Below are positions 1 through 38,295 of a DNA stretch of 38,295 nt, piece by piece; position 1 is the first letter of the stretch; every line of letters starts with the position of its first letter. The position numbers and the translations under genes were made by a program. The stretch comes from a virus. Below the pieces are notes generated by a model. It worked only from the letters and a program-made list of their open reading frames with translations. It had not been told where the DNA came from and did no database searches. The DNA is taken from positions 1 to 38,295 of IMG/VR virus record IMGVR_UViG_3300033153_011007; one strand, 5' to 3'.

Positions 1-9
1 AACGCCCCC
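1..9. other. Left genome end, half of putative cos site
   Basis: The window begins with AACGCCCCC. If the two window ends are joined, GGGGGC at 38284-38289 and GCCCCC at 4-9 form a 6-bp GC-only inverted repeat around the 9-nt centre ATAACTAAC. Dyad symmetry across the cut point is typical of cos sites cut by lambda-type terminases, and such a terminase is encoded at the other end. The exact cut and overhang cannot be read from one linear sequence. Confidence 0.5.
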
Positions 10-24
10 TGAAAGGACCCGCGC

Positions 25-52
25 AAAAAAAAATAATTTTAAATTTTAAAAT
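25..52 (-). terminator. Possible AT-only terminator near the left end
   Basis: On the minus strand a 7-bp stem (ATTTTAA / TTAAAAT, positions 52-46 and 42-36, 3-nt loop) is followed by nine T residues (33-25). There is no G or C in the stem, so termination would be weak. In a circular genome this point lies between the gene at 152-796 and the terminase, where readthrough may be wanted. Confidence 0.25.
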
Positions 53-151
53 CATAAAATAAATAAATAAATTAAAACCTAATAAAAGAAATATTTTTTT
101 TGAAATGCCATCTATCTATATTAACTAACATCAGCAACTTACCCCTCTCAC

Positions 152-796
152 CTATAGGCTCTTCTTGACAACATATTGTTCCCATGCCTTATCATATATT
201 CGTTTAAAATTTTTATCATAACTTTTATCCATTGCAGGTTTGAACCACGGACGACGTTTGATTTTAACTGGTGTTCCTGCCTGTTCCATTATCATTAACT
301 TTGAACGTCCTGATACTTCAACAAACCGCCCTATCTTTTGTTTGCCACTTCGTGATGTGAATATTTTTTTAAAAGTTCTTTTGCCTTTGAGCTTTTTCTT
401 ACGCGCTGAACCTTTCTGAGTCCAATCCAAGTTAGCACCATACATAGACCTGGGGATCACCTTCGTTTCTGGTATGCCGAAAATATCCCGTGTTCCTACA
501 TGAATATAACCTGGAGATTTTAGTTTACGGTTAGTGCCTTCTTCATGGTCATACATATAACCATCTTTTGTGAATATTTCAGAAAAAGGATCGAGTTGTT
601 TTATGTCAGCTTTTTTATATCTGATGCCTTTTATTATCCATTTATTTCTCAATGTAAAATTCTTTTCAGCAGATTTTATCACGTCGGAGCGGCCTTGTAT
701 TGCCATGCGGGTCAGGGCAACAACCCCGGCAAACTTTTGATTCTTTTGCATCTGCTCAAATTTTTTAGGCAAGTCACTGAATAATACTTCTTCCAT
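152..796 (-). CDS. Predicted phage structural protein (minor tail / gpZ-like)
   Basis: This gene encodes 214 aa with an ATG start; AAGGG lies about 11 nt upstream. The protein is basic and has no membrane segment. The segment around residues 15-60 (ALTRMA, then FTLRNKW) and a later VGTRD segment resemble a family I recall from phage structural operons, described as minor tail or virion-associated. That match is from memory and is loose. The main head-tail block has no gpZ-like gene between the head-tail joiner and the tail terminator, and in a circular map this gene lies directly upstream of the terminase across cos. I infer a displaced minor tail protein. A weak promoter-like site precedes it. 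Confidence 0.4.
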   Translation of the reverse strand: MEEVLFSDLPKKFEQMQKNQKFAGVVALTRMAIQGRSDVIKSAEKNFTLRNKWIIKGIRYKKADIKQLDPFSEIFTKDGYMYDHEEGTNRKLKSPGYIHVGTRDIFGIPETKVIPRSMYGANLDWTQKGSARKKKLKGKRTFKKIFTSRSGKQKIGRFVEVSGRSKLMIMEQAGTPVKIKRRPWFKPAMDKSYDKNFKRIYDKAWEQYVVKKSL

Positions 797-840
797 TGAT
801 TTATTTTCCCTTAAGCTTTGGTTCGGTATATTTTTTAAAC

Positions 841-869
841 ATCCTATAAATATGATATTCTCTTAACAA
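841..869 (-). promoter_or_regulatory. Possible sigma70-like promoter for the leftmost gene
   Basis: On the minus strand TTGTTA (869-864) is followed after 17 nt by TAGGAT (846-841), about 45 nt upstream of the start codon at 796. Both boxes match the consensus at four of six positions. In a circular genome this could start the late transcript, ahead of cos and the terminase. Confidence 0.3.
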
Positions 870-870
870 T

Positions 871-887
871 AAATGCCCGCGGCATTT
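871..887. repeat. Perfect stem-loop AAATGCC-CGC-GGCATTT
   Basis: A 7-bp perfect inverted repeat with a 3-nt loop lies between the broken C5 methyltransferase and the leftmost gene, directly abutting the -35-like box at 869-864. A T-rich stretch follows it on the plus strand but not on the minus strand. It is therefore not a clear terminator for the leftward genes. It could be an operator or a processing site. Confidence 0.4.
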
Positions 888-949
888 TCTTGTTTTCCAG
901 GTTAAGTATAATTCTTTCATCAGCTTCATAATTTACTTAAACTAATTAT

Positions 950-1873
950 TTATTTATTATTTATTATATAATCCTTAATTCTTAAAAATAATAGATAAGC
1001 GATCTGCGGAACGATACTATTCCCTAGTCCTTTAATTCTGTCCACTTTTCCGGGTACCCCATTAGCCATTCCACAAAAAGGGGATTCAGATTGCCACCTT
1101 GGCCATTTGTCGCTACATGATTTAATGCTGGAAAGTTTCTTTTCCCTTCGCCCTGGCCTCGGCTCATACAATCTCTTGCTGTTGGGGTCGGGTATTTTTT
1201 CACAAATGTTTCTAGTCCGTCCCCGCTTTTTTTTGATGCCCCCTTTTTGTTGTAATTCCCGTTCACCGTTGGTGTTGGATATTTCTTTGTTGGTATCCCT
1301 TCTTTTTTGCATATTGCCTCCCTTAGACTGTCCCCGTACCCATGACTTGTTGAACCCGGTTCTTGTGCTTTTATCGTAGGCAACAATCCAGACTCTTTCT
1401 CTTTTATGCCATGCTCCCACTTCTGCTGCCGAAATATTTTGCCATTCAGCATTATACCCGATTTCGGCAAGTCCCGAAAGGACGATTCCGAGTCCTCCTG
1501 AAATAATAAGCCCTGGCACATTTTCAATAATTGCGTACCTTGGTCGTATTCTGCTAATAATTCTAAGATATTCAAACCAAAGACTTGACCTTGTTCCATC
1601 TTTTATCCCTTTTCTTTTTCCAGCAATACTTAAATCTTGGCACGTTTACGGGAAGCCGCCGGTAATAATCCAATCACCTGACAGCTTCCTTAATTCCTCA
1701 CAATCAATATTTTTAATGTCCCCTAATGCTATTGCATCGGAAAAATTTTGTTTATATAATTTATTGCAATATTCATCAACTTCAGAATAAAAATGACTTT
1801 CCCAATTGAATCCGGCCCACTTCGCACCTAATGGGAAACCGCCTATTCCAGAAAATAAATCAAGATAATTCAT
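950..1873 (-). pseudogene. C5 cytosine DNA methyltransferase, interrupted at the catalytic motif
   Basis: One reading frame runs from ATG at 1873 to 950 with a single in-frame TAA at 1648-1646. Upstream of the stop is motif I (DLFSGIGGF, residues 5-13) and the start of motif IV (GGFP). Downstream the same frame resumes with Thr, then Cys-Gln, the ENV motif VI (IIENVPG), motif VIII (KRERVW) and a final LGNSIVPQ block (motif X type). The only defect is six extra bases, CCG-TAA-ACG-TGC, that insert a stop and a Thr between the Pro and the catalytic Cys. Without them the enzyme would be about 305 aa, a normal phage size. The start lacks a Shine-Dalgarno site. It is either a recent knock-out, a readthrough product that would still have a disrupted Pro-Cys, or a sequencing artefact. 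Confidence 0.85.
1024..1599 (-). CDS. Overlapping frame resembling an alternative C5-methyltransferase C-terminus
   Basis: This 191-codon frame lies inside the C5 methyltransferase gene, shifted by one base. Its second half is not random: it has two KKYPTPT segments (the second followed by ARD) and ends with LNPLFVEWLMGYPEKWTEL. Both resemble the C-terminal target-recognition half of other phage and bacterial C5 methyltransferases. The main frame carries the other familiar C-terminus, with ISNTNGER, IPDPNSKR and LGNSIVPQ. The N-terminal part of this frame is only the shadow of conserved motifs. There may be no independent product. It could be reached by frameshifting or be a relic of a switched C-terminus. 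Confidence 0.35.
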   Translation of the reverse strand: MEQGQVFGLNILELLAEYDQGTQLLKMCQGLLFQEDSESSFRDLPKSGIMLNGKIFRQQKWEHGIKEKESGLLPTIKAQEPGSTSHGYGDSLREAICKKEGIPTKKYPTPTVNGNYNKKGASKKSGDGLETFVKKYPTPTARDCMSRGQGEGKRNFPALNHVATNGQGGNLNPLFVEWLMGYPEKWTELKD

Positions 1874-1874
1874 T

Positions 1875-1902
1875 ATTCTAAATACAATTTGATATAAGTC
1901 AA
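1875..1902 (-). promoter_or_regulatory. Promoter-like site abutting the C5 methyltransferase start
   Basis: TTGACT (1902-1897), 16 nt, TAGAAT (1880-1875) on the minus strand is a good sigma70 match. The start codon is at 1873-1871, only one base beyond the -10 box and upstream of where transcription should begin, so an mRNA from here might miss the ATG or be leaderless at best. A perfect 14-bp palindrome (AAATTTATAAATTT, 1906-1919) sits just upstream and could bind a regulator. Confidence 0.4.
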
Positions 1903-1919
1903 CAAAAATTTATAAATTT

Positions 1920-2318
1920 GTGATAAAATTGTCGGACACAAAAAAATTAAAATCGCATATTAAAAAATCACCAAAACAACTACCACATTCCGGGAAAACA
2001 ATTCCTTACAGCATTACAGAAGAAATTCGAGGTTTGTAAGGATTTTGTAAGGCCGTTTACCCCTGTAAACATTACACAAAGTACGCTTCCTTACAACCTT
2101 ACAGAAGAATATATATATGAGAGTACAGGAAAAAACAAGAAAAGGGGAATTATACCACATTGTAATATATATACGATTTTATACTTTTATATTTTCCTGT
2201 ATAGTTTGAAATCTTCTGTAATGCTGTAAGGTGCATTTAAGCCAATGTTTACGGGGGCTCGTCCCTTACAACCTTACAGAAGAACCCCTGTAATGCGACA
2301 TAACAAGGCGATTTTGGC
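1920..2318. other. Probable replication origin region (non-coding)
   Basis: The 445-bp gap from 1874 to 2318 has no credible gene. It holds four copies of a 20-bp repeat, a very AT-rich run between copies 2 and 3 (about 2109-2210) suited to strand opening, and several GTTTAC/GTAAAC hexamers (2055-2060, 2065-2070, 2247-2252), two of which form a small hairpin. It lies directly downstream of the primase-helicase gene. Iterons plus an AT-rich core beside a replication gene is the usual layout of an iteron-type origin. The function is inferred. Confidence 0.6.
2004..2283. repeat. Four 20-bp iterons, three direct and one inverted
   Basis: The consensus is CCTTACARCMTTACAGAAGA. Copies lie at 2004-2023 (+), 2089-2108 (+), 2212-2231 (-) and 2264-2283 (+). 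Copies 1 and 3 are exact reverse complements of each other, and copies 2 and 4 are identical. The two pairs differ at two positions. Shorter TTTGTAAGG half-copies lie at 2033-2041 and 2044-2052. A 12-base part copy occurs inside the 3' end of the primase gene near 2425. Confidence 0.85.
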
Positions 2319-4427
2319 CTAATTTTCATAGATTTTTTTACTTACATAAAAACCTCGAATTGATTTATTTTGGATCCAACGAACGTAAGATTTTCCGCCT
2401 AATTTTGAAATTGATCGCGAAATGTTGTAAGGATTTATTTTGATTCTTGTTTTATCCTGCAATTGGTCAGCAATTTCAGTGGCACTAAAAAAGTACCACA
2501 AAGTTCCTTCGAATTCGTCCGACACGTCATCTTTTTCCAGAATATTGAAATATTTATTTATTAAATCGTATTCAGTCCCGGTCTGCAAATAATTTAAATT
2601 ATTTAATTCCTGGATTTTAATATCGTTATTTGTGATTTGAAAATGTTCATTATATTTTACAAGTGATTTAACTTCAGCCCAAAGTTTATTGTAATCGATT
2701 TCATCTCTTAATTTAAAATTAATATTGCCTGAATTAAAAATCATCCAGCGTGTATTTCCTGTGTGGTCACACAACAAATCAGTAGCATCGTTTACAGAGC
2801 CTCCGAATGATGCACGACGACGTATTGTCTCGGCTCTTGTCGCATACGGCCTACGAGCTGTTGTTACCTGGCGGGATATAAGAGATTTTAATGCTGCCAT
2901 TGAATTTTTAGTAGTGTTTTCTAATTCATCCAATGATATTAAAAAATTATCAGAAAGGGTAAAAATACTATCTGTTCGATTAGGATCTAAACTTCCTTCA
3001 AAAAAATAACTCCTGCTACCATTCATAAGGGGCGCACAAAGTTTTCTAAAGGTTGAGGTTTTGCCTTTATTTTGCTGGCCGGAAAAAACCAAGCATATTC
3101 TGTTTTCATCTTGTAACGTAGCTTGTTTATAAATAAGGATTAACCACTTAGGAAATATCGATTTAAAAAAGTCACTTTCCGCACCTTTAATATCCATCGA
3201 TTCCATAAGCTTATCAATCTCTGTAATATTATTATGATCTAAATCGGGAAGGTTATTAAAGTAATTTTTAAAATGGTCATATGACGGTGCGATCCCTTCC
3301 TGATTTATATAATCATGGAAAAAGGTTTTTGATATAGTGCCGCCGGATGCTATATGTCTAGCATAAATGAAATTTTCTATTCTATCGTTAAATTCTTTCC
3401 ATTTATCAGAATCTTTTGGTTTATATTCAATAAGGTCTAAAATAATATTATACCGGAAATTAAACCATTCATTTAAAAAAATATCTGCTTGATATAATGC
3501 CAGTTGACGTTTATTCATATCGTCTGACATTGCAGGCAGGCCGCTTCCTGGTTTTATAATTTCAATATTGCTCTTGTCTGATTCAAATGGAATACATTTT
3601 TCAATTTCTTCAAAAAGCTTTTCAGGATTTCCGCCATCGGTAAAATAATCATCTATATCGTGCCCGGCTTTTATATCGCTGAATTTTGACCAGTTAAGGC
3701 ATTTGATTGATTTCGTTTTTATGTAGCAGCTAATAGCTCTCGCTAGTTTATTTTGTCCCTTGCGTCCAGCCGTATCATTATCATATAATATGACAACATG
3801 TTTTGACTGCAGGAATTCCCATTTTGATGTGTCTAAGTTTTTATAATTAATATTTGTTTCACCGGCCGATAGTGTTATTCCGTAAATACCGGTATTTTGA
3901 TAAAATGTGAATAGATCCCATTCGCCGGCTAGGATATAAATAGTGTTTTGTTTTTTAAGATTGATGTTTTCCAGATTTAGAATATGGTTTCCTCTGATGC
4001 CGGGAATACCCTTCCAGCCATTATTTTTACCAGTATCTAACCATTTGATTGGTTTACCATTTTTTATAAAACAGAGTTTTTTTGATGAATTGGATTTAAA
4101 TCTTACGGAATGAATTTTGAGAGGAAAAATATCTAAGAGTTTTTCATTTAGTCTGTGCTGTTTACCGGATGATTTTCTATATTTATAAATTTCTTTTTCA
4201 ATATCTGAGAATTCTTTTTGAAGGTTTTCATTTGATTTATATCCCAATCGAAATGGGCCGCCGGATTCTTTTGTTCGCTGGCATTTCCAATTTCCGGTTT
4301 GAGAGTGCCAGACAAAATCGCCCTTTTCTCCGTTGCAAATTGGGCATTTTTTAACTCGGTACCAATTCCCGGATAATTGCCCGGGATAGTTAACGCGCAT
4401 GAAATTAAGAGCATCGGATTCTGGCAT
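2319..4427 (-). CDS. Primase-helicase fusion (zinc finger, TOPRIM, VirE-type SF3 ATPase)
   Basis: This 702-aa replication protein has three parts. Residues 28-49 form a small zinc finger (Cys28, Cys31, His41, Cys49) of the primase type. Residues 160-225 look like a TOPRIM fold, with Glu169 in AGEWD and the acidic pair Asp216/Asp218 in LYDNDTAG. Residues 440-560 form a VirE-like superfamily 3 ATPase with Walker A GQQNKGKTS (450-458) and Walker B ISLDE (497-501). It should make primers and unwind DNA at the phage origin. The iteron region begins directly beyond its stop codon. No DNA polymerase gene is visible, so the host replisome is probably recruited. The AGGAA upstream is about 15 nt from the ATG, farther than usual. 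Confidence 0.85.
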   Translation of the reverse strand: MPESDALNFMRVNYPGQLSGNWYRVKKCPICNGEKGDFVWHSQTGNWKCQRTKESGGPFRLGYKSNENLQKEFSDIEKEIYKYRKSSGKQHRLNEKLLDIFPLKIHSVRFKSNSSKKLCFIKNGKPIKWLDTGKNNGWKGIPGIRGNHILNLENINLKKQNTIYILAGEWDLFTFYQNTGIYGITLSAGETNINYKNLDTSKWEFLQSKHVVILYDNDTAGRKGQNKLARAISCYIKTKSIKCLNWSKFSDIKAGHDIDDYFTDGGNPEKLFEEIEKCIPFESDKSNIEIIKPGSGLPAMSDDMNKRQLALYQADIFLNEWFNFRYNIILDLIEYKPKDSDKWKEFNDRIENFIYARHIASGGTISKTFFHDYINQEGIAPSYDHFKNYFNNLPDLDHNNITEIDKLMESMDIKGAESDFFKSIFPKWLILIYKQATLQDENRICLVFSGQQNKGKTSTFRKLCAPLMNGSRSYFFEGSLDPNRTDSIFTLSDNFLISLDELENTTKNSMAALKSLISRQVTTARRPYATRAETIRRRASFGGSVNDATDLLCDHTGNTRWMIFNSGNINFKLRDEIDYNKLWAEVKSLVKYNEHFQITNNDIKIQELNNLNYLQTGTEYDLINKYFNILEKDDVSDEFEGTLWYFFSATEIADQLQDKTRIKINPYNISRSISKLGGKSYVRWIQNKSIRGFYVSKKIYEN

Positions 4428-4435
4428 TTGGTATA

Positions 4436-4642
4436 TTATATATTCCTTTTCTTCCCCTGTTCCTGAATATCTATTTTTTCTTCATCTAATATTATTTTAT
4501 CCGCTTTGGCGTTGAATTCTGGCACTCCACTCCAGCCTAATTTTCTAAATGGGACAAATTCCTCAACAGAGTAAAAAACTCCTCTTTCTGCAATATATTC
4601 TTCATCCTTATTTCCAAGTCTTTCTGCGTAATTCATTTTCAT
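4436..4642 (-). CDS. Hypothetical 68-aa protein
   Basis: This is a small soluble, charged protein with no recognised family. Its ATG at 4642 overlaps the TAA of the upstream 48-aa gene as TAATG, so translation is probably coupled, and GGGGAAG lies about 7 nt upstream. A second in-frame ATG at 4636 is possible. It sits immediately before the primase gene (8-nt gap) in the same operon, so a replication-accessory role is possible but unsupported. Confidence 0.65.
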   Translation of the reverse strand: MKMNYAERLGNKDEEYIAERGVFYSVEEFVPFRKLGWSGVPEFNAKADKIILDEEKIDIQEQGKKRNI

Positions 4643-4788
4643 TATTTCTTCCCCTGTTCTAATGTATTAAATGATTGTTCTAATTTATCAATACGTTTTA
4701 TTATATCATCCGTTTCAACAATATTCGTAACGGCATAAACCATAAGTAAAATTAAAATTGTTGTAACCATACTTATAAAATAATTCAT
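4642..4788 (-). CDS. Small single-pass membrane protein (48 aa)
   Basis: The short gene starts with ATG at 4788, after AGGA about 7 nt upstream, and ends in TAATG overlap with the next gene. Residues 5-22 form a hydrophobic helix (ISMVTTILILLMVYAV). The rest is a charged tail with a heptad-like pattern (IIKRIDKLEQSF) that could be a short coiled coil. It is the last of five tiny membrane-protein genes in a row. The function is unknown. Confidence 0.6.
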   Translation of the reverse strand: MNYFISMVTTILILLMVYAVTNIVETDDIIKRIDKLEQSFNTLEQGKK

Positions 4789-4797
4789 ATTTCAATC

Positions 4798-5028
4798 CTA
4801 TTTATTTCTCTTCTTCTTCTTTTTGGCCTTATTTAATTTAATAGCGTGATATAGATACTGTAAAAATAAAATATCAAATGACCATCCGATTATAGTCCAA
4901 TAGCCAATTGAAAATAGGCTATATCGATTTGAATTTATATCAATATTCAATACATCAAAAGAAAAATATTTGTCCTCAAAATCCATCCACAAATTTAGCG
5001 CTTCTATCTTAATGTCTTTTATTTCCAT
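4798..5028 (-). CDS. Small membrane protein with lysine-rich tail (76 aa)
   Basis: The N-terminal half is polar and acidic. Residues 40-62 are hydrophobic and aromatic (IGYWTIIGWSFDILFLQYL), consistent with one membrane segment. The C-terminus is strongly basic (KAKKKKKRNK), which by the positive-inside rule would lie in the cytoplasm. The gene begins one base after the stop of the 95-aa membrane protein upstream. No family is recognised. Confidence 0.6.
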   Translation of the reverse strand: MEIKDIKIEALNLWMDFEDKYFSFDVLNIDINSNRYSLFSIGYWTIIGWSFDILFLQYLYHAIKLNKAKKKKKRNK

Positions 5029-5029
5029 T

Positions 5030-5317
5030 TCATTTCTCCAATTGACTTTTTATAATTTTCTTAATAAAACATAAAACAATAAATAATATTAAACATATCA
5101 GCATCCACATATCATTAATATACTTTATAAAATTAATTACATTATTGATATAAAACAACAAATAATCCTGAACATTTTTGATATTACGATAATAATATAA
5201 AAAGAGATGATAAATTAAAGTCGTTAATATCAGAACAATTAAAATTCTCCCGACTTTTTCACCGGAGGTAATAGTTTTATATTTTTTATCAGATTTGTTA
5301 AAATATAATTTAATCAT
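5030..5317 (-). CDS. Two-pass membrane protein (95 aa)
   Basis: Two hydrophobic segments, about residues 24-44 (GRILIVLILTTLIYHLFLYY) and 70-88 (MWMLICLILFIVLCFI), flank a polar loop. A basic C-terminus follows. It overlaps the 110-aa gene upstream by 8 nt, which suggests coupled translation. The size and topology would fit a holin-like or superinfection-exclusion protein, but the gene is in the replication half, far from the lysis genes, and no motif decides the role. Confidence 0.6.
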   Translation of the reverse strand: MIKLYFNKSDKKYKTITSGEKVGRILIVLILTTLIYHLFLYYYRNIKNVQDYLLFYINNVINFIKYINDMWMLICLILFIVLCFIKKIIKSQLEK

Positions 5318-5642
5318 TCTTTAATAAACTTACCGGCACATTAAAAAGCTGATCACATTTTACACCAGACTGTTTACCATTGGCTGTCATTTTCCATTCT
5401 TCGCAAATTTTATATCCTGCAAATCTTCCATGAGGCGTAATTGCTTCTAATAATTTATTACAATCTGATTGCTTTCCCTGTTTTAGGCATAATTCATAAA
5501 TAATTTTCAACGATGTTTTATCGCCATTCTCAGTATAAAATTTCTTTTGGAAATAATCGCATCCAGCAAAATAAGAAATTAAAATTCCTACCGCTAAAAT
5601 TACAACCATTGACATACTACCTATTAAAATATTTTCTCTCAT
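5310..5642 (-). CDS. Membrane-anchored protein with cysteine-containing outer domain (110 aa)
   Basis: The N-terminus (residues 6-27) is a hydrophobic signal-anchor ending in FAGC. This resembles a lipobox, but Phe sits where Leu is usual, so lipidation is doubtful. The remaining 80 residues are polar with several cysteines (Cys28, then further Cys in LCLK, SDCNK, KICEE and KCDQ), compatible with disulfides outside the cytoplasm. It has a strong ribosome site (AAGGAG, 8 nt before ATG), the clearest in the cluster. It overlaps the 34-aa gene upstream as ATGA. I do not recognise the family. A surface or periplasmic role during early infection is a guess. Confidence 0.6.
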   Translation of the reverse strand: MRENILIGSMSMVVILAVGILISYFAGCDYFQKKFYTENGDKTSLKIIYELCLKQGKQSDCNKLLEAITPHGRFAGYKICEEWKMTANGKQSGVKCDQLFNVPVSLLKND

Positions 5643-5743
5643 TTTTTTCTCCTTAAGAATTCATTATAAAATTTTTTACGTCGTCTATCTGCTATAAAAA
5701 TTATTACCAGTAATAATAAACATATTATATAAAAATAGATCAT
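5639..5743 (-). CDS. Very small membrane protein (34 aa)
   Basis: The peptide is one hydrophobic helix (MIYFYIICLLLLVIIFIA) followed by an arginine/lysine-rich tail (DRRRKKF). It ends in an ATGA overlap with the 110-aa membrane gene, and its last codons contain that gene's ribosome site. No clear Shine-Dalgarno of its own is seen. It could be a genuine micro-protein or just a coupling leader. Confidence 0.45.
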   Translation of the reverse strand: MIYFYIICLLLLVIIFIADRRRKKFYNEFLRRKK

Positions 5744-5764
5744 TTATTTCGCTTATTTCTAGTT

Positions 5765-6577
5765 TTATAATTTTATCAACTGTTGAGATTTTACATTGTT
5801 ATTCTGTTTTCTGTTCACGGAATCAAATAATGTATATTGGCTTTTGTAATTTTCTATCCACTTGGTAGCGTCTTTAAAAAAATCCTTTTTTATCTCGAAT
5901 CCATAACCACGCCGCCCGGTTTTCAGTGCGGCGATCAATGTGCTTCCGCTTCCCGCTACCGGATCAATTACTACATCATTCGGATCCGTAAATAATTCTA
6001 TCAATTTAATTAGCAATTTTATCGGTTTTTGTGTTGGATGAATTTTCTCTGATTTTGTATCCCGGTCAACGTCGATGCAATTAAATACCATCTTTCTATG
6101 ATTATTAAATTTCGGTAATTTATCCCGATAAAGTAGTAATCCATACTCACAATTCCCGACAACCCGCATATTCGCTTTTAAAACTTGTGCAGAAAAATTT
6201 TTCCTGAATATTAAATTTATATAATTATTTATCCCGTATCTTTTGGCAAGTTCAATTAAATGGAATTGCTGTTCAAATTCGCAAAACACAATCATGCACG
6301 GTGCTTTCCCTCGTTGCTTTGGCTCCTTCCGCATCATCTTACTACAAAAATGCATAAACTCCGGCGGTCTGAAGTTCTTATCTGTATCAAAAAAATCTGT
6401 CCCTGCGAGATCGCTTTCGCCCTGTTTATTATCTCCGCCGACATACCACGCAGGATTTGATCCATAAGCTTTATTACCGACATTAAACGGTATATCAGCG
6501 ATTACTAATTGCGCCTTTGGAAGCCCGTAAACTTTATAATTCTGGTAATGATTGTTAAATAATTCTACTTTTTCCAT
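5765..6577 (-). CDS. DNA N4-cytosine/N6-adenine methyltransferase (beta-type order)
   Basis: This 270-aa SAM-dependent methyltransferase has the catalytic motif IV first, as DIPF (residues 28-31; the usual form is DPPY or SPPY). HPTQKP follows at 180-185, then the SAM-binding motif I DPVAGSGST (205-213). This order is that of the beta class of amino-methyltransferases. It would methylate an exocyclic amino group in phage DNA, probably to evade host restriction or mark its own DNA. No cognate restriction enzyme is nearby, so it looks solitary. The substitution in the first Pro of motif IV is seen in other phage enzymes and need not inactivate it. The target sequence cannot be predicted. Confidence 0.85.
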   Translation of the reverse strand: MEKVELFNNHYQNYKVYGLPKAQLVIADIPFNVGNKAYGSNPAWYVGGDNKQGESDLAGTDFFDTDKNFRPPEFMHFCSKMMRKEPKQRGKAPCMIVFCEFEQQFHLIELAKRYGINNYINLIFRKNFSAQVLKANMRVVGNCEYGLLLYRDKLPKFNNHRKMVFNCIDVDRDTKSEKIHPTQKPIKLLIKLIELFTDPNDVVIDPVAGSGSTLIAALKTGRRGYGFEIKKDFFKDATKWIENYKSQYTLFDSVNRKQNNNVKSQQLIKL

Positions 6578-6579
6578 AA

Positions 6580-6717
6580 TTAAATGCCGTCTAATATCCT
6601 CTGCAGGATATCCATGATAATTTCCTCTTTAAAATAATTACCGTTTTCATCCGTATCCATTTTTACAATAAATTCGCCATTATGATAATTCGATTGTATT
6701 ATTTTATTCTTGTCCAT
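6580..6717 (-). CDS. Hypothetical acidic 45-aa protein
   Basis: The ATG at 6717 opens a 45-codon frame ending two bases before the methyltransferase start. The product is short, soluble and acidic (EFIVKMDTDENGNYF, then EEIIMDILQRIL). No good Shine-Dalgarno is visible; it overlaps the tiny membrane ORF upstream. No family is recognised, and the compact packing with its neighbours is the main support. Confidence 0.45.
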   Translation of the reverse strand: MDKNKIIQSNYHNGEFIVKMDTDENGNYFKEEIIMDILQRILDGI

Positions 6718-6775
6718 AAAATATAACCCAAGATATAATTATAAACCATAGTAAAAATAATAATGCCTCACCCAT
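6704..6775 (-). CDS. Possible 23-aa membrane micropeptide
   Basis: The ORF overlaps the stop of the 55-aa gene (ATG GG TGA) and the start of the 45-aa gene. It encodes almost only a hydrophobic helix (EALLFLLWFIIISWVIFY). No Shine-Dalgarno site is seen. It is coded compactly between two better ORFs, but may be incidental. Confidence 0.3.
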   Translation of the reverse strand: MGEALLFLLWFIIISWVIFYGQE

Positions 6776-6935
6776 TTTTTTTATCTTTAATTATCTTTAA
6801 ACAATCGTCTGATAATATCATATAAACTGCTTCTAATTTATATTTATCTTTCATTTGCATTTTATATTCCGGACTGCATAAAAGTGCATTAATTAATCTC
6901 ATCCAGTATCTGTTAATTTTTAGTTTATTTTCCAT
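6768..6935 (-). CDS. Hypothetical 55-aa protein
   Basis: The gene starts with ATG at 6935, 11 nt inside the 3' end of the helicase gene, with AAGGAG about 10 nt upstream. The product is basic and mostly helical (KLKINRYWMRLINALL, then EAVYMILSDDCLKIIK). No family is recognised. The strong ribosome site and overlap with the helicase support a real, coupled gene. Confidence 0.6.
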   Translation of the reverse strand: MENKLKINRYWMRLINALLCSPEYKMQMKDKYKLEAVYMILSDDCLKIIKDKKNG

Positions 6936-8565
6936 CTTTATAAAACTCCTTATAATTTTTTATAGTCCCCCCGATTAATCCATCGGCAGTTTCTTTTTTC
7001 TTTTCTAAGTTTTTCAATATTTCACTATCAATTGTTGGCTTTAATTTCCCGGATTTAACATCTTCAATCCATGATACAAAATCAACAATTATCATATTAT
7101 TTTTAAGTCCTTGTCTAAAAAGTCTTGCCTCAATTTGATAATTATCCTTGTAGCTGTATGACCTTGAAAAGAAATACATATGCCTGCAATTTTTTTGAAG
7201 ACCATCAATGCCAATTCCTGCAGCTGATTGTAAAATAATAAAATCATTATCACCTGTTGAAAATTCCTGTCTGGCCTCTTCTCTTTTATCAGGTTTTACG
7301 CGGCCGCAAATAATACCAACTTTAAAACCCATATCAGATAACATGCCATATATACTATATATGTCTTGAATAAAACTGGCAACGATAACAGCTTTTATTT
7401 TTTTATTGAGATGATTTTCTCGGATGTAATCTTTTAATGCATATAATTTACATTCAGATAATGGCTGGTTTCCGATGCGTTTACCGGCCTCGTTTTTTAA
7501 AATAATACTGCCACTTGTAATTTGTCTTAAATAATTTATCTGAGTGACTTTGTGGACTGATGTTATTTCAGTGTTTTCAAGAATCAGTATTGATTTTTTT
7601 AACATATCAATATATGATTCTCTATCATCGCCTGTTAAAACTACATCAATTTTTTGATAAATTTTCTCAGGCATATCTAAACAGTTTTCAATTTTTACAG
7701 TCTGGCTCATACTAGAAATAACTTTTTTCAATTCATTGCGTTTATTAGATAGTAATATTCGCCTAAACCCTGTGTAATCTTTTCGTGTAAATGTTTCTAA
7801 ATATCGCCAATAACTTTTACCAAAATTTAAACCAATATCTAAAAATGTAATTACAGAATAAACATCTTGTGGTTTATCAAATGGAGTTCCTGACATTGCC
7901 CACCTGGACTTAAATAGATGTGCATTTTTTAAAAGCTTCTTAGTAGTTTTATTTTTAAAATTTCCTATTTTGTGACATTCATCCAGGATACAGACTGTAA
8001 AATTTTTTAAAAGTATTGCCTGCCATATCTCATCGTTTAATAATGACTCATAATTTATAATATATATATGTGCATAGCGAGATAATTCTTTTAATTTATT
8101 TTTTTTATCGCCTGTTATAATTACATAAGTAAAATTTGTATATTGTTCTATCTGTTCTGCAATAGTTGTGAATACGTTTTTAGGACAGACATAAAGAACC
8201 GTCTGTCTGGGTTTAAGGCGGATCCGAATCATTTCTAAAATCGCTAAAGTTTTACCGGTTCCGGTATCAAAAAATAAACCTCCGTATCTAGCATTAATGA
8301 AGCGTTTTATAAATCCCTTTTGATGAAGAAAAAGGAAATCTCTGATTTCATCAATATTATTATCTGGAATTTTTCGTTTTTTATATTTCTGTGCTTCAAA
8401 AATTTTGTCTTGAATTTTATTTAAATCGATTATATCAGAGTATCCTGCAAATTCCTGGACATCGCAATTATAAAGATATTTATTAATGCCATTGATTTTA
8501 ATTTGAGATAAAAGCATTTCTTCTTTAGCGTCAATTATTTGCAATATGTTTGTAATTGTAGGCAT
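6925..8565 (-). CDS. SNF2-like superfamily 2 DNA helicase/translocase
   Basis: This 546-aa protein carries a full set of SF2 motifs: Walker A DTGTGKT (100-106), motif II DECH (195-198), motif III SGTP (225-228), and a late block with QSAAGIGIDGLQ and ARLFRQG that matches motifs V and VI of SNF2-type enzymes. It resembles the short phage SNF2/DEAD-type helicases found in replication and recombination clusters, without accessory chromatin-type domains. It is expected to translocate on double-stranded DNA, perhaps to remodel replication or recombination intermediates together with the VRR-NUC nuclease and SSB-like protein encoded upstream. Confidence 0.85.
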   Translation of the reverse strand: MPTITNILQIIDAKEEMLLSQIKINGINKYLYNCDVQEFAGYSDIIDLNKIQDKIFEAQKYKKRKIPDNNIDEIRDFLFLHQKGFIKRFINARYGGLFFDTGTGKTLAILEMIRIRLKPRQTVLYVCPKNVFTTIAEQIEQYTNFTYVIITGDKKNKLKELSRYAHIYIINYESLLNDEIWQAILLKNFTVCILDECHKIGNFKNKTTKKLLKNAHLFKSRWAMSGTPFDKPQDVYSVITFLDIGLNFGKSYWRYLETFTRKDYTGFRRILLSNKRNELKKVISSMSQTVKIENCLDMPEKIYQKIDVVLTGDDRESYIDMLKKSILILENTEITSVHKVTQINYLRQITSGSIILKNEAGKRIGNQPLSECKLYALKDYIRENHLNKKIKAVIVASFIQDIYSIYGMLSDMGFKVGIICGRVKPDKREEARQEFSTGDNDFIILQSAAGIGIDGLQKNCRHMYFFSRSYSYKDNYQIEARLFRQGLKNNMIIVDFVSWIEDVKSGKLKPTIDSEILKNLEKKKETADGLIGGTIKNYKEFYKDGK

Positions 8566-8569
8566 TTAT

Positions 8570-8635
8570 CTAAAATGTATAGTACTCCCGCGAGTATTCT
8601 TTATTTGTTTTTGATCCGTAAATAGATAAACCCAT
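8570..8635 (-). CDS. Possible 21-aa leader or micro-ORF before the helicase
   Basis: The ORF has a plausible ribosome site (GAGG about 9 nt before ATG at 8635) and ends 4 nt before the helicase ATG. The helicase itself has no good Shine-Dalgarno site, so coupling through this ORF would make sense. A small hairpin (TACTC/GAGTA) lies within it. The start (MGLSIYGSKTNKEYS) faintly resembles the N-termini of longer phage proteins, so it could be a truncated remnant. Confidence 0.35.
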   Translation of the reverse strand: MGLSIYGSKTNKEYSREYYTF

Positions 8636-8651
8636 ATTAATTAAACCTCGT

Positions 8652-8948
8652 TCAATTATTTACTTTCATCATTTCATATCTGTTTATATCTTTTGCGAGT
8701 GAATAAACTTTGCTTTTTATAGAATCGGTATTACAATTTTCTACTCGCATATATTTAATTGTTTTAATTTCCTGTTTATTCCATCCGAGTGCGACAGGCA
8801 AGTCATAACCATTTTCATTAATCTTTAAACTGATATACATTAGAAGTACATTTATAATTCTTTTTTCCTGTTTTTTTATTTTATCTAGCTCGGGAAAAAT
8901 AATGCTAACAGAATCATCTACACCTTCAGTAGTTACTATATTACTCAT
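8652..8948 (-). CDS. Hypothetical 98-aa protein
   Basis: The gene begins immediately after the stop of the 85-aa gene upstream (no gap), so it is in the same operon and probably coupled. The protein is soluble and mainly helical, with a basic central part (KQEKRIINVLLMYISLKI). A segment around residues 55-72 (LPVALGWNKQEIKTIKYMR) might be a weak helix-turn-helix, but I would not assign it. No family is recognised. Confidence 0.6.
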   Translation of the reverse strand: MSNIVTTEGVDDSVSIIFPELDKIKKQEKRIINVLLMYISLKINENGYDLPVALGWNKQEIKTIKYMRVENCNTDSIKSKVYSLAKDINRYEMMKVNN

Positions 8949-9206
8949 TTAGTCTTGGATCCCAGAATCAATAGTTATAAGTTTGATATCATGCAACATA
9001 ATTTTAATATTTTTTAAAACAGCAAACGCAATAAAACACTCAATATACAATGTCCTATTTATAAAATCAGTAGGCACTATTGTTTCCCATAGCATATCAG
9101 AAATAGAATATTCAAGTCTCTGATGTTTTAAACAACATTTACATGTTTGACCATTTGATAATATTCTTATTGCATTTAATTTTTGTAATTTTATTTGCCA
9201 CGTCAT
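8949..9206 (-). CDS. Hypothetical 85-aa protein
   Basis: The start is ATG at 9206 with a weak AAAGAG ribosome site about 7 nt upstream. It holds a CKCC pair followed by LKH near residues 23-29, which could bind a metal but lacks the second half of a zinc finger. It has no clear membrane segment. It lies between the 83-aa gene and the 98-aa gene in the replication operon. The function is unknown. Confidence 0.55.
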   Translation of the reverse strand: MTWQIKLQKLNAIRILSNGQTCKCCLKHQRLEYSISDMLWETIVPTDFINRTLYIECFIAFAVLKNIKIMLHDIKLITIDSGIQD

Positions 9207-9242
9207 AATATTTCTCTTTATCCCTCGTCTTAAATTCCAGAA

Positions 9243-9494
9243 TCATAGATCCGACATCTCAAAACCAGTTATTTCCTGAAATAGATCCTTATCAATTCTT
9301 CTACCTAAATATTCACATAGATAAATAAATATAATTTTAAAACCCACTTCTTCAATTGGAACATATTTACCGCTATCAAAAAAACAGACCTCTTTTGTTC
9401 CATCAGTGTAGATATAGTAAGTGCAATATTTATTTTCATCCATCCACAACCAAAAATTATGTTCGGAAGTTTTATCTTTAAATATCGTATCCAT
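9243..9494 (-). CDS. Hypothetical 83-aa protein
   Basis: This is a small acidic, aromatic-rich protein (HNFWLWMDENKYCTYYIY near the N-terminus). It begins 4 nt after the stop of the VRR-NUC nuclease gene and belongs to the same operon. No motif or family is recognised. Confidence 0.6.
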   Translation of the reverse strand: MDTIFKDKTSEHNFWLWMDENKYCTYYIYTDGTKEVCFFDSGKYVPIEEVGFKIIFIYLCEYLGRRIDKDLFQEITGFEMSDL

Positions 9495-9498
9495 TTTT

Positions 9499-9813
9499 TT
9501 ATTTATTTATTTCCAGTAAGATTTTTTCAATTTCTTCTGCTATATTTCTATTTACATTATACCATGTGAATTTATTTTTTTTTCTGTTAGGATACCAGCA
9601 GCATCCACCAAAGGTTTTTAGAAATCTTTCTTGTAACTCAGTAAGTTTTCCTGATGCTTTAACCTCTATAAAAATATTTGATAAATCATATCGAATCATC
9701 AAGTCGCTGATTCCGGCTGGTTGATATGGCCCAGCTTCTAATCTGATAACAGGTATTTTATAATTTAATAATACTGTTTTTAGTTTTTTAATCCAATATT
9801 TTTGATTTTTCAT
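9499..9813 (-). CDS. VRR-NUC family nuclease
   Basis: This 104-aa protein belongs to the PD-(D/E)XK superfamily. PAGISDL (residues 32-38) supplies the first acidic residue, Asp37, and IFIEVK (47-52) supplies the E-x-K pair Glu50/Lys52. LTELQERFL follows with the usual Gln. This order is typical of the stand-alone VRR-NUC domains common in phage replication operons, thought to cut branched DNA such as Holliday or flap structures. I use the ATG at 9813, with GGAA about 8 nt upstream, rather than an upstream in-frame TTG at 9837. It lies in the same operon as the SSB-like and SNF2-like genes. Confidence 0.85.
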   Translation of the reverse strand: MKNQKYWIKKLKTVLLNYKIPVIRLEAGPYQPAGISDLMIRYDLSNIFIEVKASGKLTELQERFLKTFGGCCWYPNRKKNKFTWYNVNRNIAEEIEKILLEINK

Positions 9814-9969
9814 AATTACAATTCCAGCAAGGGGCAAGTTACTAATATAAAAACTTTGATCACAATGATTATATTTTCACAAGCCCCCATCTTTTATTTT
9901 TAAAAGGATTCAGGGCGCATCCTTTCCCGTTTTTGAACTGAATAGGGAAACAGTATTAGAAATTAAAAT

Positions 9970-10854
9970 TTAAAAAGGAAGGTCGTCTTCAGTTAACTCA
10001 TTTTCATTATTGACATTTTCGAGTATCTGTTTCGTTTCATTGCCTGTCATTGGCGGCAACTGCTTTGGCTCATCGTATTCGATAGCATCATTAGAAACAA
10101 GTATCCGATTTTCGGTTGCTGAGACTTCTTCAAGATGTTCTTTTTTTAATTCTTGAATCATGTTCCCGAATTTTTCAGCAAATTCTTTTTCCTTGCAGGT
10201 ATTAGCACCTTGAATGATTTTAAATGTCGGTTTAAAATATTTTTGACCATCATCATTGACAGCTTGTTCAAGTGATAATTCCAGAAAATTTGTAGAGATG
10301 TGTCTTGAATGCATTCGTAAAATTTTCCTTGCTGATTCAAATGAATGCCATGCACTGGAGCCGAATGAAAAGATTATATTTTCTTTTCCATTTTGCCAAC
10401 CTTTTATGCGGCCAATTATCCAACATCTATTGCTTAGTTGTCTGTATTTTTCAGGATCTTTAATCCAATCTATCAGATTTGCATTTCTAAAACTGCCCAA
10501 TGATTTTTGTTTTTTGCCGAATGGTGACATTAAAGTTCTGGCAACGGGAAGTGCATCATCATCAGTCCACTGTTCGCGGTCTTTCTCGGAGAGAATTCCT
10601 TTTGTTAGACTAATTGAGGGATGAGCGTAAAGAGCAACCATTTTAATTGGTTGAGTGAGTTTTGTTTCTTCATTTGTATCAATATTAACTAATATCAACT
10701 CATTCAAATCGGCCCTTACAAAAGCCCCGAATCGTTTAAAATATTTTTGACGAAATTCAATTCCTCCCTCGACGGTTTCATCGTCCTGATTCCAGGTTTC
10801 AATTTCCGGTAGTTTTTGATTCTGTTTAGTGTTTTTTGTTGTTTGCTTTGTCAT
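9970..10854 (-). CDS. SSB-like single-stranded DNA-binding protein with acidic C-terminal tip
   Basis: This 294-aa protein has a lysine/glutamine-rich N-terminus and a central region with mixed beta-type sequence. It ends in an acidic disordered tail finishing with EDDLPF. That tip matches the conserved C-terminus of bacterial SSB (DDDIPF type), which recruits replication and repair partners. The body does not clearly show a canonical OB fold by eye, so this may be a phage-specific DNA-binding protein that copies the SSB docking tip. AAAGG lies 8 nt before the ATG. The context (nuclease, helicase, DUF1351-like gene) supports a role in replication or recombination. Confidence 0.65.
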   Translation of the reverse strand: MTKQTTKNTKQNQKLPEIETWNQDDETVEGGIEFRQKYFKRFGAFVRADLNELILVNIDTNEETKLTQPIKMVALYAHPSISLTKGILSEKDREQWTDDDALPVARTLMSPFGKKQKSLGSFRNANLIDWIKDPEKYRQLSNRCWIIGRIKGWQNGKENIIFSFGSSAWHSFESARKILRMHSRHISTNFLELSLEQAVNDDGQKYFKPTFKIIQGANTCKEKEFAEKFGNMIQELKKEHLEEVSATENRILVSNDAIEYDEPKQLPPMTGNETKQILENVNNENELTEDDLPF

Positions 10855-10947
10855 TGTTTTTACCTTTGTTGTTTTTTTTGTTATTTTTGTTATTGTTTAA
10901 ATTTACATTATTAAATAATGCCAGTTAATTTTTATTTTGATTTGATT

Positions 10948-11148
10948 TTAAATATTTTTTATTTCCGGATCATCCTGATTATTTTTCAATCTTTTAACGG
11001 CTTCTTCTAATCCTTCAATTATCGATTTTCTTTCTGCATTAGAAATATAATTAGATGTTCCTGGTGAATAAAAAGGAAAAATGAGTAAAACAAAACCATA
11101 GCCCTTGATTTCATTATCAATATATTTTGCAAACAGTCCATTTTTTAT
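10948..11148 (-). CDS. Small conserved-looking phage protein without a normal start codon
   Basis: A frame ending with TAA at 10948 encodes a coherent sequence: GYGFVLLIFPF, then NYISNAERKSIIEGLEEAVKRL. This pattern (hydrophobic strand, Y-(V/I)-SNA-x-R, helix) is one I recall from small phage proteins of unknown function. There is no in-frame ATG, GTG or TTG. Options are a non-standard start (CTG at 11136, with AAGGA 11 nt upstream), a -1 ribosomal frameshift from the 128-aa gene upstream at an A-AAA-AAA run (11175-11169) giving a fusion of about 199 aa, or a one-base sequencing error near an out-of-frame ATG at 11141. The start coordinate given is only the approximate edge. Confidence 0.5.
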   Translation of the reverse strand: MKNGLFAKYIDNEIKGYGFVLLIFPFYSPGTSNYISNAERKSIIEGLEEAVKRLKNNQDDPEIKNI

Positions 11149-11159
11149 CCTTTTTAATT

Positions 11160-11546
11160 TTATTTCCTTTTTTTTGTAATTTTAACAACTGGTTTATTAT
11201 AAACATTAATAAGTTTTTTCTCAATTAAATTTTTGGAAATTTCAGAATCTATTTCTTTTAGAATAGAATTTAGTTTTCTTCCATCACTATACCCAAAGCC
11301 CGCTAAAATATCTAATAGCTCTCGGCGTTGTTCGGTATCTTTGTTTCCGCCTGCAATAGATATTATATTTTCATAACTGAATTTAACATTAGAGTCTTCC
11401 AGTGACATTTTTTCTACTCCGGAATCGATGGCATCGGCAACAAGTGAATCCTCAGACTCTCTTTGTAGTTTTTTCAAATCTTTAAGAATTGATTCAACCT
11501 CTTTAATTTTTTCTAACAGTTCAAAATATTCATTCAATTTTTCCAT
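11160..11546 (-). CDS. Hypothetical 128-aa phage protein
   Basis: The protein has an N-terminal coiled-coil-like region (residues 1-32, with KIKEVESILKDLKKLQ), an acidic middle, and a basic C-terminus (KPVVKITKKRK). No domain is recognised. Its last codons contain eight A residues, and the start-less small ORF follows in the -1 frame. It lies between the DUF1351-like and SSB-like genes in the early operon, so it may assist recombination, but this is context only. Confidence 0.6.
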   Translation of the reverse strand: MEKLNEYFELLEKIKEVESILKDLKKLQRESEDSLVADAIDSGVEKMSLEDSNVKFSYENIISIAGGNKDTEQRRELLDILAGFGYSDGRKLNSILKEIDSEISKNLIEKKLINVYNKPVVKITKKRK

Positions 11547-11608
11547 TTTTAGTCCTCTATATAAAAATTTTCTTTGAATTTATCAGTATTGAAAATATTC
11601 TTATTTAT

Positions 11609-12178
11609 TTACACCCCCGCTTCACGCTCTTCCCATTTTAATTTAACGCCTGGAATTTTTTTACCGGCTTTAAAGTCAGCCTTTACTTTTGACTCGTTTA
11701 AAATTAAATATTCAATGGGGATTTTTTTTAAATCATATTCTACAATAACAGGAACTTTATATTTTCTGATGGCACTTACTATCGGTTCAGGTTTTTGAAT
11801 AATTGTTTTCGCAGAATTTAAAACTGAATCAATATCATTTGCTTTTTCAAGTAGTTCTTTTTTACGCTGTTCTTCTTTTCCTTTTAAATATACAGATTTT
11901 TTTCTTGTTAGTTTTCTGCTTGAGTCATCGAGTGGCGATTCGATACCGTTAGAAAAATCTTTTATTTCATCAACCTTGGCTTTGTAAGGCGCTATTAATA
12001 TTTTTTTTCGGTTTTGAATTTGTTTCAAATAGAAACGCAATTTAGAAATTAGGTCATCAGTAATCACAAGTTGCTCATCATTGTTAATTTCTAAATTATT
12101 GCATTGAGTTATACCAGATAAAATTTGTTCTCTGGAAATTCCCTCAAAAAATAAAATTTGTAGTTCCGCTTTATTCAT
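11609..12178 (-). CDS. DUF1351-like phage protein (recombination-associated)
   Basis: This 189-aa protein has a long basic, charged helical middle (about residues 60-125). Its C-terminal block, IPIEYLILNESKVKADFKAG followed by IPGV, resembles the end of DUF1351-type proteins that are common next to phage single-strand annealing genes. No RecT or Erf partner is visible here; the SSB-like gene two genes downstream is the nearest DNA-binding neighbour. The ribosome site is GAGGAAATATTAA before ATG. The role is assigned by resemblance and position only. Confidence 0.5.
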   Translation of the reverse strand: MNKAELQILFFEGISREQILSGITQCNNLEINNDEQLVITDDLISKLRFYLKQIQNRKKILIAPYKAKVDEIKDFSNGIESPLDDSSRKLTRKKSVYLKGKEEQRKKELLEKANDIDSVLNSAKTIIQKPEPIVSAIRKYKVPVIVEYDLKKIPIEYLILNESKVKADFKAGKKIPGVKLKWEEREAGV

Positions 12179-12203
12179 TTAATATTTCCTCATTATCCAT
12201 AAT

Positions 12204-12434
12204 TTATTTAAATTTTTCGATTTCTTTAAATTCTCTCGGTGGATTAGGCAATTGACCTGGCTGTATTTTGAATTCACGAAATAATGCTTCAGCTACTGCC
12301 AGATTATTTCGTGCACCGCGAATAGTATCAGTAGTCATTTGATAATTAAGTCCGTTATTTTTTGAAAATTCCAAAATGGACTTATATTTTTTTAAAATTA
12401 TATTTTTAATTTTTTCTGAATCTAGTTTTTCCAT
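12204..12434 (-). CDS. Small HTH protein, likely early autorepressor (Cro-like role)
   Basis: This short basic protein (76 aa from ATG 12434) has a helix-turn-helix-like stretch (SILEFSKNNGLNYQMTTDTIR, broken here to LEFSKNNGLNYQ plus MTTDTIRGAR). An alternative ATG at 12440 overlaps the -10 box and could not be on the mRNA. The promoter at 12468-12440 places the transcription start on or within a base of the ATG at 12434, so the mRNA would be leaderless, as with lambda cI. A perfect palindrome in the promoter spacer suggests self-repression. It is the first gene of the long early/replication operon. Confidence 0.6.
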   Translation of the reverse strand: MEKLDSEKIKNIILKKYKSILEFSKNNGLNYQMTTDTIRGARNNLAVAEALFREFKIQPGQLPNPPREFKEIEKFK

Positions 12435-12439
12435 GATCA

Positions 12440-12468
12440 TGTATACTACTATAGTAGTTTTTTGTCAA
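12440..12468 (-). promoter_or_regulatory. Early promoter (TTGACA-17-TATACA)
   Basis: The minus strand shows TTGACA (12468-12463), a 17-nt spacer and TATACA (12445-12440). The -35 box and spacing are consensus, and the -10 box matches at four positions. The predicted start of transcription is at 12433-12434, the first base of the HTH gene's second ATG. It is the only strong promoter seen between the terminators at 13.0 kb and the replication genes. Confidence 0.7.
12445..12458. promoter_or_regulatory. Operator-like perfect palindrome ACTACTATAGTAGT
   Basis: A 14-bp perfect palindrome fills the spacer of the early promoter up to the -10 box, where a bound repressor would block RNA polymerase. 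A copy with two mismatches occurs at 12734-12747 in front of the next gene upstream. Two matching sites in two promoter regions next to a small HTH gene suggest a shared regulator. Confidence 0.6.
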
Positions 12469-12472
12469 CCTT

Positions 12473-12497
12473 AAAAAATCCCGGTCAAAAGATCGGG
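12473..12497 (-). terminator. Rho-independent terminator after the 60-aa gene
   Basis: On the minus strand CCCGATC-TTTT-GACCGGG (12497-12480, one internal mismatch) is followed by A and then six T residues (12478-12473). It separates the 60-aa gene at 12517-12699 from the HTH gene and its own promoter. Confidence 0.6.
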
Positions 12498-12516
12498 CAA
12501 TTCTGAGATACTATTT

Positions 12517-12699
12517 CTAATTTGCTGCAATAATATAATCTGCAATTTCATCATAATCAACATTTTCCGGAATTTCATCAACCGGGTCAATCCCGCCGCA
12601 AAAATATTGATAAACTTCATCAGATGAAATAATAATGTCTTCAACTATTCCCGCCTCTTTGTGTTTTAAATATTCTATTATTCGTTCTTTTTTATTCAT
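12517..12699 (-). CDS. Hypothetical acidic 60-aa protein under its own operator
   Basis: I use ATG at 12699, with GGGGA about 6 nt upstream, rather than ATG at 12756, which lies upstream of the -10 box and operator-like site. The product is small and acidic (SDEVYQYF, then DYDEIADYIIAAN), with no recognised family. It is a single-gene unit: a promoter-like region with an operator copy lies in front and a terminator behind. Opposite regulation to the HTH gene, or a small inhibitor of it, would fit, but nothing in the protein shows this. Confidence 0.6.
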   Translation of the reverse strand: MNKKERIIEYLKHKEAGIVEDIIISSDEVYQYFCGGIDPVDEIPENVDYDEIADYIIAAN

Positions 12700-12723
12700 T
12701 TTTATCCCCGGTTTTCTTTTTAT

Positions 12724-12747
12724 ATTATATACGACGACAATAGTAGT
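12724..12747 (-). promoter_or_regulatory. Perfect -10 box with imperfect operator copy
   Basis: TATAAT lies at 12729-12724 on the minus strand, 24 bases before the ATG at 12699. No good -35 box is found 16-18 nt upstream. Directly upstream is ACGACAATAGTAGT (12734-12747, plus strand), matching the perfect palindrome at 12445-12458 in 12 of 14 positions. TTGACA also occurs at 12767-12762 but is too far from the -10 box. Confidence 0.45.
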
Positions 12748-12920
12748 ATATACCATGCAAATGTCAACCTGAAAATAAAAAAAATATACTATTTTAGAAA
12801 AAAATTCAATTTTATGGAAATTCCAAAATAGGTGTCCAGATAAGGGACGATGAATAAAAACGCCATGACGGGCATTAAAACGCCTTAATATTGTGTTTTT
12901 ATATCAGCTATTCTCCAGGT

Positions 12921-12943
12921 AAAAAAATACCCCGAATCCGGGG
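12921..12943 (-). terminator. Strong rho-independent terminator
   Basis: On the minus strand CCCCG-GATT-CGGGG (12943-12930) is followed by TATTTTTTT (12929-12921). It is the last of three terminator-like hairpins downstream of the lysis genes and separates late from early transcription. Confidence 0.85.
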
Positions 12944-12983
12944 CATCTTAATAAAATTCTATACCTAAAATAATTGTCTAATT

Positions 12984-13009
12984 AAAAATATTTGACAGAA
13001 TTTGTCAAA
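12984..13009 (-). terminator. Terminator-like hairpin TTTGACA/TGTCAAA
   Basis: A 7-bp inverted repeat (13009-13003 and 12997-12991, 5-nt loop) is followed on the minus strand by TATTTTT. It can also be read as a promoter (TTGACA, 16 nt, TTTAAT). With a terminator directly before and after it, I prefer the terminator reading. Confidence 0.4.
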
Positions 13010-13054
13010 AAAAACTCGCCAGGCAAAATGAAATCACAGGTAGCGTCCTGGCGA
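13007..13054 (-). terminator. Late-operon terminator
   Basis: On the minus strand TCGCCAGG (13054-13047) pairs with CCTGGCGA (13023-13016) across a 23-nt loop, followed by G and eight T residues (13014-13007). It lies about 57 bp after the last lysis gene. The rest of the 12757-13110 gap holds two more terminators and an AAAACGCC direct repeat near 12857-12884; I see no gene in it. Confidence 0.8.
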
Positions 13055-13110
13055 AATTGTGAACAAGGCTAAATATATTAATTCTTTTTGGATTTTAAAT
13101 ATATTCAGCT

Positions 13111-13338
13111 TTATTCTTTTTTCCGTTTTCCATTATAAAACGCGAGCCAGACAGATACAAAACCCAGATATCCAAGAACAAGAGTATCTGAAATCGGAAA
13201 ATTGATTTCTACTTTAAACATTCCAATAATAGCGAAGATTAATTTCAATACCAATATTAATGCTAAGATTGATAAAAATAAAAATAACCAAAAATATGGA
13301 GGATGGAATTTACCTTTTTTAAAAAAGAATTGTTTCAT
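13111..13338 (-). CDS. Putative holin (two-pass membrane protein, 75 aa)
   Basis: There are two hydrophobic segments, about residues 15-40 (YFWLFLFLSILALILVLKLIF) and 52-68 (TLVLGYLGFVSVWLAFY). The N-terminus is charged and the C-terminus is basic (NGKRKKE). This size and topology are usual for class II holins, which make holes in the inner membrane at lysis. It is the last gene of the late operon, with its ribosome site overlapping the stop of the lysin-like gene. No specific holin family is recognised, so the call rests on topology and position. Confidence 0.5.
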   Translation of the reverse strand: MKQFFFKKGKFHPPYFWLFLFLSILALILVLKLIFAIIGMFKVEINFPISDTLVLGYLGFVSVWLAFYNGKRKKE

Positions 13339-13339
13339 A

Positions 13340-13987
13340 TTACGCCTTTAATTCATATGGACAATCATTTATTGATATAAGCAAATAACTTATTCTTTTG
13401 ATACCGGTTTTCTTTATCTGCGTTAGTAATTTTTCATATGATTCTTTATTCCGGATGACCTGGCAACCGGCTCCGTGCTTACTGATATCGCCGGGAGTAG
13501 AATATCCATGATGGAAATTTATGGCAGATTTTTTTATCACATAAATATTATCATCATTTTTAAAATTTTTGTTCTTATCCCGCCAGCCTTTGCATTTTCC
13601 CTTCTGAACCAATGCCTGATAGCCTCTGTGAAACCCAATACCCCATAAATTCTTATGGAAACCATAACACAGATGAAATGCACCGTCACTCTTAAGTGGT
13701 TTCTTTGTATAGTAAACACCAGGGTCAGTCGTGCCCTCATATTTGCCCAGAAAATCGCCAATATTTACAAGGAAGAAATCATTCCATTCGCCGGGATCCG
13801 ATTCATTCCGCACTCCCATAATATTTACTTCTCCCCAGTCAGCTCCAAAGTTTCTATATATGTTTTTCATTATGAGGATTGGATCATCCGGGCTAAACTC
13901 TGTAGGTATTAGGTTTGTGGAATTGACTTGCATTGAATTAAAAAAACCCTCAAGCAATTTTAAAATAAAATTAAATATTTTTTGCAT
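13340..13987 (-). CDS. Putative endolysin with L,D-transpeptidase-like catalytic motif
   Basis: This 215-aa protein has a C-terminal block INFHHGYSTPGDISKHGAGCQVI (about residues 157-179, divided here as INFHHGY and ISKHGAGCQVI). The pattern of His, then S-x-(H)-G-x-GC, resembles the catalytic His/Cys motif of YkuD-like proteins and of phage lysis proteins I recall with an S-x-GCQV signature. The N-terminus (residues 1-18) is an amphipathic helix and may associate with membrane. GGAG lies 6 nt before the ATG. Flanking small membrane proteins support a lysis role. The exact cell-wall bond cut cannot be told. Confidence 0.55.
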   Translation of the reverse strand: MQKIFNFILKLLEGFFNSMQVNSTNLIPTEFSPDDPILIMKNIYRNFGADWGEVNIMGVRNESDPGEWNDFFLVNIGDFLGKYEGTTDPGVYYTKKPLKSDGAFHLCYGFHKNLWGIGFHRGYQALVQKGKCKGWRDKNKNFKNDDNIYVIKKSAINFHHGYSTPGDISKHGAGCQVIRNKESYEKLLTQIKKTGIKRISYLLISINDCPYELKA

Positions 13988-13988
13988 A

Positions 13989-14327
13989 TTAATCTCCGTG
14001 TTTTGATTTACAAATCTCTTTCATTGCCTTGCTTTGCTCTTCCACCCTGGCGATTTTTGTTGAATTGGAATTGACCTGGTTTTCCAGAACCTTAAATGAT
14101 TCCCTGTAATCGATGTCAGTGCTGCGGACATTGGTTTTAATTTCTTGAATCAATTCCTTTCTGTCCGACTTTTCCTCATCAACTTTTTTTTCCAGTTTTT
14201 TAAATTTACAGTCTATGGTTTTAAGCCAGCGGCGTATGCCAAACCAAGCAACCCCAATAAGAAGGCTGAGAGCATAATTGCCGAATTTAAGTAATAAATC
14301 AATGTATATATTTTGTTCTGATTCCAA
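13989..14327 (-). CDS. Membrane-anchored coiled-coil protein of the lysis module (holin- or spanin-like)
   Basis: The start is TTG at 14327 with AAAGGG about 8 nt upstream; no ATG is available before the membrane segment. Residues 7-27 form one membrane helix (YIDLLLKFGNYALSLLIGVA). After a basic WFGIRRW stretch comes a long charged coiled coil (residues 38-108). One membrane helix plus coiled coil is found in XhlA-type lysis proteins and i-spanins. The first gene of the three-gene lysis block, it ends inside the ribosome site of the endolysin gene. Confidence 0.55.
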   Translation of the reverse strand: MESEQNIYIDLLLKFGNYALSLLIGVAWFGIRRWLKTIDCKFKKLEKKVDEEKSDRKELIQEIKTNVRSTDIDYRESFKVLENQVNSNSTKIARVEEQSKAMKEICKSKHGD

Positions 14328-14363
14328 AATTTTTCCCTTTTGTGCTTCTGATTGGACATCTAA

Positions 14364-16184
14364 TTATAATTCTCCCCATTCCACTTGACCCGTTCCATGT
14401 ATATCGCGGACCGGTTTACTTTGTTTTTGTTTTTTACCATCGGTTGGAATCACCGTAAGTTCATATTCTACGTCGCCCAACAATGATGATAATATTAAAT
14501 CAGTTTCCCATCCCCCATCCTCATCTGTTTCAATTTCTATAAATTGGTAGGGGACATTAATATTCGTAGCCGCACCTTCTGTAAGCGTCGGTACCGTAAT
14601 TTTAACTTTTGCGCCAGTATCCGGAATCCCATCGGATTTATAAATATAACCATATACGTTTACTACTGTTACATCAATTTCAGGAGGATTATAATCATAT
14701 GTATATGCTAGATTACCAATACTCGGAGTAGTTGTTCCATCCTCGCTATGTAAATGAATTACGGGAATTAAGGTTCCCGTGAATTCTGATCCATTTGCCT
14801 GAATTTCTGCTGCGGTATTTGTTTGCGAATATCCCGAACTATTTACAACTACTGAACCATTCCAGTATTTTTGAACTCCATCAACTTTAATAGTATATTT
14901 TATATCATCGCTTCCGGATTTGTTAACAGTTTCCACAAATGTAATGAGTTGATCTGCTGAAATCGCTGTGTTCGGTTCGATGGTAGGATTATCGGTAGCA
15001 TATATTTGCCCTGCATATGTCAAAGTCAGGTCGGCAGCATCCATCTGGACGCTTCCATTATTTGTTACTAACTCAATAGTAACTGTATTCGCCGTTGGCA
15101 ATGTTGCCATGTTTGCCAAAATATCTGCAATAGGACTCGCCGTAGCCCATGTGCCAGAGCTTGCTGTCCAACCTCCTGAATAATATAGGTCATTTATAAT
15201 CCATCTCGGTGAATTAGTTTCTGTAGAAACTATATTTGTAAATGCTTGCAATAACCCGCCGCCTGAATAAATAAAATCTGGTAGTGTGACCACATCGCCT
15301 AAATAGTCTGCTTCTGGCAATGTATATCCTTTGGTATAATTTGTAGTATGCTGAACTTCTGAAAACAAAATTAAATCTTTTATAGAATGGTTTGACGTGT
15401 CACCTGTCCCAACGTTTGTCCCTACTCTAATCAGTCCTATTGCACTTGAACGAGTTCCGATTACACCTGTCTTTGTTGCCCCAAACTGTGTCCCGTCAAT
15501 AAATAGCCGGATAGCAGTAGTCCCGCCGCCAACCGTATCAATTGCAAAATTTAACTCAAATTCATAGTCGGTACCGGCTGTTGGATTCCATACCCCCAAA
15601 TCCTCAGTCATAATTGTCCCAGTTGTTTGGTTATTCATAACAACCTTTATATTTCCATCTGACGATTTATGGTATATATTTACTAAATTTGATGCATCCT
15701 CTGACGCCTCAGAGATTACTATAAAGTTTCGTATTGCTGCCGGTGAACCTGAATAATTAGGTTTTAAAATAAACCGAATGCAACCCGTTTGTATTAAATT
15801 ATCAGCATTATTTAAACCTGCGTAATCAACATATTTTACCCCGCCAGTTTTTAAATCTAAATAACCGCCTGATGCCATAGCTCCGCCTGAAGCTGTCCCC
15901 GTTAGCACTCCGCCGCCGGCGTTTAGATTTATATCAGTTGTGTATGTCGCGTAGCAAGTCGCATCAGTTGGCCGTTGATCTTTTTGTTGAACTTTACCGC
16001 CTGTAAATTCTGATTTATCAGAGTCGTATGTAAATCCAGTATCACTATCAAACGGCTGATTAAAGTCCTGTCCTGGATTATCTTTTAATTTCAGCGCCGC
16101 ATTCCCTCCGGAGATTTCTATATCATCCGAATCAAAAGTATAATTATCTTCATTATCAAATGGTAGATTTATTCCGAGTGACAT
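14364..16184 (-). CDS. Tail fibre / receptor-binding protein with LamG-like domain
   Basis: This 606-aa protein starts with two copies of a short motif about 34 residues apart (TFDSDDIEISGGNAALK and TYDSDKSEFTGGKVQQK). Residues of roughly 75-285 read as a concanavalin-A/LamG-like beta-sandwich (IRFILKPNYSG, ELNFAID, IRLFIDGTQFG, LILFSEVQ), a fold that binds sugars. Further beta-rich repeats follow. About 510-600 resemble a carboxypeptidase-regulatory-like or Ig-like domain (VYGYIYKSDGIPDTGAKVKI). It should sit at the tail tip and contact the cell surface. GGGGAG lies about 9 nt before the ATG. It is the last structural gene before lysis. Confidence 0.7.
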   Translation of the reverse strand: MSLGINLPFDNEDNYTFDSDDIEISGGNAALKLKDNPGQDFNQPFDSDTGFTYDSDKSEFTGGKVQQKDQRPTDATCYATYTTDINLNAGGGVLTGTASGGAMASGGYLDLKTGGVKYVDYAGLNNADNLIQTGCIRFILKPNYSGSPAAIRNFIVISEASEDASNLVNIYHKSSDGNIKVVMNNQTTGTIMTEDLGVWNPTAGTDYEFELNFAIDTVGGGTTAIRLFIDGTQFGATKTGVIGTRSSAIGLIRVGTNVGTGDTSNHSIKDLILFSEVQHTTNYTKGYTLPEADYLGDVVTLPDFIYSGGGLLQAFTNIVSTETNSPRWIINDLYYSGGWTASSGTWATASPIADILANMATLPTANTVTIELVTNNGSVQMDAADLTLTYAGQIYATDNPTIEPNTAISADQLITFVETVNKSGSDDIKYTIKVDGVQKYWNGSVVVNSSGYSQTNTAAEIQANGSEFTGTLIPVIHLHSEDGTTTPSIGNLAYTYDYNPPEIDVTVVNVYGYIYKSDGIPDTGAKVKITVPTLTEGAATNINVPYQFIEIETDEDGGWETDLILSSLLGDVEYELTVIPTDGKKQKQSKPVRDIHGTGQVEWGEL

Positions 16185-16632
16185 GATTTACACTCCCCTT
16201 AAAAATTCCATAAATTTTCTTTACGCCCTGATTTTTTTTGCCTCGGTTTTTAAATTTTAAATCATTGTTCAATATATTTATTAAATTGGATGAAAAATCA
16301 AAAACTGTAAAATGAAGTGGCAATATGTTTTTCACTAAGTCCATTTTCAATTTTTGATTTGTTGTCTTAACCCATATTATAGTTCTATTAATCATATATA
16401 CAAGTGTTTTTTCTTTTGGGATAGTTTGAATATTTATTTTATTATATCCAATTTCATTAAATCCGTCAAGCAAATAATAGTTACAAAAAAGCATCAGAGA
16501 TTCATTATCAAAAATTAAATAAATCCTTTTATATTTTTTATAATTTTCAATAATATAATCACACTTATCTACCCAATTGTAATGCTGTAATTTTTCATTT
16601 TTTTCAGTTTGTATAAATATATTTTTAAACAT
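16156..16632 (-). CDS. Unknown 158-aa protein paired with the HTH gene
   Basis: I use ATG at 16632, one base after the stop of the HTH gene, rather than a TTG at 16656. The protein is very rich in Ile, Asn, Lys and Tyr, soluble, with alternating hydrophobic stretches (RIYLIFDNESLMLF, then KTLVYMINRTIIW). It shows no family that I recognise. It overlaps the fibre gene start by 29 nt. Its composition is more AT-driven than that of the neighbouring tail genes, suggesting a later insertion. With the HTH gene it may form a two-gene moron. Confidence 0.55.
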   Translation of the reverse strand: MFKNIFIQTEKNEKLQHYNWVDKCDYIIENYKKYKRIYLIFDNESLMLFCNYYLLDGFNEIGYNKINIQTIPKEKTLVYMINRTIIWVKTTNQKLKMDLVKNILPLHFTVFDFSSNLINILNNDLKFKNRGKKNQGVKKIYGIFKGSVNHVTRNKSTI

Positions 16633-16633
16633 A

Positions 16634-16888
16634 CTACTTTTTTTGATTTTTATCAAAATTATTAAATTGTTTTTTTGTATTTTTTTTACTGCTTAATTGT
16701 AATAATATTTCTGTAGCCCTGGAAGCGCTTAGGCTACTTTTTTTTGTTATCCAGTTGTGAATTGTGCCAGAATTTAACTCCAAAATCTCTGCAATTCGAA
16801 TCAATTTATAGGTTTTCATGGTGAAAATTGCTTCATTTATAATCTTTTCAGCATCAGAATTATGTTTTTTTAAGAAATTTACATCCAT
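16634..16888 (-). CDS. Small HTH protein embedded in the tail operon
   Basis: This 84-aa protein has a helix-turn-helix at about residues 28-50: IRIAEILELNSGTIHNWITK, in which LNSGTIHNW looks like the turn and recognition helix of Cro/XRE- or YdaS-like regulators. The C-terminus is a lysine/asparagine-rich tail. A DNA-binding gene is unexpected between tail genes. It could regulate late genes or control the adjacent unknown gene, as in toxin/antitoxin or exclusion pairs. There is no direct evidence for either. Confidence 0.55.
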   Translation of the reverse strand: MDVNFLKKHNSDAEKIINEAIFTMKTYKLIRIAEILELNSGTIHNWITKKSSLSASRATEILLQLSSKKNTKKQFNNFDKNQKK

Positions 16889-16893
16889 TTTTA

Positions 16894-17364
16894 TTATTCA
16901 AATATAATTTTATCGTATCGATTCCCTTTTAATATTGTTTTCAGCCCGTCTTCATTATTTGCTAAATTAACTAACGCTTCCATCCGGTAAAATTCGGCAC
17001 GAAATGACTCAATACAGGTTTTAATTTTAATTTTTGTTGCCTCATTATAAATATCAAGCGCCGCATTTGAGATTTTGTAATCAGGAAGTAAAGAATTTCG
17101 CTTTTCAAACGCTAATTTAGAAATTTTTTCTTTATAGCTTGATTTTAAATCTGTTAAGCGGTTAGAATTTTCAACAGGGAGACCATTTGTCCCTTTTTCA
17201 TATAAATGATTTCTATTTTCATCATAAATTTGTAAATTTTCTCCGGAATCTGCAATATGATAATTTTCTTCAGTTCTATCTTGTGTTAATAAATCAATAC
17301 TATCCTGATTTTTTGGATACATTATATTTATTAGTTTACTATTTTCATATTCATAAAAAATCAT
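16894..17364 (-). CDS. Tail accessory protein, possibly fibre chaperone-like
   Basis: This 156-aa protein has an N-terminal part with short beta-like segments (MIFYEYENSKLINIMYPK) and a helical C-terminal half (residues 80-145, SSYKEKISKLAFEKRN, then FRAEFYRMEALVNLANN). Small proteins of this layout after receptor-binding genes in phages are often tail-fibre assembly proteins or DUF4376-type proteins. I cannot confirm a family. It starts 4 nt after the stop of the 514-aa tail protein. Confidence 0.45.
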   Translation of the reverse strand: MIFYEYENSKLINIMYPKNQDSIDLLTQDRTEENYHIADSGENLQIYDENRNHLYEKGTNGLPVENSNRLTDLKSSYKEKISKLAFEKRNSLLPDYKISNAALDIYNEATKIKIKTCIESFRAEFYRMEALVNLANNEDGLKTILKGNRYDKIIFE

Positions 17365-17368
17365 TTTA

Positions 17369-18913
17369 TTATCCTAAAATAAATGCTAATATTGAAATAT
17401 CAATCACTGATGTCCCGGATTGTTTCTCCATTCTTAAATATGCACCGCCTACTGAAAAATAAGAAATAGGGAATATCCCTTGATCTTTTGCTAATAGATC
17501 AAATGAACCGCCCTGGGCGAATACCGAAACACCACACATATCATTAGTCCCGCTTGAACCTTCATATAAATTTACAGCATTTGACTTTTCTAATCTAACC
17601 TGAACAATAACAGAATTTATTCTTGAGTCTTGAGAATTATCAGAATATAAATCTGAATCCGTTATAGCATAGTTTACTGCTGATGTAGTTAATGTTATTG
17701 TCTGCGCTGTTTCTAACCAAACTATATTATGGTGCCCTGTTTGATAATTTGGCACCCAATGACCGCCGGTTGAATTTGCCATTATGTCTGACATTATCCT
17801 AAGAGGAATTCCAAAAGACTGACCATAAATATAATCGCAATATAAATCTCCGGTGGGGACATTATTTGTTGACCATCTTATAGATACATACTCAATCGCA
17901 GTTCCAAATCCCGACAAATCACCCATCGTTCCGAATAACCATTGATAGCCTGTGCTTACATCGGATGGCCCAATTGATTTTATCAATTGATAGTTTATAA
18001 GTGCTTTATCTTTATCGTAAAGAGCCGCTTCTAGTTCAAATGTCCCGGCTACAAATCCGGCTGATTTTTTAAGCCTAAATAAATAATTTAACCCCTCTGC
18101 ATGAGCAATGGGAATATAAGATTGAGTCCCCCCGGGGCTATAATAAGAATAATATGGGGTTCCATCTGCTATCATCTTAAGGGATCTTTTTCCGTTTTCT
18201 CCATCGAGAGAATAAATCATTTTTTGAGAATGAATACTGAAGCAAAACTTTTCTAATGCAGGATCTAATTGATTCCAAATTTGAGCACCATCTATTTTAG
18301 ATTTAATCTCACCATCTATTACAGCATCTCCATCTACATTTAAACTCTCTGATACATAAATACTCCTAGTAATACTAAAATCTTTATCAATATATAATGT
18401 ATCTTCATCAAACGACAACGTAGGACCGTCAGTAAAGACTAAATCATCTGTTAATTCTATGCCTCCCTCGACGCCTAAATTCGTAGGGACTACAGAGACC
18501 TGATTTAATTGATACCGCCCCTTAACAACAGTTCCCGTTCCCTTATAATTTATTTTAACATAGTTTCCATCTTCAGAACTATTGAAATTAAATCTTGCAG
18601 TTGAATAAAATGTATCAACGTCATCGTCAACATAATCAACTCTAAACTCATCAAATGCAGGGACGGTGCTAAATGTCACTTCATTATATTCGGTTCCTCC
18701 CGTAAGCGGATCGCCTGCCTCGTTTGCAACTTGCACTGCCGTTATATCGCCTATCTCACCTGAGAAGTAGGGAACTTCATTTGATATGATGCCATATATC
18801 CCCGGAGTAGATTCAAGTTCATCTATTTGATGAACCTCTTCCAGATCCTCCTCAAACGTATCTCCCGAAAACGGATCAACGCGCCAATTTTTAAAAATAT
18901 CTGTAAATGCCAC
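17369..18913 (-). CDS. Tail tip protein with carbohydrate-binding-like domain
   Basis: This 514-aa protein uses a GTG start; the GTG overlaps the stop of the hub gene as TAGTG, with GGAGAGAAG upstream. The N-terminus is acidic. Residues 180-225 have a short repeat typical of fibre shafts (ITRSIYVSESLNVDGDAVIDG). About 228-370 read as a jelly-roll carbohydrate-binding-like domain (SLKMIADGTPYY, FELEAALYDKDKAL, YVSIRWSTNN). The last 130 residues look like a compact beta domain. It probably forms the upper tail fibre or a receptor-binding part. Confidence 0.6.
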   Translation of the reverse strand: MAFTDIFKNWRVDPFSGDTFEEDLEEVHQIDELESTPGIYGIISNEVPYFSGEIGDITAVQVANEAGDPLTGGTEYNEVTFSTVPAFDEFRVDYVDDDVDTFYSTARFNFNSSEDGNYVKINYKGTGTVVKGRYQLNQVSVVPTNLGVEGGIELTDDLVFTDGPTLSFDEDTLYIDKDFSITRSIYVSESLNVDGDAVIDGEIKSKIDGAQIWNQLDPALEKFCFSIHSQKMIYSLDGENGKRSLKMIADGTPYYSYYSPGGTQSYIPIAHAEGLNYLFRLKKSAGFVAGTFELEAALYDKDKALINYQLIKSIGPSDVSTGYQWLFGTMGDLSGFGTAIEYVSIRWSTNNVPTGDLYCDYIYGQSFGIPLRIMSDIMANSTGGHWVPNYQTGHHNIVWLETAQTITLTTSAVNYAITDSDLYSDNSQDSRINSVIVQVRLEKSNAVNLYEGSSGTNDMCGVSVFAQGGSFDLLAKDQGIFPISYFSVGGAYLRMEKQSGTSVIDISILAFILG

Positions 18914-20544
18914 TACCTTCTCTCCAGGGTGTATTTAAACTCTGTCGCTTGCTTTAAGAGACTCTGAACATAATCAGCCATTGTAGGCAAATTCTGCCCA
19001 AAATCGCCTTTTACATACGCACCATTCGATGAAAAATTATAATTTATCTTTTTTAAATTCAATGTATATGATTTTGCTCTCTGGCCGATTATTTCAACTT
19101 TATCAATCCAAATTTTTCTAGTCGATGAAAAATCACCGTCAACCCTAATTCCAAAATATTGCAATGAAGCAACATTTTCATTTTTTAAATTAATGTCTAT
19201 AAAAAACCATCTGCGAGTTATAGCGACTGGAATTGATGTTGTATAATCATCCCAGTCGCTACTGCCAACACCGAATGTTAAATAATTTCCTGTATTTGTT
19301 GCACGAATCCAAAACCGTACAAAATCGATTTTTCCCGCTTTTATTATTTCGTTATCATTTACCCATATGTCGCCATCAGCCGTTTCAAATTCTAGTCGGA
19401 TTCCACCTGCACCATAAATATAATAATCGATATCATCATAAATAGCACTGTCGCCTGCACCAGTTTTAGAAAATAAACCTTTATCATCTAAAGAAAGCCA
19501 TACATCATTAAATCCGGAATAAGGGAGAATAGTCCTGTAATTTTTTTCGGTTTCGTAATAATCCCCTATTGATTTTAGTCTTGCCTGAAAAGCAGCTGAT
19601 TGCTGAGGATCTTTGTTTCGTTCAAGTAGAGCATTTCCAATGATAGCGGCATCGGCATCATCAAAATATGCAGGAATTTGATATTGCAGTTCTCTTTTAC
19701 CGTATTTTGCAATTGACGTATCATCATTGAAAACACCTGCAACTGCCCAGCCCGATTCATTAGACCCCTCACCAGCCTGTCTGGTAACAATTATTGAATT
19801 TTTTATCTCTCTGTTATTTGTTTTTGGCTTAAATGAATATACCTGATGTCCCGCAAAACGTGTTTTTTGAGAATCACTTTCCCTTAATTTAAAATATAAA
19901 TCCCTATCACCATCAATGCCCCATCTAGCGCCAACCATATCAGCAAACATGTCTAAAACATCAGAGATTGGCGCCTTGCTGATTTCGATTTCACTTACTG
20001 TTGATGTTCCTATCGGATTTTCAATTTTACTACTATCATAATTTATAGAACAATAAGGGGTAATATAATTTTTAACAATATCATCAACAATATAGCCTAT
20101 GTCAGTCACCGCTGGATAAGTCGCTTCAGCTTTTAGCCCGTCCGAGCCTGTGATATAATAAGAAAGTCCTTGACCGCTATATGTGTAATTTCTTTTTTTA
20201 ACTCCGTATTCAGGTACATCTAAAATCAATCCGCTATACCATGTATAAATTGTATTAAAAACTTTTATTCCAATATACCCCATCGGATTAATGGAAAATG
20301 ATGGCAGATAATTTAATTCTAATTTAAAAGAACTGCATCCATGCTCATCAAATGAAAATTCAATTTCTTTTATAATGCTCCGGCCAACAGTTGAAAACAA
20401 TTTTCCATCAATACCACCCGAGCGATTGTAAATTGTGATAACAATATTATCTAAATCGGAACCATATCGCAAGTAATATGTTTTCGGCCTATTATAAACA
20501 CGCCTGCCAGAAACGCCAAATCCTATTTGAGTCCGTTTAGACAT
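18913..20544 (-). CDS. Baseplate hub / tail-associated protein (Tal or gp27-like) with inserted sugar-binding-like domain
   Basis: This 543-aa protein has an N-terminal half with the pattern of phage hub proteins (IKEIEFSFDEHGCSSFKLEL, then YTWYSGLILDVP, then DIVKNYITPYC). About residues 335-490 interrupt this with a beta-sandwich resembling a carbohydrate-binding module (IRLEFETADGDIW, FVRFWIRATNTGNYL, WFFIDINLK). The hub frame then resumes with SYTLNLKKINYNFSSNG. It starts by TAATG overlap with the Dit-like gene, matching the usual Dit-then-hub order. Confidence 0.65.
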   Translation of the reverse strand: MSKRTQIGFGVSGRRVYNRPKTYYLRYGSDLDNIVITIYNRSGGIDGKLFSTVGRSIIKEIEFSFDEHGCSSFKLELNYLPSFSINPMGYIGIKVFNTIYTWYSGLILDVPEYGVKKRNYTYSGQGLSYYITGSDGLKAEATYPAVTDIGYIVDDIVKNYITPYCSINYDSSKIENPIGTSTVSEIEISKAPISDVLDMFADMVGARWGIDGDRDLYFKLRESDSQKTRFAGHQVYSFKPKTNNREIKNSIIVTRQAGEGSNESGWAVAGVFNDDTSIAKYGKRELQYQIPAYFDDADAAIIGNALLERNKDPQQSAAFQARLKSIGDYYETEKNYRTILPYSGFNDVWLSLDDKGLFSKTGAGDSAIYDDIDYYIYGAGGIRLEFETADGDIWVNDNEIIKAGKIDFVRFWIRATNTGNYLTFGVGSSDWDDYTTSIPVAITRRWFFIDINLKNENVASLQYFGIRVDGDFSSTRKIWIDKVEIIGQRAKSYTLNLKKINYNFSSNGAYVKGDFGQNLPTMADYVQSLLKQATEFKYTLERR

Positions 20545-21377
20545 TAAAAATAATTTCTATTCCTCCATTTAATTGTAATATTAACGTCTCCATAAGCACT
20601 AGTATATGTAATAACATTATCGCCAGGAACCAATGGAATAAATCCGGTATTATCTGCAACTGAACTAGAAACATCTGTTATTATCCCTCCGGACGATGTA
20701 AGTTCAACAGTTCCCCCTAACGCAGTCCCATTGATTTCTAATGATGCTCCAACGATTAAATTTGCAGCAGATACCGTAATCGCAGCGCCGTTAGCTGAAT
20801 TTCTCAGCGTAAATTCTGATATAGTGCTTGATATTGGTTCAATTATAATAATGCAATCAGTTGGCAAATCGTCTGCTGATACCGTTATTGTTTCGCTGTC
20901 TGCAGTTCCGCCTGATGGACTGCTTTCTTCGTTTTCTGTTGTATCCTCCCATACGGCATTTAACCAAATTAAATCAAATCCGGTTGTTCCAACTCTTCTT
21001 ATGAGCGTCCGATCAGATTCATCTTTTATGCCTGATAATGCTATCCTGGCCCGTCTGCTGGTATCAGAATCTTCTATAAAATAATCAGTTATTTCTATTC
21101 CTGATGAATTATATTTTGCGCGGAAAAATGCTATTAAATTATTTAAAATTGTTAAATAATCCGCATCGGTTGTTTTCGCCTCATTTCGTGAAATTCTAAA
21201 TTTACGCGGTCCTGCATTGCCATCGCCGGTTTCCTCACCGCCATCTTGTTCATACCGTTCTATTGATTTTACGCGTAAATCTAAATCGCCAGGAATTAAA
21301 ATAAAATATTTATCAAGTGTAAATTCAGTTGCATCCTTTGCGCCAGTTGATAGATAGCGTACAATTTTTAAATTCAT
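20544..21377 (-). CDS. Distal tail (Dit-like) protein
   Basis: This 277-aa protein lies directly after the tape measure gene (TAATG overlap), the usual Dit position. Its C-terminus (FIPLVPGDNVITYTS, then DVNITIKWRNR) has the closing strand pattern of Dit and related tail-tip proteins, with PG(D/E)N followed by a final beta strand. The central part (residues 150-235) is a Ser/Thr/Gly-rich beta domain that could be an insertion. It would join the tail tube to the hub. Confidence 0.6.
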   Translation of the reverse strand: MNLKIVRYLSTGAKDATEFTLDKYFILIPGDLDLRVKSIERYEQDGGEETGDGNAGPRKFRISRNEAKTTDADYLTILNNLIAFFRAKYNSSGIEITDYFIEDSDTSRRARIALSGIKDESDRTLIRRVGTTGFDLIWLNAVWEDTTENEESSPSGGTADSETITVSADDLPTDCIIIIEPISSTISEFTLRNSANGAAITVSAANLIVGASLEINGTALGGTVELTSSGGIITDVSSSVADNTGFIPLVPGDNVITYTSAYGDVNITIKWRNRNYF

Positions 21378-24130
21378 TAAACAGCAACCCTCCGACGGAC
21401 ATCTTCAGCAAGGTCTCTGTTAATCAAATCTACAACTTCCGGAATCATCGCATTTATATCATTTACTATTAGTGATCGTTCCATGAAATTTATATTAATA
21501 ACTTTTCCTAATGGCTCACCACTAAATTGATTTGCCATATTATCTGCAATATCAAGAAATTTTCTAGTTCGAGCCACATCAAGATACCCTTCGCCGCCTT
21601 CTCCCTCGATATTCATCCCTCCGCTTGCATGAGAAGGACCGGATAAAACACCACCAGATTGCATTCTGAGTTCTGCCGGTTTTCTCGGTTTTGATTTATT
21701 TATTACATTTATTTGCATGATGGTGCTTGCAGTAATTAATCCTGTAATCGCACTGGCAATGGCAACACCAGCAGGGACAAGAGGCGCAGTTGCTGCCAGG
21801 CTCTGTGCATATGCTTGTCCTATTGCTGCCGCACCTGTGGCTATTGTAACACCAATTTTAGCTGCCTTTGTTTGATTATATACTGCAAGATCTCTTTCCC
21901 ATTCCGCTCGTGTTTGTGTGCGCCTTGCTTTGGATGCTCTTTTTTCCTCGGCATTATCTAGCCGTCCCATTTTTTTTAGAAATTTTTCAGTAGTTCTTGT
22001 TATTGCATTGTCTTTTTTCTTTTCAAGTTTTGCAATTTTATTTGCAGTTTTTCGTGCCTGGAGTTCCTGCTTTGTTTTTTCTGCGTTATCATTCCCTGTT
22101 CGTTTATCGCCATATGTTTTTGCAAGGTCTGTGATTGATTCTTCAAATCTTTGCTTTTCAGATTCCAACCATAAATTATAATCGCCCTCCATTATTGCAT
22201 CTATAATTTTCCGCTGTTCATTGTCTGCTGTTTCTTCGTCGAGAATTTCTTTTTTGGCTTCGAATTTTGCCCGTTCATTTTCAACATATGCTTCAAACTC
22301 AGCTTCCATCCTGGCTTTTTCTGTCTGGAATTCGTTATCTAATATAAGTTTTCTCCGAAGTGCTGCATTTTCAATGATACTTATTTTTTCATTTTCGGTG
22401 TCTTCTAATGCCTTTATTTGTGCATCATAGTTGCCGATAAGATATTCCAATTCGTCATCATGCGCTTGCTGCATTGCCTCTTTTGTTTCTTCATATAATT
22501 TCTCAGCCCTTGCATTAACTACCTGCATTTTTATAATCATTTCATCTGCTGCTCTGGAAATTCCCGCTGCCATAGAATCAGCTATACTACTAACCTGACT
22601 TGTTACTGTTTGTGCAACTCCGATAAAACCCTGAATTGTTTTTAATACGCTTGCAAATTGTTTCTGAAATGACTCGCCGATCCCACTTGCTGATTTTTTT
22701 ACATCTTCAGTTTTATTTTTTAAATCTACTAATTTTTCATTTGCTGATTTAATTTCTTTTGTATCTGTTTTATAAACAACTGGCTTTGACCATATCTTAG
22801 CAATTTTTTTACCAGCATCTATTGAATTATTTACGATATCAGAAATATTCTTTGTAACATCTTTTTTTAAATTATCCCAACCTGCAGAAATTCTATCTGA
22901 GTCAAGTGTTAATGCACCAATGATTATATCACCCAAATTATAAAAAGTTTTTCCTACTATTTTAGCTATAGAAATCATACCTTTGATATTGTTAATAATA
23001 AGCACAATTGCTGTTGCAATAATTGAAAAAACAGATTTCGCAATAGTACCTAAAATATCAACTTCTTTGCCAGCCTCTTTGACACCATCTCCGAAGTCTA
23101 TTATATTATTTGCAATACTTGTTATATCATCAACAATCTCTATAATTTCATTTTTGAAATCCCGAAAAGAATCTGATAATGATTCTACAACATTATCCAT
23201 CTGATCCCAATTTTTGCGAATCTCATTTGCCAATAATATTACTGCCCCAATAATTGCAGTAATAATTAATATAATTGGATTAGCAACCATTATGGCAAAT
23301 AATGCTTTTGCCGCCAATGTTAACATAGTTATAGCGCCTATTGCAACTCCTATACCACCAACTAAAGAAATTGTGGTAGCAATAAATGTTTTTGTATCTG
23401 AATCAAGGTTTCGCCATGAATTTGCAAGATCGCCTACTGCAAATGAAATACTATCTATAATACCAGACTGATTAGATGCTTCAATGAATGTTTCACCAAT
23501 GGCCATTGATAGCCCCTTCATTGACGCTGTAAGTCTGGTAGTCGAATCAATATAAGCTTCTGCATTTTCCCCGGCATTTTCACTAAATACAATTCCTAAT
23601 TTTCGTGCCTCCTCCATATTTTCACGAAGTCCTGCGGAGCCATCTTTTAATAAATTTACAAGAGTAACCCCACGCGCTCCGAATAATTCATATGCTTTTG
23701 CAGATCGTTCAACTTCAGATAAATTATCTTTAAATGCATCTGCTAAATCAAATAATACATCTTTTTGCTCTCTCATTGAACCATCAGCATTTTTTAAATC
23801 AATGCCCAGCCCCTTTATGGTCTTAGATATTAGCGCTGTCGGAGCATTTAATTTGGCTAATGATTTTGTTAATACTTCTATTCCTACACCCGATTTTTTA
23901 GCTGCGAACGCATACCCCGTAAAGTTTTCAACCGCCGTTCCGACAGTTCGGGAAAGTTTAATTGTTTCATCTTGATATGATGCAGTTTTGTGAGCAAGCG
24001 CCGCTACGGCAGCAATCGTGCCTGTGGTAACGGCAGAAAATTTCATTAAACCGGCAGTGGCATTTGAAAAACCCTTATTAAAACTCTTGCCGTCTAACTT
24101 TAATGTCGTTACTATTTCTTTAACTGCCAT
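21377..24130 (-). CDS. Tape measure protein
   Basis: This 917-aa protein is the longest in the window. It has an N-terminal alpha-helical domain, a hydrophobic region at about residues 245-305 (several membrane-like helices), and a long charged coiled coil at about 545-770 (EAMQQAHDDELEYLIGNYDA and many E/K/R heptads). Gly/Ala-rich hydrophobic stretches follow, then the C-terminus. This mix is typical of tape measure proteins, which set tail length and are ejected into the host envelope. It follows the frameshifted tail chaperone gene, as expected. Confidence 0.9.
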   Translation of the reverse strand: MAVKEIVTTLKLDGKSFNKGFSNATAGLMKFSAVTTGTIAAVAALAHKTASYQDETIKLSRTVGTAVENFTGYAFAAKKSGVGIEVLTKSLAKLNAPTALISKTIKGLGIDLKNADGSMREQKDVLFDLADAFKDNLSEVERSAKAYELFGARGVTLVNLLKDGSAGLRENMEEARKLGIVFSENAGENAEAYIDSTTRLTASMKGLSMAIGETFIEASNQSGIIDSISFAVGDLANSWRNLDSDTKTFIATTISLVGGIGVAIGAITMLTLAAKALFAIMVANPIILIITAIIGAVILLANEIRKNWDQMDNVVESLSDSFRDFKNEIIEIVDDITSIANNIIDFGDGVKEAGKEVDILGTIAKSVFSIIATAIVLIINNIKGMISIAKIVGKTFYNLGDIIIGALTLDSDRISAGWDNLKKDVTKNISDIVNNSIDAGKKIAKIWSKPVVYKTDTKEIKSANEKLVDLKNKTEDVKKSASGIGESFQKQFASVLKTIQGFIGVAQTVTSQVSSIADSMAAGISRAADEMIIKMQVVNARAEKLYEETKEAMQQAHDDELEYLIGNYDAQIKALEDTENEKISIIENAALRRKLILDNEFQTEKARMEAEFEAYVENERAKFEAKKEILDEETADNEQRKIIDAIMEGDYNLWLESEKQRFEESITDLAKTYGDKRTGNDNAEKTKQELQARKTANKIAKLEKKKDNAITRTTEKFLKKMGRLDNAEEKRASKARRTQTRAEWERDLAVYNQTKAAKIGVTIATGAAAIGQAYAQSLAATAPLVPAGVAIASAITGLITASTIMQINVINKSKPRKPAELRMQSGGVLSGPSHASGGMNIEGEGGEGYLDVARTRKFLDIADNMANQFSGEPLGKVININFMERSLIVNDINAMIPEVVDLINRDLAEDVRRRVAV

Positions 24131-24132
24131 TT

Positions 24133-24420
24133 TTAGTAATCTTTTTTTGACTTCAGATATTGCTCTCGTGATGCTACAATCATTGCCTCATGTTCAGCAA
24201 AGATAGGATTAGCTATCATCAAATTATTATAAATCGATGCTTTAATTCTATTCGCCCGATTTTGATTCATCGGAACATATAATAATTGTTTACGATGTTC
24301 ATTCGCACCTATTGCTGCGATATACGCGTCAATTTCATTTTCATCAAGTCGCCTGATATAATCAAGAGGCAATCCTCCATCCAACAATCTTACATCTATG
24401 AATGCTTTGTTTCTGAAAAT
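24133..24420 (-). CDS. Tail assembly chaperone extension (gpT-like), made by -1 frameshift
   Basis: This frame lacks an ATG. It is open from the slippery A run and encodes IFRNKAFIDVRLLDGGLPLDY, then helical sequence to 24133. The frame is exactly -1 relative to the upstream chaperone gene. Frameshifting would give a protein of about 208 aa (113 + 95). The alternative, a TTG start at 24387, has no Shine-Dalgarno site. The order (tube, G, GT, tape measure) is the classic one, and the longer form is expected to bind tape measure and tube protein during tail assembly. Confidence 0.7.
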   Translation of the reverse strand: MFRNKAFIDVRLLDGGLPLDYIRRLDENEIDAYIAAIGANEHRKQLLYVPMNQNRANRIKASIYNNLMIANPIFAEHEAMIVASREQYLKSKKDY

Positions 24421-24758
24421 TTTTTTTTATAATTTTCGTTTTCTTTCTTAATATGATCCATTATTTGTTTTATATATAATAAATCATATTTTTTTAAAAC
24501 ATGCCAGTTCGTTTTTTCACATAACACTCCTAGCATTTTTTCAGAAAATTCCATATCAGTCATTTCGTCATTATGATATGATTCAGTTAAATCTTTTGAT
24601 TCCTGAATTACTTTAGATGCATTTTTAGGAGTTTGCCGTTTGATTTCAAATTCCAGTATAATAGTTTCATCCCCATCGCCTTCCGGATCTTTTGGGAGTT
24701 CAATGGGAATAACTAATTTTGGAATAACCTGTAATTTTAATGTTTTTAATTTTTCCAT
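24396..24758 (-). CDS. Tail assembly chaperone (gpG-like)
   Basis: This 120-aa acidic, mainly helical protein lies between the tail tube and tape measure genes, the fixed position of gpG-type chaperones in siphophages. GGAG lies 6 nt before the ATG. Its 3' end has nine A residues (24428-24420), reading as AAA-AAA-AAA in frame, followed by TTTT, where a -1 shift leads into the downstream frame. Sequence similarity to gpG is not visible by eye; position and frameshift are the evidence. Confidence 0.7.
   Translation of the reverse strand: MEKLKTLKLQVIPKLVIPIELPKDPEGDGDETIILEFEIKRQTPKNASKVIQESKDLTESYHNDEMTDMEFSEKMLGVLCEKTNWHVLKKYDLLYIKQIMDHIKKENENYKKKFSETKHS
24420..24428 (-). promoter_or_regulatory. 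Predicted -1 ribosomal slippery site (A-AAA-AAA)
   Basis: Nine A residues are read as three Lys codons just before TTT; the last seven form the efficient heptamer A-AAA-AAA. The zero frame ends 22 nt further on (TAG, 24398-24396), while the -1 frame continues for 95 codons. No strong downstream hairpin is evident. Confidence 0.7.
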
Positions 24759-24781
24759 TTATTGCTCCGGTTTAAAATTTA

Positions 24782-25351
24782 TTAAACTACTTCTCTGGTT
24801 TTCCAAAAAGTGGGATAGCCATCGTCATCCAACTCGCTTTCATTTTTGTAGCACTCAAAAACATTTCCAACAAATCTTTGAGTAGCTGCATCAAATGTGA
24901 TTTCAAGTGAACCCATCGGCGCTGCATACCAAAAATCCACAATCCGGAGGGGTTCAATTGATTCCGCACCACTGACCCATTCTATAACTGTCAATTGTTT
25001 CCAGATGTCAGAGTGCCTCTGGCCAATTCTCTTTGAACCACACATGCGCGTAACTGCGCCTGATGAATTTGTCTCAATTGTAATTCCCGGGAAAACAGCC
25101 GCCATACGTTCTGCAGTCGGACGTGCAAATGATATTTCTACCTGACATGTGTGAGATGTTTCAGCCTTGTCTGCTGCACCTGTTCCCTGCTGAGATTCAA
25201 CCAGGTCTGTATATTCAGTAGTGTCTCGGACTATAACTGATTGAAATGTTCCAAGGTCAAGATTGTCGCCTCCAGATGCTGTATCCCAGTCAGCTGAAGC
25301 CGGACCAATTGCTAAATTAGCGCCGCCAAAAAAAGTGCTTGTATCTGCCAT
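24782..25351 (-). CDS. Major tail tube protein
   Basis: This 189-aa protein has a beta-rich sequence with the polarity of siphophage tube proteins (TFFGGANLAIGPASADW at the N-terminus, LRIVDFWYAAPMGSLEITFDA in the C-terminal half). It is followed by the G/GT chaperones and tape measure, the standard order. Its ATG overlaps the stop of the 191-aa cassette gene as TAATG, so translation is coupled to a non-structural gene, which is unusual for such a highly expressed protein. A strong promoter lies about 650 bp upstream, at 26005-25977. Confidence 0.7.
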   Translation of the reverse strand: MADTSTFFGGANLAIGPASADWDTASGGDNLDLGTFQSVIVRDTTEYTDLVESQQGTGAADKAETSHTCQVEISFARPTAERMAAVFPGITIETNSSGAVTRMCGSKRIGQRHSDIWKQLTVIEWVSGAESIEPLRIVDFWYAAPMGSLEITFDAATQRFVGNVFECYKNESELDDDGYPTFWKTREVV

Positions 25352-25926
25352 TATTTTAAAACCTCATTGATATTTTGTTTTTTAAAAACTTCTACCCGGC
25401 TATCCGGGTTTAAATTTATTACCCTCTCAGATAACGGATAATTTTTGAATGGATAAAAGAATTTTAATTGATTATCCAATTCTCTTTTTGTTGGTCCCGG
25501 TTCATTAAAAAAATAATTACCATATAAATCAAGTCCTAATATATAAACTCGTTTTGCATCGGCAACAAGTGCCGCACTGACGGCTACTGAAAGAGAGCTG
25601 CAAAATCCATATAATTTCGTAAACGAATTCTTGTTAGGACTAGGAATATTTCGTTTATCTACCTTAACCTGAAAATGTTTTTTAGGTGCCCCTGCAAAAT
25701 TAGACGTAATTACCGGACATTCCGGATTTATATCTAAAAAAAATTTCGATAATTTTCTATCTACATAAACAGCTAAATCTGGCTTAACATATAAAATCGC
25801 CCTGTTAACTGCAATTGTTTTATATTTGTCTAATCGGCTAAAATCAAATCCTTTTAGCGAGGGGCCCGAGCCAATAACAAAAACTTCATCATCTTTAAAA
25901 AAATTTTTTAGAAAATTTGCTGCCAT
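25351..25926 (-). CDS. GSGPSL-type transferase-like protein, copy 2 (DUF115/GT42-like)
   Basis: This 191-aa protein starts with a Rossmann-like strand and nucleotide-binding loop, VFVIGSGPSLKGFDF (15-29, GSGPSL at 19-24). A later block, SLSVAVSAALVADAKRVYILGLDLYG, has the form of the second half of the site in DUF115/MptE-like proteins and Cst-type sialyltransferases. These act on nucleotide-activated sugars or pterins, so a glycosyltransferase-type role is likely but the donor is unknown. It is related to the gene at 29557-30240 (GSGPSLIGFDY). No Shine-Dalgarno site precedes its ATG; a hairpin and a promoter do. It is the last gene of the cassette. Confidence 0.6.
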   Translation of the reverse strand: MAANFLKNFFKDDEVFVIGSGPSLKGFDFSRLDKYKTIAVNRAILYVKPDLAVYVDRKLSKFFLDINPECPVITSNFAGAPKKHFQVKVDKRNIPSPNKNSFTKLYGFCSSLSVAVSAALVADAKRVYILGLDLYGNYFFNEPGPTKRELDNQLKFFYPFKNYPLSERVINLNPDSRVEVFKKQNINEVLK

Positions 25927-25934
25927 AAATTAGT

Positions 25935-25968
25935 GAGTCCCGGACCCCGGAACAACGATCCGGGACTC
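25935..25968. repeat. 10-bp perfect GC-rich hairpin in the 5' leader of the 191-aa gene
   Basis: GAGTCCCGGA (25935-25944) and TCCGGGACTC (25959-25968) form a perfect 10-bp stem with a 14-nt loop. On the minus strand a T run precedes it and none follows, so it is not a leftward terminator. It would sit at the very 5' end of the mRNA from the promoter at 26005-25977 and finish 8 nt before the ATG, where a ribosome site would normally be. Confidence 0.8.
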
Positions 25969-25976
25969 AAAAATAC

Positions 25977-26005
25977 ATTATATATTTTATACATATAATA
26001 GTCAA
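25977..26005 (-). promoter_or_regulatory. Strong internal sigma70-like promoter for the tail genes
   Basis: TTGACT (26005-26000), a 17-nt spacer and a perfect TATAAT (25982-25977) lie just after the sulfotransferase stop codon. Transcription should begin near 25970, directly in front of the 10-bp hairpin. It would supply the 191-aa gene, tail tube and the tail operon separately from the head genes. Confidence 0.75.
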
Positions 26006-26006
26006 G

Positions 26007-26633
26007 TTAATATTTATCAATATTTTGCTCTTGTAAAAACTCTCTTAATTTTAAAATTTCATCTTTATTTAGATATTTTCTATAATTTCCAGGCTCAGGA
26101 TTATTTGATATATGATTTGCAGTATACGGAGTCGGATTTCCCGGTTTTAATTTATCGGTATATTTTTTAACATTCTGATAATTTTCTCTTTCAGCCAATT
26201 CTAGGCGATATGGATAATCAAGATTTAAAAATTTAATAATCGCATCAATAGCTTTTATTTCCTGTCCAAAAAAGTGCTCATATTTTAAAATTAATGTGTT
26301 TTCACCTAATTTAAATCCTTGATCCCTCAAAATGATTTGCTTAACTTCTTCCATGTAATCAGGAAGATTTACCCGGCATTTTTTTAAACTCGATAAAATA
26401 TCAAAAGGATTTCTAATAGTATGAATTATTTTAAAGCTTTCTCCATCCGGAAAAAAATCATGACTCTTAAAGATTCCAGGTAAATTAAAATCATAGTTTT
26501 GTAATTCAGAATTTAATTTTATTCCTTGATTAAATTGCGGGAAATTGTGTATAAAAATTTCTATAGCGGAAATATAAATAAATGTTGATCCAGTTCTGTA
26601 TCCTCCGGAAACTATCGCACATGATTGATTCAT
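26007..26633 (-). CDS. Sulfotransferase (PAPS-dependent type)
   Basis: From ATG 26633 the protein has 208 aa. The 5'-phosphosulfate loop GGYRTGSTF (residues 10-18) and the 3'-phosphate motif with Arg and Ser, HTIRNPFDILSS (71-82), are the two PAPS-binding signatures of the sulfotransferase family. It would transfer sulfate from PAPS to a hydroxyl on a sugar or other acceptor. I choose ATG 26633, which overlaps the stop of the methyltransferase as ATGA, over TTG 26663. PAPS must come from the host. A sulfotransferase inside a virion operon is uncommon. Confidence 0.8.
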   Translation of the reverse strand: MNQSCAIVSGGYRTGSTFIYISAIEIFIHNFPQFNQGIKLNSELQNYDFNLPGIFKSHDFFPDGESFKIIHTIRNPFDILSSLKKCRVNLPDYMEEVKQIILRDQGFKLGENTLILKYEHFFGQEIKAIDAIIKFLNLDYPYRLELAERENYQNVKKYTDKLKPGNPTPYTANHISNNPEPGNYRKYLNKDEILKLREFLQEQNIDKY

Positions 26634-27133
26634 TTCTTTATTCCCGTAATTATAAATGACCAATAAAAATCCCGCCCACTGTATAAAATATCTCTAAAAT
26701 TTAATGTCTCCAAACAATTCTTTAAATCATCCGGATAAAATAAATGCCGATGTTTTCTGCAATTTTCCGGACGCCAATATTCCATATCCGGATGCGGTAA
26801 ATATAAAAATAATCTACCGTTTATTTTTAATGAATCTCTCCAATGTTCCAGCGCTATAATATAATCTTCTAAATGTTCAAGACAATGAGATGAAAAAATA
26901 TAATCCCAGCCTCCTCTATTTTGTTGATTAATTTGCGGTAAATTAAATGCATTAAATTTATCATCCTTATATAATTTATTTATAATTATTGCACCAGGTA
27001 AATGACATTCTTTTAGACCACCGATATCCAAACCTTCCCCATCACAAAAATGCTCTGCAAATGGAAATATAAACTTAGCCGCATTTCCATTTTTTATATA
27101 CTCTGGATATATTTTTCCTTTATATTCAAACAT
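26630..27133 (-). CDS. SAM-dependent methyltransferase (type 11-like)
   Basis: This 167-aa class I methyltransferase has motif I GEGLDIGG (32-39) and the post-motif DYIFSSHCLEHLED (77-90), the usual EHL signature of small-molecule and glycan methyltransferases. Later, RLFLYLPHPD gives the beta-strand 5 region. It is shorter than many relatives but has all core elements. It overlaps the TylF-like gene upstream by 8 nt and the sulfotransferase by 4 nt, so the three are translated together. A sugar O- or N-methylation is a reasonable guess. Confidence 0.75.
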   Translation of the reverse strand: MFEYKGKIYPEYIKNGNAAKFIFPFAEHFCDGEGLDIGGLKECHLPGAIIINKLYKDDKFNAFNLPQINQQNRGGWDYIFSSHCLEHLEDYIIALEHWRDSLKINGRLFLYLPHPDMEYWRPENCRKHRHLFYPDDLKNCLETLNFRDILYSGRDFYWSFIITGIKK

Positions 27134-27782
27134 TTTTTAACCAATAATCGTCTGATTTAATAACAACTGCCTGGCCCCCTGTTAAAATACTCGGCGTTTC
27201 ATATTTGTCTGCAAAATATTCATTAACGGCTTGGCGGGCTCCGGGAGTATCCTCATACCCATAATCATCAAAAATAATTATGCCCCCAGGAACAAGCCGA
27301 GGAAAAAATACCTCGCATATTGCTTTTGTACTTGGATAAACATCAGCATCGGCATGAACAAAACAAAACTTTTTATTTTGTAAATCTAGTAAGTGAAATG
27401 AATTCGGAAACCAGCCTTTTATAATTTCTACATTTTTACAGCTTGATAAAACTTCCCTTGCAGTTTTTTCAAGTCCGTCATGGTCAAATGCATCTTTAAA
27501 ATGAGGTCTGTCAAATTTCTTATCAATTCTTTTTATTCCCTCAAAACTATCAAACGTATAGAATTTTTTTTCGGGTGCTGCCTCTGTTATTATTCTAGCA
27601 GTTCCACCTGCATATGTCCCAACCTCCGCATATGCACCCTTTAATTGAGATGCATATTTCGCAAAATAAAAAAGATTTCTGCTTTTAAATTCACCTGCCA
27701 CAACTGCAAATCCTGAAGAGCGAAGTAATGTTTCAGTATTATTATAAATTTCTTCAAATTCCAAATTGTTTACCTCTTTCAA
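27126..27782 (-). CDS. TylF/MycF-like O-methyltransferase
   Basis: This 218-aa protein starts at TTG 27782, with GGAAAAG about 9 nt upstream. It has the SAM-binding motif YAEVGTYAGGTA (51-62) and the metal-binding acidic residues DAD (145-147) and DDY (172-174), typical of the TylF/MycF family. Known members methylate sugar hydroxyls, as in macrolide sugars, and relatives occur in O-antigen and glycan loci. It overlaps the GT-B-like gene upstream by 29 nt. Confidence 0.75.
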   Translation of the reverse strand: MKEVNNLEFEEIYNNTETLLRSSGFAVVAGEFKSRNLFYFAKYASQLKGAYAEVGTYAGGTARIITEAAPEKKFYTFDSFEGIKRIDKKFDRPHFKDAFDHDGLEKTAREVLSSCKNVEIIKGWFPNSFHLLDLQNKKFCFVHADADVYPSTKAICEVFFPRLVPGGIIIFDDYGYEDTPGARQAVNEYFADKYETPSILTGGQAVVIKSDDYWLKNV

Positions 27783-28485
27783 TTATATTGACTTTTCCAA
27801 AAGGATCGTAGATAGGTAGCCATTTTTTATAAATTGAATTAATTGTTTTTATTTGAATTTTTTTAACAGCCTCACATCTACAGGCCCAAGCCGCAAGAGC
27901 AGAATCTACACCACAGAATACGGGACTATTTTGAATTGCTGACATTGCCTGAATCAATGTAGTTCTGCCTATTCCAACAAAAAATGCATCTGGATAAAAT
28001 TTTAAAATATTTTCTATATCCTTATCAGTTAAATTCCTGCCCTGCCGTACAAGTCTGTCGTCTGCCTCCGATTCGGCATCGACAATACAATTATAACTCC
28101 TGCCTAGAAAATCAAAAAGAGATTCATTATATTTCCTATCGCCCGATAAAATTTTTGGATAAATATTATCGCCTGACAAATCTAAACAATCTCTTAAATA
28201 ATTAAATCTATCCGGATGCCATCGCGTTATTTTAAAAACGCTATCAATATTAAAAAAAGCGTATGTATTAAAACTTCTTATTTCATACGGTGTAAATGGA
28301 ATTGTAATTGATAGACTTTTCCAGATAGGATGTTTGCGAATTAAAATTTTTATACTTTCGGCTGCCCGTGTAAATAAATAAAATCCTGCAATTGATTTTT
28401 TTTCGTCATTTGTTAAAAATGACTCTATAGAAATAAAGTCCCCCAGTCCCCCGGATATGAACGCGTATTTTTTTATTTTTTCCAT
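27754..28485 (-). CDS. GT-B-like glycosyltransferase-related protein, copy B
   Basis: This 243-aa protein begins with AFISGGLGDFISIESFL, a GGLGD loop like the nucleotide-sugar or acceptor loop of GT9-type (heptosyltransferase-like) enzymes. Near the end, FFVGIGRTTLIQAMSAI and FCGVDSALAAWACRC look like the C-terminal sugar-binding half. It is shorter than canonical GT9 enzymes (about 320-350 aa). It overlaps its upstream neighbour by 13 nt. The substrate is unknown. Confidence 0.55.
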   Translation of the reverse strand: MEKIKKYAFISGGLGDFISIESFLTNDEKKSIAGFYLFTRAAESIKILIRKHPIWKSLSITIPFTPYEIRSFNTYAFFNIDSVFKITRWHPDRFNYLRDCLDLSGDNIYPKILSGDRKYNESLFDFLGRSYNCIVDAESEADDRLVRQGRNLTDKDIENILKFYPDAFFVGIGRTTLIQAMSAIQNSPVFCGVDSALAAWACRCEAVKKIQIKTINSIYKKWLPIYDPFGKVNIIERGKQFGI

Positions 28486-29225
28486 TTGTAATTTTTACTA
28501 AATAATTGATTTAATTTTTCTGGTCGAATATATGGAAATCTATTATTTGCCGGATAAAATATCCTGTGTCTTCTATTGAATGCCTGAGCCAATGGAACCA
28601 AATGTCCAGCCTGAGTTAAAATAACGCTCGAATGCTTAACTAGATTTATATAGTCCTCAATATTATCAATCCTATCAACCAAATCCAAATCAATATTTTT
28701 TAATCGGTGTGAAAATTTCTCATTCTGTCCAACAGAAATTATAAATAATGATTTTCGATAAAAATCTACATATTCTTGCATAAACTTTGGATCGGGATCC
28801 ACGCTTTGTTTATTTATGTTTTTATGCATATGGGCGGCGCACGGCTCTTTGACAATCAGATAATGTCTTTTTATTTTTGATAAAACATTCTCAGAAAATT
28901 TATCTGTAAATTTTTTATCCCAATCAAAAATAAAATGTGGAGGATTCGGCAATTTTGCAGAAATTACAAGGTCTTCATACTGAGTAGTTTTTAAAAATCG
29001 CCTCTGTCTATAATGAATTTTTAAAACAAGCGAATTAATTGGTGCTGCATCTAATAAATTACAATATTTTTTAAGCGGTTCAAATATTATTTTATGCGGG
29101 TTTCTATAGATATAAATTCCATAATTCTTATATCGTGTAATTGCTAATTCTTTTAAAATTGGATAGCAATAAACAGCATCGCCCAGCCCTTGCGGGATTT
29201 CTATTATAATGTTCCGGTCATCCAT
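28473..29225 (-). CDS. GT-B-like glycosyltransferase-related protein, copy A (GT9-like)
   Basis: This 250-aa protein carries IEIPQGLGDAVYCYPIL (8-24), close to the GLGD-x3-x-P start of ADP-heptose-type glycosyltransferases. Near residues 195-215, HSSVILTQAGHLVPLAQAF matches their donor-site region (SxxxxxxxxGxxHLAxA style). It probably uses an activated sugar. At 250 aa it is a short version of the fold. It is one of two such genes in tandem in the cassette. Confidence 0.6.
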   Translation of the reverse strand: MDDRNIIIEIPQGLGDAVYCYPILKELAITRYKNYGIYIYRNPHKIIFEPLKKYCNLLDAAPINSLVLKIHYRQRRFLKTTQYEDLVISAKLPNPPHFIFDWDKKFTDKFSENVLSKIKRHYLIVKEPCAAHMHKNINKQSVDPDPKFMQEYVDFYRKSLFIISVGQNEKFSHRLKNIDLDLVDRIDNIEDYINLVKHSSVILTQAGHLVPLAQAFNRRHRIFYPANNRFPYIRPEKLNQLFSKNYKWKK

Positions 29226-29234
29226 AATTAATAA

Positions 29235-29501
29235 TTATATAATTGGTTTTTTTTCAGGACCATGAATGGACTCTTCTTTAAAATCCGGTAATGGCATAAC
29301 TGGTTTATTATTCAATATTTCAAGTCTCTGCATATCCATCCAACAGCTTTCTTCTTGTGCCTGGCCTTCTTTTGATAGCGGAGTAATTAAGCCTTGCACA
29401 CAGCCATATAAATCAAATGCGACGGATGTTATAATTCCTTCAAATCTTGTTACTTTGTCCCTAACTTTTAAACCTAAAAAATTTAAATATGTATCTACCA
29501 T
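29235..29501 (-). CDS. Small conserved phage protein (88 aa)
   Basis: I use ATG at 29501, with AAGGAG 7 nt upstream, and reject an upstream TTG at 29564. The sequence VDTYLNFLGLKVRDKVTRFEG, split here as VDTYLNFLGL and VRDKVTRFEG, is familiar from small phage proteins of unknown function that sit beside structural genes and are beta-rich with a conserved SVAFDLYGC block. It has no enzyme motif. Its presence inside the sugar cassette suggests the cassette grew around an existing phage gene. A TTTGATA/TATCAAA inverted repeat lies just upstream (29535-29550). Confidence 0.6.
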   Translation of the reverse strand: MVDTYLNFLGLKVRDKVTRFEGIITSVAFDLYGCVQGLITPLSKEGQAQEESCWMDMQRLEILNNKPVMPLPDFKEESIHGPEKKPII

Positions 29502-29556
29502 TTTATACTCCTTGATATTATTTTCATAACCAACTTTGATATTTATCAAAATAATA

Positions 29557-30240
29557 TCAAGCAAAAAACTTTAAATATTTATCAGGAATTACAGATTTTT
29601 TAAAATACGGAATCGCAGAAAATGGCGACATATTGAATATTTTTTCCGATGGAAACACTTCAAAAAACGAAATTATACTTTTAAATGTTTCTGCAATATT
29701 CGGAGTTTCGCGGGTATGATTGAATTTTCCAGATGTCGAATGTGCCCAGGTTTCCCTATCGCCATCTATTTCCCCGGGGAATTTATTATATTCTGCAATT
29801 ATTTTTGCCTGTTCTAAATTAAAAAATTTGTGGTCAAAACCATAAAGGAAAATTTTATCAGCACCGCCCTGTAGTGCTATACAAATAGCAGATAATCCTG
29901 AGTTTTTATTTCTCCGCGGATAAACACCGTCCTCCGGATTCATGCTGAATTCCTTTGCCATATTAAAACCAATTGTCGGTTTCGGAATGCAATCAAAACG
30001 TGACAATGTAATCTGATTAAAAACATAGGGATCTTCTTTATAAAATTCCTTATCAATAAAAACTGTAAACTCAGAACTAATCAGTTTATAAGAATGATTT
30101 ATCGTAATAACTTTTTTATTTCTTAATTTTGAATAATCAAATCCAATCAGAGAAGGGCCTGACCCTACAATATGAACATCACTATTTTTAAATCGGTCTT
30201 TTATAAAATCAGGATATTCTGAATTAGTTTCAAATCGCAT
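29557..30240 (-). CDS. GSGPSL-type transferase-like protein, copy 1 (DUF115/GT42-like)
   Basis: This 227-aa protein has VHIVGSGPSLIGFDYSKL (GSGPSL at 26-31) and NSGLSAICIALQGGADKIFLYGFD near 112-135, the same two-part signature as the 191-aa gene at 25351-25926. It resembles DUF115/MptE-like and Cst-type sialyltransferase folds. The middle is different and longer, so they are diverged paralogues rather than a recent duplication. Its ATG overlaps the stop of the tail terminator gene (TGATG), so it is tied to the structural operon. Confidence 0.6.
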   Translation of the reverse strand: MRFETNSEYPDFIKDRFKNSDVHIVGSGPSLIGFDYSKLRNKKVITINHSYKLISSEFTVFIDKEFYKEDPYVFNQITLSRFDCIPKPTIGFNMAKEFSMNPEDGVYPRRNKNSGLSAICIALQGGADKIFLYGFDHKFFNLEQAKIIAEYNKFPGEIDGDRETWAHSTSGKFNHTRETPNIAETFKSIISFFEVFPSEKIFNMSPFSAIPYFKKSVIPDKYLKFFA

Positions 30241-30707
30241 CAGATAAGACTTTCAAAATAATTTGCATTAAATTTTATAGTCGCAACAGCAATTAAATAT
30301 CCTGAATCTTCAGCACCTACTACATTAATATTTGTTCCAGTGTAAATATTTTTAAAAATTAAACCACCGAATGATTGGCGAAAACCGCCTAATGTATTTT
30401 CAATAATTGCACATGCGGCATCGACACGGTTTATAATAGGCAATTCACTTGACCCTGGCTGCTCATGTTCTTCATCGCCTGCAACAAACATAATAATTTC
30501 AATTATTTGATTCCTGTTATTATTTGCATCATCATCCGTCAACTCAGATGAATCTTCAGGAGTAAATACAGAAATAACAGGATATTGCATTCCGTCTTCA
30601 GCTTTCGGATGCAAGTATCTTGCATTATAAATAGTTGCTTTTGCGCTGAATGCTGATTTAAGTTGTTCTACAACATAATCCCTAATATCTTTTCTTATAT
30701 TTGCCAT
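30240..30707 (-). CDS. Tail terminator-like protein (gpU-like)
   Basis: This 155-aa alpha/beta protein starts MANIRKDIRDYVVEQLKSAF and has a central ISVFTPEDSSELTDDD, then EIIMFVAGDE, the type of layout found in tail terminator proteins. It lies right after the head-tail joiner (spacing of one base). In lambda-type order a gpZ-like gene would come before it; none is present. It should cap the tail tube and join it to the head. Confidence 0.55.
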   Translation of the reverse strand: MANIRKDIRDYVVEQLKSAFSAKATIYNARYLHPKAEDGMQYPVISVFTPEDSSELTDDDANNNRNQIIEIIMFVAGDEEHEQPGSSELPIINRVDAACAIIENTLGGFRQSFGGLIFKNIYTGTNINVVGAEDSGYLIAVATIKFNANYFESLI

Positions 30708-30708
30708 A

Positions 30709-31044
30709 TTATATTATCGGATTTTTTAGAAATACTTGAGCATATCCTGTGCCGTCATATTCAACTCTTTTAATACGATACTTAACACCGCTTATAGTCG
30801 CATATGAATCGGGGCCTTCGACAAGCTCCGTCCCTAATATAGTATCGGCTGCAAGTTTATCTATGCCCAGCATCGGAGCATTGGATTGAACCGGTATTCC
30901 ATCGGCGTCAATTTCTTCGTAAGTTTTATTAAAAATACAATTGAGGTCGGCACTATCTGTACCGACCTCAATTGTTACAGAGTCGGAAAATTCTCCGTCA
31001 AGAATTTCTCCGAGTTCCTCATATATGTCATCGTTAAATGACAT
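30709..31044 (-). CDS. Head-tail joining protein (FII-like)
   Basis: This 111-aa beta-rich protein (TIEVGTDSADLNCIFN, YATISGVKYRIKRVEYDGTG) matches the short joiner proteins found between major capsid and tail terminator. Its start overlaps the capsid stop as TAATG, which fits immediate coupling. It attaches tails to filled heads. Confidence 0.6.
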   Translation of the reverse strand: MSFNDDIYEELGEILDGEFSDSVTIEVGTDSADLNCIFNKTYEEIDADGIPVQSNAPMLGIDKLAADTILGTELVEGPDSYATISGVKYRIKRVEYDGTGYAQVFLKNPII

Positions 31045-32099
31045 TAGGTTAAAACAGTCAATATTGCATCTGCATTAGGATGCTGCCTGGCCATCAGTGG
31101 TGCTGAATGAACCTGGATAATTGTTCCAACTGGATCGCGTCCTGCAGAATACATATCCACATATCGCGCCGTGGCTTCAATTGACATGTTGCCATCTCCA
31201 TCTTCAATTGCAACTGCGCCAAAAAGTTTTGTCTGCCTTGCATTCAAAGAAGTTACGAGTGTTTTTTTCGATGGGACAATAAGCTCTTCCGTTCCAGATG
31301 AAGGATTAATAATATAGCCCTCATATGTCCAAAGATCAAAACCGTCTACGACGCCTAACCATATACCGCCATTGTCACGCATATCATACGCAAGCTCTCC
31401 ACGTCTCGACCAATCTTTAGAAATTGCATTTTGAACGCTTGTATTTTTCATCAATTCGTCCATCGCTTCATATCCTAGCAATACAGTCATTGCCGAAAAG
31501 CCCGAATAGAGATTTATTTTCCGTCTGGCATTTCTCAGGTCAGCCAGAGGATCCGCGCCGCTTGCGTCCCACTTGGTCGTCACTGTATATGTCAGATTTG
31601 CATTTCGCTGCATTGAAATTGCAGACCCGACAACATTGTTATCCTTATCGTAATAAGAAACAGAGCCGTCAAAAAGTGATTGCTTTGCCTGGAATTCTTC
31701 AGACCGAATAATCATGTCGTCAAGGTCTGTAATTTCACGCGCAATAAAATCCTGAATCTGCGGAGCAAGTGAACCGGTATTGTCATAAATCTGACCGCCC
31801 GGAGCGCGCTTCATTATATCATCTGGCGTTATTGTCTTTTTGGGTTTGTAGGTGAGCGGAGTAAATGTCCTGGTAGAAAATCCGAGTTTATTTACCTGTG
31901 TGCCCTCCTCATTCCGATAATTTGCCGGTGCCGTTCTGCGTTTGCCGGAATAAATATCAACATCAACATCTTTTGTAGCGAATTCATCCATATCGTCCCA
32001 GAATGTATCAACAAGAAAAGTTGTTGGTGTTTTCAATTCTTCTGCAATTTCACCTAATGCTCTCCGGTCATAGTGATTAATTAAATTGTTTGCTGCCAT
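31044..32099 (-). CDS. Major capsid protein (lambda gpE-like)
   Basis: This 351-aa protein falls in the lambda gpE size range (341 aa). It carries typical blocks: YKPKKTITPDDIMKRAPG near residue 84-101, DLDDMIIRSEEFQAKQSLFDG, DPLADLRNARRKI, and ASAPL-type C-terminal sequence (VHSAPLMARQHPNA). The order protease, decoration protein, capsid, FII is the lambda order. No N-terminal propeptide cleavage motif is evident. Confidence 0.9.
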   Translation of the reverse strand: MAANNLINHYDRRALGEIAEELKTPTTFLVDTFWDDMDEFATKDVDVDIYSGKRRTAPANYRNEEGTQVNKLGFSTRTFTPLTYKPKKTITPDDIMKRAPGGQIYDNTGSLAPQIQDFIAREITDLDDMIIRSEEFQAKQSLFDGSVSYYDKDNNVVGSAISMQRNANLTYTVTTKWDASGADPLADLRNARRKINLYSGFSAMTVLLGYEAMDELMKNTSVQNAISKDWSRRGELAYDMRDNGGIWLGVVDGFDLWTYEGYIINPSSGTEELIVPSKKTLVTSLNARQTKLFGAVAIEDGDGNMSIEATARYVDMYSAGRDPVGTIIQVHSAPLMARQHPNADAILTVLT

Positions 32100-32110
32100 A
32101 TTTTAGCCTC

Positions 32111-32476
32111 CTATACTCCTACCGCCGAGTCAAGATAGCATCCATATTGGCGGGCTTGATCCCGGAATGCTTCAGTTACGCTATCGCCGGACGTTTCAAA
32201 TGTGAGTCCGCCAGATTTAAATCCTCCGCCGGTATAAACCGCGGCATGTTTTTTTTCGCCTAAAGATGCGTCCGTGTCCTCAATCAATATTCCATAAAAA
32301 ACATTGGTATTGTTTGAACCTCCGCTGTTGTATGGAACAAGTTTTCCGGTGCTGCTATTTCTTGCCATCACCGTTCCCCTGACAAGATCATTGCCACTTG
32401 CCAGCGACAATCCTGAAAATGTTCTGAATGGTCCTTTAGCAAGCAGGGCGTCATATGATAAACTTGAGTCAGTCAT
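32111..32476 (-). CDS. Capsid decoration protein (lambda gpD-like)
   Basis: This 121-aa protein sits between protease/scaffold and capsid and overlaps the protease stop as ATGA. The sequence (SGNDLVRGTVMARNSSTGKL, then FYGILIEDTDAS, then AAVYTGGGFKSGGL) has the repeated small-beta pattern of gpD-type trimers, which stabilise the expanded head at threefold sites. Confidence 0.8.
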   Translation of the reverse strand: MTDSSLSYDALLAKGPFRTFSGLSLASGNDLVRGTVMARNSSTGKLVPYNSGGSNNTNVFYGILIEDTDASLGEKKHAAVYTGGGFKSGGLTFETSGDSVTEAFRDQARQYGCYLDSAVGV

Positions 32477-32958
32477 TTTTTAGTACCCCTCGATTTCCTT
32501 AAATTTTTTACGCGGGATGCAGTCCCTTCTCCATTTCGCTGACAAGCAGTTTTTTCAAGAAGATCTGTCCCGTTGGTGCCAACTGAAGCCGCCATCTCAG
32601 GATTGTCCTTTATCCGTTTTTGCAATTCATTTGCCGCCAGGGTTTCGGGACTTTTTAATTTTTCTGTTTTGATTTTTAACAGCTTTTGTGTCAATTGTTC
32701 AGGAGTGATTTCCCGTTTACGTGCCGCTGCAACTGCTTCGGCCTCATCAGTATCGGCCATATCGGCATCCTCTGACGCATCATTTACCGCTTGATCTTCT
32801 GCGGCGATTTCGTCACGGACAGCCTGCCTGACCTGCTCCATTAATTCAGGAAAATTTTCATCAAGCGTTTCAATTGTAACATCTGTTATAGTTGTCGCGC
32901 CTTCCGGTATTTCCGAATCGTCAATGAAAACAAACGCGGTTTTAATGCGTCTAGCCAT
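32473..32958 (-). CDS. Internally started scaffold protein (Nu3-like)
   Basis: Inside the protease gene and in the same frame, an ATG at 32958 has a near-perfect ribosome site (GAGGT, 9 nt upstream). Translation from it yields 161 aa (MARRIKTAFVFIDDSEIP to the shared end), mostly helical and highly charged (EDADMADTDEAEAVAAARKR). This is the lambda C/Nu3 arrangement, in which the C-terminal part of the protease is also made alone as the scaffold for head assembly. Confidence 0.7.
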   Translation of the reverse strand: MARRIKTAFVFIDDSEIPEGATTITDVTIETLDENFPELMEQVRQAVRDEIAAEDQAVNDASEDADMADTDEAEAVAAARKREITPEQLTQKLLKIKTEKLKSPETLAANELQKRIKDNPEMAASVGTNGTDLLEKTACQRNGEGTASRVKNLRKSRGTKK

Positions 32959-33795
32959 ATATCGTTTACCTCGCTTAATTTTTTTTGCTCCGGTTTTTAA
33001 ATTAGAACTTAAATTGTTTTTATCAGAGCTTTTACTTTTTGGATTATTGTTTTTTTGTTCAGGATTTATCACACTCATTAAATGAGTAAGTGCTGTCTGC
33101 ATATTGCCGACACTATCTATCATCCCGACAGATAACGCCTGTTTTGCAAATAATACATCGCCCTGACCATAATTAGTTTGAACATTATTTGAATCTGTTT
33201 TACGATATTTTGCGACATCGTTTATAAACCCGTCAGCAATTTGATTTAAAATATTTGTTATTCTGGCCGCCCCGGCATCATCGAATGGATCCGAATATTT
33301 AAACGGACTTTGAGTATTTACAATAATTTTTTCTTTAACATCATTAAATTTCCAGGCAGATACTACCGCGCCGATTGAACCTGCAAACGCCGATTTATGC
33401 ATTGTGATATGTTTTGTGGCCGCAGAAATTAAATAACCAGAGCTGGATGCCTCAGCTTCAATATATGTTTCAATCGGTTTTGAAAAACTATTAATCATTT
33501 CCGCAAATTCAAATGCACCGGCTGCATCACCGCCACACGAATCCAGAGTCAGCAACACACCATTAACCTCTGAATCATCTTCAAACTTTTTTAATACTGA
33601 CTGGAGTTGTGCATAACTTAATCCAAACCAGCTCATTAAATCAGATGATAAAAAACCTTTTACCGGGATAACTCCAATTCCGTCTTTTACATAATGTCTT
33701 GTAAAACTGGGAAGAATCGCCATTTCAGACGGGCTAACGGTAGCCATTCTCGGATGAGCTAATAATAATTTTTGATGGTCATTTTTATTCTGCAT
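32473..33795 (-). CDS. Prohead protease, S49 (SppA/gpC-like), with scaffold C-terminus
   Basis: From ATG 33795 (AAAAAAGG about 8 nt upstream, overlapping the portal end by 11 nt) it has 440 aa; longer starts at 33822 and 33891 are less likely. The N-terminal domain is a serine-type signal-peptide-peptidase fold: LTLDSCGGDAAGA (83-95), then ASSSGY (116-121), with Ser119 the probable nucleophile, and AGSIGAVVSAW (138-148). Residues 280-440 are the scaffold part. It should remove scaffold and trim head proteins during maturation. Confidence 0.85.
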   Translation of the reverse strand: MQNKNDHQKLLLAHPRMATVSPSEMAILPSFTRHYVKDGIGVIPVKGFLSSDLMSWFGLSYAQLQSVLKKFEDDSEVNGVLLTLDSCGGDAAGAFEFAEMINSFSKPIETYIEAEASSSGYLISAATKHITMHKSAFAGSIGAVVSAWKFNDVKEKIIVNTQSPFKYSDPFDDAGAARITNILNQIADGFINDVAKYRKTDSNNVQTNYGQGDVLFAKQALSVGMIDSVGNMQTALTHLMSVINPEQKNNNPKSKSSDKNNLSSNLKTGAKKIKRGKRYMARRIKTAFVFIDDSEIPEGATTITDVTIETLDENFPELMEQVRQAVRDEIAAEDQAVNDASEDADMADTDEAEAVAAARKREITPEQLTQKLLKIKTEKLKSPETLAANELQKRIKDNPEMAASVGTNGTDLLEKTACQRNGEGTASRVKNLRKSRGTKK

Positions 33796-35389
33796 TATTG
33801 GATACCTTTTTTCCATTTCCATTGTCGCCTGTGTCCGCAGCCTCGGCCTCGGCACTTGTCTTATCGGCACCTGCCACTGAATCCGGCTCACTTAAACCGG
33901 CCCTTTCCCTTGCTGCTTTTTCACGTGCAAGAGTCTGTATATTTTCCCCATAATCTCCTCCAGTCAGTGACGCTGTTTCTTTTGTCGATGTGCTGAATTG
34001 ATTTGCAACACGCTTTGCAGATGCATCGGTTTCTTTTACAGGGTCAATCTGGCCTATTGAGTCGCCAGCCCATGATACCTTTAACCATGCTTGCCTTATA
34101 AAATAATCACCTTTAATAAATCCGGGTGCATCTAATCTGCCTGATAAAATTTCCTCTGTAATGATTTCCTGCCATACTGGACGATTAAAATTTAAATTAA
34201 ACCAATTCCTCTGGACATCCCTTGTCCTTTCAAACATATTATATGCAGCCCTGCTTGCTGTATAACTAGAATTAAACATCCTGAGAAAAATTTCATATGG
34301 AATATTTAAAGCCATTCCGCACTCGCGAGCAAGTGCAGAAATAAAATCACTAAAATTACTAAACGGTCTTTTCGGCTCAAATGCGGAAATATCCTCTCCC
34401 GGCTTTAGCTGCACAATCTGCGCTCCAGGTGCAATTGTAAAATCAATACCGGTATTTTGTTTACTGGTATCCGTTTGTTCTGATGTTAGACCACTCGTCA
34501 ACGCCTGTGTATTTGCTGATTTCACAAGCATTGCTAAGATAGAATTATTCACAGCAGCATCTAGTTCGGCTTTTGTGTATCGAGATTTATTTTTTATTAT
34601 TGAAATTACCGGAGAAAGAAACGGAACGCCGCGACTATTTCCAATCCTTTCGGGTTTAAATAAATGCCAAATCATTTGTCGCTTGGATGCCGGTCCATAT
34701 TTTGGAATTCGGCAAAAATCATATGGAAAAACTTCCTGATTTTTGTTGACATGGTATGCTTTTGGTTCTCCAAATTTATCTAATTCGATACCGCCTCTGA
34801 TTCTACGACTATCGGCAATTCCAGGTGGATTTTCTACCTGATCTGCTTCTATCAATCCAACGCGTAATCTAAATGGACTTTCATAATGTTCACGAATATT
34901 TACTGTAAAAAAAACATCCCCTGACATCAAATAATTTTTGAAAGCACTATCCTGTAAATCAGCATATGTCAATTGTCCCCTGACATCTGCCTGTTGTGAT
35001 TCACTCCAAAGTTTAAAATTCCTTTCTGCTTTTTCAGAAAAATTTTCAATAGTTTTTAAAAATTCTTTATCATCCGGATCCGTTCCGGTATATTCAGATA
35101 TGGCTTTAGCATCCGGAACAGACTGAGGCTTTAATCCACGACCAATAACAGCCTGAGTTAAGACATTTATTGCCCCTCGTCCGAACGGTTCATTTCTCGC
35201 TAAATCTCTTGAACGCTGCCTGAGGGTAGGAAGATCATTTATAATTTCGCCATCCGGTGACCCTGTTGATACAACCCATGTTCGAAGGCGCCGTATTGTT
35301 TTTGATGCACCTTCCCATGCTTTATCTCTTTTAAGAAAACCGGAAAATCTAGATCTTATTTTGTGGTATAATGATTTGTTTTTAGGCAT
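33785..35389 (-). CDS. Portal protein (lambda gpB-like)
   Basis: This 534-aa protein matches lambda-family portals: RSRDLARNEPFGRGAINVLT near residue 53-72, a DVFFTVNIREHYESPFRLRV region, MIWHLFKPERIGNSRGVPFL (about 239-258), and RAAYNMFERTRDVQRNWFN near 380-400. It forms the ring through which DNA enters and leaves the head. The start codon overlaps the gpW-like gene stop (TAATG). The C-terminus is acidic and low in complexity (SVAGADKTSAEAEAADTG). Confidence 0.9.
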   Translation of the reverse strand: MPKNKSLYHKIRSRFSGFLKRDKAWEGASKTIRRLRTWVVSTGSPDGEIINDLPTLRQRSRDLARNEPFGRGAINVLTQAVIGRGLKPQSVPDAKAISEYTGTDPDDKEFLKTIENFSEKAERNFKLWSESQQADVRGQLTYADLQDSAFKNYLMSGDVFFTVNIREHYESPFRLRVGLIEADQVENPPGIADSRRIRGGIELDKFGEPKAYHVNKNQEVFPYDFCRIPKYGPASKRQMIWHLFKPERIGNSRGVPFLSPVISIIKNKSRYTKAELDAAVNNSILAMLVKSANTQALTSGLTSEQTDTSKQNTGIDFTIAPGAQIVQLKPGEDISAFEPKRPFSNFSDFISALARECGMALNIPYEIFLRMFNSSYTASRAAYNMFERTRDVQRNWFNLNFNRPVWQEIITEEILSGRLDAPGFIKGDYFIRQAWLKVSWAGDSIGQIDPVKETDASAKRVANQFSTSTKETASLTGGDYGENIQTLAREKAARERAGLSEPDSVAGADKTSAEAEAADTGDNGNGKKVSNNAE

Positions 35390-35640
35390 TATCTCTCATC
35401 TGCAACTGTGCCATATTTCGTTGGAAGTCCAAAAACTCCACCACTTCCTGCATTATTCAACCCTGCAAGCTGTCCCTCTTTATATTCAATTTCCTGTCTT
35501 AATTGGACAAGATTAATTCTCGATAAAGTTCTGGATGTGCCCCCTAAATTTATTGTGTATGAACTAACACCCGTAGCAAGTCTCAAATAAGCTGCCCGTA
35601 AAACTGTTAATTCTGCCTCAATTTGTGCCACTGTTGACAT
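35389..35640 (-). CDS. gpW-like head-tail joining protein
   Basis: This 83-aa protein lies between the large terminase and portal genes, exactly where lambda has gpW. It has a helix, a short beta hairpin (YTINLGGTSRTLSRINLVQL) and a second helix (LRQEIEYKEGQLAGL), the pattern of gpW, which helps attach tails after DNA packaging. Confidence 0.75.
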   Translation of the reverse strand: MSTVAQIEAELTVLRAAYLRLATGVSSYTINLGGTSRTLSRINLVQLRQEIEYKEGQLAGLNNAGSGGVFGLPTKYGTVADER

Positions 35641-35645
35641 ATTTT

Positions 35646-37508
35646 TTAATCCGTATCTATCACTTTTACCTGTCTGGATTGATTTTTGGGTATTATCGAT
35701 TCTTTTGGAATATTGTCAACTAATTTTTTCTCAAGCTGATCCCATCCGGATTCCGTCAAATAATCCATTCCAAGCAAAATAGATAAAGCTCTGTTGTAAA
35801 CTGCTAAATCCAGAGCCTCATTTGACCCATGTTTCTCCCAAACTATTTTACCGTCTTTTTTTTCTATTTGAGATTCACTGACTAATTGCTGAAAATATTC
35901 CTCCTTGTATTGAGGAAAATGAATATATCCGGGAGGATATGTTCCATCTTCATTTTTATTAAGCTGCAATCTATAATACAATTCGTTTTTTAATACTGAT
36001 ACATTTATCATCCATAAATATAAACCGGATTCAATTCTCTGGCCTCGATAATCAATATCAACTGCGGAAGGTGCCGCAATTATCGATTTTTGAGATGCCG
36101 GGCCCCCTTTAAATGCTTTAACAATATCAGGATTCTGACGACGACACCACAAGTAAACTACCTGGGTATGTGATCCGCCTGTATCTATCGCAAGGGCACG
36201 AAGTGGCATTTTATACTGGCCACCCTCAACCGGCCAGAAATTATTTAATAAATTACTTTCCAGGATTTTGTAATTTTCTAAATTTCCGGTATCAAAATAA
36301 TAAATATGATAGTCGATTGACCAAGAAACGCCATTCCTGCCCCAAGCACGAATCTCTGTTTCAATCCTATCCCGCTGGGTATCAACAGCACACGTCAAAA
36401 ATAAACCGCCCTTCGGAACAATGCCACGCTGAAAATCTTCACGCCTTGCAAAGATATGTAAATAATCCGGCTGTAATTTTCTGTCCTGAAAAGTTCTGCA
36501 AAGAACTGTATTAAAAAATACTTTTATGTCCTCCATGTTTCCGGATTTTGTTCTCAGATATGCCCGTCTGAATTGATCTACAATCTCATTCCATGTGCGT
36601 CGGATACTAACAAGTTCTGACAATCGGAATCCTGGTATATTACTATTCGGATTGGTCACTCGCCATTTTCCATTTTCTACCATTTCTATTTTATGTTTTT
36701 CCTGAATTTTCTTTGAACAAAAAATACATTCATAATATACTGGTTTTAATTTATCCCGGATATTAAATTTCAGTCTATCCCAGTCGAGTTCCTGGTGATG
36801 GCCACAAAAAGGACACGGCAATTCATATACTCTTTGATCTGTTTGATTATAATAACTATTTATATTTCCATCATCCACCGTCGGAGATGATAGCAATAAA
36901 ATTTTTCTGTTTGGAAATCGCTTAGTTCGTCCCCTGGCTATCTCAATCGGATTACCTTCCTTGCCAGCCGATTCTGGAAACCTATCAACTTCATCCAGAA
37001 TTAAAATCCGAATCGGACGCATTGCCAATCCTGCCGGAGAATTTGCACCAGTCAGTGCCCAGAATCCACCCGGAAAAGTTTTATGTAAAATTTTATTCCC
37101 GCTATCTCTCGATCTGTGATTTGCAAATAGCGGATTTAATACCGGAGTATCTCTTATCATCGGCGCGAGTCGTTCAAGTGAAAAACTCTCGGCCATTGGT
37201 GTCACATTCGGAGCTACATAAAGACATGGGCTGGGATCATGCTCCGCATAATACATAAGCGCATTCAGTGCAAGTTCCGTTTTCACCATCTGACTTGCGG
37301 ACATTACAACCATTTCGCGGACAGCTGGATTTGTGAACGTATCAAATATTTCTTTTTGATAAGGCTCGGTGCGCCATCTTCCGGGCTCCGGATTTGATTC
37401 TTTACTAAGTCTCCTGTGTTTATTTGAATAATCAGATAACTGAAGCGGGTCAGGAGGTTTTAAAAGTTTAAGTGTACTTTTAACTAACCGTTCAAGTGAT
37501 TTTTGCAT
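35646..37508 (-). CDS. Terminase large subunit (lambda gpA-like)
   Basis: This 620-aa protein has the GpA-family layout. The variant Walker A region is SASQMVKT (70-77). Walker B is ILILDEVD (168-175), and SSPT (207-210) is the coupling motif. A zinc-binding insert has Cys232, Cys235, Cys261 and Cys264. The nuclease domain shows AVDTQRDR and later AIDTGGSHT, with the acidic residues expected for cos cutting. It packages DNA into heads and cuts the concatemer. The start lies 9 nt after the TerS stop; its ribosome site is weak, so coupling is likely. Confidence 0.95.
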   Translation of the reverse strand: MQKSLERLVKSTLKLLKPPDPLQLSDYSNKHRRLSKESNPEPGRWRTEPYQKEIFDTFTNPAVREMVVMSASQMVKTELALNALMYYAEHDPSPCLYVAPNVTPMAESFSLERLAPMIRDTPVLNPLFANHRSRDSGNKILHKTFPGGFWALTGANSPAGLAMRPIRILILDEVDRFPESAGKEGNPIEIARGRTKRFPNRKILLLSSPTVDDGNINSYYNQTDQRVYELPCPFCGHHQELDWDRLKFNIRDKLKPVYYECIFCSKKIQEKHKIEMVENGKWRVTNPNSNIPGFRLSELVSIRRTWNEIVDQFRRAYLRTKSGNMEDIKVFFNTVLCRTFQDRKLQPDYLHIFARREDFQRGIVPKGGLFLTCAVDTQRDRIETEIRAWGRNGVSWSIDYHIYYFDTGNLENYKILESNLLNNFWPVEGGQYKMPLRALAIDTGGSHTQVVYLWCRRQNPDIVKAFKGGPASQKSIIAAPSAVDIDYRGQRIESGLYLWMINVSVLKNELYYRLQLNKNEDGTYPPGYIHFPQYKEEYFQQLVSESQIEKKDGKIVWEKHGSNEALDLAVYNRALSILLGMDYLTESGWDQLEKKLVDNIPKESIIPKNQSRQVKVIDTD

Positions 37509-37517
37509 GATGAAAAA

Positions 37518-38219
37518 TTATTTCTTCTTCCTAACTGCTTTTTTCTTTACGACTTTCTTAAGTGTTCGTTTTTTCTTAGCTGTTTTCTTCGTAGTTTTTT
37601 TAACGGTAGATTTTTTCTTTACGACTTTCTTAGGTGTTCGTTTTTTCTTAGCTGTTTTCTTCGTAGTTTTTTTAACGGTAGATTTTTTCTTTACGACTTT
37701 CTTAGGAATTATTTGTAATTCATTTTCTAAATCATCGGATAATAAATTATCATCTGTTATAGAATAATCAGATGCTTTATATTTCTGTAATTCTTCAAGC
37801 ACCTGTAAAACTTCTTTTTGTATTATTGATTCAATCTTATTCGGTTCTGTTTTATTACATAAGCCCAGAGATAACTTAGCAGGCACCGCAAGCAGCCTAG
37901 ATCGGAAACGTAATACAATATCTGACCAAACACTTTTTACAATATCAGAATCATGCAGTTTATTTTTTAAAAGCTCAAATTCTCTCTCCGCTTTATCGGC
38001 TTGAATTCTCGTCAGTCGGGTTCTCTCATCAGTTAACGGAGTCTCTCTTTTTTTTTCTTTGTTTCTCCAATATGCAATGACATCTTTTAAGTTATAAAAA
38101 ATAATCCTGCCGGTTTTTTTAAAAGGTGCAATATCCCAGTTATTTAATGTAACAATTGAAACACCCAATACAAAAGCCGTATCTCTCTTATTTAAAATTA
38201 CTTTTTTACGTTCTGACAT
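37518..38219 (-). CDS. Terminase small subunit (Nu1-like) with histone-H1-like basic tail
   Basis: This 233-aa protein has an N-terminal winged-helix-like domain (residues 8-52, LNKRDTAFVLGVSIVTLNNW, then VIAYWR) like lambda Nu1, which binds cos DNA. A helical middle (residues 60-150) fits the oligomerisation and large-subunit contact region. From residue 173 the protein is almost only Lys, Thr, Val, Ala and Arg. It consists of two 24-residue repeats and a partial third, resembling histone H1 tails. Nu1-type proteins usually lack such a tail. AAGGA lies about 11 nt before the ATG. Confidence 0.85.
   Translation of the reverse strand: MSERKKVILNKRDTAFVLGVSIVTLNNWDIAPFKKTGRIIFYNLKDVIAYWRNKEKKRETPLTDERTRLTRIQADKAEREFELLKNKLHDSDIVKSVWSDIVLRFRSRLLAVPAKLSLGLCNKTEPNKIESIIQKEVLQVLEELQKYKASDYSITDDNLLSDDLENELQIIPKKVVKKKSTVKKTTKKTAKKKRTPKKVVKKKSTVKKTTKKTAKKKRTLKKVVKKKAVRKKK
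37545..37704 (-). repeat. 72-bp tandem repeat coding the basic TerS tail
   Basis: Two nearly identical 72-bp units (37545-37616 and 37617-37688; they differ at a single base that changes Leu to Pro) and a partial third unit to about 37704 encode KKVVKKKSTVKKTTKKTAKK-type sequence. The near identity implies a recent duplication, and copy number could change by slippage. Confidence 0.9.
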
Positions 38220-38282
38220 TTATAAAAAAATCCTTGAAAATTTACACTATTCGAAAATCTTCTACCGCTAAATAAAAAGTGT

Positions 38283-38295
38283 GGGGGGCATAACT
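38283..38295. other. Right genome end, half of putative cos site
   Basis: The window ends GGGGGGCATAACT, 64 bp upstream of the small terminase start codon. Its GGGGGC pairs with GCCCCC at positions 4-9 when the ends are joined. A terminase gene right next to the end is the lambda cos layout. The region 38220-38282 contains the TerS ribosome site and no gene. Confidence 0.5.

Follow-up and report, generated by a model that had tools for sequence, protein, structure and literature searches.

The DNA analyzed here encodes, between the tail terminator and tail tube genes of a siphovirus-like phage, an island of eight co-directional ORFs (positions 25351-30240, minus strand) that is probably a late-expressed virion-glycosylation module, in which a Maf-like enzyme would prime the glycan and the other enzymes would extend, methylate and sulfate it. 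This reading is supported by the enzyme classes to which the two GSG proteins (GSG1 and GSG2), both methyltransferases and the sulfotransferase belong, by the tight co-directional packing of the genes, by the conservation of a GSG gene at the same site in related phages, and by the exchange of the other enzymes between these relatives. Virion glycosylation of the Corndog/Che8 kind is already known; what is new is where the island lies, its Maf/GT42 core and the recurrence of a sulfotransferase.

Organization of the island

The window, i.e. the whole analyzed stretch of 38,295 nt (IMG/VR record IMGVR_UViG_3300033153_011007), belongs to an uncultured phage whose lineage has no cultured member. 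The island and the tail genes at its edges comprise the following features:

30240..30707, minus strand: tail terminator, bordering the island upstream (phrog_37, 5e-4; phrog_4204, 4e-3; weak matches)
29557..30240, minus strand: GSG1, predicted glycosyltransferase of the GT42/Maf_flag10 type (PF01973-like), encoded by the core gene that is conserved at this site (phrog_4603, 6.7e-13; profile; fold)
29235..29564, minus strand: small phage protein (phrog_37639, 2.6e-19)
28473..29225, minus strand: putative GT-B (GT9-like) glycosyltransferase, read from the sequence itself (GLGD N-terminal motif)
27754..28485, minus strand: putative second GT-B-like protein, from the same kind of reading
27126..27782, minus strand: TylF/MycF-type sugar O-methyltransferase (PF05711, 5.9e-14)
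26630..27133, minus strand: class I SAM methyltransferase (PF13489, Methyltransf_23, 5.3e-11, over the cut-off)
26007..26663, minus strand: predicted PAPS-dependent sulfotransferase (Sulfotransfer_1, 0.0015; PAPS-site motifs; family profile; Foldseek)
25351..25926, minus strand: GSG2, second GT42/Maf-like protein (MptE-like, 8.6e-5; phrog_4603, 6.3e-8)
24782..25351, minus strand: tail tube, downstream edge and candidate acceptor (phrog_2175, 2e-4; homologous tube genes)

The original prediction of an eight-gene cassette between the tail terminator and the tail tube held up, by the phrog matches as well as by the homology of the edge genes to those of related phages: the terminator is homologous to the terminators of contigs L097 (1.8e-16), L177, L098, L096 and L179, and the tube is 51%, 42%, 43% and 33% identical to the tube genes of L096, L098, L177 and L097, respectively. 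The expected coupling to the tail genes was found at both edges, as a 1-nt overlap on each side. The spacing, given earlier as overlaps of 4-29 nt, required revision: the longest ORFs yield overlaps of 1, 8, 13, 29, 8, 34 and 1 nt (a range of 1-34 nt) along with gaps of 9 nt and 80 nt, and the 4-nt value fits a sulfotransferase start at an internal ATG ten codons in. The assignments of GSG1, GSG2, the two methyltransferases and the sulfotransferase among the seven proposed enzymes are backed by profiles, fold or motifs; the two GT-B assignments are without a family match. The small phage protein was recognized correctly, and its relatives are encoded, in different contexts, by phages of Pseudomonas, Synechococcus and Rhodobacter.

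GSG1 and GSG2 as predicted GT42/Maf-type transferases

The two proteins with the GSGPSL motif, described at the outset as transferase-like, indeed belong to one family (PF01973-like, phrog_4603) and are 30% identical. When a 52-member GSG profile was searched against the PDB, CstII was matched at 1.8e-8, a P. multocida sialyltransferase at 2.7e-4 and Maf at 0.0036; CstI was also among the matches. The AlphaFold model of GSG1 (pLDDT 88.7, pTM 0.88) retrieved, in a Foldseek search, CstII (prob 0.99), the Maf flagellin glycosyltransferase 5mu5 (prob 1.00) and eukaryotic sialyltransferases, at moderate TM-scores of 0.36-0.51. Sequence-profile similarity and predicted fold both support the placement of GSG1 among the GT42/Maf_flag10 transferases. 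The GSG proteins share with CstI and CstII the GxGPSL, N and SG...LxGxD motifs, although the identity in the structure alignment is only about 15%. A His is present at residues 160-182 in 48 of 50 GSG homologues, including GSG1, but its alignment column shifts, and its correspondence to His188, the general base that precedes the C-terminal helix of CstII, is only approximate. GSG2 is missing the His that is conserved around the position where the base is expected, and its activity may be altered or lost. It is 35% identical to the GSG protein of contig L100, with which, rather than with GSG1, it is paired in the tree; a recent duplication of GSG1 giving rise to GSG2 is rejected on this ground.

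The resemblance of GSG1 to Maf flagellin glycosyltransferases (PF01973, Maf_flag10) extends to both fold and motif, but the GSG proteins are single-domain proteins of about 200-250 aa that are missing the additional N- and C-terminal domains of Maf. The PF01973 domain of Maf is similar to Cst-II, and Maf O-glycosylates Ser/Thr of flagellin, the subunit of a helical tube, with nonulosonic acids, using CMP-ulosonic acids as donors and accepting both CMP-Kdo and CMP-Neu5Ac (PMC11339370).

The Pfam matches of the GSG proteins are nearly all to PF01973, a family named MptE-like, and fall under the curated cut-off (0.0013 for GSG1 as a single sequence). The name accords with an alternative under which these proteins are MptE-like pterin pyrophosphokinases, or act on DNA or small molecules instead of glycans; two DNA methyltransferases encoded elsewhere in the window would be in keeping with the DNA variant. 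We consider this alternative highly improbable: in the same profile search, MptE (0.0025) was outscored by CstII, the fold search was led by CstII and Maf, and the genomic neighbors of GSG genes are glycan enzymes. With CstII and Maf leading the profile and fold searches, MptE-like pyrophosphokinase activity and DNA modification were rejected as the main explanation.

The accessory enzymes and a proposed scheme

Both SAM methyltransferases that had been proposed were recovered in Pfam searches. The TylF-type enzyme scores 52.4 bits against PF05711 (curated cut-off, 23), matches MycF, NovP and CalS11 in the PDB, and has phage relatives in Firecracker gp33 and Che8 gp108. BLASTP gave no similarity between the two GT-B-like proteins. 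For the one at 28473-29225, there was no match in Pfam, PHROGs, NCBIfam, PDB sequences or phages, nor in a tblastn search of 50,697 phage records, and only 1 marginal match among 198 genomes of one phylum; for the one at 27754-28485, there was none in Pfam, PHROGs, NCBIfam, PDB sequences or the related loci.

The proposed PAPS sulfotransferase is weakly matched by Pfam as a single sequence, under the gathering cut-off, but contains both PAPS-site motifs, YRTGST (the 5'-phosphosulfate loop) and RNPFDILSS (3'-phosphate); the PAPS-site residues R23, G25, R84 and S92 are invariant or near-invariant across 23 phage proteins. The family profile matched tyrosylprotein sulfotransferases in the PDB at 5.6e-13, and the top Foldseek matches of the model, the pLDDT of which is only 67, have the sulfotransferase fold, mostly SULTs and TPSTs along with a retinol dehydratase of that fold. 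Motifs, family profile and fold match thus support the prediction of a PAPS-dependent sulfotransferase. As the structures closest to it are those of tyrosylprotein and cytosolic sulfotransferases, its acceptor might also be a Tyr. For this protein, tblastn against 50,697 phage records gave no match, an IMG/VR scan with a three-sequence alignment returned only one already known contig, and 297 genomes of one phylum contained 2 marginal matches only.

For the donor sugar, the acceptor protein, the order of steps, the parts played by GSG2 and the GT-B-like proteins, and the advantage to the phage, we infer the following scheme. In the cytoplasm, GSG1 would attach an acidic sugar to Ser/Thr residues of a virion protein that is abundant, with tail tube and capsid as the likeliest candidates. 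The donor would be a CMP-activated ulosonic acid (Kdo or a sialic acid-like sugar) taken from the host; no donor-sugar synthesis is recognizable among the genes of the window. The two GT-B-like proteins would lengthen the chain, the TylF-type and the second methyltransferase would add O-methyl caps, and the sulfotransferase would transfer sulfate from host PAPS. A change in adsorption or in the stability of the particle, or its shielding, would be the possible benefit. From the earlier proposal of a methylated, sulfated glycan carried by the virion or host envelope, sugar, methyl and sulfate chemistry stands for five of the eight genes, and the building of a glycan is the best available reading.

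The terminator/tube site in other phages and the target of the proposed modification

A survey of related phages, suggested with the original prediction, located a GSG gene at the same terminator/tube site in five relatives (L096, L097, L098, L177 and L179). This combination of site and gene is beyond chance because it is conserved in five independent contigs. In L096 and L097, GSG is the sole island gene; in L179, it is accompanied by one likely glycosyltransferase. In L098 and L177, which share lineage, site and GSG core with the window phage, GSG lies within a cassette of GT29, NeuB, HAD, methyltransferase and NeuA/PseF-like genes (sialic/pseudaminic acid), with GT29, NeuB, HAD and NeuA/PseF where the window has GT-B-like, TylF and sulfotransferase genes; judging by gene content, these cassettes probably make an activated nonulosonic acid, and their NeuB and NeuA genes next to GSG bear indirectly on a possible CMP-ulosonic acid donor. 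The GSG proteins also resemble GT42 sialyltransferases in context, with sialic acid biosynthesis genes encoded by GSG-carrying relatives of the window phage. The site is empty in a more distant relative, L013. The unrelated L123 and L130 carry GSG glycan islands between terminator-like and tail-tube genes, with GSG from another clade; these islands are independent of that in the window.

The occurrence of GSG alone in two relatives, and the different accessory genes in each, would fit an alternative in which GSG is a core tail-module glycosyltransferase gene and the remaining enzymes are independent morons without a common pathway. This appears quite unlikely, given that the accessory genes are glycan-related almost throughout in every occupied locus and that L098 and L177 have NeuB, HAD, methyltransferase, NeuA and GT29 as a common set, the three genes compared being 37-63% identical.

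Of 128 loci with GSG genes, 26 include a sulfotransferase close to them, compared to none of 80 loci selected by MCP. The implied uniqueness of the island is not sustained: uncultured phages commonly encode sulfotransferases in the neighborhood of GSG genes, and glycan islands recur at the terminator/tube position. The 80 loci, all distant, came from an MCP-alignment scan and contain no island genes. Single-protein IMG/VR scans with MCP, GSG1 and the TylF-type methyltransferase yielded no close relative; among bacterial genomes, the GSG scan gave just two weak loci and the tail-tube scan nothing, so that these scans point to no host. In literature searches on phage sulfotransferases in connection with tails or glycans, and on phage nonulosonic acid, no title or abstract described such a system.

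The position in the virion operon shows the timing of expression, not the target. The main competing explanation, which we regard as unlikely but worth serious consideration, is that the island acts late in infection on the surface of the host cell (LPS or capsule), e.g. to prevent superinfection or the re-adsorption of progeny, the late operon setting only the timing. LPS/LOS is the classical target of GT42 enzymes and of Kdo-type transferases, WaaZ among them, GT9-like proteins are typical of the LPS core, and O-antigen-modifying enzymes are common in phages; there is also a weak NCBIfam match to WaaZ (0.0072). Against these associations, no membrane or lipid-carrier protein was recognized among the eight island products, two lineages that are unrelated both have the insertion linked to tail-tube/terminator genes, and the closest precedent among phages, in which a related methyltransferase occurs, modifies virion proteins. 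The comparative evidence leans toward the virion over the host envelope as the target.

That precedent is provided by Firecracker gp33-36 (Corndogvirus) and Che8 gp108-110, phage-encoded sets that, like the island, combine glycosyltransferases with a TylF-type methyltransferase; in these phage groups, capsid and tail-tube proteins are glycosylated (PMC11600133, PMC12363180). By analogy, the relationship of the TylF-type enzyme to Firecracker gp33 and Che8 gp108 leans toward virion glycosylation. The Firecracker set is likewise inside the virion operon, but between portal and protease; its glycosyltransferases do not match the island proteins, only the methyltransferase matches Firecracker/Che8, and the set shown includes neither a GSG/Maf-like core nor a sulfotransferase.

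A possible, still tentative generalization is that protein glycosylation of this kind is widespread among phages but has gone unrecognized, and that Maf/GT42-type transferases encoded next to tail-tube or head-tail genes prime, directly on tube or capsid subunits of the virion, O-glycans that exchangeable cassettes decorate (sulfotransferase, methyltransferases, LicD, sialic/pseudaminic acid synthesis), such that many siphophages would have variable acidic, sulfated coats. Virion glycosylation in tailed phages has been shown for few systems; it changes how particles are recognized by the immune system and may also influence adsorption. Should GSG genes be markers of such systems, a single sequence family would locate them across uncultured phages and predict acidic and sulfated coats, and testable enzymes would follow, including pmgO of phage P1 in E. 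coli; phage tail tubes and flagellin would be linked as two helical tubes decorated by one enzyme family.

Some GSG loci fall outside tail-completion modules, which counts against the virion reading. The P1 GSG homologue pmgO belongs to the pmgO/pmgP/pmgQ cluster, which has a gene annotated as a glycosyltransferase alongside 'putative morphogenetic' genes but is not at a terminator/tube site and, in the stretch shown, contains no sulfotransferase. In favor of that reading, phage XacN1, in the virions of which glycoproteins have been detected (PMC5852040), encodes two adjacent GSG homologues.

Layout of the island

The window covers the entire IMG/VR record of 38,295 bases and contains no host genome. 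The late genes all lie on the minus strand, in the order terminase small and large subunits, portal, protease, decoration protein (lambda D-like), capsid protein (lambda E-like), head closure, tail terminator, island, tail tube, a gene in the tail-chaperone position, tape measure (called by length and homology to relatives) and Dit. The island (25351-30240) consists of eight genes that run in a single direction, with neighbours either overlapping slightly or separated by a short gap. At the upstream edge, GSG1 shares 1 nt with the terminator stop; at the downstream edge, GSG2 shares 1 nt with the tube start. The island has a G+C content of 31%, against 36% for the tail genes and 39% for the head genes.

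Genes of the island and its borders
30240-30707, minus: tail terminator
29557-30240, minus: GSG1, GSGPSL transferase
29235-29564, minus: small protein of phrog_37639, a phage family without assigned function
28473-29225, minus: GT-B-like protein
27754-28485, minus: GT-B-like protein
27126-27782, minus: TylF-type protein
26630-27133, minus: second methyltransferase
26007-26663, minus: sulfotransferase
25351-25926, minus: GSG2, GSGPSL transferase
24782-25351, minus: tail tube

A strong, G+C-rich hairpin at 25935-25968 (GAGTCCCGGA...TCCGGGACTC, 13-bp stem; region folding z-score -5.0) sits in the 80-nt gap separating the sulfotransferase gene from GSG2. It lacks a T-run, occurs once in the window, and could serve as an attenuator or as the mark of an insertion boundary. 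Two DNA-methyltransferase-like genes (1024-1599 and 5765-6577) lie in the distal part of the genome.

The GSG family

Both GSGPSL proteins fall into a single family, phrog_4603, which bears the PHROG name alpha-2,3-sialyltransferase; the match to PF01973 ('MptE-like') is below the cut-off. A 52-member GSG profile matched Campylobacter CstII/CstI at 1.8e-8, with MptE far behind. GSG1 gave a good AlphaFold model (pLDDT 88.7), whose Foldseek matches include CstII, eukaryotic sialyltransferases and the Maf flagellin glycosyltransferase, at moderate TM-scores (0.36-0.51). These profile and fold matches are consistent with the published resemblance of the Maf PF01973 domain to Cst-II; Maf enzymes O-glycosylate Ser/Thr of flagellin, accepting CMP-Kdo and CMP-Neu5Ac as donors (PMC11339370). 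A tree built from 50 GSG proteins places the terminator/tube-site genes, GSG2 and the proteins of three further loci (L100, L099, L142) in a group of ten with support 97/97, a grouping that alone does not establish one origin. GSG2 pairs with L100 in this tree and is therefore not a recent copy of GSG1.

GSG islands in relatives and in other lineages

Scans with GSG and tube alignments recovered relatives with identical virion gene order, and the survey of related phages for this insertion that the original prediction proposed found GSG between terminator and tube in L096, L097, L098, L177 and L179. In L096 and L097, GSG is the sole gene there; in L179, it is accompanied by a probable glycosyltransferase (no Pfam match). 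In L100, the terminator is followed by GSG and then the contig end. In L013, a more distant capsid relative, the terminator and tube genes, both read from position and size, abut; between its capsid and head-tail genes lies an N-acetylmuramoyl-amidase-like ORF, identified by reading (11864-12310). Outside these relatives, many of the gene assignments tabulated below derive from ORF order and reading of the proteins.

Gene content of further GSG loci
L098 (7234-11050) and L177 (6188-9964), between terminator and tube: GT29, GSG, NeuB, HAD protein, methyltransferase, cytidylyltransferase
L123: head-tail connector/terminator-like gene, GSG, weak methyltransferase, probable glycosyltransferase, major tail protein
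L130: homologue of the L123 terminator-like gene, GSG, ~7 kb of further genes including an FkbM methyltransferase, homologue of the L123 tube
L156, between head-closure and terminator genes: GSG, sulfotransferase (Sulfotransfer_3, 1.1e-15), two GT2-like proteins, methyltransferase/LicD protein
L225, ahead of head-tail genes: two GSG-like genes, NeuA-like and NeuB-like genes
L181 (in a Bacteroidales MAG): capsid-like gene, then GSG

The GSG proteins of L123 and L130 fall in a tree region separate from the window-site group. The L098 cytidylyltransferase resembles PseF. The tail module of L098 and L177 holds nonulosonic-acid synthesis genes with GT29/GT42-like transfer genes. The LicD (phosphocholine-transfer-like) match of L156 lies in a 602-aa ORF of the head-tail region (11324-13132), flanked on both sides by methyltransferase domains. 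In L134 (4745-12058), the genes after GSG encode a 1008-aa GT29-containing protein, a radical SAM protein, a protein read as UDP-sugar-dehydrogenase-like, and a TylF-like methyltransferase.

Accompanying enzymes and the probable target

The island sulfotransferase is a weak match as a single sequence, and its PAPS-site residues coincide with those invariant among 23 phage homologues. The family profile reached tyrosylprotein sulfotransferases at 5.6e-13, 21 of 23 representative sulfotransferase-like proteins matched Pfam Sulfotransfer_3 (E ≤ 0.01), and the medium-confidence model (pLDDT 67) has sulfotransferase-fold proteins as its best structural matches. With an iterated profile, such proteins were detected in 26 of 128 GSG loci, some outside virion operons, versus none of 80 loci selected by major capsid protein; the direction of this excess is clear, and the Fisher p of 1.4e-6 is overstated, given several near-copy or common-ancestry loci and two sets chosen differently, with unequal total length.

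The TylF-type protein scores above the Pfam cut-off, with sugar-acting O-methyltransferases as nearest PDB entries, and the second methyltransferase is clearly assigned. The two GT-B-like proteins are putatively GT9-like, an unproven assignment from sequence reading. Relatives of the small protein occur in a Pseudomonas phage, Rhodobacter phages and Synechococcus phage BUCT-ZZ01, in the last of these within 2 kb of a UDP-glucose 4-epimerase gene.

GSG1 is the likely core enzyme of the island because it is kept at the site while neighbouring genes change. We infer that it puts a CMP-activated ulosonic acid onto a virion protein, since the family is nearest to CMP-ulosonic-acid transferases and relatives probably synthesise such sugars. 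In this window, the donor for GSG1 would have to come from the host, where Kdo of Gram-negative hosts would suffice, and the other enzymes of the island could lengthen the glycan and add methyl and sulfate groups to it. Two considerations point to the virion rather than the host envelope as the probable target: in unrelated lineages, the insertion is tied to tail genes, and the closest phages carrying a related methyltransferase are reported to have glycosylated capsid and tail-tube proteins (PMC11600133, PMC12363180).

Virion glycosylation in phages is already known. In the searchable literature, we found no description of a recurrent terminator/tube site, a Maf/GT42-type core gene or frequent sulfotransferases, which is weak evidence of absence because most subscription papers lie outside that literature. 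Phage XacN1 encodes two GSG homologues side by side, ORF375 and ORF374 (L010:2950-4280); virion glycoproteins have been detected in XacN1 and credited to other ORFs (PMC5852040). In P1, the putative morphogenetic protein PmgO (pmgO, L008:2938-3600) is a GSG homologue whose cluster includes an annotated glycosyltransferase, and pmgO offers a tractable laboratory model.
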